Of a stretch of DNA of 48,633 nucleotides, positions 1-48,633 are shown piece after piece (the first letter of the stretch is position 1; every line of letters begins with the position of its first letter). The translations under genes and the position numbers were made by a program. A model generated the notes under the pieces. It saw only the letters and a program-made list of their open reading frames with translations. It ran no database searches and was not told the origin of the DNA. This stretch comes from a virus, in the IMG/VR virus record IMGVR_UViG_3300032086_001439, positions 1 to 48,633 of that record. One strand, given 5' to 3'.

Positions 1-898
1 TCAGAGCTTCTGCATATAGCTTTTCATATACTTGTTTACCTGTTTCCTTTCCTTCAATAGCTGCTTCCCCTACTGCAGATAAGAAAGCTGCTTCGGTTTT
101 AGCAGCACCGTTGTATATTTTGCTTGCTACGTTTTTAGTAGTTCTGTATGTACCAAGAGCCTTAGACAAAGACTGCCCACTCTTTATAGTTTTAGCGGTT
201 CTCCACGCTGCAAGTCCCTTGCTTATATTACTAAGCTGACCAACACGTCCAATAACTCCTGTGCCCCCTGTAGTATATATTGATGCAGCTGTCCCAACTA
301 AGAATCCTATACCATCAAATATCTTATCAGTAAGGAAGTTCCATGTAAATGCGTTGTTTTCAGAGAATGGATTAAAGTTTCCTATGTTATCCAGTTCTGT
401 CTTTGTGTAGTAGTGTGGATTGTTTTTCCGAGAAGTCTCTCTCCACTCTTCAGTATTAACAAGATCTGTCCAATCCTTAACTGTCTCAAATAGAGATCCT
501 CTGCTTTTAGGATTCAAGACATTACTTCCAGTAGCAAAGTCAAGAGCGCCCCCCACACCAAGCAATCCGTTTACAAAAGCTCCACCTGCAGTAACGGTTC
601 CTTTTTTGGCCCCGCTTAAAAGTTTTTCTCCTGTGCTCTGATTGAGGGCTCTTATAGTAGAGTAATCCTTGTAGCTAGGTCCCCCAGAAAGTGTTACTCC
701 TCTGTCTGCATATGAAGAGAAGTCCCCAGTTGTTGCAGCAAATCCAGGAGCCACTGATACTTGAGGTCGTTGGCGGTTAACTTTTGCTTGAAATGCACCC
801 AGCTCTTCTGCAGTAGTAAACGGGAGCCCTGTAATAGGGTTCAAAGTATTTTGTTGCGGAAGACCTGTAATGGGATTTATAGTACCCTTATCACTCAT
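1..898 (-). CDS. Large internal (cargo-type) virion protein, C-terminus outside window
   Basis: Reading from the ATG at 898 gives at least 299 residues with no stop before the window edge, so only the N-terminal part is present. The start overlaps the stop of the upstream gene as ATGA. Residues 6-27 contain two copies of the short repeat NPITGLP. About residues 100-120 and 205-235 are Gly/Ala-rich and hydrophobic (for example GFLVGTAASIYTTGG), which could be membrane-active segments, and the rest is mixed alpha-helical. It is the fourth large gene after the stabilization-type protein. In crAss-like and other podoviruses that position usually holds cargo or ejection proteins and sometimes a virion RNA polymerase. 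No polymerase motif is visible in the part present, so the role is inferred from position only. Confidence 0.75.
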   Translation of the reverse strand, partial: MSDKGTINPITGLPQQNTLNPITGLPFTTAEELGAFQAKVNRQRPQVSVAPGFAATTGDFSSYADRGVTLSGGPSYKDYSTIRALNQSTGEKLLSGAKKGTVTAGGAFVNGLLGVGGALDFATGSNVLNPKSRGSLFETVKDWTDLVNTEEWRETSRKNNPHYYTKTELDNIGNFNPFSENNAFTWNFLTDKIFDGIGFLVGTAASIYTTGGTGVIGRVGQLSNISKGLAAWRTAKTIKSGQSLSKALGTYRTTKNVASKIYNGAAKTEAAFLSAVGEAAIEGKETGKQVYEKLYAEAL

Positions 899-3681
899 TG
901 TACTGCTGCGTTATAGAATATTATGAAGTCGTCGATAGCTAGTTCTTGTTCTACATCTTCTCCTGTTCCACCACTGGCTCTAACAATAACTCTATTTGGG
1001 GATGCTGTAACAGCAAGGCCATCTTCTTCTAGTGGCATTTGTGGTGCAAGGAATTCAATTTCTATGCTTCTTCCCCCAATTACCTCTCTGTGTACATACC
1101 CACTTTCTTCATCAAACGCTGTTGGGTATTGGAGCATTGTTGCAATTGCTTTACTGGCTATCATTCCGCCTGGACTGTTGTACGTATTTGTAATTCTGCT
1201 AGGCATTGTTGGATCGTAACCCATAATTAATTCGTCGTATGGAACAAGAATTTGATCACCGGTACTTGTCTCTATAGACATTCCAGCTTTCATACTTCCT
1301 GTTATTGGGTCAAGATACTGAGTAAAATCTGCTCTTGCTATTTTTGCCTTAGCATAATCTTCTTTTGCTTCTCCTTCATACAAATCTTCTATTGTTACAA
1401 TTGATCCAGGAACCCCAGCTCTTGCTTGATTACCTATCTCTGGATTGTTCTTCTCTAGGGCAGTTCGTGTTGATTCTGTAAGAATTACAGGAACATTTCC
1501 AAGAGTGCTCAAGAATCTACCCTTAACTGTATCATTAATCTCTTTAGACAGTTTACCACTTGAGTCTCCAAGTGCTGCCTCAGACTGGCTTGTAGTGTAT
1601 GTAACCTGCCCAAGGTTACTTATTCTTTCCTCAGCTTGTTCAGTTGCCTTGTCAAGTTTCTCACGTATGTTAATCTTACCCATAGAGCCAACTGCTGTCA
1701 TTCCCGTGAGTCGGTCTTCTCTTGAAGTCACAGATCTAACAGGTCCAGCTGTTCCTCTGTATCCTACCTCATCAAGCAGCGACCCTTCCGAAAGATTTTC
1801 TATACGCTCTGTTCCTGTGTCCGTAACATTAGAAGCGGTCTGTGCAAGCTCCATAGCTTCTTCGGCATCCAATCCAAACATTTGACTAAACAAGGCAGCC
1901 CCAACATCAAGACTTCCCCCTAACCCAGATCGAGACAGAGTCTCAGCTTCTGCTTCAAGTTCAGTCATAATGTTTGCTGCAACCCCAAGCTTATATGCAT
2001 CAGGGTCAAATGTACCTGACTGTTTAAACTCTACCTCATTAGTTTCTGGGTTATAAGTAGCTCCTATTTGTCCCAATCCTGGATTGTTGTAGAATGTAGG
2101 AAGCTGCTGAGCAGGCATTTCTATGTCATTGCTGATATCTGCAAGAACTTCATTGACAAAGGTGTCTTTAAATTCACCGTATGCGTTTTTAATTATCTTC
2201 TCTGCTGCATCTCTTTGAGCATCATAGTTAAACAAAGATGCCCTAGCCTGTCTTAGATTGCTTTCAATCTGTGCTTTATTTGCAGCCAAATCTGGGTTTG
2301 CATTTATCAGTTTAGTAGTTATAATTTCTACTCCGTTCTCTTTGTAGAGATCGTCTTGTATAGATTCAAAAGAGTTAGCACCAGCAAGAGAGCCTACTGC
2401 TGCCCCAATTCCTTCCCCACTTGTAGCAGACATACGTCCAGTAGGTATGCCGTATATGTCTGCAAGTTCTGGGTGGAGTTCCATTAAAGCTGACTCTACT
2501 GCTCCCTTGTTGTTGCCTATGTTTCTAATGTGCCCTTCAACCCCGGCTATTGTTGGGGCAGTTTGCCCTTCTGCAATTAGGTGAGGATTAGTAGATACTA
2601 TATTGTCTCCTGGAAGTACTGGAGTATATGCACCAGCACCACCACCCATAGTTTCGTTAAGCTTGTTTGTAAGAGCTGACTCGAAAGATACAGAATAGCT
2701 TCCTCCGTATGCACTAGGCTGTCTAGTCAATCTAGCTGTAGTCATGTATCGGTTAACATCCTCGTTGTACAGCATAGCTTTTACAGCACGTCTTTTACCC
2801 CCAACAGTTTGTGTAGAGATTATGTGTGCAAGCTGGTCACCATATCTTTGCTCGTCTTTGTCCTCTGAAGACATATATGATTGTGCTGCAGTTCCAAGAA
2901 TAGCATCTAGCTCATTTTCATCAAGGTCTAGAGTGTTGAAGTCCGCAGACTGCATCATGTAGGCTTGTACATCTGGGCGCTGCATAATGTTGGCAGTTAC
3001 TGCATCTACTGCTTCTTGTGGGACGTATTCTACTATCTGACCTTTTTGTGTAATTGCAAATACTAGACCGTCAGCATCTGGTGCTTGTATTTCTTTTACC
3101 TCATATCCTCCTCTTTTTATCTCTGGGACTTGATTAAGCTGCGTAAGTATTTCTTTCTGTATGTCTACGTATTGTGCAATTGGGGTGCCTCCATAATAGC
3201 TTGATTGGATAGCTCTCCCATTATCGTCTAGTTCAATACCGAGGTACGGGGTGTAATCATCAGTACCTTGTTTTAGCCTGCTTTTTTTAAGCCAGCCTTC
3301 GTAGTCTGACATTGTAATCTCACCCTTGTCAAGCATCTCTTTTTTTGCTTCTACATCAGCTTGATATCTATTGTAGTTAGCTTCAAGGGGCGTTGCCGTA
3401 TTCTTGTATGTTCTTGCCAGACGAGAGACAGGTACAAACATGTTTTCGTAGTCTCCTCTAGATGCAAGCCCATCTATCTCAGCACGAGTACTATTGTACA
3501 GGTCATTGTAAATCTTTTGATCGTTCTCAAATGCGGCAACAGGCAGCTCTGCTAATGCTTGAGCTACCTGATCCTGTGCCTGAAAAGATGTAAGATATTT
3601 GGCCCTTAACTCTTGCGCTATCTCTGTAGACATTGGATCTACAAATTGAGATAAGGGGGTGTATAGACTACGATATGCCAT
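895..3681 (-). CDS. Large internal virion protein (928 aa), putative cargo/ejection protein
   Basis: A 928-residue soluble, mostly acidic protein with long helical stretches and no signal peptide or clear catalytic motif. Its start overlaps the stop of the preceding gene as TAATG at 3681, and its end overlaps the next start as ATGA, so it belongs to one tightly coupled block of large genes (7744 to beyond 1). The N-terminus (MAYRSLYTPLSQFVDPMS) resembles internal-protein starts I recall from Bacteroidota phages, but I cannot name a family with certainty. Segments around residues 350-420 are Gly-rich, and the region after about 620 is rich in Glu/Ala helix. Position after the tail genes suggests a protein carried in the capsid and ejected with DNA. 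Function is unproven. Confidence 0.8.
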   Translation of the reverse strand: MAYRSLYTPLSQFVDPMSTEIAQELRAKYLTSFQAQDQVAQALAELPVAAFENDQKIYNDLYNSTRAEIDGLASRGDYENMFVPVSRLARTYKNTATPLEANYNRYQADVEAKKEMLDKGEITMSDYEGWLKKSRLKQGTDDYTPYLGIELDDNGRAIQSSYYGGTPIAQYVDIQKEILTQLNQVPEIKRGGYEVKEIQAPDADGLVFAITQKGQIVEYVPQEAVDAVTANIMQRPDVQAYMMQSADFNTLDLDENELDAILGTAAQSYMSSEDKDEQRYGDQLAHIISTQTVGGKRRAVKAMLYNEDVNRYMTTARLTRQPSAYGGSYSVSFESALTNKLNETMGGGAGAYTPVLPGDNIVSTNPHLIAEGQTAPTIAGVEGHIRNIGNNKGAVESALMELHPELADIYGIPTGRMSATSGEGIGAAVGSLAGANSFESIQDDLYKENGVEIITTKLINANPDLAANKAQIESNLRQARASLFNYDAQRDAAEKIIKNAYGEFKDTFVNEVLADISNDIEMPAQQLPTFYNNPGLGQIGATYNPETNEVEFKQSGTFDPDAYKLGVAANIMTELEAEAETLSRSGLGGSLDVGAALFSQMFGLDAEEAMELAQTASNVTDTGTERIENLSEGSLLDEVGYRGTAGPVRSVTSREDRLTGMTAVGSMGKINIREKLDKATEQAEERISNLGQVTYTTSQSEAALGDSSGKLSKEINDTVKGRFLSTLGNVPVILTESTRTALEKNNPEIGNQARAGVPGSIVTIEDLYEGEAKEDYAKAKIARADFTQYLDPITGSMKAGMSIETSTGDQILVPYDELIMGYDPTMPSRITNTYNSPGGMIASKAIATMLQYPTAFDEESGYVHREVIGGRSIEIEFLAPQMPLEEDGLAVTASPNRVIVRASGGTGEDVEQELAIDDFIIFYNAAVQ

Positions 3682-6014
3682 TACTTTCTTCTTTTTCTCT
3701 TTATTTTCCCAAACTTACGAATATATCCACCGGCCTTCATTGTTGTTGCAGCAGCTGCCTCTTGGTTCATACCTTGAACAACAGCGTCACGTCTTTCAGC
3801 GTTTTGTGCATTCCATGTTGGTGCCCCATACTGGAATGACTGTGCAATCATCTCTCTAATCTCCATAGGATTCTTGTCATAATATGGGGATCTTTTATTA
3901 CCACGCTTAGACATAGCCGCTTCATAAGCTTTTTGTCTAGAGTATTCATTATCTATCTGATAAGCTTCTGCTGCTCTTTCTTCTGCTGCGTATGCACGAC
4001 GGTCATTTGCGTACTGTGCAAGGTTAGTTCCTAGCTGATTAAAGGCAAGCATACGCTTCTCGTACTCATTCTGATCTCTCTGGTTCTGAGCTTGTGCATT
4101 AAACATGGAAGCTCTCAATCCTTGCGATGAATCAAACTGAGACGCCTGTAGATTAGCAAGTTCTTCTTGTGCAGCAAGCTGCTTATTGTTTCTTGCTTCT
4201 GCGTTAGCGATATCCAAGTTACCTGATCTCTGCTTTTCATTTGTAGCCATCATAGCTGAGATTGCAGCAGGACCAGCAGCATTATTTTGGATAAACTTAT
4301 TTGCCGCATTGGTTGTGTTACCTAGGCTAGCTCTTTCTGCATTAAAGTTTACTCGTGGGAGTTTGATTCTACCAGTAGGCTGTGCAGCTATCTTATCAGG
4401 CTGTGGATACCTACTAGTTAATTCTGCTACTGGACCAATTAACTGGTATGGGAGCAGTATGTCTCTCTTTTCTGGGATTTCACAGCAGTCCGGAGAGAAT
4501 GATCCGTCCTCACATGGACACCCTTTTGTAGGTGGAGGTGTGTCTTTTGGACAGCAAGCGTCAGAGTAAGTGCCGTCTTCACAAGGGCATCCTGATGGTG
4601 GTGTTGGTGGTGGGGTATCCGGTGTCTCAGGTTTTATTTGTGGAAGCAGCGAGTGCCAAGAGCCTACATTTCCGTCTGTAGTTAGTTTGAGTGCCTCTTC
4701 GAATATCTCATCATCGCTCATCTCAAACGTGCCGTCTTCTGACTTACCAATTCTCTTTGTAAAGTTAGATTGGTTTTTGTCGTCAAGCATTGCCATTCTT
4801 TTTGCATTGGCAATTACTTGTTCTTTGTTAGCGTTAAAGTAGCCCCTTATTTGAGGAAGATATGTGTTATTGTAATATTCTTCAAGCTCTTCGGTTGTCA
4901 TGTCTTCTGGCAGTCCTTGACGCTTTGCCCAGTTTGATGCAAGAATACTAGCAGTGTCTTTATCTCTCCCAATTCGTCCTGCCATATCAATTGCAGGATT
5001 GCTTTCATCCTCTATGTCGTAAAGCCATTGGAATCCAATACCTTGATCAACAAAGTTAGGATCATTTGGGTCAAGGGTTTCATCGACTGCAACAGACGGT
5101 ACGTTACCGGCTTGATACATGCCACCACGCTTCATAATCATGTTAGGATCTCTAGGACCATTCTCATCTCTGCCCTCTCGTTGTGCTACTTCTTCTTGCA
5201 ACTTAGCAAGTTGTTGTATCTCTGCTTGAGATGCTCCTCTATTCAGCATTTCTTTATGTCGTTGAGCAAAACTTTTCTTACCAATCTTTAGAAAATCGGA
5301 GAAGATGTAGTCTTGTTTTCCACCAGACTTCATAGTTACTGCGTCCATAGTCTCACCACCTTCTACTTCAGTTTGTGAGTCAAGCATGATACCACCTTGT
5401 GCATGCTTAGGCCCGATGAACTCAACAGCTCCACCAGGTAGCCGTCTCATGTATGGCCCTCCATGTTTTTGATTTGTACTAGCTTTTGCTCTATTCATTT
5501 GTTCTTCTGTTGGTGCCCCAGCCTCTCCTTTGTTCCTCATTCTCTCTCCACGGGCTCTTTTGGCATGTATGTTAGCCCACAATCCTCCACCTCGCTTTTC
5601 TTCTTTTTTCTCCCCTGTTCCTTCTTTTCTAATCTTTGCTGCCTCTCTCTTCCCAAAGGGACTATTTACACGAGCTCTAGCCCATGCATGCTGAGATACT
5701 TTAGGTCTATTCCCTGAGCTCATGTATGCAGCAAGACCTCTTTTATATACTTCTCTCTCAGCAGCATCAAGATCACTCATACCCCCAGTCTTCATTTCAG
5801 ACTTAGGCTTTTGCCCCCTTGCTTTCATATTTATTGCAATAGCGGCTTGTTGTGCAGCTCCTCCTGCCTCAAGCTTGTCCCTCTCTTTCATAAGAGCTTC
5901 AAGCCTTTTTGGGTACGGCTTTCCTCTTTCGTAGATTGCTGCTATCTCACGAATAAGTTCTGCTCTTCTTTTTCTATTCTTGCTTCCGGATAGGTATTTC
6001 TCGTTTATATTCAT
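3681..6014 (-). CDS. Basic virion protein (777 aa) with two Cys-rich repeats and a YQAG motif
   Basis: The N-terminal 180 residues are strongly basic and low in complexity. A segment at about 190-235 reads GPKHAQGGIMLDSQTEVEGG, a pattern I associate with internal proteins of Bacteroidota phages. RGGMYQAGN follows at about residue 300. Around residues 480-525, two copies of GCPCEDGxxSxxCC are separated by a Pro/Thr linker. After residue 550 the protein becomes a long, Ala/Gln/Arg-rich helix, probably coiled coil, and it ends in the very basic IRKFGKIKRKRRK. The start overlaps the upstream stop by four bases (ATGA). The basic ends suit DNA or RNA contact inside the head, and the helical region suits an ejected protein. 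Both ideas are inference. Confidence 0.8.
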   Translation of the reverse strand: MNINEKYLSGSKNRKRRAELIREIAAIYERGKPYPKRLEALMKERDKLEAGGAAQQAAIAINMKARGQKPKSEMKTGGMSDLDAAEREVYKRGLAAYMSSGNRPKVSQHAWARARVNSPFGKREAAKIRKEGTGEKKEEKRGGGLWANIHAKRARGERMRNKGEAGAPTEEQMNRAKASTNQKHGGPYMRRLPGGAVEFIGPKHAQGGIMLDSQTEVEGGETMDAVTMKSGGKQDYIFSDFLKIGKKSFAQRHKEMLNRGASQAEIQQLAKLQEEVAQREGRDENGPRDPNMIMKRGGMYQAGNVPSVAVDETLDPNDPNFVDQGIGFQWLYDIEDESNPAIDMAGRIGRDKDTASILASNWAKRQGLPEDMTTEELEEYYNNTYLPQIRGYFNANKEQVIANAKRMAMLDDKNQSNFTKRIGKSEDGTFEMSDDEIFEEALKLTTDGNVGSWHSLLPQIKPETPDTPPPTPPSGCPCEDGTYSDACCPKDTPPPTKGCPCEDGSFSPDCCEIPEKRDILLPYQLIGPVAELTSRYPQPDKIAAQPTGRIKLPRVNFNAERASLGNTTNAANKFIQNNAAGPAAISAMMATNEKQRSGNLDIANAEARNNKQLAAQEELANLQASQFDSSQGLRASMFNAQAQNQRDQNEYEKRMLAFNQLGTNLAQYANDRRAYAAEERAAEAYQIDNEYSRQKAYEAAMSKRGNKRSPYYDKNPMEIREMIAQSFQYGAPTWNAQNAERRDAVVQGMNQEAAAATTMKAGGYIRKFGKIKRKRRK

Positions 6015-7744
6015 CGCATGTAGTCTAAAGGGGATCCACCTTTTCTTTTTGCCTTTTTAGAGGCTCTCTCAAACAGCTTTTGTGCTTTCTTTGTTTGTCT
6101 TCTTTGCTGGTTTAGCATTCTAGCTTCTTTGTCTGGCCACGGCCATCCACCTGCTTTTCCAATAAATTGTTGCTGACCCGGGAGATAGGAGTTAGTCATA
6201 GAGTTACCAATATTGTAGCCCATATCTTGCCCCTGTTTTACGAGAGAGTTTTCAAATGCGTATCGTTGTGCTGCAGCCATTTGATTATCAAATGCTTGTT
6301 GCTTTGCTGCCTCTTTCATTGCTCTCCTTTTCTGTATCTGCTGTGTAGTGAGTGAAGCTAGTGCTCCCACTCCCGCTCCAATAAGTCCTCCTACTGGTCC
6401 AAACATCAACCCAATTGATGCACCCTGCCCAGCACCAGCCAATCCTCGTCCTATTCCCTCTCCAGCAGTTATATTAGTATCATCATTATCGTCTGCTACA
6501 TGTTCAACTGCCCTGCCCCCAATTGCAGCTACTGCTGCTGCAGGATTAGCCCAGCTTGGATTTGCGCCAGATGCGGCTAAACCAAAATTCTTACCTGCTT
6601 CTTGTGCACCCTTTTTAGTTGCTTCTTTAGTTACTTCTTCCCCTAGCTTTTTAGTGCCCTCCAACACAACTTCCTGTCCCATATTAGGTACAGTAGAAGT
6701 CATAACTTGTTTTGATCCCTCAGTATACATAGGGTTCATTATTACATTAGTTACTGGACTAGAAGCCTCTGCTGCCATTTTTCCTCCCTGCACTATATTG
6801 TTTAAGTTGCTTGTGCCTACATTAGTTGAGTATGCAGCAAGGCTTGTCCCATAGTCCTTTGATGCTTCTTTCAATGCAGCATCTTGTGCTGCAGATTTAG
6901 CAGCTCGTCTAGCACCAATGTCTTTTACAGCGTCTCTGGCCTCTCCCAAAAACTCTTTACTAGCTAGACCACTAGCCTCTTGCTGCAGCTGTGCTTTACT
7001 TGCGGCATCAGCTGCTTCGGCTTCTCTTCTTCTTCTCTCTTGCTCATCTCTAACTTCCTGTTGAATTTGAGCAAGTTGCATTGCAGACTGTTGCGCGCCA
7101 GCCATTCCAGACATAGTGCTAGTATATCCTGATGTGGCAGCAGATGTAGGCATTGCGTATGGGTTACCTACCGCACCGCCTGGCTGGTACGCTCGTCTAA
7201 ATCCTAAATTGACATTAAAGTTACGCTTAAGGTTTCTCCCAAACCTAGTATTGTCAAGTAGTTTGTTTGCACCATAAGTAAGTGCTCCACTGATTGCAGC
7301 ATCTTTTGCACCTGCTTTGATCGCAGGGCCCATAGTTCCTTCTAGCGGTTTTTCTTTAACGTCGTTTATAAATCTATATGTAGGTCGAGCATTTGTCTCC
7401 TCAGCCCCAAAATAATCATGGTTTCTCCAATCTCTGAAAGTTGGGGGATCACCCTGAAATGGGTTTTGAGGACAATCTCCAGTCAAGCAGTAGTCTGCGT
7501 AGCTGTCATACCCAGAGTTTTGATAAGCTCTGTCCATGATGCCCATGTATTGGTTGTATGCTGCTCTGTCTGCTCGTCTATTCTGTATAAGTGGGGATAC
7601 TATACCGCGTGTAAGTGCACTAGCCCCAAATGTTATACCTGCATTACGCAATGCTTTGTTTGCAGCATCATCTCTAAACGGTCCCGCTCCTTGATACTTA
7701 TTTACACGCTTCTTTTTATTGTTAGTTGTTTTCTTTCTAGCCAT
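6011..7744 (-). CDS. Internal virion protein (577 aa), Gly/Ala-rich with basic ends
   Basis: The first 30 residues are basic (KKTTNNKKKRVNKYQGAGP), and the C-terminus is again basic (KKAQKLFERASKKAKRKGG). A variant motif, AYQPGGAVGNPYA, lies near residue 185, followed by a Gln/Arg/Glu coiled-coil stretch (about 215-290). Residues about 425-470 are Gly/Ala-rich and hydrophobic, with glycine-zipper spacing (GEGIGRGLAGAGQGASIGLM), like membrane-inserting segments of ejected podovirus proteins. The gene starts two bases after the stop of the long stabilization-type gene and ends in an ATGA overlap. A role in forming a DNA-ejection conduit is plausible from composition and position, but no named family is recognised. 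Confidence 0.8.
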   Translation of the reverse strand: MARKKTTNNKKKRVNKYQGAGPFRDDAANKALRNAGITFGASALTRGIVSPLIQNRRADRAAYNQYMGIMDRAYQNSGYDSYADYCLTGDCPQNPFQGDPPTFRDWRNHDYFGAEETNARPTYRFINDVKEKPLEGTMGPAIKAGAKDAAISGALTYGANKLLDNTRFGRNLKRNFNVNLGFRRAYQPGGAVGNPYAMPTSAATSGYTSTMSGMAGAQQSAMQLAQIQQEVRDEQERRRREAEAADAASKAQLQQEASGLASKEFLGEARDAVKDIGARRAAKSAAQDAALKEASKDYGTSLAAYSTNVGTSNLNNIVQGGKMAAEASSPVTNVIMNPMYTEGSKQVMTSTVPNMGQEVVLEGTKKLGEEVTKEATKKGAQEAGKNFGLAASGANPSWANPAAAVAAIGGRAVEHVADDNDDTNITAGEGIGRGLAGAGQGASIGLMFGPVGGLIGAGVGALASLTTQQIQKRRAMKEAAKQQAFDNQMAAAQRYAFENSLVKQGQDMGYNIGNSMTNSYLPGQQQFIGKAGGWPWPDKEARMLNQQRRQTKKAQKLFERASKKAKRKGGSPLDYMR

Positions 7745-7746
7745 GA

Positions 7747-10700
7747 TTATCTAAAGGATTGTCGGAACTTAGTTCCTGCGGAATACAAATATACTAAATT
7801 ACCCTCTTGATTGTTATTTATTAAACGTACTCCTAAATAATGATCTATAAATCGCTTCTGGTTATACCACGATTTATTAGTATCTATATAGTCATTGTTT
7901 ATGACCCCTTCTTCCGTAAACATTGTGGTCGTTGGAGAGATTGTCGTAGACCCTTCATTAAAGAGATCTTGGACGTTGAGTTGGCCATTAGCCAGTACTT
8001 CTGAGGCGTTAAAATCATACTTACTCATATCTCTAAACTCGTTAATATACCAAAAATTATTTACGAGCCTAGCGTTAGTTAAATAATAAATGTCTTTTTG
8101 TTCAGAGATCTGCGTACTGTTGTATACGTAAAACTCAGTAAATCCGGGAGAGGTTACTTTTGCTATTGTTAGGTTTTGACCTGCCCCTTTGGAAGCCACT
8201 TCTTCTGCCCAGTATCTAACCGCACTAAATATTTTAGCTTCTCCTACTTGTGAGTTATCTATGTACTCAAATTCAAAGCTATAAGTTTTGTTGTAAAACG
8301 ATCCGGGATTATTTAAGTCAGAGTGTTCCCAAACATTTCCCTCGCCTCCGTTAATGAGGCTGTAGTACTCTCTTTGGTTGTTTGCAAAGATTACTGGGAG
8401 ATAGCTGTGTCTGCTGCCCCACACTTTAATTTCTGGGTAATAAGAAACAGTCCAACCGGATGCCTCAAAGTTTGAAGTATCAGAGAATTCAAAAACTGCC
8501 TTTCCTCCGCTTTGAGGGAAGGTGCCTCCTAAAGTTATGGACGTAGTGCTTACTGAATCAACTGTTACAGTATAGCCCCCAGTTAAAATACTAAGCAGCT
8601 CCCCTTTGGGAATAAGCTCTTTTTTAGAGAGTATGATTCTTTTGTACTTGGGATCATATACTGAATTAAATCCAAAGTATTCTGTTGGTGAATCAAAGTT
8701 TAAGTCTCCACTAAAATCTATGTAGGACTCTAGTTCGTATGGAATGTTGTCTAAGAACCACTTCTCCATCCCAAGAGAGCTTAGCTCTGATATGTTCTCA
8801 GACATCATGTATACCTTACGGTCTTTACGATTAACGAAGAACTGTCCAAAGCGTGTAGTTAATGAGGCAAACTGGCAATCAGTCCCTCCGTACCCCTCTG
8901 TAGTTGGGATCATTTCATCAGGATTCTGCTCGAAGATATCCCCACTCCCAACAAAAGCTTGAGTGTTGTCACTAAGACCCAGCTGTTGTCTACCTCTTGT
9001 AACAAACAAAGATCTCTCTGTATGCATGTACAGGATGGACCCCAGAGTAAATACCTTGGTTATCTCTCCACGATTCTTAGGAATGTCCTTGTAGTCTAGT
9101 GCTAAGAAGAATCTGTATTTATCTTGTATGCTTCCGTCATCTACAGTAGAGCGTATTGTTCTAGTTGGGTAGAATGTTGGGTTAAACAACTTCTTTGGAC
9201 GAGGTGCTGTAACCTTTATATCCTGCACCGCAGAGTAGTTGTTCATATACAGCAGATTCTCCGACTTTGTATAGTCATTGTTTGGTCCCCCGAACAATAC
9301 ATCTGCCCCAATGGAGGCATCAAAAAATAGGCTTTCGGCAGGTGTTACACCTGCTGAATTATCTCCCTGATGTCTAAAGCCTAGCAGGTCATCTGATTCA
9401 CAAAAGAAATTGTATACTGTAGCATATGGGTCTACTGCTCTATATTGGTATTGTTGATTATGCACCCCCGATGTGTTCCAACCATAGCTAACCCAATTCA
9501 GTTTGTTCCATAAATCAAAGTCCTGATTCCAATCACCATTTTCCTCCAACCAAACTGGGTTGAAGAAACATGCACCATAATCTTGCGACGTAGTTCTAAA
9601 CGAGTACCGTCCTACATAGGTATCTCCCCCAAATACAGTACTGGTTCTATAGATGTAGGCATTATCCTCTTCTTTTGCCTCTCCGCTTCTTGCATCGTCT
9701 AAGGGCTGGTAATACCCTGTCCATACAAGTCTCTGCTGATCAAATGGCTTGTAAACATTCGTCTTGTAACTGCATAAGTTTACTAAAAATAGTGTTGGCC
9801 AAGACCTATATTCCCCGGTACCTACAATTGAATTAAGTTCGTTTAACCTCCTATTATTATTAGCAACGATTTCATTATCTTGAGCACTAAACCACCTGCC
9901 GGTTCCGGCAAGGCTTGGGGAGAACCACTTTGCGTAGGATGCAAGTGATGCCTGTGCATATATTATATCGTCAGTATATCCAAAATTTCTGTGCTCTACA
10001 AGAACAGGAAGACCAGATACCAGACCAAATACCGCACAAGACTCTCCTGCAAAGTGCATGAGATAATCTACATTATTAAACGCTGAGCTGTCTGTGTTTT
10101 TAAGAAAGGTACTTCCAGTAATATAACTTCGGCTGTTGGGGGATATTGCAAAAATAGTTTGGTAGTTATTTACCCAGTATGCTAAACTCTGGGCTGTCTG
10201 ATCTGTGTTCCAGCTTCCACCTTCTAATACTTTACCTGGATTTTTGTATCGCTGCGCTACCCAAATAGAGGTCCAGTAATTAACAGCACCCACGGGCTCT
10301 GCATCCGCTATTGCATCATAGTAACCATTGTCATTGTCATCTACCCATTCAGACCATTGCGTGTTTCCTATTGTACTATTTATCCAGACTGGGTCAAGAA
10401 CATAATCCTCAGTTTCTTCGCTCATTTTATTATTTCCTCCCACCCACATACGCATGGTGAGGACTTTTTGAACATCAATATGGCTAGCACCGCTAAGTGT
10501 GTGCTTGTTCTTTAGCAGATTGAAGTCATGAAAGGAAAAAACAGACATAGCCCGATATCTACCAGCAGGAGAATTAGGCGCGTTTGTAATTTTAGGATAT
10601 TTAGAATACCAAGGAGATATTAAACCTTTAAGAAACCATGCATCTGAGTAAGGACCATTAGCAGCAGAGATCATTCCTGTTGTTACTGCTATTACATCTT

Positions 10701-12711
10701 CATACCAAGAAGGGATAACAGTGCTTTGTCCTATTACAGTTTTTTCTTGCTGCGTTCTTTTAGCATAGTAAATTTTAAATCCTTGGACCTGATCTTTAAT
10801 AAACTTAGGTATTGGGATATTTGAGAATTCTACACCTAGTATTTTTATACTCTCCTGCAAAATTACTCCCGCCCCATCATATGAGTTTTCATTTTGCCCA
10901 AACAAGTTGGGGTATGTTTGACCGTCCGCCTCGTCCAGTTCGTCAATAAACGAGAAGTTCAAGTTTTTGTTTGGGGGCATTTTGTGGTGCCTAACCTTTT
11001 CATTTTGAATGCTACTTATCTCAATTGGGGTACCATCATTGTTAACACTCCAAACTGTAAACTCATCGTCTGTGGGATAACGCTCATCTTGATTTTCCCA
11101 ATAGCTCATTTCTGTAGAGTCCTGGTCTATCAGATACTGCGTATCAGTTATTTCATGCAGACGGGCATCTGGGTACAAATCTTGAAATTCTCCTATATCA
11201 AATCCATCAAGAATACTGTTAAGGTCACTAGCCGTAGCATCTGTAAGCGGAGCATTTTCATATACAGTGCCACCTTTTATTGTTTCTACTTCTCTTCCTG
11301 GGATGTGATATGCGTAAGTTTCAGATCCATCTTTTAGTACAAAGGATATGTAGAATGCATAAACTTCAGATCTTCTGTATCCTCTATAGTTGTGAGAAAG
11401 GTTTACATCTTTGTAGCCTTTTCTGACCTTAGAATTAAAGTTACCGTCGTTTAAGTCATCTTGTTGAATATTACGGTACCGGGTAGTAGAGTCCGCAAAA
11501 GTTCCATTTTGGTAACTGTTGTATCCGTCATTTAATATTGTGCTGTGTATTCTTTTTGGATCAAACTTTTGTACAGTCTTAATCTTGGGTGCGGTTGTAA
11601 TGCTGTTTGCAAATCGTTGGTATCCAATATCACCACGCGCTCTTAGGTTAGAGATGTACAGTCTATTGTCTAGCTGCACAAAAGACTTTGCGGTTTCGTA
11701 TCTTACAGAGTCTATTACAACCTCAGATATAGAAGCTGATGCTACTTGCTCAAGTCCAGTGTATGTAATCTCTAAAGACGCAAACAGTTGATCATCTATA
11801 CCCTCTGGTATCTTTACAATATCTAGCTCGTAGGCAAATTCACTAGACTCTTGGCTATATCCGCCCCCAAAACGTTGTATAATTACGGGCCGGACGTGCG
11901 TGTAATTAGATGGGACAGGAATGTCTACTACCCAGCTAATGGATTTATTTGATTGACTCCCTTGTGGGTCACCAGTTATTGTTTCTGTAGGAATAGAGTC
12001 TTCATGCTCAGTAACTAGATGTACAGGATTAGAAGTTATTAAGTAGTTAGTTCTATTAAGATCCTCATCTACATATGCAATTGCAAGATGATAGGTGCCA
12101 CTTACTACTCCCCCGCCCTCTTCTATTTTAACGTTTCTAAACTCTGGTATGAATCCTGAGTTCAAGAATAGATCTAATTTTTCTACTGTGTAGTCTTCAT
12201 TATTATACAGCTCAGCCACTGTAGAGCTTTGTTCTTGTCGAGTAATATTAATTACCCTTGGTGGGTTATACTCAGATATGTACTCAATACCTGTAGCAGG
12301 CTCTACAGTTTTTTGCATATAGTTGTCTGTAAAGTAGACAAGTATTTCACCGTTAACATCAATCTTAGATGTAGCCTCTATTGTATTGGACGCTTTAAAA
12401 TTTAGACTGCTGTTTCTGTAGATAATAGTATTGGTCTTTGCAGATGGATCTACAATAGAGATAGCGGACGTGGGGTTTGCGTTAAATGTGTAATTAAAGA
12501 ATAAAACTATCCTCCCATCTTTAAGCGCGCACTGCCCGATAATATTATCTATTGTAAATCCTCCTACATTTGTGATAGCAGCAGTACCTTGCTCGTTTAC
12601 AACAGCACCTTTTTGATAGTACAAATTAGCATTAAGGGCATCCCTGTAGGTGCCCTCCGGTTGATCCACTCTTTCTGGATCTTTTATCATTCCTGCTGTA
12701 AACTTCTTCAT
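7747..12711 (-). CDS. crAss-like tail stabilization (muzzle-type) protein, 1654 aa
   Basis: The largest complete gene in the window. The N-terminus contains KDPERVDQPEGTYRDALNAN, close to the opening I recall for the stabilization proteins of crAss-like phages, which cap the tail barrel. The rest is beta-rich and Trp/Tyr/Asn-rich, as expected for a beta-propeller or beta-helix particle protein; a segment near residues 1210-1290 reads as repeated beta strands. There is no signal peptide or catalytic motif. It lies between the fibre genes and the cargo-type genes, the usual place for this protein. Family assignment rests on the N-terminal pattern, length and location. A receptor-binding or hub role cannot be excluded. 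The ATG at 12711 is the first Met and is preceded by an AT-rich leader. Confidence 0.75.
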   Translation of the reverse strand: MKKFTAGMIKDPERVDQPEGTYRDALNANLYYQKGAVVNEQGTAAITNVGGFTIDNIIGQCALKDGRIVLFFNYTFNANPTSAISIVDPSAKTNTIIYRNSSLNFKASNTIEATSKIDVNGEILVYFTDNYMQKTVEPATGIEYISEYNPPRVINITRQEQSSTVAELYNNEDYTVEKLDLFLNSGFIPEFRNVKIEEGGGVVSGTYHLAIAYVDEDLNRTNYLITSNPVHLVTEHEDSIPTETITGDPQGSQSNKSISWVVDIPVPSNYTHVRPVIIQRFGGGYSQESSEFAYELDIVKIPEGIDDQLFASLEITYTGLEQVASASISEVVIDSVRYETAKSFVQLDNRLYISNLRARGDIGYQRFANSITTAPKIKTVQKFDPKRIHSTILNDGYNSYQNGTFADSTTRYRNIQQDDLNDGNFNSKVRKGYKDVNLSHNYRGYRRSEVYAFYISFVLKDGSETYAYHIPGREVETIKGGTVYENAPLTDATASDLNSILDGFDIGEFQDLYPDARLHEITDTQYLIDQDSTEMSYWENQDERYPTDDEFTVWSVNNDGTPIEISSIQNEKVRHHKMPPNKNLNFSFIDELDEADGQTYPNLFGQNENSYDGAGVILQESIKILGVEFSNIPIPKFIKDQVQGFKIYYAKRTQQEKTVIGQSTVIPSWYEDVIAVTTGMISAANGPYSDAWFLKGLISPWYSKYPKITNAPNSPAGRYRAMSVFSFHDFNLLKNKHTLSGASHIDVQKVLTMRMWVGGNNKMSEETEDYVLDPVWINSTIGNTQWSEWVDDNDNGYYDAIADAEPVGAVNYWTSIWVAQRYKNPGKVLEGGSWNTDQTAQSLAYWVNNYQTIFAISPNSRSYITGSTFLKNTDSSAFNNVDYLMHFAGESCAVFGLVSGLPVLVEHRNFGYTDDIIYAQASLASYAKWFSPSLAGTGRWFSAQDNEIVANNNRRLNELNSIVGTGEYRSWPTLFLVNLCSYKTNVYKPFDQQRLVWTGYYQPLDDARSGEAKEEDNAYIYRTSTVFGGDTYVGRYSFRTTSQDYGACFFNPVWLEENGDWNQDFDLWNKLNWVSYGWNTSGVHNQQYQYRAVDPYATVYNFFCESDDLLGFRHQGDNSAGVTPAESLFFDASIGADVLFGGPNNDYTKSENLLYMNNYSAVQDIKVTAPRPKKLFNPTFYPTRTIRSTVDDGSIQDKYRFFLALDYKDIPKNRGEITKVFTLGSILYMHTERSLFVTRGRQQLGLSDNTQAFVGSGDIFEQNPDEMIPTTEGYGGTDCQFASLTTRFGQFFVNRKDRKVYMMSENISELSSLGMEKWFLDNIPYELESYIDFSGDLNFDSPTEYFGFNSVYDPKYKRIILSKKELIPKGELLSILTGGYTVTVDSVSTTSITLGGTFPQSGGKAVFEFSDTSNFEASGWTVSYYPEIKVWGSRHSYLPVIFANNQREYYSLINGGEGNVWEHSDLNNPGSFYNKTYSFEFEYIDNSQVGEAKIFSAVRYWAEEVASKGAGQNLTIAKVTSPGFTEFYVYNSTQISEQKDIYYLTNARLVNNFWYINEFRDMSKYDFNASEVLANGQLNVQDLFNEGSTTISPTTTMFTEEGVINNDYIDTNKSWYNQKRFIDHYLGVRLINNNQEGNLVYLYSAGTKFRQSFR

Positions 12712-12745
12712 TAATGCTCTATTATACTAAACCAAAAACTACAAA

Positions 12746-12931
12746 TTAAAGTGTCTGTAAAAAAGTGATATCATCTGCGGTTAGGTTTCCATCCGAGTCA
12801 TGGGATAGTTTCATCCCAACTTCTACGGCTTCAGAGGATTCGTGTAGAATATGAGAAACAATAGCTTCGGACCCTATTGCATCTACTAAAGCTTGGAGCT
12901 GTGCATCAAAATTTCCTGTTAGTCTAAACAT
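12746..12931 (-). CDS. Small hypothetical protein (61 aa) downstream of the discoidin-like fibre
   Basis: A 61-residue acidic protein with an N-terminal helix (FDAQLQALVDAIGSEAIVSH) and a C-terminal DSDGNLTADDITFLQTL that resembles a short EF-hand-like or helix-capping segment. The start overlaps the stop of the preceding fibre gene as TAATG, so translation is probably coupled. Other small ORFs also follow fibre genes here (15039-15242 and 15266-15439), which suggests fibre-associated chaperones or tip proteins. This is inference from arrangement only. Confidence 0.65.
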   Translation of the reverse strand: MFRLTGNFDAQLQALVDAIGSEAIVSHILHESSEAVEVGMKLSHDSDGNLTADDITFLQTL

Positions 12932-13791
12932 TACCCAAAGTTTTGAATAGTATCCTCAATTATTTGAAACACTCCGTAGTCTGTTTCCTCCCCCGAAAAC
13001 GCTCCTGTGTTGCTCCCCAAAATTTTGAAATAACTAGCATCTGTCTGGCTATCAAACCTAACTTGTATGCTCTTTATTGTAGGTGCGGAGCTGTAAGTTG
13101 CTTTTTGAAATTCTATTTGCCACCAATTATTTGCCGCTACGCTGTTACCGAGGGTCCACCACATGCTTGCTGTACTGCTGTCCACAGCCTTCCATCCATC
13201 GTATGTTGAGCTATAGCTATGCCCATAGGTTATTTTAATGCCTGTTTCTGAGGTGTCAGATGTTAGAGCTGTTGTTGGGTATTCTGTACCTGTCTGGCCC
13301 TGACCCGTAAAAAGTCTAAGGTCTTCCATTGCAAGGCGAGAAGTTGTAGCTTGCCCTGTACTTGTTACTCCTTGAATTCTTACGTATGCATTCTGAATAA
13401 AATTAACGTCATATGTAGTGGTAGCAGCAGAACTTTGGATGTTGTCACCAAACTCCTGTGCCTTGACGGTAACAGTACGAGTGCCAGTAGTTGAGTTAGT
13501 ATCTGAAAGAAGTAGCGTGTCGCTAAGCCCAGAAGCGTCGCTTTCTAGTAAGTGGTCTACATTAGCATCGGAGACAGTTGTCGTTCCCCCAACGGCAGCA
13601 GAGCATTCATAGTTGGGATTTGTGTAAGAGCTGTGGTTAGTTACCGTTACTGTTACAGACCCAAACGTACCTCCTGCTACAGAAAGAGTTGGAGTAGTAG
13701 AAGTGGTCCCACCACCAGATGGAGGAGTCTTTCCATTTATTGAAACAATGTTCGCCATCGCTATTCCGTTATATGATATGATCTCTGGCAT
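12931..13791 (-). CDS. Tail fibre/adhesin with C-terminal discoidin (F5/8 type C)-like domain
   Basis: A 286-residue Thr/Ser-rich beta protein. After a short N-terminus come a Gly/Thr linker (about residues 23-33) and an Ig-like beta stretch to about 130. The C-terminal half (about 140-275) has the look of a galactose-binding, discoidin-like sandwich: KAVDSSTASMWWT, NNWWQIEFQKA, then a strand with SIQVRFDS and YFKILGS. In known proteins this fold binds cell-surface sugars, so a receptor-binding role on the host polysaccharide is likely. The gene sits in the fibre block and is coupled to a 61-residue ORF by TAATG. The start at 13791 gives MPEIISYNG; the next Met, MANIVSING at residue 12, is an alternative. 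Confidence 0.7.
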   Translation of the reverse strand: MPEIISYNGIAMANIVSINGKTPPSGGGTTSTTPTLSVAGGTFGSVTVTVTNHSSYTNPNYECSAAVGGTTTVSDANVDHLLESDASGLSDTLLLSDTNSTTGTRTVTVKAQEFGDNIQSSAATTTYDVNFIQNAYVRIQGVTSTGQATTSRLAMEDLRLFTGQGQTGTEYPTTALTSDTSETGIKITYGHSYSSTYDGWKAVDSSTASMWWTLGNSVAANNWWQIEFQKATYSSAPTIKSIQVRFDSQTDASYFKILGSNTGAFSGEETDYGVFQIIEDTIQNFG

Positions 13792-13800
13792 AATCCACTC

Positions 13801-15027
13801 TTACACTCTTATGTAGGTTGGAGATGGATCAAACCAAATAATGTAGTAATTAACTGATGAGATGGTAACTCCATTAATTACGTACCCCATCTGTCTTACA
13901 AAGGCACCAGAGGCTGGTTCTGTAAGGGTTAGCTCTCCGGTGTTAGATGGGTCTAGAAATACAGGATCTCCTGCACTGTTACTATAAGTTCCGTTTACGT
14001 CAGAAGCCGGAATAGTAGCCATACATCGAAGGTAAAACGATTGAGCTCCGCTGCTCAATGTTCTTGGGGCAAGGAATGCAATTTGATCAATATTTGTAGA
14101 TGTAGAAGCTGAGTCTAATAGCTCTGGGTATAAAGTTGAACCACTTAAAGTATATACTTTAAACTCCGTGACTGTGCTTGTAGCAGCTTTTGGTATTGTG
14201 ATAATATCTCCAGCTGTAACCTTAGCGTTTGATGCATAATAGTTTCCATCTCCTGCATCATACCGCTCCCCAGCTCTAGCGTTATAATCACCTGTAAATT
14301 CTACAGCTCCAGCTACAGTTAAAGTATTTCCGTCAAACGTTAGATTTGCTTCTGCGTTTAACTGATCGGTGGTAGCAGTTGCAGTTGTAAGTCTATTGTC
14401 TGATTGGTTAGTTACTGTAACACCCCCACTACTGACCGTGGCCCAATCTACATTACCACTTCCGTCTGTTTGTAGTACCTGATTAGCAGTTCCATCAGCA
14501 GTCGGGAATGTAAAGTAAGCAGAGCCACTCGTGTCACCAATGGTCAACTCTCCTGAGCCTGCTTTTATACAGAAGATACAGTTGCCCGAACCATTCAGAA
14601 ATTCATATTGTCCAGTAGTGGCATTAAAGTATAAGCCTGTCTGCTGAAGAACACCACCAGTAGATTGGTACCTAAACGCATACTGATTTGCAGTAATAAC
14701 CAACGTAGACGCTGTGTTGCTGGTCATATCCAAGTTAAAACCGTTCGCGTCAAGGTCACCGCCCAACTGTGGGGTGGTGTCTTGTACAATATCAGTAATA
14801 CCTCCTCCTGAACCGTTAGAAGCCGCAGTGATTCTTCCTTGAGCGTCTACGGTAATATCTGCATTAGTATAACTGCCTGCACTTACTGCCGTGTTGTCAA
14901 GGTTAATAGTGATGGTTCCGGAGCCGGTTATTGGCCCGCCTGAAGAACTTAGACCAGTGCCTCCAGCAACATCAATTGACGTTACTCCTTCATCACCATC
15001 TACTAATATTTTCTTCCAAGTTGCCAT
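13801..15027 (-). CDS. Tail fibre protein A with MATWKK adaptor N-terminus (408 aa)
   Basis: Starts MATWKKILVDGDEGVTSID, nearly the same N-terminus as the fibre at 15442-16563, so the two probably use a common attachment adaptor. Residues about 17-75 are Gly/Ser/Thr-rich beta repeats (GGTGLSSSGGPITGSGTI). DTTPQLGGDLDANG near residue 88 is a fibre module shared with the 16633-17106 protein (DLTPQLGGDLDVNG). The remainder is beta-rich with no catalytic motif. It is probably a trimeric fibre subunit or receptor-binding protein. The AT-rich leader before the ATG and the good N-terminal match support this start. Confidence 0.75.
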   Translation of the reverse strand: MATWKKILVDGDEGVTSIDVAGGTGLSSSGGPITGSGTITINLDNTAVSAGSYTNADITVDAQGRITAASNGSGGGITDIVQDTTPQLGGDLDANGFNLDMTSNTASTLVITANQYAFRYQSTGGVLQQTGLYFNATTGQYEFLNGSGNCIFCIKAGSGELTIGDTSGSAYFTFPTADGTANQVLQTDGSGNVDWATVSSGGVTVTNQSDNRLTTATATTDQLNAEANLTFDGNTLTVAGAVEFTGDYNARAGERYDAGDGNYYASNAKVTAGDIITIPKAATSTVTEFKVYTLSGSTLYPELLDSASTSTNIDQIAFLAPRTLSSGAQSFYLRCMATIPASDVNGTYSNSAGDPVFLDPSNTGELTLTEPASGAFVRQMGYVINGVTISSVNYYIIWFDPSPTYIRV

Positions 15028-15038
15028 TTACAAAAGCT

Positions 15039-15242
15039 TTACGCCTTTTCTAGTTTTTTTCCTTTTGCAGGAGCTTTAGGTTGTTCTGGTGCCGGCGCTT
15101 CTTGTTTTGCTTGGAGTTTAGAAAACTCGTTTTCAAGTTTATCCATAAGAGTTACTACTGTGCGAGCGTCAGATACTTTGACGCTTGCTCCTTTTGTAAC
15201 TTCTATCAAGAAGTACACTTCAGTTATGTCTAAATTTAACAT
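15039..15242 (-). CDS. Small helical protein (67 aa) of the fibre block, with basic Pro/Ala tail
   Basis: Residues 1-45 form two predicted helices around ITEVYFLIEVTKGASVKVSD, ending in KLENEFSKLQAK. The tail is Pro/Ala/Lys-rich (APAPEQPKAPAKGKK). The helical part resembles the next ORF (15266-15439) in spacing: hydrophobic F-L-I or F-I-L core, Asp near position 25, then KLxN and a terminal AK. They look like diverged paralogues sitting between the two MATWKK fibres. Function is unknown; a fibre-assembly accessory is possible. Confidence 0.65.
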   Translation of the reverse strand: MLNLDITEVYFLIEVTKGASVKVSDARTVVTLMDKLENEFSKLQAKQEAPAPEQPKAPAKGKKLEKA

Positions 15243-15265
15243 TGTGTTTGGTTTTTAAAATGTTT

Positions 15266-15439
15266 CTATTTTGCCTTCAGTTGATTCTGAAGTTTGTTTA
15301 CTACGTCTGCCAACAAAAGTACGTCCTTTCCATCAAACTTTGCTTCGTGCAAAGTTTTTAAGATGAACGTCAACTCTTGTTGGGTCAGGGTGTCAGTGGT
15401 AATCCCACCGACATCCCTGCCCTTACCAAGAATAGGCAT
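15266..15439 (-). CDS. Small helical protein (57 aa), likely paralogue of the neighbouring small ORF
   Basis: An ORF on the minus strand from the ATG at 15439 to TAG at 15266, just after the fibre gene that ends at 15442. It encodes 57 residues: a short Gly-rich start (MPILGKGRDVGG) and two helices (TQQELTFILKTLHEAKFDGK and VLLLADVVNKLQNQLKAK). Without it there would be an unexplained 200-base gap in a tightly packed operon. Similarity to the 15039-15242 product suggests an old duplication. No catalytic motif is present. Confidence 0.65.
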   Translation of the reverse strand: MPILGKGRDVGGITTDTLTQQELTFILKTLHEAKFDGKDVLLLADVVNKLQNQLKAK

Positions 15440-15441
15440 TA

Positions 15442-16563
15442 TTATGAGTAGATGTAAATATCCTGGTTAGCAGAATTGATGTACATGTTCCCAATTTGAG
15501 CCAAAGCTGCCGTAGCATTGCTTGAGTCTCCAGATGCTGTGTGGACAGTAGAAACCCAAGCATCGGGGGAGAATCCACCACCAGCAACAGAAGCATCACC
15601 GCCTGCGTAGTCAACACCGAAACGTCCAGACTCTTGTGACTGATCCCAGCCGAATACTTTGTTAGCAAGGCCAGTGAAAACAATACCAGCATCTACGTTG
15701 GTAGAGCCATTAGAGTTCAATGCAATAAATGTATCCTCAACCAGGAGGTTAGTCGTGTCAAGAGTAGTGGTGGTGCCGCTAACCGTCAAGTTTCCAGTAA
15801 CTGTCAAGTTGTTGCCGATAGTAACGTCGTTAGGAAGACCGACAGTAATTGTCTGACCTGATGCTGAAGTTTCAATCTCATTTGCTGTACCGGCAATTGT
15901 CAGTGATTGAGAGTCAAGATCAACAGCTCCAGTTCCGGAATCACCTGCAATATCAAGATCTTCTGCTGTAATTTGAGCGTCAATGTAATCCTTAATAGCT
16001 TTAGCAGAACCAATTGTATTGTGCGTATTAGACACACCGTCAGTGAAGTCGGTGTCAATTGTAATTTCTGCTACAGTCGCTGCGCTGCCCAATACGTTAC
16101 CGAGAACCTTAAGCGAGCCAACATTTTGAATTTTAGCGTAGGTTACGTTAGCGGCTGCGATTTTTGCAGTTTCTACAGCGGCATCAGCAAGCTGCAAAGT
16201 ATCAATACCGCCATCAGGGACAGCGATATCAATCGTATCAGTACTAGAATTACCAGTGATTGTGATACCGTTACCATTGGTAAGGGTGAGGGTGTCCGTC
16301 GCACTACTAGCTACTGGGTCTGTTCCGTTTGGAGCGTCAATTGTAGAGAATGCGTTGGTAGTAGCACCAGCATTAAATGAGTAGGTAATTGTACCTCCAC
16401 TTTCTGATACGCTAAGATCACCGCTAGCTGCAAATGTGATATTATTACCAAGAGTTACGTCAGTGGTTGTAGAGCCATCTGTAACTCCAATGTGATTATT
16501 TGATATGTCCGTTGATGAGTTAAGATCTAACCCCGATACAAGGACCTTTTTCCATGTTGCCAT
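15442..16563 (-). CDS. Tail fibre protein B with MATWKK adaptor N-terminus (373 aa)
   Basis: Begins MATWKKVLVSGLDLNSSTD, paralogous to the start of the fibre at 13801-15027. The body consists of Thr/Asp/Gly-rich beta repeats typical of trimeric fibres (for example NNLTVTGNLTVSGTTTTLDT near residue 260). A segment near 295-330 (GIVFTGLANKVFGWDQSQES) is followed by a Gly/Ser region, and the protein ends in NSANQDIYIYS. Two fibres with the same adaptor but different tips suggest either two spikes bound to one baseplate site or alternative receptor specificities. The start is preceded by a 70-base AT-rich spacer carrying a perfect palindrome, so it may have its own promoter. Confidence 0.75.
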   Translation of the reverse strand: MATWKKVLVSGLDLNSSTDISNNHIGVTDGSTTTDVTLGNNITFAASGDLSVSESGGTITYSFNAGATTNAFSTIDAPNGTDPVASSATDTLTLTNGNGITITGNSSTDTIDIAVPDGGIDTLQLADAAVETAKIAAANVTYAKIQNVGSLKVLGNVLGSAATVAEITIDTDFTDGVSNTHNTIGSAKAIKDYIDAQITAEDLDIAGDSGTGAVDLDSQSLTIAGTANEIETSASGQTITVGLPNDVTIGNNLTVTGNLTVSGTTTTLDTTNLLVEDTFIALNSNGSTNVDAGIVFTGLANKVFGWDQSQESGRFGVDYAGGDASVAGGGFSPDAWVSTVHTASGDSSNATAALAQIGNMYINSANQDIYIYS

Positions 16564-16593
16564 AGTATACTATTTTTAAATTTATAAATTATT

Positions 16594-16607
16594 ACTTTTC
16601 GAAAAGT
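16594..16607. promoter_or_regulatory. 14-bp perfect palindrome in AT-rich spacer between fibre genes
   Basis: ACTTTTCGAAAAGT is a perfect inverted repeat lying 31 bases upstream of the ATG at 16563, inside the only AT-rich intergenic spacer (16564-16632) of the fibre block. It could be an operator, or part of a promoter serving the downstream fibre genes. No convincing -7 element of the Bacteroidota type (TAnnTTTG) was found at a suitable distance, so the role is uncertain. Confidence 0.35.
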
Positions 16608-16632
16608 TGTCGTAAATATATAAAATATTCCC

Positions 16633-17106
16633 TTACGTTACTCCAAAGAATAAATTGTCGTCATCATCTGCATACATACCCCCAGCAAAAGCTGTAGGGG
16701 GTGATGCGGCAGGGAATCTTTTAAACTCTACAACCCCATCGAGATTAATGTGCCCAGTACCGTTGGGGGTAAATACTATATCCCCATTACTTACTGACAC
16801 GATTGATTGTCCATTAACATCTAAGTCACCTCCTAGTTGAGGTGTTAGATCTTCGACTACGTTTTCTAATCCGCTACCGCTTCCTACTTCTGTCCAGTCG
16901 TTTGCATCCGTCCAGGTTCCACCTTGGAAGACATATGCTGTAGTACCTACAATAGCAAGAAAGCCATCTACCTGTAAGTTTGTAGACAGCGCATCTCTTT
17001 CTGTGGTATCAGCAAAGAATCCAAACCCCTTAATTTGATTCCCAGTCGCATCTAGAATAGGAGCATTAGCGTTGTTATGCGATACTGGTCCTGGAAAGAT
17101 TGGCAT
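16633..17106 (-). CDS. Short tail fibre protein (157 aa)
   Basis: N-terminal MPIFPGPVSHNNANAPILDA leads into a segment (about 35-75) resembling the small beta modules phage fibres use for oligomerisation (FADTTERDALSTNLQVDG, then a VFQGGTW strand). DLTPQLGGDLDVNGQSI at about 85-101 is shared with the MATWKK fibre at 13801. The protein ends in a Pro/Ala/Gly-rich stretch and FFGVT. The stop is separated from the next gene by a 69-base AT-rich spacer. It is probably an adaptor or trimerisation piece of the tail-fibre complex. The start overlaps the upstream stop. Confidence 0.7.
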   Translation of the reverse strand: MPIFPGPVSHNNANAPILDATGNQIKGFGFFADTTERDALSTNLQVDGFLAIVGTTAYVFQGGTWTDANDWTEVGSGSGLENVVEDLTPQLGGDLDVNGQSIVSVSNGDIVFTPNGTGHINLDGVVEFKRFPAASPPTAFAGGMYADDDDNLFFGVT

Positions 17107-18476
17107 TAGAAGTCAATAGTTAAGAGTTGAGTAGGATTTGAATGCGAGAAGGCTTGGTCATAGGTGCTTCTGTAGAATCGGTAAGATGCTGTTAGTCCAT
17201 AGTCGTTAGTAATATTGTAGTCTACTGGTGATTGAAAGTCAGACAGTACGTTGGTCGAACCATCCAGTAGTACTTGGTTTAGGTTTCCCCAAGCTGCCGG
17301 ATATGCTATCCAAGTGTAGTTTAGGGCTGTATTCATTGCAGAAGTTGCAGCGATAGTAAAATCACTTTCACTTCTTATATTGTTGTATCCATCAGTAATC
17401 AGAGCCCATAATGCTGCTGCTTCTGAATCTGAAGTTATTGAGCTGGTTGAGTGTGCTCCTACACGAACTCTGTATTGCCAGCTAAATCCTCTTGAGACAC
17501 TAGTTCTAGTTACATCACTCCCACCCCCAGAGTCTATCACTGTAAGTTTGTATTGCGTGGTAGATGTAGTACCGGGATCTAGTGTAATTACAGAGGCAAG
17601 AGTTGCTGATGTAGCATCGTCTGCAAATCCGCTCTCTATTACAGTGCTACTTCCTTGTATAAACTTGACACTGTCATCTGTAGTCTGAGTAGGATCTCCT
17701 ACGCTGTAGTTAAACCCATGTATTTTAACTCCTCTCCCTATCTCTAAAGTGGCCCCAGTAGTATTAGTGGGACTGCCATATGTAGAAGAGGTAGATTCAA
17801 ATGCAGCACTAAAGCTTGAGAATGTGATGCTCGTGAGGTTATATTTCTCTAGTATGTTTCTAACCACCTGCTCTAGTGATGTCCCAGATGCTATTGGGCT
17901 ACTCATATGAGAGAATGCCGCATCTGTGTTCGTAATAGTTATTGATGAACTCAGTGTTGCATCTGTGTCTGGGAAGTCTACATTCTCCCATACTGATGTG
18001 CTGCTATTGTACTGCAGTATCTGATCATCAGTTGGACTTGTAATAGTCACATCGTCTAAGTCATCAAGGTCCTCGTTAGGAGTAGGAGTTAGAGATGCTG
18101 CAGGTGTCCAAGCATATCCATCGGCTGTTGTATACTTTAGAAGCGTGTTATCTGTTGGGCTAGGAACATCCTGCAGATCTTCTAGATCGTGTGGAGATGT
18201 AGCAAAAAATGCATTGAGGGCAGTTACTGTATCTGATGCAGTTGCGCCCCACACTGTTCCACTAGTGTCTTTGTAGATATCACCGTGTGGGAGAGCACTA
18301 AATACTCTGTCGTCATTAACCTCATCTTTGAGGTCTATAGCTCCTACCCGCTCTGATGCAGACAAACCTCTAGGCAAGAATCGTCTAGTACCCAGAGGAG
18401 TTGTCAAGTCCCCGGAGTCTACCGTAATAACTACATGGTTACCACCTTCATTTTTTATAATGTACTTACTAGCCAT
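17106..18476 (-). CDS. Tail fibre protein (456 aa) with LDDLDDV-type repeats
   Basis: Residues about 95-175 carry tandem acidic modules, HDLEDLQDVPSPTDNTLLKY and EDLDDLDDVTITSPTDDQIL, each followed by a short beta strand (AWTPAA, VWENVDF). This pattern is common in phage fibre shafts. The C-terminal 280 residues are beta-rich and Ser/Thr-rich, with Trp-containing strands, and could be a receptor-binding head. The N-terminus (MASKYIIKNEGGNHVVITVD) is likely the particle-attachment end. Its start and stop overlap neighbours by a base or so (TAATG-type junctions), consistent with co-translation alongside the ring-type protein upstream. Confidence 0.7.
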   Translation of the reverse strand: MASKYIIKNEGGNHVVITVDSGDLTTPLGTRRFLPRGLSASERVGAIDLKDEVNDDRVFSALPHGDIYKDTSGTVWGATASDTVTALNAFFATSPHDLEDLQDVPSPTDNTLLKYTTADGYAWTPAASLTPTPNEDLDDLDDVTITSPTDDQILQYNSSTSVWENVDFPDTDATLSSSITITNTDAAFSHMSSPIASGTSLEQVVRNILEKYNLTSITFSSFSAAFESTSSTYGSPTNTTGATLEIGRGVKIHGFNYSVGDPTQTTDDSVKFIQGSSTVIESGFADDATSATLASVITLDPGTTSTTQYKLTVIDSGGGSDVTRTSVSRGFSWQYRVRVGAHSTSSITSDSEAAALWALITDGYNNIRSESDFTIAATSAMNTALNYTWIAYPAAWGNLNQVLLDGSTNVLSDFQSPVDYNITNDYGLTASYRFYRSTYDQAFSHSNPTQLLTIDF

Positions 18477-19867
18477 TATTCAATCTTCAGTGTTCCTGCT
18501 GTTAGTTTTATTTCTGAGATTGCTGGATTGTCCGTCTGTGTTGGGATTCTAACAAACACTGTTGCAGATTGTATACTGCCCACCAATGAAGTTTCGTCTC
18601 CCTGTATTTCCTGAACTAGTGCCCCAAGTGAATATGTAGTATCTCCAATGATTGTTTCCTGCCCAGTCTCATTGTTTACCATAACAACTTCTACTTCTAA
18701 AGGACCAGTTACTCCTACTCCTGTAGCCAATCCGATTGTGTAGGCATATGTAATAGTCATGGAAGATGCAAGACCTGTCACCAACCAGCTATCTGATCCA
18801 TATGTGATTGTTGACGTCCCAAGTACAAAGCTGTAACCATCACTTGGAGGATTGAGCAGCTTGTAGATTGTATCGTTACCTGCAGGGATTGAAGAAATAA
18901 TATTTGTATTTGAGGTCCAAGCAACGCTAGTAGTCTTACGTGTAAGATTTGTAGAGGACGCTTTGGTTGGGACACCGTTGGATATAGGCATGTTATCCAC
19001 CAGATACTTGTACTTGTCTCTGCTGAGGGACTCTCTCTGATTAAGTCCTGCAAATCCTTCTGCGTGTCTGTTAATGTTTGGAATGAGTCTGACCCACTGA
19101 TCCATGAATGACTCGTATCCGTCAATGTCTGGGAAGTTAGCTGCATTACGTGCTTGTGTGCAGTAGTACTTCCATTGCATTTCAGCAAACTCATACCCTA
19201 TCCCATTTTGAGATGGGGCCATATTACCAAGCAACATCTTCTTGTATACGTACCAGAACATAGCCTCCTTAAATGAGATATCATCTGGCACAAGCGGGAA
19301 GCAATCGTCATCTACTGGGAATGCCATGTAGCTAATACAAACTCTGCCCTGAGAGAAAGATGTTTTAATCTTATCTGCCTCTACGTAGTAACATCTAAAT
19401 GGGAGGTTATTGTCGTTGATGCAGTCCGGGCAGTCTACTGTTTTAGGAAAGCTTGTTCGGCATTTGTTGAGTACAGTCATGTGATCTGCTCCCGCCAGTT
19501 GGTTTTCTAAAACCTGTAGTCTAGAGTTTATCTCGTTAAGAGTATAGTTATATGAAGCTCCCCCATTTACAATAGCGTCTATTCGCTCTAAAAGGGTATC
19601 CATCTGCTGTGAGATGATTACCCCTTCTTCTGTCTCGTTTAGTGCTACTTGGTTGATATAAAACAGATCATTTGGAAGAGCTGCTTTATAATCTTTTATT
19701 GTAAGCACACATGTCTTTAGTTCTAGCTGTGGTGCTGCTCCTATATGCTCCAGTGCTTCTCCCATCCATTCAATAGCATCGTCAACCCAGTTATCAGTAT
19801 TAGGGTTGATGTCTCGGAATATCTTGCGGATAACGACCTTACTAGATATTGTCTTATATATTGCCAT
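18476..19867 (-). CDS. crAss-like structural (ring/adaptor) protein, 463 aa
   Basis: The N-terminal 60 residues (VVIRKIFRDINPNT, then DDAIEWMGEALEHIGAA) match the head-to-tail ring or adaptor proteins I recall from crAss-like phages. Residues 140-170 contain four Cys in a compact pattern (KCRTSFPKTVDCPDCINDNN then C), possibly metal-binding. The middle (about 195-265) is helical and aromatic. The C-terminal third is Thr/Ser-rich beta and resembles a fibre-contact domain. It sits between small structural genes and the fibres. I expect a ring of the collar or barrel to which fibres attach, but the ring number cannot be given from sequence alone. Confidence 0.7.
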   Translation of the reverse strand: MAIYKTISSKVVIRKIFRDINPNTDNWVDDAIEWMGEALEHIGAAPQLELKTCVLTIKDYKAALPNDLFYINQVALNETEEGVIISQQMDTLLERIDAIVNGGASYNYTLNEINSRLQVLENQLAGADHMTVLNKCRTSFPKTVDCPDCINDNNLPFRCYYVEADKIKTSFSQGRVCISYMAFPVDDDCFPLVPDDISFKEAMFWYVYKKMLLGNMAPSQNGIGYEFAEMQWKYYCTQARNAANFPDIDGYESFMDQWVRLIPNINRHAEGFAGLNQRESLSRDKYKYLVDNMPISNGVPTKASSTNLTRKTTSVAWTSNTNIISSIPAGNDTIYKLLNPPSDGYSFVLGTSTITYGSDSWLVTGLASSMTITYAYTIGLATGVGVTGPLEVEVVMVNNETGQETIIGDTTYSLGALVQEIQGDETSLVGSIQSATVFVRIPTQTDNPAISEIKLTAGTLKIE

Positions 19868-20336
19868 GCTTCTTGAATCTGAGGTATGCTAGTTCGTCTT
19901 CTTTTAGTAGCTTAGTTAGCTTTTCTTTATTCCCCTTAATTCCACGGGTCGGGGTAAACCTGTATGCTGTCTTGTTAGGGATCTTGCATCTATGCTTTTC
20001 CCAGTGGTATTTACAGTACCATGGATCGGTGTAGTATATGAACCACTTCTCTCCATCAGGGTTGTCTTCTGAGTACAATGTCTTGCCTTCGGCTAACAAC
20101 TCCTGTTTGTACTTGTTACTCTCCCACCAATCTATCGTAGGCTTGGACGGATTACGTTCAATCCTACGGATAGAAAGGTTGGAAAGATTGTTTTTCATAT
20201 TGAACACATCACCCTCAAGGACACCCTCTATAACTTCTATGTTGAACTTTTCGCAGATTTCCTTAAACAATTTCTTGCTGATGGGATCCTCTACGGATTT
20301 TGCATAGCTGTTATATATGTCTTTAAAGGTGTGCAT
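19854..20336 (-). CDS. Conserved phage protein (160 aa), WYCKYHWEKHRCKI motif
   Basis: A soluble, basic and aromatic-rich protein. The core (about 95-130) reads WFIYYTDPWYCKYHWEKHRC, with Cys and His residues that could bind a metal, followed by AYRFTPTRGIKGNK. I recall similar short proteins in structural regions of Bacteroidota phages, often without assigned function. Residues 55-75 are Arg/Pro-rich (IRRIERNPSKPTIDWWES). It overlaps the next gene by 14 bases. It may be a minor tail component, an internal protein or an assembly factor. Confidence 0.65.
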   Translation of the reverse strand: MHTFKDIYNSYAKSVEDPISKKLFKEICEKFNIEVIEGVLEGDVFNMKNNLSNLSIRRIERNPSKPTIDWWESNKYKQELLAEGKTLYSEDNPDGEKWFIYYTDPWYCKYHWEKHRCKIPNKTAYRFTPTRGIKGNKEKLTKLLKEDELAYLRFKKHGNI

Positions 20337-20338
20337 TA

Positions 20339-21376
20339 TTAACGTCGACCGCCTCTTTTCATGAAGCCCATTTTATTACGCACTTTTTTTGGTAAAGAGG
20401 CAGCTCCTTCATTTGGGGCGGGTTTAAGTCCGCCTGGCTCCATCTTCTTATTCTGAAGCTTAGCAAGACGCTCTTCAAGTCTGGAGATTTTACCAGCTTG
20501 TCTATTGTTTTTACGCCCTTGTCTGTTTGCTTTTCTCGCATCTTTTATCTGGCTCTTCAAGTCTGCAACAGATGTACTAGATGAAGACTTAGCTGAAGAC
20601 GCGGAAGTTCGTCGATCTACTGGCTTTGCTGAATTAATCTCATTTTTCAATGCAGCTTCTCTTTGTACTGCTCCCATTCCAGATCCACCACTAGGGGTTT
20701 GCTTTGGAGTAGTTTTAGCTGCTGCTTTTGAAGCTTGGGGAGACTTTTTACTAGAAGTATTGGTTTTTCTAGCAATAGGCTTAGGTGCCGGTATAGATGC
20801 TTTTTCCATCGGCTTTCTCAATGCACCTGTACCATAGTATGCGTCGTTAATCTGCATTTGTATTCTTTTGTACTCTGCAGATCCCTTGTCATACTTCTTA
20901 CGCTCAGCAATCAGCTTATCCAAATTAGGGTTGCGCTTCTTTGCGTATGCATACGTTCCCTTTTCTCCCGCTTTCTTTGTTGCTGTGCTTTTTTCTGCAG
21001 GTGCGGGGCTTTTTTTAACAGGTGTGCCTTTAGTGCCTTGATTAAGAGGTCGTCCAGGTGCCTTTGAACCTGCAATACCGCTAGTAGTAGCAGCAGGTCT
21101 AGACTCTGTTCTCGGCTTTAGATTGGCTCGTTGAGTTTTAGCACTAGATCCTTGCTGCATGTTCTGTTTTTCCTCTCTGCTCATGCCTCTTCGTGCCATA
21201 GCTTCGCCACCAATTTGAGTTGTTTTGTCTGGTGTCATTCTATAGTCAGGAGCTTTTTTAGGATCTGCTTTTGTTACTGGGGGTTTTCCAGCCTGGTATT
21301 TCATACCCCCAAACTTGAGCTCTTTACTTGGTTCCAAGAAGCTGCCCTTCTTGTACATTCTTTTTTTGTTACCCAT
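20339..21376 (-). CDS. Highly basic disordered virion protein (345 aa) with KYQAG motif
   Basis: Composition is dominated by Lys, Arg, Ser, Ala and Pro from end to end, with no folded domain visible. The N-terminus, MGNKKRMYKKGSF, is followed by FGGMKYQAGKPPV, one copy of the Lys-Tyr-Gln-x-Ala-Gly motif found in three other large virion-region proteins. A short coiled-coil-like stretch lies near the C-terminus, and the end is very basic (KVRNKMGFMKRGGRR). The ATG at 21376 is preferred over the one at 21394, because it follows the previous stop with less overlap and gives a basic start. The likely role is DNA condensation or an internal head protein, by composition only. Confidence 0.65.
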   Translation of the reverse strand: MGNKKRMYKKGSFLEPSKELKFGGMKYQAGKPPVTKADPKKAPDYRMTPDKTTQIGGEAMARRGMSREEKQNMQQGSSAKTQRANLKPRTESRPAATTSGIAGSKAPGRPLNQGTKGTPVKKSPAPAEKSTATKKAGEKGTYAYAKKRNPNLDKLIAERKKYDKGSAEYKRIQMQINDAYYGTGALRKPMEKASIPAPKPIARKTNTSSKKSPQASKAAAKTTPKQTPSGGSGMGAVQREAALKNEINSAKPVDRRTSASSAKSSSSTSVADLKSQIKDARKANRQGRKNNRQAGKISRLEERLAKLQNKKMEPGGLKPAPNEGAASLPKKVRNKMGFMKRGGRR

Positions 21377-21383
21377 GATAGTA

Positions 21384-21599
21384 TTAATTGTCAATTTGTT
21401 TTCTGGCTAGTAGAAGTTTAATTTCAGCAACGTCTTCAGCCAGTTTCTTCAACATTGCAGTTATTTCATCATTCTTGAGCTCAAGAGACTTTACTCTGCT
21501 CTTCAGGACTGCATGGTCATTTTGGTGTTTAATCCAGGTTCCAATCAGTCCTCCAGCAAGAATTAGAAATTGATATATAGTGATGTCGTCAAAGTTCAT
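21384..21599 (-). CDS. Small membrane-anchored coiled-coil protein (71 aa)
   Basis: Residues 8-22 form one hydrophobic segment (IYQFLILAGGLIGTWI), followed by a heptad-rich coiled coil (about 28-65, LKSRVKSLELKNDEITAMLK). This layout, one N-terminal membrane helix and a coiled coil, is shared by small haemolysin-XhlA-like and spanin-like phage proteins, and by the product at 43711-43998. It lies inside the structural block. Membrane or lysis accessory, or a tail-tip protein anchored in the membrane during entry, are both possible. Confidence 0.6.
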   Translation of the reverse strand: MNFDDITIYQFLILAGGLIGTWIKHQNDHAVLKSRVKSLELKNDEITAMLKKLAEDVAEIKLLLARKQIDN

Positions 21600-21604
21600 A
21601 GTTG

Positions 21605-21883
21605 TTAGCTACAACGGCATCTCCATTTACGGAGTGCCTTATTTATTCTAGAGTTAGGGTCATTTGCTGTTTTTGAGCTGGTTCTGCGTTTTTTCATACC
21701 GCACATACGGGAGCAGAAAGACTTTCTTCGAGCTTTCTTTCTTCCAGTGGGGTTCTTTTCAGTTACAGCCATAGACAGTTTACTTCCAGGGTTAGCTCTT
21801 CTGTAAGAAGCTATCCCTCGTCTGTTAAGTCCACCGCTTGCGCTTTGGCCCTCTTTACGTGTCCATGCTGCTGATTTAGCCAT
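21605..21883 (-). CDS. DUF6321-type basic phage protein (92 aa)
   Basis: The pattern SAAWTRKEGQSASGGLNRRG, then NPGSKLSM, then KSFCSRMCGMKK, then TANDPNSRINKALRKW is that of a small basic family common in tailed phages, which I know as DUF6321. The family has no settled function; it is usually found among structural or packaging genes. Five Cys residues (three in FCSRMCGM-KK and the terminal CRCS) and many Arg/Lys suggest nucleic-acid or metal binding. It is packed between neighbours with almost no spacing. Confidence 0.75.
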   Translation of the reverse strand: MAKSAAWTRKEGQSASGGLNRRGIASYRRANPGSKLSMAVTEKNPTGRKKARRKSFCSRMCGMKKRRTSSKTANDPNSRINKALRKWRCRCS

Positions 21884-21884
21884 C

Positions 21885-22556
21885 TTATTGTCTGTCTTGT
21901 TGCCTGTCGTTTTCGTCGTCTACTAAGGTACTAACTAATAGTTTAAGTTCACCATTTATTAGACCTGCGGATATCTGACTAATCATATCTGCTGGAATTG
22001 GGAATGGGGAGTCTGCATCATAGCATACTGGATCGCAGCTCTTAAGTCCTGCGAGTTCTTCCGGATCTTCAAATACGCCACGAACATTTACTAGTTCCAT
22101 ACCATTAGGATTGTACACATAGAGGTAGTCTTCTATCATGTATGCTTTTGGTCTATTAGCCGTGTACTTATCATAAGGAAGCCACTGTACTTCATATGGC
22201 TCTATGAGTGGGATACGACCAAGACCAGTAACATCTCCTACGTGTGTAATTGCATCTCTAAAGTTGAATCGTACAGTGCGGGGTATTTTCTTTTTTGTTC
22301 TCCAAACGGGGCAGTCTATATTAAAACCGCACTCACCACACTTACTTGCATCTACTTTCTCAAGCTCGAGACAGCCTAAGTCTTGTTCCAGGTGTCTTGT
22401 AATAAGCCCATTACGCATAAAGTCCCTGCGAATAAACATCGCACGGTAATGCTTAATGTTAAACTTGATTTGGTCTAGGGAGATGTTCTCATCATTGTGA
22501 GAACGCCCAGCCCGCATCAGGTTTAATAAGTTATATGCAATCTCATTTAGTGTCAT
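21885..22556 (-). CDS. crAss-like structural protein (ring/tail adaptor type), 223 aa
   Basis: The N-terminus MTLNEIAYNLLNLMRAGRS, followed by DQIKFNIKHYRAMFIRRD, is a signature I recall from a conserved structural protein of crAss-like phages. A Cys cluster at about residues 73-82 (CGECGFNIDC) could form a zinc site, and a further CDPVC lies near 175. The rest is mixed alpha/beta. It overlaps the upstream small gene by 14 bases. In related genomes this gene sits next to ring-protein genes and probably contributes to the head-tail connector. The role is inferred from recalled similarity. Confidence 0.7.
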   Translation of the reverse strand: MTLNEIAYNLLNLMRAGRSHNDENISLDQIKFNIKHYRAMFIRRDFMRNGLITRHLEQDLGCLELEKVDASKCGECGFNIDCPVWRTKKKIPRTVRFNFRDAITHVGDVTGLGRIPLIEPYEVQWLPYDKYTANRPKAYMIEDYLYVYNPNGMELVNVRGVFEDPEELAGLKSCDPVCYDADSPFPIPADMISQISAGLINGELKLLVSTLVDDENDRQQDRQ

Positions 22557-22851
22557 CGAACTTCTTCTTTATGCTCAAAAGCTCTGAGCACTTCTCGTAC
22601 TCTTCACCTTCTTCAAAGTATGCTATTACGTCTTCTATAATTAATTCTATTGTCTCTGGTTCTTTTGGGTCAAATGGGAGAAAGACTATATCACCTGAAT
22701 CTGTTTTTTCTAGTAAGAACTCTTCTACCTGAACTTTTCCCGTTAGTATTTTATATGCATTCTCATAGGCTTCACCAAGGATTTCAATCTCCTCGTTGAC
22801 GTCTAGAGTGTCGTCAAACTCATCATTGTTATATGACAGATCATCAAACAT
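22543..22851 (-). CDS. Small acidic hypothetical protein (102 aa)
   Basis: The frame is open further upstream, to 23055, but that part runs antisense-free over the metallophosphoesterase gene in another frame. The ATG at 22851 (MFDDLSYNNDEFDDTLDV) overlaps the phosphoesterase stop by only eight bases and gives a clean acidic protein. Helical Glu/Asp-rich segments dominate (DVNEEIEILGEAYENAYKIL and IIEDVIAYFEEGEEYEKC). No family is recognised. Small acidic proteins next to an enzyme gene may be partners or decoys, but nothing here proves that. Confidence 0.65.
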   Translation of the reverse strand: MFDDLSYNNDEFDDTLDVNEEIEILGEAYENAYKILTGKVQVEEFLLEKTDSGDIVFLPFDPKEPETIELIIEDVIAYFEEGEEYEKCSELLSIKKKFDDTK

Positions 22852-23980
22852 TGTACTGATTATATCCTTCCATTCCCCTCTCTTTACTCCATATATAAGC
22901 CTGTCCTGTTCGTTTGGAGTCGTATCCCATTTGCTTGTGCCATGAATCGTTAGGGCAAATAGAAGGAACGAAACGGACTTTGATTCCTCGATACTCATTG
23001 ACCTGTTCTTTGTGAAAGTGCCCGCAGTGTGCTTCTCTGTGAGATGTAGCTGCAAACATTTCTGGTTGTTCTGTTGCCATTATCAAAGGAATGTTGTGGG
23101 CCTTTTCTTTATCACCGTGGGTAAACATTAACATGTTTGTACCGTACTGGTAATATTTCCTAGGGTCGTCACTATTGTCCACGCTTACGTTAGGATCATT
23201 ACGGAACCACCCTGCAATCACATCTCCTACGTAGTACATCCGTTCGTAATCGTGGTTGCCTGAGACAACTATAACATCCACGGGTGCTATCTGCTTTAAA
23301 TAGTCAATGGTGTAAACTATTAGCTTCCAGTATCCCCTAAAGCTTTTTCTCCAGTCCATATAGTCCTGTTGTGGGGTACCTTTAGTTGTAGTCATTCTCA
23401 TTCCCTCTGAGTTTAACCCGTCGTTCCCAATGGGGAGAATGAATCTTTCGATCTCTAAACCTGCAGCTTTTGCTACAAGGTTTTCTACAACTGTAATGTA
23501 TTCTTTCTCTTGAAAATCGTATGGTAGTGGCATATCCACTAACTTACCGTAGTGTATATCTGGGAGAGATATCTCATATGCAATTGGGTCTTCGCACTCC
23601 GGGTAATCCTGTTCAGGATATACTGGAGCGTAGTTCGCTGCAAAATCTTCTATCTCTTGCTTGATGTCCTCTAGGTTAGGGGCATCATTAGTAACTATCG
23701 AGTATCGTAAATCCCCGGTAGCTGTTTGCCAAAACTTTACACTTGATACAGACGCCTCATTAATTCCATGTGTGCTTAGGAATTTCTGCAGACTAGAAGT
23801 CTTAACTAGGTCTTCTCTATCAAGTCTATTCTCTGATGTATTTGTGTTCCTTAACTCTTTCAATACTTCCTGACAATCTTTTACAGAGCAATCAAGTCTA
23901 CGCGCTAAGACCCAGGCACCTTTCTTTAGGTACCCGGGCCTCTCGAGCAAAAACTTTCTTATGTCCTGTTTAGATCTCAT
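22844..23980 (-). CDS. Calcineurin-like metallophosphoesterase with N-terminal helix-turn-helix-like region
   Basis: All metal-binding blocks of the family are visible: DIHYGK at 141-146, GNDG near 186, GNHDYERM at 241-248, THGD at 287-290 and GHFHKE at 320-325. Such enzymes hydrolyse phosphodiesters or phosphomonoesters using two metals, often Mn or Fe. Residues 1-50 (MRSKQDIRKFLLERPGYLKK onward) look like a winged-helix or helix-turn-helix module, so the enzyme may act on DNA. Length (378) fits. It lies inside the structural operon, unlike typical replication-linked phage phosphoesterases, and overlaps the gene upstream by four bases. The substrate is unknown. Confidence 0.85.
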   Translation of the reverse strand: MRSKQDIRKFLLERPGYLKKGAWVLARRLDCSVKDCQEVLKELRNTNTSENRLDREDLVKTSSLQKFLSTHGINEASVSSVKFWQTATGDLRYSIVTNDAPNLEDIKQEIEDFAANYAPVYPEQDYPECEDPIAYEISLPDIHYGKLVDMPLPYDFQEKEYITVVENLVAKAAGLEIERFILPIGNDGLNSEGMRMTTTKGTPQQDYMDWRKSFRGYWKLIVYTIDYLKQIAPVDVIVVSGNHDYERMYYVGDVIAGWFRNDPNVSVDNSDDPRKYYQYGTNMLMFTHGDKEKAHNIPLIMATEQPEMFAATSHREAHCGHFHKEQVNEYRGIKVRFVPSICPNDSWHKQMGYDSKRTGQAYIWSKERGMEGYNQYNV

Positions 23981-24384
23981 ACTAGTATCGGTAGTATTGG
24001 AACAATTTCTTCTGGTGTTACGTCATCTGGAAGTTGAGCTTCTTTGATTGTTTGTACATTCAATTCTATCTCTTCCCCCATCTGTAGTTCGAGTTGAGCA
24101 AGCTGCGCCTTTCTTTGTTCGATAAGCTCTGCATGATCTTCCTCTAATTTCTTCAGTCCTTCTTCGTCTTCTGCTTCTGCAAGTCTGTGTGCTTCCCCAG
24201 ATACTCTAATGAACTCTTCTGATGGTTTTGCTGTTTCCTCGTACTTACGCAGAGCCTGTTCCAGTTCTTTTACATTCTTGGCTACAATTACTGCGAATCG
24301 TGCGCCTTTGTGTTTTTTGACTGCTTCCAGTCCTTTGTACAATTCAATGGCATCTGCCACCTTCATTTTTACTTGATTAAACAT
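23977..24384 (-). CDS. Coiled-coil hypothetical protein (135 aa)
   Basis: Residues 7-110 are one long charged helix, probably coiled coil (LYKGLEAVKKHKGARFAVIV, then KNVKELEQALRKYEE and LEEDHAELIEQRKAQL). The C-terminus is more hydrophobic (LPDDVTPEEIVPILPILV). The pattern resembles the DUF1617-type small phage proteins found next to tail genes, but the match is only by eye. A second Met at residue 7 (MKVADAIELY) has an A-rich leader and is an equally good start (24366). The stop overlaps the phosphoesterase start. Confidence 0.6.
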   Translation of the reverse strand: MFNQVKMKVADAIELYKGLEAVKKHKGARFAVIVAKNVKELEQALRKYEETAKPSEEFIRVSGEAHRLAEAEDEEGLKKLEEDHAELIEQRKAQLAQLELQMGEEIELNVQTIKEAQLPDDVTPEEIVPILPILV

Positions 24385-24405
24385 TGTGTATGGTTTGATT
24401 GGTTA

Positions 24406-25407
24406 TTATCCGACTACTAAGAAATGGATTTTTCTTACACATGAACCAGCAAGTGCGTTTCCTGTATGTGTAATATTGACTACAAAGCTATTGTCAGATA
24501 CAGAAGCTAAGCTTATATGAATTCCATTATCTTCATCATTTGTGCTCTGTGATTCTTTTGACAAAAGTATTGTAGAGCCTGCTGATACACTTGTGTTATT
24601 AACAGTAAATTGTGTGTTACTGTCTGCTGCAATTGTTCCTGTGTACAGCTGAATAATTCCTGATGGGGCATCTACTGTTACAGGGGTTGACATAGATGTT
24701 GCTTGCGTAACGCTACCTCGGCTAGTAGGGGCAATAGATGCAACAGTCAATGCTCCTACTGTTGTGTCTCCAAGAGTTACATTATCATTTTCCTCAATAT
24801 AGTTACCCTTTGAGAAAGCTACTGTTACTGTGTGAGCTGAGTTGTCTTGCGTAATAGAAATATTACTACCTGCAGTCAACGTTTTCATCTGTGGTCCTGA
24901 AGAGGTACCTACAAGTATCTCTTTGTCTGCATCAAGAACTGCGCTTGTAATGCTAGCTCCTCCAAGCAGAACTGAGTTATTTGTAAGACTTGTCAGTCCC
25001 GTTCCCCCATTTGCAATTGGGAGGGTTCCGGTAACATCAGATGCAAGGTTTACGCTGGTAAGAAACAGGGAAGACGTATTGTCTGCCCCACTCAGATCAA
25101 AGCTTGCTATCCCAGCAAGGTTATTAATATTGATGTCTCCCTGAGTAACAGACAGAGTAAGGTCGTTTGTGTTCTCTGTTACAGTAATTCCAGTACCTCC
25201 TATAATGTCTCTTTGATAAAGCACCCCAAGAGCGTGGCTCTTAACTACAGAAGCACCTGCTGCTCCTAATGTTGAGATAGATTGTATTAGACCTGACAAT
25301 GCAGCTACTCTAGTTGTAGTAGTAGCGTTATCTATAAGCAGATAATGCGCGCTAGTTACGTCTGCAAGCAGTGTAGTTGATAAATCGTCTAGAGTTACGT
25401 TAGCCAT
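24406..25407 (-). CDS. Tail fibre/spike protein (333 aa) with phage-fibre repeats
   Basis: Residues 130-160 hold GTLPIANGGTGLTSLTNNSV, a repeat family widespread in phage fibre shafts. Flanking segments are Thr/Ser/Asn-rich beta strands (GTGITVTENTNDLTLSVTQG and AGSNISITQDNSAHTVTVAF). The C-terminal 110 residues look like a jelly-roll-type cap. The N-terminus (MANVTLDDLSTTLLADVT) lacks the MATWKK adaptor of the other fibres, so it probably attaches elsewhere: a head fibre or a second tail appendage. It is encoded among connector genes rather than in the main fibre block. Confidence 0.7.
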   Translation of the reverse strand: MANVTLDDLSTTLLADVTSAHYLLIDNATTTTRVAALSGLIQSISTLGAAGASVVKSHALGVLYQRDIIGGTGITVTENTNDLTLSVTQGDININNLAGIASFDLSGADNTSSLFLTSVNLASDVTGTLPIANGGTGLTSLTNNSVLLGGASITSAVLDADKEILVGTSSGPQMKTLTAGSNISITQDNSAHTVTVAFSKGNYIEENDNVTLGDTTVGALTVASIAPTSRGSVTQATSMSTPVTVDAPSGIIQLYTGTIAADSNTQFTVNNTSVSAGSTILLSKESQSTNDEDNGIHISLASVSDNSFVVNITHTGNALAGSCVRKIHFLVVG

Positions 25408-25411
25408 TTTC

Positions 25412-25837
25412 TTAGTTTGTTATAATGGGATTTCCACCTTGATCAGTGAGCTGGTCTCCTGAAGATGTGGTAATAAAGTTAATATTTGTTGCTGGCGTTG
25501 GGGTTCCTTGATCTCCAGAAGAATAGTCAGTTTCTGTTGGGAAACAGTCTCTGCACTCTCTTGATACAAAGTCTAGAAATACGTTAAGTATCTTCCAGCC
25601 TTTTCTGTCAGATTCTGTGGCCTGCAAGCAATCTTTGGTATTGTCGTCCTCCCCGTTCTTTTGATAGTCTATTAGGAGGTGCGCAATAAGAGTAAGTTTT
25701 ACGTTCTCGACAGTAGAACATTCTAACCCTCCATGCATTTTTTTATAGAAGGCGTGGTGACGACGAGCTATGCACGTTCTTAGTGCTTCAATCTTGTCGA
25801 CAATTTCTTGGTTATTGGTGTAACTTCTTACAGACAT
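25412..25837 (-). CDS. Cys-containing structural-region protein (141 aa)
   Basis: The start at 25837 (MSVRSYTNNQ) forms a TAATG overlap with the upstream stop, the junction style used repeatedly in this operon; a longer frame to 25855 exists. The N-terminal 95 residues are helical with scattered Cys (C at about 22, 40, 73, 95, 98), and the C-terminal 40 residues are a Gly/Thr/Ser linker ending GNPIITN. Similar small two-helix Cys-bearing proteins pair with the next upstream gene. A role in connector or fibre attachment is possible. Confidence 0.6.
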   Translation of the reverse strand: MSVRSYTNNQEIVDKIEALRTCIARRHHAFYKKMHGGLECSTVENVKLTLIAHLLIDYQKNGEDDNTKDCLQATESDRKGWKILNVFLDFVSRECRDCFPTETDYSSGDQGTPTPATNINFITTSSGDQLTDQGGNPIITN

Positions 25838-26421
25838 TAGCATCCACATGCGCAAACCTCAGTACATAGAGTGTTTGCCTTGTTATACATGTTTACTGCA
25901 TGGTCATAGTTACTTTCTTGTTCTGCAGCAAAAGTTGCACCCTGCAACATTAAAAGTATCTTCTCTGCTCGTAGCAAGTCTTCTTTACATTTGTCACACT
26001 TGCAGTGACATTCTATCGCTGCATCAACAAGCTTGGCAATGCAGCAGTTTATTTTACAAGGAGCCACTGTGTACACTGTTTCCATCAGTGTGGTATCTGC
26101 TGCACTCTCATTGTTAACTCCGTCGCCATCTATGTCGTAGTCTAGTGTCGTTGCATCATGCAGCTCTACTGAGATAACTCCTGTAAACTGAGTGGTTGAT
26201 GTTGCAGTAAATGTTAAGACTCCGTCTGCGACAGTTAGGTCAGATCCTGATAGGTATATCTGAACGGTTTTACTTTGATCGTATACATATACTTTAAGGA
26301 TGGCACTGACATCTGAAATAGCACTCCCAAACATATCAATGTGCCCGTTCTCTATTCTCCCGGTTACAGTTTTACAATTTGTGGATACGTTTAGGATCCG
26401 TACGTCTTCTGCTGATGCCAT
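25837..26421 (-). CDS. Cys-rich structural-region protein (194 aa)
   Basis: The preferred start is the ATG at 26421 (MASAEDVRILNVS), preceded by an A/T-rich leader; an upstream ATG at 26454 would place the start inside the terminator hairpin. The N-terminal half is a beta domain (about 1-110). The C-terminal third is helical with CHCKCDKCKEDLLRAEKILL near residue 140 and CTEVCACGC at the end: at least nine Cys in 60 residues, suitable for a zinc or disulfide knot. It is coupled to the 141-residue gene through TAATG, so the two probably act together. Confidence 0.65.
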   Translation of the reverse strand: MASAEDVRILNVSTNCKTVTGRIENGHIDMFGSAISDVSAILKVYVYDQSKTVQIYLSGSDLTVADGVLTFTATSTTQFTGVISVELHDATTLDYDIDGDGVNNESAADTTLMETVYTVAPCKINCCIAKLVDAAIECHCKCDKCKEDLLRAEKILLMLQGATFAAEQESNYDHAVNMYNKANTLCTEVCACGC

Positions 26422-26427
26422 GTGATT

Positions 26428-26465
26428 AAAAATTAAAAAATAGGGACAGGCCAATTCCTGCCCCC
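26428..26465 (-). terminator. Rho-independent terminator after the 26485-27534 gene
   Basis: On the minus strand the transcript reads a GC-rich hairpin (GGGGGCAGG, loop AATTGG, CCTGTCCC; positions 26465 to 26443) followed by a T-rich run (TATTTTTTAATTTTT). It lies 20 bases after the stop of the 349-residue structural gene. It probably sets that gene off as a separately abundant message, with partial read-through to the genes downstream. Confidence 0.75.
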
Positions 26466-26484
26466 ATTTTATTAAACAGTCTTA

Positions 26485-27534
26485 TTACCAACGGTACTCG
26501 ATGTCGGTTCCGTCTGTAAATCCGAACAAGGTTGCGAACTCACTACCTGTAGTGCCTGGATCAGTTCCGGCATTTGTGAAGTAGATCACAGCTTGATTCA
26601 ACTCGCCTGCAGGTGCAATACCTGTAGATGATGGCCAGTTGTGTGCGTACTCAATAACGAGCTTATCATACGCAGAACCGTTCTGTCCAAACGTAGTCTG
26701 AGCTTGTGGGAAGTACATTCTGTTGAAGTTACCGTAACGGCTTCTGCAACGCATTTCATCACCAACTACTTGCCAGTCATTACCAACACCTGCATCAAAC
26801 TTTGCAGTGCCATTAGATACAGCAGGCTCAGTAGAGTCAGTGTTGTTGTATGCGTACAAGTCGAAGATGAATCCTGGGTGACGTGCAGTCAATGTTACTG
26901 TTCCACTAGAGTTAGAAACATTCAACATAGCATTCAACACAGCGTTACCTTCAATGTTAGCTACCAAGTCATCACCTGCAGCAGATGCATCAGATCCTGT
27001 TGCTCCAATGTTCAACAACTGTCCTGCACGGCTAACACTTACTGGGAAGCGGTAACCTTCGTTAGAGAAGTCTGCAATTGCAGTGTTCTCATTACCGAAG
27101 TTCAAGTAATCAGTTGGGATTGAACGTACAATGATTTTTACATTGCAGTCATCTCCAGCGTCATCAGAAGCAAAAGTAACAGTACCAGCATGCATCGTAG
27201 ATCCAGTGTGGTTTTGGTACTTAATGCTCTTGATGTTGCGAGTGCTGATCAATGGAGATGCAATGAAGTTAGGCGAAGCTCTCTGCACGATTTGAATATC
27301 GTTTACCAACCACAGAGGGTTGTTAACTGTAGTCAAAGCTGCAGAGTCATCAGCAGCAACTTCTGCTTCAGTATCAAAGCTTGCTTGAAACAATGCTGTA
27401 GACATGTAGCCTGCAGTTGCATCCAACTTCCATACACCCACATCATCTGCAGCATCGCCGGAAGAATTAAAAGTAGTACCGCTCAATGCAGACAATGCAT
27501 CTGAAACGAATACCTGTGAAAGATTAGTTCCCAT
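26485..27534 (-). CDS. Probable abundant head/tail structural protein (349 aa)
   Basis: The sequence is rich in Ala, Asp, Asn, Ser and Gly with few Lys. Codon choice looks more uniform than in neighbours and similar to the capsid gene, for example many AAC and TTC codons. An A-rich leader (CCCAAAAAATAAAATTAAAATG) and a strong terminator right after the stop also point to high expression. Predicted structure is mostly beta (AGTVTFASDD, CNVKIIVRSIP, GTVTLTARHPG). Candidates are a head decoration or auxiliary capsid protein, or a tail barrel component. The family is not recognised. Confidence 0.7.
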   Translation of the reverse strand: MGTNLSQVFVSDALSALSGTTFNSSGDAADDVGVWKLDATAGYMSTALFQASFDTEAEVAADDSAALTTVNNPLWLVNDIQIVQRASPNFIASPLISTRNIKSIKYQNHTGSTMHAGTVTFASDDAGDDCNVKIIVRSIPTDYLNFGNENTAIADFSNEGYRFPVSVSRAGQLLNIGATGSDASAAGDDLVANIEGNAVLNAMLNVSNSSGTVTLTARHPGFIFDLYAYNNTDSTEPAVSNGTAKFDAGVGNDWQVVGDEMRCRSRYGNFNRMYFPQAQTTFGQNGSAYDKLVIEYAHNWPSSTGIAPAGELNQAVIYFTNAGTDPGTTGSEFATLFGFTDGTDIEYRW

Positions 27535-27567
27535 TTTAATTTTATTTTTTGGGATTAAACATCATAT

Positions 27568-28905
27568 TTATTCACTCCCCAGGACTTCCCTGGTTTGTGT
27601 GTTATACCTCGGGTCAGAAATGGCCTCTAGTATGCTTTGTATTGCCATCTCAACAATCTCGCTGTGAGTGTGCTCTGGCAATTCACACCCTATGCCTAGA
27701 CCTTTGTCCATACGCTTAGGGTGCCTAATATATTTAACATCAACAAATGTAGTGAAAAAAGTTTCGTCACTATGTACGTCGATAAAGTTTTCTTGTATTG
27801 TGTATTTAATCTTGTCGTAAGACGTCGTATTAAACGGGTCAGAAAACAGTGCATATAAGTCGTCATGTTGTACAAACCACATTCGGTCTCTACTTCTTAC
27901 TCCTGGAACGTCTGCATCTTCATTGTATGCTCTGAACTTTACATCTCTTTTAGTTTTTCCTGATGCGTATGAAGATTCCAGCTGAGAAGGTGTTCCGCAT
28001 GGAATAGTTTGATTTACAGTAGACCCGTCTATTGGATTATACCAAACAGCGGTGAGTGAAGGACTATGACTTCCAGTAAGAGCTAGCACTGCAGCATGCC
28101 CAATTAATATCTTTACTACATTATGATGCATAGTTGGGGTTCTTTCTGATCCTTGAAGCATGTATAAATCATACTGCTCTTGCGAAGGATCTTCTCCATC
28201 ACTCCCAAGTGCACTGCTGTTATCTCCGACGTTCTTTCTCCAGTAGGGATCAGAATCTACAACAACTACTTGTTCTAAAAAGGGAGTGTCTACACCAGAT
28301 TGAATTAGTCCTTCACCAGTATAAGATTCTTCTGGAGGAGGCGCTGTTGGTGTTTGTATGAAGTTGTACCAGTTTGCAAGATATCTTCTTGTAAGACCCT
28401 CTCCTATAATTGCGTTCTGGGTTGCAGATGCAATCAAAACTGTATCACCAAATTTTAATACCCCAAGTTTATACCCTTCAGCTCCAGCAGGAGGGGTCAT
28501 TCTAATGTCCCACTGTTTGTATCTGAATTGTTGGTCTTCTCCAAATTTCCACTCAATAACGTCGTTACAAGCCTGGTAGTTATCAGCAATTGCACTAACT
28601 AGGAACATATAGTCCATAGGAAGTGGAGCTCTATCAATCTTATAACCAGTGATAGATTCCCCTGCGTAGAAGCACTTAGTTCTGCTGTCTACTACTAGTG
28701 CTCGCAGGTCATCAATTCTTTTTTGAGATTGTTCAAACCCCCTTTGGTATTTATTACCCATAGGGGTGTAGCGTTGCTTAATGAATGACTCCATTGCATC
28801 ATTAAGTTCGTGGTCAATCTCTTGTGGTAAGAGATTGTCAACCTGGAAAGATGCAATCTTTTGCACCCCCAGGTTGACAGCAATATGCATCTCTTCTATT
28901 GTCAT
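27568..28905 (-). CDS. crAss-like ring/connector structural protein (445 aa)
   Basis: Residues 1-45 (MTIEEMHIAVNLGVQKIASF, then DNLLPQEIDHELNDAMESFI) match the N-terminus of a structural protein I recall downstream of the capsid gene in crAss-like phages, thought to be part of the collar or ring stack. The rest is mixed alpha/beta with acidic linkers (for example DSDPYWRKNVGDNSSALGSD). It follows the 268-residue gene by ATGA-type overlap (28902-28905). No enzyme motif is present. The exact ring position is not determinable here. Confidence 0.7.
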   Translation of the reverse strand: MTIEEMHIAVNLGVQKIASFQVDNLLPQEIDHELNDAMESFIKQRYTPMGNKYQRGFEQSQKRIDDLRALVVDSRTKCFYAGESITGYKIDRAPLPMDYMFLVSAIADNYQACNDVIEWKFGEDQQFRYKQWDIRMTPPAGAEGYKLGVLKFGDTVLIASATQNAIIGEGLTRRYLANWYNFIQTPTAPPPEESYTGEGLIQSGVDTPFLEQVVVVDSDPYWRKNVGDNSSALGSDGEDPSQEQYDLYMLQGSERTPTMHHNVVKILIGHAAVLALTGSHSPSLTAVWYNPIDGSTVNQTIPCGTPSQLESSYASGKTKRDVKFRAYNEDADVPGVRSRDRMWFVQHDDLYALFSDPFNTTSYDKIKYTIQENFIDVHSDETFFTTFVDVKYIRHPKRMDKGLGIGCELPEHTHSEIVEMAIQSILEAISDPRYNTQTREVLGSE

Positions 28906-29708
28906 TTAAGTTCTTTAAGTTGTGCTCGCATGGCGTTTACTTGCCCCGAGTTCTTTTTGTTGTTGAAATATACAATAGTATCGGTAATGTTCTCCCCAAT
29001 AGTTTCATCTCCGTAGATGATTTGATTACCAATGGTTCGAAGCACTCCCAGCTCAATCATTTGTTCAAGCTCGGCGCGAACATCAAGGTGTTTGTCTGTA
29101 CTAAACTTTAGGAACTGACTTGGTTTGTCATTCTTAATGTTGTACAACTGGTTCTCAACCTCCATGGCAGTGAGTTTTTCTGGTTGAGATCCTTTAGACA
29201 ATACACGAAGCAGCCTGCGCATCTTGTCAGTATCAGAGCTTACTTTGATAAACTCTTTATCTGCATCTTTTCTAAGTTTTACTTGAGCATTACGCTTGAG
29301 CAAATCTTTTTGTGGGTCATAGAGATAGAACTTTTTTGTTGCGTCTGCTTTCATTTGAGTTTCAGACTCAGCTACTTGTCTATGTTTCATGCACCACTTA
29401 TAAGTAATGTAATCCATTATATTACTTGGATTACCGTCCTCATCAGTACTGATATCAAGTTCCACTCCTTCGAATGGGACTTTGACAGTCATACTTGCCC
29501 AGAAATCTTTTTCTTGTTTGGGCCAGTCTGCATGTCCGGGCGGAACATCTAATATACCAGACAAGAGCTTGTGGGCTTCTTCTCCTTCTATACCTCGTAG
29601 AGGCTGTCTTCCGACATAGATACTTCCAATACTAATTTTTGCGCCTGCACGTACTTCTTTAGGTAAGTGATTCAGGACTTCTTTTCTGCGGATATAAATT
29701 TTACGCAT
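28902..29708 (-). CDS. Conserved structural protein next to the capsid gene (268 aa)
   Basis: A basic alpha/beta protein starting MRKIYIRRKEVLNHLPKEVR, with a Lys/Arg-rich helical middle (about 115-165) and a C-terminal helix (NKKNSGQVNAMRAQLKELK). I recall a gene of this size and start directly after the capsid gene in crAss-like genomes, annotated only as structural. It is the first gene after the strong hairpin at 29792-29820, so it relies on read-through or on a promoter in the 29709-29791 spacer. Capsid-vertex or DNA-contact roles are possible. Confidence 0.65.
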   Translation of the reverse strand: MRKIYIRRKEVLNHLPKEVRAGAKISIGSIYVGRQPLRGIEGEEAHKLLSGILDVPPGHADWPKQEKDFWASMTVKVPFEGVELDISTDEDGNPSNIMDYITYKWCMKHRQVAESETQMKADATKKFYLYDPQKDLLKRNAQVKLRKDADKEFIKVSSDTDKMRRLLRVLSKGSQPEKLTAMEVENQLYNIKNDKPSQFLKFSTDKHLDVRAELEQMIELGVLRTIGNQIIYGDETIGENITDTIVYFNNKKNSGQVNAMRAQLKELK

Positions 29709-29791
29709 GATTAATGTTCTTTTAGAGTTTAGAAAGAATAACTAAGTTGTTCTTTTATGAAGAAGAATAACTTAATGAATATATGGTAAGT

Positions 29792-29820
29792 GGGGGGACC
29801 AACCCGTTGGCGATCCCCCC
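29792..29820 (-). terminator. Strong GC hairpin after the major capsid gene
   Basis: Seven-base arms GGGGGGA (29792-29798) and TCCCCCC (29814-29820) enclose CCAAC/GTTGG, giving a 12-pair stem with one small bulge. It starts 20 bases after the capsid stop. There is no good T-run on the minus strand behind it, so it may protect the 3' end or cause partial termination rather than act as a complete terminator. The 29709-29839 spacer holds no gene. Confidence 0.65.
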
Positions 29821-29839
29821 TATGCAAACCAAACACAAA

Positions 29840-31255
29840 TTACGATGCCACACACTGGAGATCGAGCGAAGTATCAAAGCGGCGAAGCAAGATACCTGCT
29901 GTTTTCAACATGTGTACAGACGCACCGTCTATATCACTTGCGCGAGTGTCAGAGCCAGTAAATCCTTTTGGAACAACTGAACCTGAAACAGCCCAACGCA
30001 ACATTTCACGACCCTTCTTATTGATCATCTGGAGGTTGTTTTCTCCGTCATAAGATGATTGGTCAACGAAGGTCATTCTGTAAGATTCCAATGGCAATCC
30101 AGTATCTGGGTGCTTAGCAGAAGCTTGAGCAACTGGGCCATGGTCAAACAATGGAACTTTTACTACGTTCACTCTGTGACCATCAATGTGGTCGTAAGAA
30201 GTGAAGTAACCGGTGATACCCAAGCTACGACCTGAGCCAGTGATAAACTTAGACTCAGTAGTCTGCAGGTAGTTGTTGTTACCGTAGTAATTACGCAAAG
30301 CCTTATCGAACTCACGTGCACCACCAATACCGGTGTACAAAGTAACCTGCTTGTCAGTAGCGTCAGTCATGCCGTAGAACAAGTCACCAATAACGTCCTC
30401 AATCTTCTTTTGAGTCAAAGTAGAGTAAGTGTCTTTGTTGATGATCTGCTCGAACAAACCAGGACCAGAAATAACTGGCTGACCGTTCTCGTCCAACATT
30501 CTGTTTGCACCGTCAGCGTCGTAAGTCTTCTGACCGTACCAGTAGTACATCTCACACTCTTCCTTAAACTTGAGCATGTGACGGTACTCTTCGTAGTCCA
30601 TCCACAACTTAGTGGTAGAACCTTCTCTAGTTGGGAGATTAAATTCAGCAACGTAGTCCTTAGCATTACCAGAGAAGTGGTAAGACTTACGTACGGTACC
30701 AATCTTAGATCGAACCAACCCGGGAGCGCTCCAGTTAGAAGCATTACCACGAGAGAAGTCAATTCCTACGTTAGCAAAGAGCATACCCCACAATGCACCG
30801 TCTGCAAGGTCATCACTAGCAATAGAAGATACATCAGGAGATACAATCTTCAAGACATATTCATAGCCACCAGCTGCAGGCTTAGGCTGCTCCATGATTC
30901 GAGCCAATGCACCTGATTGAGAAACCAAGGTGTAAGGGAAGATGAACCACTTGTCAGGGAAAGTTACTTTGAACATAGAACCACCTGCACCGTTACCAGT
31001 AGATGCAACAACAGGTCGAACGTTTACTTCGTGAGTCTTTACGCGGTACTCATACTCGAAGCGGTCGATGGACTTAGTGTTACCAACACCCTCAGTCAAG
31101 AATGAGAGTGGGAACTTCTTTTCCTCACGACCTGCGAGGTGAGTAATAATTGGAGACAACTCTTCTGGTTTCTCCATCAAAGCATTGACCAACGAGTTGG
31201 TGTCGGTCATCTGCGAATCATTGTAGTACGTTTTCAGTACTTGAGTTAAAGCCAT
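29840..31255 (-). CDS. Major capsid protein (HK97-fold, crAss-like), 471 aa
   Basis: Position, length and composition fit the major capsid protein: directly after an acidic scaffold gene, with codon choice that looks the most even in the window. The N-terminal 30 residues (MALTQVLKTYYNDSQMTDTN) lead into an alpha/beta body with HK97-like features. An extended-loop-type region lies at about 60-110 (KSIDRFEYEYRVKTHEVNVR), and there is a long spine-like helix (about 215-245, MDYEEYRHMLKFKEECEMYY). I recall similar capsid proteins from crAss-like phages. The A-rich leader and the following hairpin suggest high expression. Confidence 0.8.
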   Translation of the reverse strand: MALTQVLKTYYNDSQMTDTNSLVNALMEKPEELSPIITHLAGREEKKFPLSFLTEGVGNTKSIDRFEYEYRVKTHEVNVRPVVASTGNGAGGSMFKVTFPDKWFIFPYTLVSQSGALARIMEQPKPAAGGYEYVLKIVSPDVSSIASDDLADGALWGMLFANVGIDFSRGNASNWSAPGLVRSKIGTVRKSYHFSGNAKDYVAEFNLPTREGSTTKLWMDYEEYRHMLKFKEECEMYYWYGQKTYDADGANRMLDENGQPVISGPGLFEQIINKDTYSTLTQKKIEDVIGDLFYGMTDATDKQVTLYTGIGGAREFDKALRNYYGNNNYLQTTESKFITGSGRSLGITGYFTSYDHIDGHRVNVVKVPLFDHGPVAQASAKHPDTGLPLESYRMTFVDQSSYDGENNLQMINKKGREMLRWAVSGSVVPKGFTGSDTRASDIDGASVHMLKTAGILLRRFDTSLDLQCVAS

Positions 31256-31276
31256 AGTTTTCTAATTTTTAGTTGT

Positions 31277-32368
31277 TTATTGTAATATGCTACCTAGATC
31301 CAATTGGTCAAAGTCGACTGTCTTGGAGCTACGTTGTTGTTTTCGGGCAGACTTAACTCGCTCTTCATTTGATATGATTCTTTGTCTCAAATTCTTAGCA
31401 GCTTGTGTCTTAGCCTTCTTTTCAATTACACCATTTAGGTCAAACCCACTATACAGCATATAATCTATAGCGAGTTTAATATCTGTCCCTGCTTGTTGAT
31501 AGTCGAGATCACGTTGTGTCTCTCCATTCTGTCCAATAGGTTGAGATATGTAATCAAAAAAGTTTGATTTTTCTCTATCTGGAATACGGACCCCTGCAAA
31601 TTCGTTACCTGATTCTATTGTTTCAGCAACCTCATTCCAGAACTGATTCTGTTGTTCTTGTCGTTGCTGGTACATTGCTTGTTGTTGTTCCATGAGCTGT
31701 TGCTGCTCTTCTTCCTGGAACTTAACAAGATGTTGTTTTGCTTTTTGTGCATTGTTAAAGAGTCTCCCGGAGTCTTCATACGTATCAATAGTGTCTTGTA
31801 TGAATTCGGAGTCGTGACCTTTAGTTTGCAGAAACTGTGCTAGGATAGCACGTTGCATGCTAGTATCATCTTCTCCCATCTCAATAGAACCGTAGTCTAT
31901 TTGCTGGCCCTGTCTTTGAAAGAACTCACGGGAATCACCTCCCGCTAGTACATAGTCTAGATGTTGTTGAATCTCGGGGAACTGCTCAAACAAACCGGCG
32001 AGTTGTTCCTCTGCAGCGTTTTGACTAATGTCTCTTACAAAGTTTGTAAGTCCTTCTACTGAGTCTTCGTAATCATTCTCTAACTCAAAGCCCAAGGTCT
32101 TAGCTACTTCAAAAGCTACACTGCTAGGTTCCTCAACTTCTTCAACATCGTCTTCTTCGACTTCTTCTTCAACCTCATTCTCAAACTCATCCTCAAACTC
32201 GGTGTCAGTTTCTTCGATCTCAACTTCGTTGTCAATCTCTTCTACCTCCTCAACTTCTTGAGGGGTTACGTCTTCAACGTCCTGGACGTCTTGGACTGTA
32301 TCAACTCCTTCACCCAGGACATCGTCCAGTGTCAGAGAGTCAATATTTAATTTGTCATCTGGTTGCAT
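31277..32368 (-). CDS. Scaffold protein (363 aa), acidic N-terminus, Gln-rich helix
   Basis: Residues 20-80 are extremely acidic (runs of Glu, Asp and Val), followed by a helical middle. A Glu/Gln coiled coil (about 220-250, FQEEEQQQLMEQQQAMYQQ) and a basic C-terminal segment (about 325-350, RQRIISNEERVKSARKQQRS) complete it. This charge layout and the place between the portal side and the capsid gene are typical of tailed-phage scaffolding proteins, whose basic end binds the capsid shell. No protease domain is fused. It probably leaves or is cleaved during maturation. Confidence 0.8.
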   Translation of the reverse strand: MQPDDKLNIDSLTLDDVLGEGVDTVQDVQDVEDVTPQEVEEVEEIDNEVEIEETDTEFEDEFENEVEEEVEEDDVEEVEEPSSVAFEVAKTLGFELENDYEDSVEGLTNFVRDISQNAAEEQLAGLFEQFPEIQQHLDYVLAGGDSREFFQRQGQQIDYGSIEMGEDDTSMQRAILAQFLQTKGHDSEFIQDTIDTYEDSGRLFNNAQKAKQHLVKFQEEEQQQLMEQQQAMYQQRQEQQNQFWNEVAETIESGNEFAGVRIPDREKSNFFDYISQPIGQNGETQRDLDYQQAGTDIKLAIDYMLYSGFDLNGVIEKKAKTQAAKNLRQRIISNEERVKSARKQQRSSKTVDFDQLDLGSILQ

Positions 32369-32403
32369 GTTTACAAATTTATTTAGTTAATTCTATAGTT
32401 TTA

Positions 32404-32422
32404 TGTAAAATTATTTTTTACA
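32404..32422. repeat. AT-rich inverted repeat upstream of the scaffold gene
   Basis: TGTAAAA (32404-32410) and TTTTACA (32416-32422) flank TTATT, a 7-base perfect inverted repeat in the 74-base spacer between the 1030-residue gene and the scaffold start at 32368. Read on the minus strand it sits just upstream of an AT-rich leader, so it could be a weak terminator for the gene before it, or part of a promoter for the scaffold-capsid unit. No textbook promoter was seen. Confidence 0.35.
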
Positions 32423-32442
32423 ATACTCCTTATAATATATCA

Positions 32443-35400
32443 CTACCTATTCCATCTAGCTGCGTTACGAGCAAAGTTTGCACGTCTAATTAAAGCAGTG
32501 GAGTATCTGTCTTTATTGGCTAACACGTGTCTTGCTGCTTCTTGGACACTCATACCTTTTGACTTTGCAAAGGCAGTAAACTTTCCCCTGTTTCTTTCTT
32601 TAATACGAATACCTCCTCTTTTTGCTACGTTTTCTGGTTGTTTATCATCTCCTTCGTAAGCTATGGCATTTAACATTTTGAAGATGTCCTCTTTTGTGTA
32701 TATGCTTCTTAGCTCTTCATATTCTACGGGAAACCCCATAAAGACAGACTTAAGGTAGTTCTCGAAGTCCTCTTCTGAGACCGGGGAATTAAAAATGTCT
32801 ACCCCTAGTGCAGATAGGCCCCGACGCATTTGCATTATACGTGCCCTAGTTTCCGTAGGATCTGCTACGTACTTTTTATAAGCGTCTGAAGTTGGGAACA
32901 ATTCCCTGCTTCCCTTTTCTGAAGAGCTAGCATCATACATCATTTTAATGTCCGCAGGTGGGATAAAACTTCCTGCATTATCTGATGCATGAGATCTTTC
33001 ATGTACCCCAACCCCCAAAAGATTAGGAGTAGTATTCTTAGACCAAGTAGGATTGTATGCGGTATAGCTAGCTGATGGCATAAGTTGATTCATCGAAGCA
33101 AATGCTCTAATGCCTGATCTGTAGTCACCGCTATATAAATCTTTAAAATCCTCTTCAGTGGGGGTTGCGCGAAATTGGGTGTTGAGTATACTTTGGTTTC
33201 TCTTGTTTGTCATTTCGTCTGCCCTATCGCTTGGTTCCGAAAAGAAATAGGACCCGACATAGGGAAGATGACTTAAAAAAGAAGTGTTTCCTGATGATTT
33301 CAAATAACTATCAGTCAACATTTTCTTTGCCATGGGGGAGTTATTCCACTGCAAATTAAAATCTGCTCCTGCAGTATCTACAAACTTTGCTGGATCATTA
33401 TCTGCTAAACTTGATATAGGATTACTGGGTATTATGTCGTATTTGTCCTTCATTCCCATAGTAAATACTTTTTTGGGACCGGCTCCTTGGTATTTACGAA
33501 TACGAGCTCCTCCGTATTTATTTCTGTAGAGTGGATTCTGAGCTTGCTTGGCTAGCAGATTTGTTACGCTAATTGCATCATTATCAAGAGTGCTAGTTGT
33601 TTCGTCTATTATTTTAGGGTTGTACAAGTCATCTGCCTGTCGAATTACATCGTCTGCTTGATTTTTTAGTTTAGAGATTGCACCCATCTCTTCCCGCCGC
33701 GCTGTATTAAAAATATTTTTTGCGTCGTCAATTATGTCAAGTTCGGCCTGTCTCATAGATTTTGGCATCCTTGCTGCTTGATTTTGCAGTTTTAATATTT
33801 GCATACTTTCAGGCATAGCTGATTTACTAAGGTTTATTGCCTTAGATGCAGCAGGCTTAATAAATCTTCCAGGATTTAGCAGTGTTAATGCGTTGAATAT
33901 AGGATACACAGGAGTCAGTCCTGGTGGATCGTAATAGTATGGAGACCATGTTGGGATTCCATATTCTAGCTCGTTAATTATCTTTTGATCTATCCCTGCG
34001 CGGGGATTTTGCTCATTAATAAATGCTTGTTCTGCATAATTAGGTTGAGCTGTGCTTTCTGCTACAAAAGAATCTCTCCAACTACCGCTTTGCATTTCTT
34101 TAGGGGACATGTAGGCTGTTCTTCTAGTGGGGGTAGAGTTACTCCCTATTAGATTTCCTGCTGTAACAGTGTTTCTATACAAGCCTGTCCCAGGAAGCAC
34201 TTTACTAAAATCAGATGTGCCTTGTAAAATATCTCCTTGTGCTATTTCTCCTAAACCCTTTGCCCCACTATACATATTGTATAAAGTCTTTGGAGCTTTC
34301 AGTGCTGATGCTATTTGGTTTCCTACAGGTAGTTTTGAAATCCCAGACGCAGCACCCCCAATATCTCCCTCTGTTAGTTTAGCAAATGATTTAGGGGCAT
34401 TGTATGCGCCAGCTGCCGTTGTATAGGCTGAAGATGCCTGTCCTAGAGTTTGTCCCCCAAGCAAGGTTTGTGGGGCGTTTACAAAGTTTCCTATTGCGCT
34501 TCCCACTCTAGTATTACCTGCCCAGTTCATAACTGACTGCCCGGGCTTCATTAGGTATTTAGCTCCCTTGTTTGCGTAGTCTACTCCTTGTCCTACAGCC
34601 TGCCCAAAGCGAGTAGATGCTACTGGGTTTAAGGCTCTAGTTGTTAGATTGCCTACTGTATTTGACAGCATAGACTTTCCTGTGTTTATTCCCCTTATTG
34701 CACTTCCGACAGCTTTTGGGGCAACTCTTGTAGCAGTTCCAAATCCTCTTGCAAGTGCTGAGGCCCCTGAGCTTGCTCCTGCTGTTCCTAAAAACAGTCC
34801 TGCATCAAGGGCTGGTGCTAAGTAGTCTTCTGCAAATTGATTCCTTGCATTGTTTATGCTGTTAAACATACCCATAGAATCTTGTAAGCCTTGTTGTCCT
34901 AGATTCTTATATGCAAAGTAGTTGTTTCTAGCTTGCATAGAGGCGTTATCTAGATCAAAGTCCGCCGCAACTTCTGCAGGATCTAGCATCTGTACCCCAG
35001 GTGCAAACTCTTGGCTTACTGGGTCAAATGATAATCCAACATCCCCATATTTATTTATTGCCGCATCAAGCTTAGCCTCGTATTCTTCAGGTGAAATTGT
35101 TACTCCAGCATTTTGATACTTACGTACTCCTCCACCCTGCATATTAGCTGGGGTCTCAATTACAGTCCCACGCTGTGGTCCTGTTGGGAGATTTCGCACA
35201 CCAGGAGGAACATTTTCGTATGATTTGACTAAGTGTCCCTGCTCATCATACTTCTCTATGTTAATCGGGGCTTTCATGCCCTCCGTAGTGAATGGGGTAT
35301 TAGGAGGGACATTAGGGAATATCATACTTTTGTTAATGTCCCCAGCCTGGTGTGCAGGTCTCAGTCCTTGCTGTTGTTGCTCCGGTGTACGTGCAACCTC

Positions 35401-35535
35401 TATATTATTTTGCTGCTCGAACTGCCCAATAAGGTCAACGCCTTGGCTATACGCATTGTATACGTCAAGTATAGATCCGGGAAACCCAGATGCTCTATGT
35501 CTGTTTAATAGTTGTCGTCTTGTGGCGTTATCCAT
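32443..35535 (-). CDS. 1030-aa head-region protein with HExxH zincin motif, candidate maturation protease
   Basis: Residues 80-140 contain a module I recall from Bacteroidota phage internal proteins (YDEQGHLVKSYENVPPGVRN), followed by GGGVRKYQNAGVTI. Residues 240-470 are Gly/Ala-rich and hydrophobic. A second RIRKYQGAGPKK lies near 682. HERSH (845-849), with a downstream DPTETRARI (892-900), has the spacing of a zinc metallopeptidase HExxH plus a third ligand. The C-terminus (SVQEAARHVLANKDRYSTAL, then RRANFARNAARW) is a tail module found in related phages. It lies between portal and scaffold, where prohead proteases are often encoded. Protease activity is inferred. Confidence 0.7.
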   Translation of the reverse strand: MDNATRRQLLNRHRASGFPGSILDVYNAYSQGVDLIGQFEQQNNIEVARTPEQQQQGLRPAHQAGDINKSMIFPNVPPNTPFTTEGMKAPINIEKYDEQGHLVKSYENVPPGVRNLPTGPQRGTVIETPANMQGGGVRKYQNAGVTISPEEYEAKLDAAINKYGDVGLSFDPVSQEFAPGVQMLDPAEVAADFDLDNASMQARNNYFAYKNLGQQGLQDSMGMFNSINNARNQFAEDYLAPALDAGLFLGTAGASSGASALARGFGTATRVAPKAVGSAIRGINTGKSMLSNTVGNLTTRALNPVASTRFGQAVGQGVDYANKGAKYLMKPGQSVMNWAGNTRVGSAIGNFVNAPQTLLGGQTLGQASSAYTTAAGAYNAPKSFAKLTEGDIGGAASGISKLPVGNQIASALKAPKTLYNMYSGAKGLGEIAQGDILQGTSDFSKVLPGTGLYRNTVTAGNLIGSNSTPTRRTAYMSPKEMQSGSWRDSFVAESTAQPNYAEQAFINEQNPRAGIDQKIINELEYGIPTWSPYYYDPPGLTPVYPIFNALTLLNPGRFIKPAASKAINLSKSAMPESMQILKLQNQAARMPKSMRQAELDIIDDAKNIFNTARREEMGAISKLKNQADDVIRQADDLYNPKIIDETTSTLDNDAISVTNLLAKQAQNPLYRNKYGGARIRKYQGAGPKKVFTMGMKDKYDIIPSNPISSLADNDPAKFVDTAGADFNLQWNNSPMAKKMLTDSYLKSSGNTSFLSHLPYVGSYFFSEPSDRADEMTNKRNQSILNTQFRATPTEEDFKDLYSGDYRSGIRAFASMNQLMPSASYTAYNPTWSKNTTPNLLGVGVHERSHASDNAGSFIPPADIKMMYDASSSEKGSRELFPTSDAYKKYVADPTETRARIMQMRRGLSALGVDIFNSPVSEEDFENYLKSVFMGFPVEYEELRSIYTKEDIFKMLNAIAYEGDDKQPENVAKRGGIRIKERNRGKFTAFAKSKGMSVQEAARHVLANKDRYSTALIRRANFARNAARWNR

Positions 35536-37757
35536 TACTCCCCGTTAGGTTCAGTATCACCCTCTTTGTCTAGCGCTTCACGCTTCAAGTCAATCTCTTT
35601 AAGCTTGATATCGTAGTCCTGTACAAGCCTTTGCAGGTCTATATCTAAGCGATTAGCTTGGTCCTTAGCTTCAGCATTGATAAGAGCAATCTCGATATCC
35701 TTCTGGCGGTCTCTGTCTTTTTCTTGAGCATCCATCTGCATTTGCTGCTGTTGCATCTGCATCTGTTGTTGCTGCATTTGTTGCTGAGCTTGTTGCTGTG
35801 CAGCTTCAAGTTCTTTTTGTGCAGCCTCAGCTTTACGAAGCTTATCTTTGATCCCAGAGAAGTTCTCAGTATCAAACAGGTCAAGAACTGCAGATGCTGG
35901 CATCCCGTTCTGAATCATAGCTTGTGACAACTCCTTAGCCTGTCTGACATTTTCTTGGTCTCTACCTGCATCAGATACAAAGATTCCGTACTCAGTTTCC
36001 ATGTGCCCAAGAGAGTCAAGGTCAATAAGTTGCGTAGTAGTGTCTGGCATTACGTACATCCCTTTCTTCCCTGATATCCAAGCCTCTTTAGAGTAATCCA
36101 GTAGGCCTTGGAGTTCTCTTTGCTCAAATCGTGAGAATTTGCGGAATAGATCTTCAGTAATGTGCGACGACTGAACAATAGCTTGTTGCGAAGAGCCTTT
36201 GCCTTCGTATGCCCCAATAGTTCCTTGTCGTTGTCTATTAACCCCTGATATCTTCTCCCACTCTTGCATTGTAGTCTCAAGAAGCAAGATGTACTGCTGG
36301 ATTGTTTTAATTGACATATCCAGAACAGACTGGTGCTGTGGAGATAGTTGTATCCCTTCTTTATTATAGTCAACCCATGCAATACCAGTACCCTCAACAT
36401 AGTACATGAATTTATCCATGTCCCATTTCTTTGGGATCATGTTAATATCAAACTGTGCAATGATGTCTTTTGATCGTGCAATCGCAAGCTCCATGCGGTA
36501 CTTGAAGATGTTGTAATTAATCTGGAACGGGATACCCAAACTAACCAGGGAGATATTATTCGAGTTGATGTCTGAGTATTTAAACCCGTTGACTGGGAGC
36601 TTGCACTCCGATGGATTATCTATAGACGTACGCTGGTTGGGTATTGGGCTTGTCTTAACGTAGAACCTACCGTCAATCTTGGTCCCTTCCCATATTTCGT
36701 TTACCCACTCCCACTCAAGCTTTCCCCCCATCTCTTTCACTTCTGCGGGCATGCGGAAAGATTCATCTACTTCAAACTCTTCTATCATCCCAGTTTGTGG
36801 GTCTAGGTATGATACAAACCCAATTCTTTTTCTGGACTTCCAGTATACAGTTACAACCTCTACTAGTCTATTGCGGTAAGTATTGTCGTCTGAGCCTGTT
36901 GCTTCTGATCTGTATAGCAGGTACGTATCAACTGACTGGTGTTTTGGGTCTTCAAGTTCAAGGCACTGCTCTTCACTCAAGTATTCCCCGTACTGGTCAA
37001 TGACTGTAGATGCGTGTGCGTATCGTCTGATTATTGCCCAATCCCCATCCTCTACAAACTCTACATCCGGGTCTTTATCAAAGTCTACATCAATAGGGTT
37101 GATTACATCGTAGAATGGTTCTGAGCGTCTAACTCCCTTGTGTGAGTATGTTTCTCCTGCAACAAGGAAGTGAAAGAATTGCTTCTGGAACTTGTCGTAA
37201 ATCTCCTGCTCATACATAATGTAGTTAATAGCAGCCTGTCCTTTGATAGCTCTATCGTCTACGTATGTACGTTCAAATTGCTCCATAACTTGCGGAGGGA
37301 GCATTGGTTGCTGTTCCTGGATCTGTTGAGTTTGCAGGTCCTTGGGTTCAGCTATTTCGTTAAGAAACATAGCCTCTACTGTTTTGAGTAGCTGCTGTTT
37401 TTTAGCTTCTTCCTTAAGGCTTACAGAATCTGCGTTCTTTACAGTTACAGTGTAATTCAGTGGTCTCTTTGACTTTTCCCCAAGGAGTAGGTCAATGATT
37501 GGTTTGATGATTGGGTAGTTTCTAAGCTTTGATGGGAAGTTCTCTCTAGTCTTTCCGTATGGTTTAATTACGTATCTGTAATCTGCTTCGTCTACTTCCC
37601 CGTTGTAATAGTCGTATAGGGCTTTGAGATTGCTTCTTCGCTCACTCAACCCAAACTTAGATATATTAATAAAAGCGTCAACGCACTCCTCTCTCCATTT
37701 CTTTGTCTTCTTGCTTAATGGGAGTCGTTGCTGCGGTATTTTTGCGGCTCCGTACAT
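35535..37757 (-). CDS. Portal protein (740 aa)
   Basis: It immediately follows the large terminase gene and is read in the same direction. The body (about 30-630) matches portal proteins in length and mixed alpha/beta layout, with the motif KLRNYPIIKPIIDLLLGEKS near residue 75. After about residue 665 there is a Gln-rich coiled coil (AQQQAQQQMQQQQMQMQQ) and then a charged helix, which could form the portal barrel reaching into the head. The frame stays open to 37820, but the ATG at 37757 (MYGAAKIPQQRLPLSKK) avoids overlap with the terminase stop and has an AT-rich leader. The family is inferred from position and fold-like features. Confidence 0.85.
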   Translation of the reverse strand: MYGAAKIPQQRLPLSKKTKKWREECVDAFINISKFGLSERRSNLKALYDYYNGEVDEADYRYVIKPYGKTRENFPSKLRNYPIIKPIIDLLLGEKSKRPLNYTVTVKNADSVSLKEEAKKQQLLKTVEAMFLNEIAEPKDLQTQQIQEQQPMLPPQVMEQFERTYVDDRAIKGQAAINYIMYEQEIYDKFQKQFFHFLVAGETYSHKGVRRSEPFYDVINPIDVDFDKDPDVEFVEDGDWAIIRRYAHASTVIDQYGEYLSEEQCLELEDPKHQSVDTYLLYRSEATGSDDNTYRNRLVEVVTVYWKSRKRIGFVSYLDPQTGMIEEFEVDESFRMPAEVKEMGGKLEWEWVNEIWEGTKIDGRFYVKTSPIPNQRTSIDNPSECKLPVNGFKYSDINSNNISLVSLGIPFQINYNIFKYRMELAIARSKDIIAQFDINMIPKKWDMDKFMYYVEGTGIAWVDYNKEGIQLSPQHQSVLDMSIKTIQQYILLLETTMQEWEKISGVNRQRQGTIGAYEGKGSSQQAIVQSSHITEDLFRKFSRFEQRELQGLLDYSKEAWISGKKGMYVMPDTTTQLIDLDSLGHMETEYGIFVSDAGRDQENVRQAKELSQAMIQNGMPASAVLDLFDTENFSGIKDKLRKAEAAQKELEAAQQQAQQQMQQQQMQMQQQQMQMDAQEKDRDRQKDIEIALINAEAKDQANRLDIDLQRLVQDYDIKLKEIDLKREALDKEGDTEPNGE

Positions 37758-37776
37758 TCGTGTAAAAGTATAAAAA

Positions 37777-39738
37777 TTATTTATAATTCCTGTCAAACCA
37801 ATCGTCCTGGGACATATCATTTATAGTTTCCACCACCTCTTTATTATATAACTCTCGCGTATGATACATCCCAACCATAAAGGCCATGACCCGGTCAAAG
37901 TTACCTCGATGGTTAAACTTTATTAGTTCTTGCAATAGTCCTATGTCATAAATCTCGTGTAAGTTAAGTCTTACTTTCCCATCTGCGTCTGTTGATCTTG
38001 GGGAAATTAACCAGTCTCTTATATAAAGCTCTCCTTGGCGTTTTCGTTGCTCGGTCATGTGCATCCCATATTGACGTCGTACATTTCTGGATTGCAATTC
38101 CCGTTTATCCAACATTTCAAATTCTTCCTGCAATTTGTGCAGTTTGCGATAGCGCTTAGCATAAGCTATGAGCTCACCACGATCATTCTCAAACCCAATC
38201 TTTGCATTGTAGTAGTCTGCAAGTAAGAATAGATTACGGTTGTATTCGTCTTGTGTTTCTGGGCGACCTACATAGCTAGCCACAATTATATCGTCAGGCT
38301 TAGATAGATTGTTAGGTCGCTTGATTACATATGCTGCCCCGAGCGACTGGTTGGTTGTGGATCTCCCCTGCGCGTACGGGTCATGGCATATTATATAGAG
38401 ATTATGAGGTATGTTACCTTCCTTGGTTTTAAATGGGTTCTCATAAACAACTACACCCCCAGTTAAGTTGTCGTCTTTCCTGTGTGGGAACTTGGTTATA
38501 GGCTTTACTCCAGGGTCTGGGCGAAACTCTACACCTTCTCCCTTGTGGTATAGTACTCCTGCAGTTCCCTCCTTTTCTAGGTTGTGTGCCTTGACTCTGT
38601 TGTATTGTTCTTTTAGAGACGTTACGTCAAAGATGTTAATTGTTGTTTGGAGTGTAGCTTCTTGTGGGGTAAATGGGTGCTCAGCTGTGTACTGGTCTAG
38701 TGCTTTCGGATCGTTTGCCTTCTTCTTGTTCTCTCTGGCTGCCTCTTCAAACTCTTTGGCCTCGTCAATTAGGGAGTTCCCATCTTCATCCATAAACCCG
38801 TCTAAGTTCTGGTAGATAGGGACAAAGTACCCACACTGTGTGCCCATAGCACCTGCATCCCACTCATTATCAAAGGCTAAGCAGTTGTATGCCTCCGGGT
38901 GATAAAACAATTCTTCTAGTGATTCAAACCCATGTCCCTCTTCACCCCCAGTACCGAATGCTATCATTGTACCTAAGGTCTTAGAACCTTGTTTCATTGT
39001 AGGCATAGCTATCTCCCAAGCTGTTAACAACCCTGAGAATGAACCTGCCTCTTCAAAGAATATAAGTTCCCCGGCTTTACCACGCACTTTGTGCGGATTG
39101 TCCTTTAGTGATACCCCTATTATTTGTGATTTCATACCCAACGCTACATCAGTCCCGTTAACACGCTTCTTGTACCCGGATTGCTTGTGCATTTCCTTAT
39201 CAATCAGCCTAGGCTGTGTCCATGCTGTGTTATCGTCTATGAATGAGATAAAGTCCCATGTTTTTGATAAGAGTCCGTCCCCAGTTAGGTATTCTTTCTG
39301 CTCTGCAAACACGAAGTTCTTAGAGTTACGCAGGTGGAAGTAGTTACGTGCTAGCATACTACCGGCTTTGTAGGAGAATCCCTTACGTCTGGCCTTTAGT
39401 ACAGACATATGTTTGTTCTCTTTTCTGCAAGTGTCTACTGCGTGGTAATAGTGGTAGTCCCCATCGTAGAATGCAGGAAATGTACGCTCTCTGCGGGCTT
39501 GCACTGTCCCATCTGGGAGTACTTCGTCTACTGCACGGTCAATTGGGCAATAGTTTAAGTAGAAGTAGTGATATCCTGTAATCCTAACCCCATTTACCTC
39601 AAACCCGTACAAACATCTGTCCCTTTCCCTATCCCAGTGGTCATAGTATTCTTTTGTACCGTCTAATGCGTCGGTATAGTACCCATGTTCTAGGTAATGT
39701 GTTGCTGCCGGGGAGAATAAGTGGGTATCCTTAAACAT
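37777..39738 (-). CDS. terL: Terminase large subunit (653 aa)
   Basis: An ATPase-nuclease motor that cuts and pumps DNA. The Walker A region is the degenerate form KARRKGFSYKAGS (115-127), Walker B is ELIFFEEAGS (224-233), and a coupling-type segment TMIAFGTGGEEG lies near residue 258. The nuclease part contains YIICHDPYAQG at about 450 and FENDRGELIAYAKR at about 520, with acidic metal ligands. Such a Walker A without the classic GxGKT is what I recall for crAss-like terminases. The start overlaps the stop of the 89-residue membrane gene as TAATG. A strong call from motifs, length and the adjacent portal gene. Confidence 0.9.
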   Translation of the reverse strand: MFKDTHLFSPAATHYLEHGYYTDALDGTKEYYDHWDRERDRCLYGFEVNGVRITGYHYFYLNYCPIDRAVDEVLPDGTVQARRERTFPAFYDGDYHYYHAVDTCRKENKHMSVLKARRKGFSYKAGSMLARNYFHLRNSKNFVFAEQKEYLTGDGLLSKTWDFISFIDDNTAWTQPRLIDKEMHKQSGYKKRVNGTDVALGMKSQIIGVSLKDNPHKVRGKAGELIFFEEAGSFSGLLTAWEIAMPTMKQGSKTLGTMIAFGTGGEEGHGFESLEELFYHPEAYNCLAFDNEWDAGAMGTQCGYFVPIYQNLDGFMDEDGNSLIDEAKEFEEAARENKKKANDPKALDQYTAEHPFTPQEATLQTTINIFDVTSLKEQYNRVKAHNLEKEGTAGVLYHKGEGVEFRPDPGVKPITKFPHRKDDNLTGGVVVYENPFKTKEGNIPHNLYIICHDPYAQGRSTTNQSLGAAYVIKRPNNLSKPDDIIVASYVGRPETQDEYNRNLFLLADYYNAKIGFENDRGELIAYAKRYRKLHKLQEEFEMLDKRELQSRNVRRQYGMHMTEQRKRQGELYIRDWLISPRSTDADGKVRLNLHEIYDIGLLQELIKFNHRGNFDRVMAFMVGMYHTRELYNKEVVETINDMSQDDWFDRNYK

Positions 39739-40007
39739 TACCTCTTTAATATAAAATACATTGACAGCATTGCTCCTATAGTATACCCAACTGAGCTAGA
39801 GAGAGCTAAGTAAAATCTTCCTTTCCACGTTTTTTCATCCGCTACATACCCAGCAAATGGAAGTGCTATAAATGGGCCTAAAAAGGCCCATAGCATTGTA
39901 CTAGCCATGTTCTTGTCAGATACAGAACTGATATACATAGTGCTCCCAATCTCTAGCAACAAGGCAGACACAAATATGATGGGGTATCTTTTATGTTTCT
40001 TCTTCAT
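39738..40007 (-). CDS. Small membrane protein (89 aa), two to three helices, holin-like
   Basis: A basic N-terminus (MKKKHKRY) is followed by three hydrophobic stretches at about 9-25 (PIIFVSALLLEIGSTMYI), 37-55 and 68-87 (YLALSSSVGYTIGAMLSMYF). Size and layout resemble small holins or membrane accessory proteins. It sits between a packaging gene and the terminase rather than in the lysis cassette, so a membrane role other than lysis is possible. No named family is recognised. Confidence 0.6.
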   Translation of the reverse strand: MKKKHKRYPIIFVSALLLEIGSTMYISSVSDKNMASTMLWAFLGPFIALPFAGYVADEKTWKGRFYLALSSSVGYTIGAMLSMYFILKR

Positions 40008-40501
40008 TGAGAATATTTATTAGTGACTACCCCACCACGGTTAGGGTTCTCCTTCTGTTGCTGCTTTTTAACTAGCTCTTCTAAGTCATCTAGGCCTTGC
40101 ACGACCTTAGCCATGTTTGCAAGGTTAGATATCAGGTCTTTAGCGTGGAATATCGGTTTCCCATTGTCATCCATCATGGTGAGATCCACGTCATTGAAGT
40201 ATTTCTCTAGTTTTGTTACAGATGCACGTGCAGCTTTTAGAAGTTTTACTGCAGAAGTCTCTGATAACTCTGCATATACCTGCATTGCAGCCTTAATGTT
40301 GGGGGATGCACTTACTTTTAGGACTTCTTTTATCTGTTCCCACCTGTTTTCTTCGTCATATACACTGTATGGGGAGCGATGGTCTACAAAAAAGTACACT
40401 GCGGATAGCTCATCTACGTCTAGAGCCTTGAACTCTGGGATAGTGAGTGCATATGGGGAGGGGATTACCTTATTTCCACTAACTGTTATCAGATCTTTCA
40501 T
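40004..40501 (-). CDS. Hypothetical packaging-region protein (165 aa), candidate small terminase
   Basis: A mostly helical protein upstream of the terminase large subunit, read in the same direction. The middle (about 65-100) is a helix-rich region (IKAAMQVYAELSETSAVKLL), and the end is basic and polar (KKQQQKENPNRGGVVTNKYS). Small terminase subunits are this size and place, but no clear DNA-binding helix-turn-helix is seen, so the assignment stays tentative. It could equally be a conserved head gene. Overlaps with both neighbours indicate co-translation. Confidence 0.5.
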   Translation of the reverse strand: MKDLITVSGNKVIPSPYALTIPEFKALDVDELSAVYFFVDHRSPYSVYDEENRWEQIKEVLKVSASPNIKAAMQVYAELSETSAVKLLKAARASVTKLEKYFNDVDLTMMDDNGKPIFHAKDLISNLANMAKVVQGLDDLEELVKKQQQKENPNRGGVVTNKYSQ

Positions 40502-40688
40502 TCAAATAGTTTAATCTTCCTTTTCTCACGTGAAACTTCCCAAGAAATGGGAGTCTTACGGACTCAAACTTTCCAGATCGTATTATATCTGCTACGTATT
40601 TAAACTGATAGTATACTGCTTCTTCTACTTTCTGCAGTGGGAGGTTGTGCTCACTGGCTATCTTCTGGATTATGACTTTCTCCTTCAT
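40479..40688 (-). CDS. IHF/HU-like DNA-bending protein (69 aa)
   Basis: The pattern MKEKVIIQKIASEHNLPLQK, VEEAVYYQFKYVADII and VRLPFLGKFHVRKGRL resembles the IHF/HU fold up to its DNA-binding arm: helix pair, then the beta start (xxLPFLGKF). At 69 residues it is shorter than cellular HU (about 90) and lacks the full arm. crAss-like phages are recalled to carry IHF-like genes near the packaging genes. It may bend DNA at the packaging or replication site. Its start lies inside the end of the zinc ribbon gene. Confidence 0.65.
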   Translation of the reverse strand: MKEKVIIQKIASEHNLPLQKVEEAVYYQFKYVADIIRSGKFESVRLPFLGKFHVRKGRLNYLNERSDNS

Positions 40689-40923
40689 TCTTTTCCCATC
40701 TATTGTCTGGGCAATCTGCTGTAGCCCACTTTGCTTTCTCTTCTACTACACAACCACAAAGCCCACACCTATAAGCATTCTTTAGATGTGGGCATTTGTT
40801 ACATGTGATCAATCTGTCTTTGTATTTGGCCTCTGTTACGTTAGGGGCCCCTTGTCTTGCATACTCTACTGCTTCTTTTTTAAAGTTGTTGAGCATTTTA
40901 AATATAGAGAGTTTTTTATTCAT
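40651..40923 (-). CDS. Zinc-ribbon protein (90 aa)
   Basis: Two CxxC pairs, CNKCPHLKNAYRCGLCGC in a row (about 41-58), plus a fifth Cys in ADCPDNRW make a zinc ribbon of a type common in tailed phages, with the Lys/Ala/Trp spacing KAKWATADCP. The N-terminus (MNKKLSIFKMLNNFKKEAVE) is basic and helical; a second Met at residue 10 is a possible start. It probably binds nucleic acid or protein. It sits in the group of small regulatory-type genes before the terminase. Confidence 0.7.
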   Translation of the reverse strand: MNKKLSIFKMLNNFKKEAVEYARQGAPNVTEAKYKDRLITCNKCPHLKNAYRCGLCGCVVEEKAKWATADCPDNRWEKNEGESHNPEDSQ

Positions 40924-41236
40924 TGCTGTAGAGTATTTGAAGACTCACACTTTTTTGTGGGAGGAGTATGGGAGATAGCGCATACCCGTTCTTGTTCTTT
41001 TTGATTGCTCCTTTGTCCTTAAGCTTTTTAACATAATTGTTAAGAGTGTTGTGATCTTCTATATTTAAGCTTTTTGCTACAGCTTTTTTGTTTTCTGTAG
41101 AGCATAGGTTTACTGTATCTGATAGGTCAATAAATTTTGACAGTACTAGGAGCTCTTTGTCGGTTAGCTCTAGTATCCCGTTGAACACCTGTAGGTATTT
41201 TAGGGTGGAGTCTACTTTTATTTTAAGAGTTTTCAT
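40916..41236 (-). CDS. Winged-helix/HTH-like protein (106 aa)
   Basis: The preferred start is MKTLKIKVDSTLKYLQVFNG at 41236; the frame is open to 41263. The middle (about 25-90) fits a winged helix: a helix with DLSDTVNLCSTENKKAVAKS, then HNTLNNYVKKLKDKGAIKKN and a short wing, KNGYALSP. I recall similar small proteins near crAss-like packaging genes. It may regulate late transcription or bind the packaging site. The C-terminus (SVSLQILYSNE) is hydrophobic-polar with no further motif. Confidence 0.6.
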   Translation of the reverse strand: MKTLKIKVDSTLKYLQVFNGILELTDKELLVLSKFIDLSDTVNLCSTENKKAVAKSLNIEDHNTLNNYVKKLKDKGAIKKNKNGYALSPILLPQKSVSLQILYSNE

Positions 41237-41465
41237 TAATCTGCACTTTTGCTTTCCCGTCAACGATCTTTATGGTCGTTCTAGAGGCTTGTTTGTTGAA
41301 TTCATCTACGTACACTTGTATGTGTTCGCGTGTGCACAGAAAAGACAGAAACACCTCTATTTCTTTTGCAGCCGTAGAGAGTTTCTGCTTCATCTGTATT
41401 GCGGTTTCGGACGAGTTTCTTAGCTCATCGAAGTCCTTCAACGGGATTGTAACTGTCCCGTCCAT
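41223..41465 (-). CDS. Hypothetical protein (80 aa)
   Basis: A short helical protein with a coiled-coil-like first half (IPLKDFDELRNSSETAIQMK) and a beta-like second half (ASRTTIKIVDGKAKVQINEN). No family is recognised. It is read directly after the co-chaperonin gene (gap of three bases) and overlaps the winged-helix gene by 14 bases, so it belongs to that unit. Function cannot be guessed. Confidence 0.55.
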   Translation of the reverse strand: MDGTVTIPLKDFDELRNSSETAIQMKQKLSTAAKEIEVFLSFLCTREHIQVYVDEFNKQASRTTIKIVDGKAKVQINENS

Positions 41466-41468
41466 GAT

Positions 41469-41753
41469 TTAAATAATCTTTGGGATAACTCCTACGATCT
41501 GGAACTCATTAACGCAGGCGAACTCTCCCTCATCTAGGTGTATGATGAGAGCTCCCGATTCTGGGTGCACAAGAACTGTGTCCCCCTCCTTAACCATCTG
41601 ACAATCAGGCCCTGCAGCTTGTACTTTTACTACGTTAGTGCTGATTGCTTTTTGTCCCTCTCCTAGCAGGTGAATACCGGAGTCGGTTTGTTCTACTCTT
41701 GGGGACGCGAATACTACCCAGTCACGGGTTGGTTTGAATTTTAACTTTGCCAT
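41469..41753 (-). CDS. GroES-like co-chaperonin (94 aa)
   Basis: The 94 residues match the chaperonin-10 fold in size and pattern: a start like KFKPTRDWVVFASPRVEQTD (the basal strand of GroES), a mobile-loop-like SGIHLLGEGQKAIS, then VVKVQAAGPDC and the later strands EGDTVLVHPESGA, ending FQIVGVIPKII. GroES caps GroEL to fold client proteins. Phages such as T4 (gp31) make their own cap so GroEL can fold the large capsid protein. Position before the packaging and head genes suits that role. The mobile-loop residues that contact GroEL look diverged, so host compatibility is unknown. Confidence 0.75.
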   Translation of the reverse strand: MAKLKFKPTRDWVVFASPRVEQTDSGIHLLGEGQKAISTNVVKVQAAGPDCQMVKEGDTVLVHPESGALIIHLDEGEFACVNEFQIVGVIPKII

Positions 41754-41788
41754 TATAGTTTGCTTTGCAGCAAATATATAAAGGAAAG

Positions 41789-42259
41789 TTATATAGTATC
41801 AAAATCTATGTAAGTAATTTCTACGCACTCCCCATTCTCTAGTGCTTCAGCAATTGGGGGGTATATTCTTTTGTATGCGCTTGTTGATGATCCCACAAAG
41901 CCGTCAGACTTTATGTTTTCTGTTTGCGTGTCGCCCACGAGTAGACACCCGCTAGTATGATCGTCATTGTTACCGCAATGGATAAGAATATACTTAAAAT
42001 TAGGAACATCTTGAAGCCAAAGAGTCCCTTTATGAATGTCAGCAAAGCGTTTAGTATAGTTTTCATGAATTCTACCCCACGTACGAAGCTTAATTTCATA
42101 CGTCCCAGCAGGGATGCGGGTTTCATGCATAACTTTTTCTTCTCTGTATTCGTCTTCAAGTGTGTAGCAAAGAAATTCTCTCTTATCATTTGTTACGTTA
42201 AACAGCAATCCTAGTGTGCTGTCTTTAGCTGAGCTAAATCTAATTACTTCTAAGTCCAT
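41789..42259 (-). CDS. DUF5675 protein (156 aa), L,D-transpeptidase-like motif
   Basis: The segment IHCGNNDDHTSGCLLVGD (about 93-110), preceded by ETRIPAGTYEIKLRTWGR, fits the DUF5675 family as I know it. The His...Ser-Gly-Cys arrangement resembles the YkuD-type L,D-transpeptidase active site (H93-94, S103, C105). It lies in the lysis cassette beside holin-like genes, so an action on peptidoglycan (endolysin or cross-link editing) is plausible. No signal peptide is present, which fits holin-dependent release. The start overlaps the protease gene by 20 bases. Enzyme activity is an inference. Confidence 0.65.
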   Translation of the reverse strand: MDLEVIRFSSAKDSTLGLLFNVTNDKREFLCYTLEDEYREEKVMHETRIPAGTYEIKLRTWGRIHENYTKRFADIHKGTLWLQDVPNFKYILIHCGNNDDHTSGCLLVGDTQTENIKSDGFVGSSTSAYKRIYPPIAEALENGECVEITYIDFDTI

Positions 42260-43400
42260 TTTTCTGGTGTTTATTTAGCAAATCTAGCAAGTATTTTACC
42301 GATTCGGTTTTCACCAGTTCTTTTTCTTCTCTGTAGAATGGGTCAAGCTCAGCTCCGTAGCAGATGTTCCCCCACTGGGCTAGGACAATTGTTACATCGT
42401 TAACTGTAAAAAATCCATCCCCGTTTACATCCCCTGCTTCCCAATATATATCATCCCAGTTTGCTAGTATTAAGAGTAGGTCGTTCATCCCAACTACAAA
42501 GTCCCCACTAATGTCCCCTAAGCAGACGTCGTCGTCTTGGTCTATAATATATGGGCGTGTGATTGGGAGTACGTTGTGCATACGTTCTATCTGCCCCGGG
42601 GTAAAGTTTGTCCTGCAAGAGTCTACGTAGTAGTCCATGTGGTTGTTGGGGGTGTAGTCGTAGAGTCCGGGAGGACATACGGGGTTCTCGCAGCTCCAGT
42701 TTAGTTTGGTTGGGGGTGTGTCACATACAAAGTCCCCTGTGTTTTCGCAGTACCCCAGATCCTGTCCGCAGTATTCAACGTTTCTAAATACGTGGTGCAA
42801 ACTAACATAGTGCCCTACTTCATGAATTAGCGTTTTGTTCCCGTCTCTGGGTGGGGATATGTGGTCCCCAATTCTCCCAAACACATCTGTTCTTACCCAG
42901 ACCCCGTCCCAACTGTTATTTACGTAGCTAGTCCAAGCAAAACCTAGTATCCCTGAGCAGAATTGTGGGAATACATGGACGTTCATGTATATCTCGTTGT
43001 CCCACTGCACTTCCTCTAGGTACTCTTGCATCCCGTAGAAGACTGATCCAGTGTATGGGGCGCAAGCACCATTAGGGGCAAGTATTACTGGGGCCATCCA
43101 GAAGTCATCGAAGTTGTGATACTGTATAGCTACTAGGTCAAAGGAGAACATAGCTTCTTCGAACTCCTCGTTTAGGTGATCGTCTGCGTCATATATTATG
43201 TCTTCTGCTAGGATGCTGTTGGGGAAACTATCTGTGTAGTGTATGTGCACTACGTAGTTGATGTTTTTCCAGGTCGGGGGGTCTGTGTATAACCCCATAA
43301 CTTTGATGTTGTTGTTTAGCTCTGGGCTAAACACAACGCAACTGTCCTGCTGCCCATAACCAAATAAGGGCATCAGTAATATTAAAATTAAATATCTCAT
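42240..43400 (-). CDS. Secreted M43-type zinc metalloprotease with dockerin-like C-terminus (386 aa)
   Basis: An N-terminal signal peptide (MRYLILILLMPLFGYG) marks it for export. The catalytic part (about 100-285) has HEVGHYVSLHH (193-203), the zinc motif HExxHxxxxxH; GDFVCDTPPT (222-231); and NHMDYYVDSC (253-262), which carries the Met-turn. FTPGQIERMH follows. These are the hallmarks of the M43 pappalysin/cytophagalysin family, common in Bacteroidota. Residues 293-345 hold two dockerin-like Ca-binding repeats (GDISGDFVV and GDVNGDGFFTVNDV). It sits between the Trx-like gene and the DUF5675 gene, coupled through TAATG. Possible roles are degrading host or biofilm protein, or aiding lysis. 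Confidence 0.85.
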   Translation of the reverse strand: MRYLILILLMPLFGYGQQDSCVVFSPELNNNIKVMGLYTDPPTWKNINYVVHIHYTDSFPNSILAEDIIYDADDHLNEEFEEAMFSFDLVAIQYHNFDDFWMAPVILAPNGACAPYTGSVFYGMQEYLEEVQWDNEIYMNVHVFPQFCSGILGFAWTSYVNNSWDGVWVRTDVFGRIGDHISPPRDGNKTLIHEVGHYVSLHHVFRNVEYCGQDLGYCENTGDFVCDTPPTKLNWSCENPVCPPGLYDYTPNNHMDYYVDSCRTNFTPGQIERMHNVLPITRPYIIDQDDDVCLGDISGDFVVGMNDLLLILANWDDIYWEAGDVNGDGFFTVNDVTIVLAQWGNICYGAELDPFYREEKELVKTESVKYLLDLLNKHQKNGLRSN

Positions 43401-43714
43401 TAGTCTTTGAGTGAGTTGACCAAACTTTGGATCTCCTCAAAGGTAGTATTTAACTTAAGACTTATGTCAGCAGCATATTGCTGTTTAGGGATATTATCTT
43501 TATATACAACGACAAGAGGTACTGACGAAATGCTAGATTGAATGCTGTACGGTTGGTTTTCTAACCACCCAAATACGTACTCGCAGTTCTTTAGGTCGCG
43601 TAGTTCCTCTAACGTATTGGATTTGTTCCACTTAGCATTAATCTGTACTACAGTTACCTGTGCAGAAAGTCCTAGAGATAGTCCCATGGCTAGTAGTGTA
43701 AGTAGAGCCTTCAT
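43400..43714 (-). CDS. Secreted thioredoxin-like protein (104 aa) lacking the CxxC active site
   Basis: A signal peptide (MKALLTLLAMGLSLGLSA) precedes a thioredoxin-like fold: a strand VVQINAKWNKSN where the usual W-C-x-x-C reads W-N-K-S-N, then a helix, then SSVPLVVVYKDN at the cis-proline position of thioredoxins. One Cys (LKNC) remains. Since both active-site Cys have become Asn it is probably not a redox enzyme but a binding or chaperone-like protein. Because the stop overlaps the protease start (TAATG), it may help fold or inhibit the secreted protease. Residue-level alignment was done by eye. Confidence 0.6.
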   Translation of the reverse strand: MKALLTLLAMGLSLGLSAQVTVVQINAKWNKSNTLEELRDLKNCEYVFGWLENQPYSIQSSISSVPLVVVYKDNIPKQQYAADISLKLNTTFEEIQSLVNSLKD

Positions 43715-43998
43715 CTTCTCTTGGCTTCTGTGCTGAGCTCGTACAGCCTGTCCTCGATTATGTCTAGCTTTTTGCCGTTCTCCTCTACCTTCTTCTGAGT
43801 ATTCATGATAGTCTCTCGGACTAGCTTGTCCTTGAGATCGTATTCTGTTCTAGATATACTAGGTTCTGGAAGACGCTTAGCTTCTTCTATTTCACCTTGC
43901 AGTGCGAACCACATTCCGACTACGGTTCCTACAAAGCTTATGATTATGGCGATTGTCTTGAGGTCCAGGGTTACTTGAGTTCCCTCATTTATTTTCAT
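43711..43998 (-). CDS. Membrane-anchored coiled-coil protein (95 aa), spanin/holin-accessory type
   Basis: One hydrophobic segment (about 13-32, LKTIAIIISFVGTVVGMWFA) follows a short polar start. After that the protein is charged and helical with heptads (LVRETIMNTQKKVEENGKK), ending in a basic tail (STEAKRR). Same layout as the 21384-21599 product. It sits between the holin-type gene and the secreted genes, so a lysis accessory role (spanin-like or holin regulator) is the best guess. It overlaps both neighbours by four bases. Confidence 0.6.
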   Translation of the reverse strand: MKINEGTQVTLDLKTIAIIISFVGTVVGMWFALQGEIEEAKRLPEPSISRTEYDLKDKLVRETIMNTQKKVEENGKKLDIIEDRLYELSTEAKRR

Positions 43999-44423
43999 CT
44001 CTTAGTTTTTTCAATAGTTCTACCTGCAAAATATGCTCCGAACGACGTGAGCATGAGTATTTGTAAGAGGTCTACATAACTATCTTTTACATTGAATGGC
44101 CAAGCGTCCATTGAGTCTGCTATCATAGTGAGGCAGAACATTACCATTAATGTGATTAGGGTTACAGGACGTATCAGCTTCGCCAACTTTACGTCACTCC
44201 CCATGTCTGCTTTCCATCGTTCTGTTACGTTGTTTTGAAAAGCAATCTCAGCGTCAATCTTTGCCTTAGCTTCTGCTGGATCGACGTCTGGTTCTTTATC
44301 AAGGAGATTCTTGACTACACCTAGGGCCCCCTGATTTGGGAGGAGCTCACCTACTGTGTCTAATACGCCTGGTGCTTTCTCTTTTAACCAAGCTCCTAAC
44401 TTGGTGTCTTTAATCTTCTCCAT
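43995..44423 (-). CDS. Holin-like protein (142 aa), GTA_holin_3TM-type
   Basis: The central FQNNVTERWKADMGSDVKLA followed by KLIRPVTLITLMVMFCLTMI has the W-x-x-D-M-x-S-D and L-x-K-x-x-R-P spacing I recall from the three-transmembrane holin family of gene transfer agents and phages. Hydrophobic helices lie at about 88-105 and 115-135. The N-terminal 75 residues are soluble and partly helical. Holins form membrane holes that free the endolysin. It opens the lysis and secretion cassette. Length and motif agree; pore formation is inferred. Confidence 0.7.
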   Translation of the reverse strand: MEKIKDTKLGAWLKEKAPGVLDTVGELLPNQGALGVVKNLLDKEPDVDPAEAKAKIDAEIAFQNNVTERWKADMGSDVKLAKLIRPVTLITLMVMFCLTMIADSMDAWPFNVKDSYVDLLQILMLTSFGAYFAGRTIEKTKR

Positions 44424-44711
44424 AGCGGGGTAGTTAGTTTGATGTAAAAGTAATCAATTAAAACTAAACATAGTTATCCCCCTTTGAGAATCTTTAACTA
44501 ACGCATTTCCACCCACCGTATTGAGCCTATGTCCCGGGGATTTACTTATTACCTTTATCCAGGACCTGGGTTTTATAGCGTTGCAATTTTCACAGCTATC
44601 GGGGACAACTTCACCGCTATGTTTACCTATTATCTCAAGGCTGCAGTTATTAACCCGACTTCTGACCCCCTACTTACTACCCTCAGGGGTGATCTAGTTA
44701 ATTCTAGGCTG
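44424..44711 (-). other. Gap of 288 bases: stop-free stretch with a CENC motif but no start codon
   Basis: Between the holin gene and the 42-residue ORF, one minus-strand frame is open from about 44668 to its stop at 44449, reading DSCENCNAIKPRSWIKV, then SKSPGHRLNTVGGNALVKD. It has no ATG, GTG or TTG at a plausible start. A remnant gene, an unusual start such as ATA, or a frameshift from the upstream ORF are possible. Nothing else was recognised here. Confidence 0.35.
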
Positions 44712-44840
44712 TTAACTTCCGCAGTTCTCACACTCCTCTGGGTTCTCCAGATTGCATGTAATCTCTCCGGTCTCTACTTTCTTATCCAGTTCTTTAAGTT
44801 TCGCTTGATCCAAAAAATCTACGTTGAATTCTTCTTCCAT
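44712..44840 (-). CDS. Very small acidic protein (42 aa) ending in CENCGS
   Basis: ATG at 44840 and stop at 44712. The product is acidic and helical at first (MEEEFNVDFLDQAKLKELDK), then has three Cys near the end (ITCNLENPEECENCGS). A plus-strand frame overlaps it, but that frame translates to an unlikely hydrophobic string. The Cys pattern suggests a small metal-binding or disulfide protein. Its acidity and coupling to the late arm are the only functional hints. Confidence 0.5.
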   Translation of the reverse strand: MEEEFNVDFLDQAKLKELDKKVETGEITCNLENPEECENCGS

Positions 44841-44878
44841 ATCTTCCTTATTGAGCGGACAAATATAACCAATTAGAT

Positions 44879-45010
44879 TTAACGTCCTTGTCCTCGATAA
44901 GACTTTTTGTAATTCTTAGAGTTCTTGTGATTGCTATTTTTTGTCTTAGCATGCACCCCTGGTCGGGACACATTACGCTCTTCTCGTATCTGTTGTATTA
45001 GCTTCGCCAT
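44879..45010 (-). CDS. Small basic protein (43 aa), conserved-type RPGVHAKTK motif
   Basis: Translates from the ATG at 45010 to a 43-residue basic protein starting MAKLIQQIREERNVSRPGVH and continuing AKTKNSNHKNSKNYKKSYRG. I recall small phage proteins with the RPGVHAKTK pattern in Bacteroidota phages, function unknown. It is the first gene of the leftward arm, right beside the divergent control region. The 43 codons look natural rather than random, but so short a gene remains uncertain. Confidence 0.6.
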   Translation of the reverse strand: MAKLIQQIREERNVSRPGVHAKTKNSNHKNSKNYKKSYRGQGR

Positions 45011-45143
45011 GGGACAAAGCTAGAAAAAAAATTTGGGGAAAAAATTTTTTTGGGGAGTTTTTTTGAACACGTGAACCTACACACTCACCGACCCCTACGA
45101 TACATCGTACCTTGGGGTATCCCCCCGCTAAATTCTAATTACT
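45011..45143. promoter_or_regulatory. Divergent control region between the two arms
   Basis: A 133-base gap between a minus-strand start (45010) and a plus-strand start (45144), so promoters for both arms should lie here. It has two A-tract/T-tract blocks, each ending in GGGG (45024-45038 and 45039-45055), which is likely bent DNA. It also has a TACGAT-AC-ATCGTA palindrome and a GGGG-TAT-CCCC hairpin at 45114-45124. No perfect TAnnTTTG element was seen; TACCTTG at 45108-45114 is the closest. An origin of replication is also possible. Confidence 0.6.
45096..45109. promoter_or_regulatory. Palindromic operator candidate in the divergent region
   Basis: TACGAT (45096-45101) and ATCGTA (45104-45109) form a perfect 6-2-6 inverted repeat, 35 bases upstream of the plus-strand ATG at 45144. 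Its centre position suits a repressor or activator binding near the early promoter. The adjoining CCCC (45092-45095) and GGGG (45114-45117) could extend it. No matching regulator gene is visible in the window. Confidence 0.4.
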
Positions 45144-45329
45144 ATGGATTTTATTCCTACTTCCTTCAACCGCTCTGATAAGGGCATCATGTTTTATCGC
45201 AAGACTATTGACCGCACAACTCGCAAGATGGGCGAGAAAAAGCTGTGGGTTGATGCTGTCAAAGACCCTGACCTTTATCTCATCGCAAATGAAATCGCTG
45301 ATGAGATGGAAGCGGAAGGAGAGGCTTAG
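45144..45329 (+). CDS. Hypothetical early protein (61 aa)
   Basis: First gene of the rightward arm. The start (MDFIPTSFNRSDKGIMFYRK) follows an A/T-rich leader (AAATTCTAATTACTATG). The first half is basic and the last 20 residues are acidic and helical (LYLIANEIADEMEAEGEA). No family is recognised. Small first genes of phage early arms often target host transcription or defence, but nothing in the sequence shows this. The stop codon lies inside a small hairpin (GAGGC-TTA-GCCTC, 45321-45333), and a terminator follows. Confidence 0.6.
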   Translation: MDFIPTSFNRSDKGIMFYRKTIDRTTRKMGEKKLWVDAVKDPDLYLIANEIADEMEAEGEA

Positions 45330-45367
45330 CCTCTCTTTGGCCGCCGCCGATGATAACAATTTCGTGT

Positions 45368-45407
45368 GGGAGTGAGAACGCTCACTAGTGTTCTCCTCCC
45401 TATTTTT
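45368..45407 (+). terminator. Rho-independent terminator of the first right-arm unit
   Basis: GGGAG (45368-45372), a one-base bulge, GAGAACGC, loop TCACTA, then GTGTTCTC and CTCCC (to 45400) give a 13-pair stem followed by TATTTTT. It ends the unit that starts at 45144. A smaller hairpin lies upstream, over the stop codon. Confidence 0.8.
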
Positions 45408-45424
45408 CCCTTGTTTCACACGCC

Positions 45425-45439
45425 GTTACATTCTGTAAC
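45425..45439. promoter_or_regulatory. GTTACA-TTC-TGTAAC inverted repeat upstream of the zinc-ribbon gene
   Basis: A perfect 6-3-6 inverted repeat centred 25 bases before the ATG at 45457, after the first terminator. The position between a terminator and a start suits a promoter-proximal operator for the second unit (45457-45991). No known regulator or consensus is assigned. Confidence 0.4.
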
Positions 45440-45456
45440 ATAATACAGTATTGCAC

Positions 45457-45750
45457 ATGAGCATTCAGAAAGAACTAGACAACGTGCGTAAAAAGAACTT
45501 AGACAGTCAGATTCTTGACATCTTCGATAAGCTTAACAAACAGTGTCAAGACTTAACTGGTGGGATGGATTTAGAGCAACTTCTTAATGAAGCAGAGCGT
45601 ATCGAACTCGAGGACTTCTACCCTGACCAACCTGACGAGTTAGATGAACAAGAAACAGAATGGACTTCTTGTCCTGCATGTGGAGAGTGGGCAATACCTG
45701 ACGGTTGTGATTGCATGGCGTGTGGATACTCTCCTTACTTTATATTTTAA
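45457..45750 (+). CDS. Small zinc-ribbon protein (97 aa)
   Basis: The ATG at 45457 (MSIQKELDNVRKKNLDSQIL) is used; a TTG two codons upstream extends the frame but is less likely. The N-terminal 75 residues are acidic and helical, with a coiled-coil-like start. The end has CPACGEWAIPDGCDCMACGY, four to five Cys making a zinc ribbon, and a hydrophobic finish (SPYFIF). It could bind a partner protein or nucleic acid in early infection. The family is not recognised beyond the ribbon. Confidence 0.65.
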   Translation: MSIQKELDNVRKKNLDSQILDIFDKLNKQCQDLTGGMDLEQLLNEAERIELEDFYPDQPDELDEQETEWTSCPACGEWAIPDGCDCMACGYSPYFIF

Positions 45751-45757
45751 TACAGAG

Positions 45758-45991
45758 ATGATGATAGTACTACGAAGTGAAGCTCAGCTTGATGACTTCA
45801 TTAGCCGTCAACACGAGGGCAATGAGGTTGTTGATTGGTGGCAACCATCATACATGGAGTACACCAGAATCGTAACAAAAGAAATACGTAGAGGAGTTGT
45901 GCTTGTTCTTGAGCACAAGTATGAAGCAACAGGACTCTACGACATACCCAGCAAGTATACACTACTGGCTGTGTATCGACCTAAGAAATAA
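45758..45991 (+). CDS. Hypothetical early protein (77 aa)
   Basis: The frame is open from 45644, but the first half of that overlaps the zinc-ribbon gene in another frame. Two adjacent Met codons at 45758 and 45761 (MMIVLRSEAQLDDFIS) follow that gene's stop by seven bases and are the natural start. The product is mixed alpha/beta (MEYTRIVTKEIRRGVVLVLE) with basic and aromatic residues. No family is recognised. It closes the second unit, before the strong hairpin at 46013. Confidence 0.6.
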   Translation: MMIVLRSEAQLDDFISRQHEGNEVVDWWQPSYMEYTRIVTKEIRRGVVLVLEHKYEATGLYDIPSKYTLLAVYRPKK

Positions 45992-46012
45992 CCACCGCCT
46001 TTGGCGTGTGTC

Positions 46013-46071
46013 ATGATAACACAGCGTGAACGATCCCTAATGTACGGGACGTCAGCTGTGTTATCATTTTT
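46013..46071 (+). terminator. Long-stem terminator after the second right-arm unit
   Basis: ATGATAACACAGC (46013-46025) pairs perfectly with GCTGTGTTATCAT (46055-46067), with an inner hairpin (ACGATCCC and GGGACGT), and TTTTT follows. A small hairpin (CGCC-TTT-GGCG, about 45996-46006) lies just upstream, as at the first terminator. Confidence 0.8.
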
Positions 46072-46093
46072 AAACTGAAACGAATTAGAAATC

Positions 46094-46483
46094 ATGGACA
46101 CATTTGACTTTGAGAAATTACAATGGAAGATAGACCTCCCAGATTCCCCGGAAATATATCCGGGATTGTGGAGAGCAAAGGTTAACATTCTCCCTTACAC
46201 AGTATCTATTATTGCTGGGAAGTTTGCATACTCATCCCCAAGAGAAACACTGTACTCACCCAGCTGGTATGAGAAGTTTGAAGTAGCTGTACTTGAACCA
46301 GGAACTGATAGCTTTAACGGGAAGCAGGCTTATGCTACTAACAAGTTTGTTGAGAATGCAAACGACACTGTTCTTGCCTACTACACAAGGGAAGAAATCA
46401 CTGACCTGATCGAAAAGATTCAACAAGATGCAGGTCATGGCTTTATTGTTTACCAAACTGAATTTAATCTTGAGAAATCATGA
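46094..46483 (+). CDS. Hypothetical early protein (129 aa)
   Basis: A soluble acidic alpha/beta protein (MDTFDFEKLQWKIDLPDSPE; later YPGLWRAKVNILPYTVSIIA, an alternating hydrophobic strand pattern). The last 30 residues form a helix then a strand (EEITDLIEKIQQDAGHGFIV). Its ATG follows the terminator by about 23 bases, and its stop overlaps the next start (ATGATG), so the two are translated together. No family or motif is recognised. Confidence 0.65.
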   Translation: MDTFDFEKLQWKIDLPDSPEIYPGLWRAKVNILPYTVSIIAGKFAYSSPRETLYSPSWYEKFEVAVLEPGTDSFNGKQAYATNKFVENANDTVLAYYTREEITDLIEKIQQDAGHGFIVYQTEFNLEKS

Positions 46484-46662
46484 TGGAAGAATATCAAAAA
46501 GAAACAACACGTACCCTACTCTGGGTACTAGCTGCAGGAGCACTGCTGTTCGCAGTAGTATCTCTCTCTTCATGCACCGGGACAGGGCACACCACTCATT
46601 CGAGTGGGTGTCCTGCCTATAGTATTAACGAAACCAATTACGATGGGACATGTGAAATTTAA
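46480..46662 (+). CDS. Predicted small lipoprotein (60 aa)
   Basis: After a charged start (MMEEYQKETTRT), residues 13-31 are hydrophobic (LLWVLAAGALLFAVVSLSS) and end with LSSC, a lipobox-like site, at Cys32. The mature tail is 28 residues with two more Cys (TGTGHTTHSSGCPAYSINET). Small phage lipoproteins often block superinfection by the same phage, so this is a candidate exclusion factor. The Glu residues in the n-region are unusual for a signal peptide. Overlaps: the upstream gene by four bases, the downstream start by 20. Confidence 0.6.
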   Translation: MMEEYQKETTRTLLWVLAAGALLFAVVSLSSCTGTGHTTHSSGCPAYSINETNYDGTCEI

Positions 46663-46921
46663 TAGTAACTCACCTGTATGGACTATAGAAGACCTTACAG
46701 AATATGTTGTCTATGCATCAAGGTCTAAAAGAGACCTGCTTAAATACATAGAGAACAACTCAACCAAATTAGAGGGGGGTAAATACATTGTGTGTGTCTA
46801 CCCTTCAAGCAGGAGTATTGTGCCGGACTCAGTTAAAACCATGAGACGCTTTATATTAGACAACAAAATAAAGAGAACATGGCACCCGCGCAATTTGATT
46901 CGGAATTTGATAGGAGCTTAA
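46643..46921 (+). CDS. Hypothetical early protein (92 aa)
   Basis: The frame opens at 46604, but the ATG at 46643 (MGHVKFNSNSPVWTIEDLTE) overlaps the lipoprotein gene only by 20 bases and gives a normal-looking start. It is a basic alpha/beta protein: strand, helix (EYVVYASRSKRDLLKYIENN), strand (GGKYIVCVYPSS) and a basic end (RRFILDNKIKRTWHPRNLIR). No family is recognised. The last 14 codons overlap the start of the next small gene. Confidence 0.6.
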   Translation: MGHVKFNSNSPVWTIEDLTEYVVYASRSKRDLLKYIENNSTKLEGGKYIVCVYPSSRSIVPDSVKTMRRFILDNKIKRTWHPRNLIRNLIGA

Positions 46922-47055
46922 CTATAGCTGCTATCGTAGCAACATATGTGATAGGTTATGAAGAGGGTCTTCCGTATTTACAACGAGATGCAGCGACTAC
47001 TCTTCATAACGTATTCACACTTGAAGATTTGTTTGGGGAAGGGTACTCCCATTAA
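46879..47055 (+). CDS. Small hypothetical protein (58 aa)
   Basis: Begins at the ATG at 46879 inside the end of the 92-residue gene, in a different frame, and ends at TAA 47053-47055. The product (MAPAQFDSEFDRSLTIAAIV, then ATYVIGYEEGLPYLQRDAAT) has a mildly hydrophobic helix (about 14-26) and an acidic end. A 43-base overlap makes it less certain than its neighbours, but it fills the space before the next gene with normal-looking codons. No function is suggested. Confidence 0.5.
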   Translation: MAPAQFDSEFDRSLTIAAIVATYVIGYEEGLPYLQRDAATTLHNVFTLEDLFGEGYSH

Positions 47056-47095
47056 ACGTACCCACATTTAAAATCATTTACAAGCATAAAATATC

Positions 47096-47686
47096 ATGCA
47101 AGTAAACACAATTAACTCAGGTAACTTGGAGACCTTGACTCCAGGACAAACGCTTCTCGTTCAGGCGCGCAAAGTGAACGGTAACAAGATTCAGTTGGAG
47201 TTCGGTGAGATTCTGCAACAAGCAGACCGACCACAGAATGCCTTGGGCATGTTCAACAAATCAGATGAACGATTCACCGTGGGAACACGTGCTCGTCGTT
47301 CTTGGTTGACAGTTGAACCACAAGATGCACAAGAACTTCTTGGGGTCGATCTCGGTGGGGACTACACCACTAACGAGATGGGTCATGTTGTTAAGCCTCT
47401 TAACATCTTGAACCCAGAAGTTAACGGTCAACGTCTCCGAGTGCAAATTCAGGAGACTACTGAAGCAACTGAATGGGATGCTGAGAACATCCAAACTTCT
47501 GCCAAGCGACGTGGTAAGGATGGGGATTTCATCACACACAATGGGATGTACATCTTCACTCGTAGCACCGTTGTACTTGGGGAACCAACGAATGTGTTCC
47601 TAGAAGCGGATGCACCAGCAGTAACTACAGGTATTCCTGCAGTTACACAAGCTGTTGATTACACTACTGGTGAAATCTTCAGCTAA
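47096..47686 (+). CDS. Abundant-type early protein (196 aa), possibly nucleic-acid binding
   Basis: Soluble, with codon use that looks biased to the codons of the capsid gene and an A-rich leader, so probably highly expressed. Predicted beta strands (GQTLLVQARKVNGNKIQLEF and RFTVGTRARRSWLTVEPQDA) alternate with basic loops, and SAKRRGKDGDFITHNGMYIF lies near 140-160. An acidic C-terminal tail follows. A single-stranded DNA-binding-like function is conceivable given beta strands, basic patches, an acidic tail and a polymerase gene nearby, but no OB-fold signature is certain. It is followed by a double hairpin. Confidence 0.65.
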   Translation: MQVNTINSGNLETLTPGQTLLVQARKVNGNKIQLEFGEILQQADRPQNALGMFNKSDERFTVGTRARRSWLTVEPQDAQELLGVDLGGDYTTNEMGHVVKPLNILNPEVNGQRLRVQIQETTEATEWDAENIQTSAKRRGKDGDFITHNGMYIFTRSTVVLGEPTNVFLEADAPAVTTGIPAVTQAVDYTTGEIFS

Positions 47687-47692
47687 TTTAGC

Positions 47693-47755
47693 GATACTCT
47701 AACGAGTATCAGGTACATGGATGGGGGGTGTCAGCAATGGCATCCCCTTTCTTTT
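47693..47755 (+). terminator. Double-hairpin terminator after the 196-aa gene
   Basis: GATACTC-TAAC-GAGTATC (47693-47710), then GGGGGTGTC (47724-47732), loop AGCAAT, GGCATCCCC (47739-47747), then TTTCTTTTCT. Same two-hairpin layout as the other right-arm terminators; it closes the unit before the polymerase genes. Confidence 0.75.
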
Positions 47756-47780
47756 CTCTAACATCTAAACAATTCACAAC

Positions 47781-48026
47781 ATGGGATGGATGAAATGGGT
47801 AGGACAAATTGCTTACCAAAGACCAAACATTGTATCTTCGATACGCAGCAAAGTCAATCAAGCCAAACGCGACAAGCTGAACTATTGTTTCTTTGAGGGT
47901 GAGATGCTCACTCTTGAGCAAGCAGAAGGTTTGATTGCTTTAATAATCAAGCAGCAGCTTCGAGAAAAACAATTACGGGATGATAAAATTCATAGGGAAT
48001 CAGACACAGTTCAACAACAAGATTGA
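47781..48026 (+). CDS. Hypothetical protein (81 aa), precedes the DNA polymerase
   Basis: A basic helical protein (MGWMKWVGQIAYQRPNIVSS, then KVNQAKRDKLNYCFFEGEML, then LEQAEGLIALIIKQQLREKQ). Its last 15 codons overlap the polymerase start at 47980 by 47 bases in another frame, unusual but consistent with translational coupling. The Lys/Gln-rich second half could be nucleic-acid binding. No family is recognised. Confidence 0.6.
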   Translation: MGWMKWVGQIAYQRPNIVSSIRSKVNQAKRDKLNYCFFEGEMLTLEQAEGLIALIIKQQLREKQLRDDKIHRESDTVQQQD

Positions 48027-48633
48027 ACTGAGTACAATACAGGAATGCGTAGACTACTGCTTATCTAAAACTGTTCTTGGTGTAGACACTGAGACTGAGG
48101 GCTTTGACTTTACATGTAAGAAGATGATTATGTTCCAAATTGGGGACATGGATGAACAATATGTAATTGATACAAGACACGTATCTATCGAACCGCTAAG
48201 AGAAGTATTGGAGTCGAATCAAATCACGAAAATATTTCACAATGCAAAGTTCGATTACAAGTTCATCAAACGATGGGGGAACATTGAAACACAGAACGTA
48301 TACGACACCTATCTCTCAGAGAGAGTTTTACACTGTGGTAAGCAAAACCATGGCTACTCACTATCAAGATGTTGTGAACGGTACATTGGTGTTACTTTGG
48401 ACAAAGAGGTCCGCAACAAGTTCGTCAACCTCCAAGGTCAGCCGTTTACGCACAATCAGATTACCTATGGTGCGAACGATGTGGCATATCTCATTCAAAT
48501 TTGGGAGAAACAACTCAAGTTATTGGGTGAAAGCGATCTTGTTCAGGTTGCAGATCTAGAAAACCAAGCTGTTGTTGTATTCTCTGAGATAGAATATGAA
48601 GGCTTGATGGTAGATAAGGACAGATGGGTTGAC
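47980..48633 (+). CDS. DNA polymerase family A, N-terminal part with 3'-5' exonuclease; C-terminus outside window
   Basis: From the ATG at 47980 the frame runs 218 codons to the window edge without a stop. The exonuclease blocks are clear: GVDTETEGFDF (34-44, D36 and E38), IFHNAKFDYKFI (86-96, D92) and YGANDVAYLIQIW (163-175, Tyr163 xxx Asp167), so it is a DEDDy proofreader. NVYDTYLSERVL (107-118) lies between. The last 25 residues (FSEIEYEGLMVDKDRW) match the link into the polymerase domain of Pol I-type enzymes. The palm and fingers lie beyond the window. It marks the right arm as the replication arm. A standalone exonuclease remains possible if the polymerase part is missing. Confidence 0.85.
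   Translation, partial: MIKFIGNQTQFNNKIELSTIQECVDYCLSKTVLGVDTETEGFDFTCKKMIMFQIGDMDEQYVIDTRHVSIEPLREVLESNQITKIFHNAKFDYKFIKRWGNIETQNVYDTYLSERVLHCGKQNHGYSLSRCCERYIGVTLDKEVRNKFVNLQGQPFTHNQITYGANDVAYLIQIWEKQLKLLGESDLVQVADLENQAVVVFSEIEYEGLMVDKDRWVD

Follow-up and report, generated by a model that had tools for sequence, protein, structure and literature searches.

A holin-linked M43 metalloprotease with a dockerin-like tail in aquatic phages with Bacteroidota as their probable hosts

What may a secreted metalloprotease do for a phage that encodes it among its lysis genes? The question is raised by a 48.6 kb linear IMG/VR record, analysed here over its full length (the window), in which an initial annotation had noticed an open reading frame with the hallmarks of an M43 protease. 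To our knowledge, models of Gram-negative phage lysis comprise three steps (holin, endolysin and spanin), none of them proteolytic, and we know of no secreted metalloprotease that forms a standard part of holin-endolysin-spanin cassettes. Lysis by Bacteroidota phages has been poorly studied.

The large terminase subunit (TerL) encoded in the window is about 43% identical to those of crAss-like gut phages, and its portal and major head proteins fall into the families phrog_6547 and phrog_11589. On the sequence of these three crAss-type proteins, the window is a fragment of a crAss-like (Crassvirales-like) phage. The order of genes on the minus strand is holin, a 95-aa protein with a transmembrane segment and coiled coil, a 104-aa secreted protein, M43 protease, DUF5675 protein, GroES-like protein, several small genes, TerL and portal, and the relevant features are as follows:

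43995..44423 (-): holin, 142 aa, first gene of the cassette (phrog_3427, lysis/holin, 1.4e-21)
43711..43998 (-): 95-aa protein, N-terminal transmembrane segment followed by a coiled coil, i-spanin-like topology by eye (from sequence; about 10 loci, same cassette)
43400..43714 (-): 104-aa secreted protein, thioredoxin-like by eye, lacking the Cys pair (from sequence; 9 loci)
42240..43400 (-): M43 (pappalysin-type) secreted metalloprotease with C-terminal dockerin-like EF-hand pair, 386 aa, hereafter P0001 (Pfam PF05572; PDB mirolysin and ulilysin; Foldseek)
41789..42259 (-): DUF5675 protein, likely in the endolysin slot (PF18925, 9.6e-27)
41469..41753 (-): GroES-like co-chaperonin, next gene downstream of DUF5675 (phrog_3188, 1.3e-7)
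37777..39738 (-): large terminase subunit, crAss-like (phrog_6681, 7.5e-130)

The M43 gene overlaps one neighbour by a single base (43400) and the other by 20 bases (42240-42259), in an operon-like arrangement. The same gene order is found in L001 (identical) and in L023, L024, L032 and L033 (65-66% identity). Because independent contigs repeat the same neighbours around the M43 gene, an assembly error joining phage DNA to a bacterial gene, which the initial annotation had contemplated, can be rejected; the placement in a phage lysis operon that it had proposed holds, and recurs in many phages.

Several observations concern the neighbouring genes. The 104-aa thioredoxin-like protein (VVQINAKWNKSNT...VPLVVVYKDN), located between the spanin-like gene and the M43 gene, lacks the active Cys pair, and a GroES-like gene lies close downstream of the M43 gene both in the window and in its crAss-type relatives. 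An N-acetylmuramoyl amidase of the phrog_822 family fills the slot of DUF5675 in L022, L029 and L039, and the DUF5675 protein therefore probably serves as the endolysin, an assignment made only from this slot replacement. Treating DUF5675 as a solved peptidase was discarded, given a model of poor quality (pLDDT 53.5) and empty Foldseek and PDB searches. A 92-aa out-of-frame hydrophobic reading frame within DUF5675 (41911-42189, minus strand) is open in crAss-type relatives; it is broken in L037, L040, L050, L063 and L064 and is thus not claimed as a gene.

The features quoted in the initial annotation all reside in the single 386-aa reading frame of P0001, and its assignment to the M43 family was borne out by a match to the Pfam profile Peptidase_M43 (PF05572; 59.0 bits against a cut-off of 23, E 6.6e-16). 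This profile is matched by all 44 representative full-length phage proteins related to P0001, on the alignment of which the residue counts given below are based. The closest solved sequences in a PDB sequence search are mirolysin, ulilysin and PAPP-A/A2. The AlphaFold model of P0001 has a pLDDT of 73, with the dockerin-like helices modelled confidently and residues 204-252 poorly, and its top Foldseek matches are PAPP-A2, mirolysin and ulilysin (probability 1.00, TM by target up to 0.60). As judged from this model, the protein has a metzincin fold like that of ulilysin and mirolysin. No PHROGs family matched P0001, and INPHARED returned a single weak, partial match. The elements that define the protein are the following:

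43353..43400 (-): signal-type segment, residues 1-16, cleavage before QQ predicted by eye (from sequence; lipobox scan)
43338..43340 (-): Cys21, candidate cysteine-switch residue, invariant in 44/44 (mirolysin mechanism, PMC6949598)
42792..42824 (-): zinc-binding and catalytic motif HEVGHYVSLHH, residues 193-203, with H193, E194, H197 and H203 in 44/44
42618..42644 (-): Met-turn, Tyr switch and S1' acidic residue, N253 to S261 (M255, Y257, D260), with M255 and Y257 in 44/44
42360..42524 (-): dockerin-like module, C293-C347, with two EF-hand Ca loops (296-307 and 324-335; PF00404 below threshold, Ca-ligand positions conserved)

The zinc motif of P0001 corresponds to HExxHxxSxxH, with Ser in place of the usual Gly; among the aligned phage proteins this position is Ser in 16 of 44 and Gly in 28, and in mirolysin it is Asp (PMC6949598). 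Residues 222-231 read GDFVCDTPPT, and the Met-turn segment (residues 253-260) reads NHMDYYVD. The acidic residue at S1', which in mirolysin (Asp289) confers preference for Lys/Arg (PMC6949598), is Asp in 38 and Glu in 6 of the 44 phage proteins. Bacterial M43 enzymes are secreted, calcium-dependent and Lys/Arg-specific at S1', and have short pro-segments (PMC6949598). P0001 shares with the lower pappalysins of this family, mirolysin from Tannerella forsythia and ulilysin from Methanosarcina acetivorans, the metzincin fold, the HExxHxx[G/S/D]xxH motif, the MDY Met-turn, the Tyr switch and the S1' acid. Its Cys pairs C218-C242 and C237-C262 align to the two disulfides of mirolysin, and both proteins have a short N-terminal segment with a Cys. 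Unlike the lower pappalysins, with which its identity in structural alignment is about 22%, P0001 is expected to have three more Cys pairs, lacks the Cys-Gly motif, is fused to a dockerin-like pair and is encoded by a phage beside a holin.

Cys21 and nine further Cys are invariant in the 44 representative proteins. P0001 has ten Cys besides Cys21, an even number that leaves Cys21 unpaired by count. The residue after Cys21 is Gly in only 3 of 44 proteins, and position -2 is acidic or polar, not Arg. An invariant, count-unpaired Cys21 would fit a cysteine switch, a weaker reading than in bacteria in that the Cys-Gly and preceding Arg of mirolysin are missing.

The secretion signal noticed earlier in this reading frame is present as an N-terminal hydrophobic, signal-type segment (MRYLILILLMPLFGYG|QQ). 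A lipoprotein was considered and discarded, as no lipobox is found in any of the 44 homologues, and searches for type IX secretion system (T9SS) sorting domains (TIGR04183, TIGR04131 and PF18962) gave no match in P0001 or in its 44 relatives, leaving P0001 unsupported as T9SS cargo. In the absence of both signals from all 44 proteins, a pool that is soluble in the periplasm or attached through the module is expected until the envelope opens. Four longer phage M43 proteins (L222:5658-7688(-), L223, L224 and L249; 632-709 aa) are encoded close to the same holin but on the other strand, and carry a dockerin-like pair and, by eye, a tail resembling those of T9SS cargo that stays below every cut-off.

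The calcium-binding repeats described by the initial annotation are likewise there, as two conserved EF-hand-like loops (DISGDFVVGMND, residues 296-307, and DVNGDGFFTVND, residues 324-335), with helices at 305-313 and 333-341 in the AlphaFold model, the profile match being below cut-off for Dockerin_1 (PF00404; 19.3 bits against 22.9). Dockerin_1 is matched by 30 of the 44 homologues at E up to 0.05, and the Ca-ligand positions are conserved in all 44 (D296, D300, D307 and D335) or in all but one (D324, 43/44). The GC-type dockerin profile NF041540 is matched by 16 of the 44 phage proteins at E up to 0.05 (best 1.4e-5), with P0001 at 14.1 bits, under the curated cut-off of 29. The phage proteins resemble the GC-type dockerin-anchored proteins of Flavobacteriales and Phycisphaerae in their C-terminal EF-hand loops between flanking Cys, as do some host M43 proteins, but P0001 falls under the curated cut-off and most phage forms extend past the module by a short tail (median 29 aa).

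In some Flavobacteriales M43 proteins (L105, L107 and L108) the C-terminus is formed by a short EF-hand module, and a T9SS domain is absent. Among the Flavobacteriales-type genomes G013-G034, most close relatives of G024 hold 13-44 NF041540 matches each, and more distant relatives of its clade hold few or none; two examples examined sit at protein ends. A cohesin match was absent from 26 of the 30 Flavobacteriales-type genomes searched, which may not include the host of the phage, and occurred once in each of the other four. This scarcity in module-rich Flavobacteriales weakens both the suggestion that the tail binds a cohesin-like partner and a cellulosome-type dockerin-cohesin pairing. The tail is similar to a C-terminal module of which the genomes of some Flavobacteriales, mostly devoid of recognizable cohesins, contain tens of copies each, and from this resemblance in sequence we infer a host-type envelope tag rather than a cellulosome plug.

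A simple scan of IMG/VR returned 12 relatives of P0001 with 61-100% identity, and a profile scan returned 114 viral relatives, of which 80 were kept (39-100%); all 80 retain HExxHxxxxxH and NHMDY. A first scan of genome contigs with close relatives gave no matches. Pairs of proteins 80-97% identical have dN/dS of 0.04-0.20, which, together with the invariant active-site, Cys and Ca-binding positions, argues that the gene is held under strong selection as an enzyme. The nearest bacterial relatives are mostly Flavobacteriales, and the bacterial matches among those listed reach at most 45% identity over the core, or 47% over one 92-residue stretch. A quick tree that included 60 bacterial M43 cores gathers the 39 short phage proteins in a single group (SH-aLRT 96) with no bacterium among them; the long phage proteins L222, L223 and L236 adjoin this group, and L224 and L249 group at 97 with the Flavobacteriales-type M43 proteins L105 and L272. 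These placements indicate at least two acquisitions of M43 genes by phages, both near the same holin. Deep placement is unsure, with long branches for L074 and L082 in the tree of 44 proteins.

Each phage was given a backbone label (crAss-like, ribonucleotide-reductase type or another) according to the genes around the protease, and the labels were mapped on a careful tree of the 44 full-length proteins, on which the label changes 16 times, against 18.0 in shuffles. Label changes near the shuffle level signify that the gene moves between phages with unrelated or distantly related terminases. Linkage was counted over 53 distinct loci, obtained by collapsing near-copies and requiring at least 700 bp of upstream sequence. 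A lysis gene lies within 2.5 kb of the M43 gene in 46 of them, and in 35 of the 53 a holin of the family found in the window immediately precedes the protease gene on the same strand, frequently with the stop codon of the one overlapping the start codon of the other. A 69-aa Rz-like protein is encoded between holin and protease in many loci, and in L034 and L048 the upstream position is taken by tandem small membrane proteins of another family, matched to the holin phrog_2359 in L048. The M43 gene hence travels across unrelated phages yet stays near holins; as holin and protease genes are co-transferred as a linked pair, these adjacencies are not all independent. In a few loci (L081, L085, L088, L094 and L095) the M43 gene is located away from recognized lysis genes and immediately precedes a GroEL-like gene of the phage (541-547 aa).

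Conversely, 80 loci were retrieved by the holin alone. An M43-like reading frame is present in 20 of them, and it is missing from 57 of the 76 with more than 1.5 kb downstream. The initial annotation had held that loss of the gene in close relatives without effect would tell against its reading. Examined as presence or absence, loss does occur, the M43 gene being an accessory of a wider holin cassette; such counts speak to loss and not to its effect. Being optional among holin loci, the protease is not required for lysis.

Other proteins are also encoded after the holin. In relatives that lack the protease, the same holin is followed by a gene for a secreted protein of 691-844 aa with NYDPxAxxDDGSC repeats (L194:5423-7957 and L196:5423-7498; similar proteins in L195, L197, L204, L206, L229 and L230), with the T9SS type A sorting domain TIGR04183 at the protein end in L194 (34.3 bits) and L196 (29.3 bits; cut-off 23). 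The presence of such sorting-domain proteins suggests that this is a slot for secreted cargo. Three tandem related proteins of 444-459 aa (MRxRKYQxGG...) directly follow the holin in L269 (5426-9473), and similar single proteins of 525-551 aa are found in L049, L228, L235 and L239.

Among the explanations for these data, the one we favour, with somewhat less than even confidence, is that the M43 protein has a function within a mobile lysis module carried by aquatic phages most likely infecting Bacteroidota, namely as a probably latent, Sec-exported protease that cuts envelope or surface proteins at lysis. Its direct basis is the fold family, the intact active site, purifying selection, the signal segment, the linkage to holin, endolysin and spanin-like genes across unrelated backbones and the lack of a detectable T9SS signal. 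In this scheme P0001 would be exported by Sec late in infection, would fold around five disulfides and calcium in the oxidising environment of the periplasm, would be stored there, and would probably be kept inactive by N-terminal Cys21 capping the zinc, with the dockerin-like tail, as a host-type C-terminal module, retaining it at the envelope. The action of holin and endolysin could then activate or release the protease, which would cut host envelope or surface proteins before exposed Lys/Arg, and cleavage may aid envelope break-up and free progeny from debris. A pool confined to the periplasm or attached through the module until the envelope opens favours digestion of envelope or surface proteins at lysis. 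We infer Flavobacteriales to be the likely hosts.

The main rival, which we deem rather unlikely, is a receptor-destroying or debris-clearing enzyme that removes receptors and adhesive surface proteins from the lysed cells as well as from neighbouring ones, so that progeny are not trapped, a role for which influenza neuraminidase offers a comparison. The anatomy and position of the protein fit it equally well: short phage forms devoid of a T9SS signal would be freed at lysis, an accessory distribution suits a dispersal trait, and M43-less relatives carry other secreted proteins in the same slot, some with a T9SS domain over cut-off. Against it, no receptor is known, and a broad Lys/Arg protease might harm virions too.

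Still less likely is that the protease remodels the host surface during infection, removing receptors or rival attachment points before lysis (superinfection exclusion), or nourishing the cell through digestion of extracellular protein. The host relatives of the module, at C-termini and in tens of copies per genome, suggest surface attachment, and long phage M43 proteins with tails resembling those of T9SS cargo by eye (L222 and L249) could work at the surface before lysis, which counts against a lysis-time role. Phage-encoded T9SS cargo has been reported in Cryophage (PMC7468147), and as described in the portion of that report consulted it resembles the present case in that variable genes of a phage with a Bacteroidota-type host encode secreted enzymes of host type; the Cryophage cargo, unlike the phage M43 protein, consists of endoglucanase, glycoside hydrolase and PA14 proteins with T9SS domains, and that portion does not mention holin linkage. 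The short form of the phage enzyme, however, has no T9SS signal, and its position beside the holin points to late action.

A periplasmic lysis helper, maturing or activating other lysis proteins or degrading periplasmic inhibitors and sparing the envelope itself, appears improbable: the M43 gene does sit between holin, spanin-like and endolysin-slot genes, but these neighbours vary among relatives (DUF5675, amidase or none) while the M43 gene stays, and no single partner substrate is therefore common to all of them. Finally, a bacterial passenger without a phage role, acquired by recent chance transfer or misassembly, is effectively refuted: M43 genes of bacterial origin are indeed widespread among Flavobacteriales (146 of 150 genomes), but the 114 viral relatives, the bacterium-free phage clade, the low dN/dS, the neighbours repeated in separate contigs and the limit of 45% core identity among the bacterial matches listed all stand against it.

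With regard to known systems, the phage enzymes belong to the same catalytic family as cytophagalysin and other Bacteroidota M43 proteases, and probably share their host phylum. The Bacteroidota enzymes are multi-domain proteins, often equipped with Ig-like domains and, at the C-terminus, a T9SS-like domain (PMC11674741), whereas the phage form is short and has neither. The M43 gene also sits inside a holin-endolysin-spanin cassette. No description of phage M43 proteins or phage dockerins was found in the open-access literature, where absence is not proof, nor was a holin-tied, phage-specific conserved M43 clade found there. Neither M43 enzymes nor lysis cassettes are new in themselves, and there is a real chance that the phage M43 protein is a further lysis component. 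It is conceivable, if on balance doubtful, that the phage enzymes constitute a class of lysis protein of their own: a secreted zymogen protease, mobile and linked to holins, that carries the envelope-attachment module of its host, would add a proteolytic step to Gram-negative lysis or to the release of progeny alongside holin, endolysin and spanin, and would be traded among unrelated Bacteroidota phages.

The phage M43 proteins offer a handle on the role of the dockerin-like C-terminal modules that occur in tens of copies in some, mostly cohesin-less, Flavobacteriales. More broadly, an intact, conserved and holin-tied secreted protease shared by many aquatic phages of unrelated kinds points to a further lysis step, or a progeny-release enzyme, in the phages of Bacteroidota.
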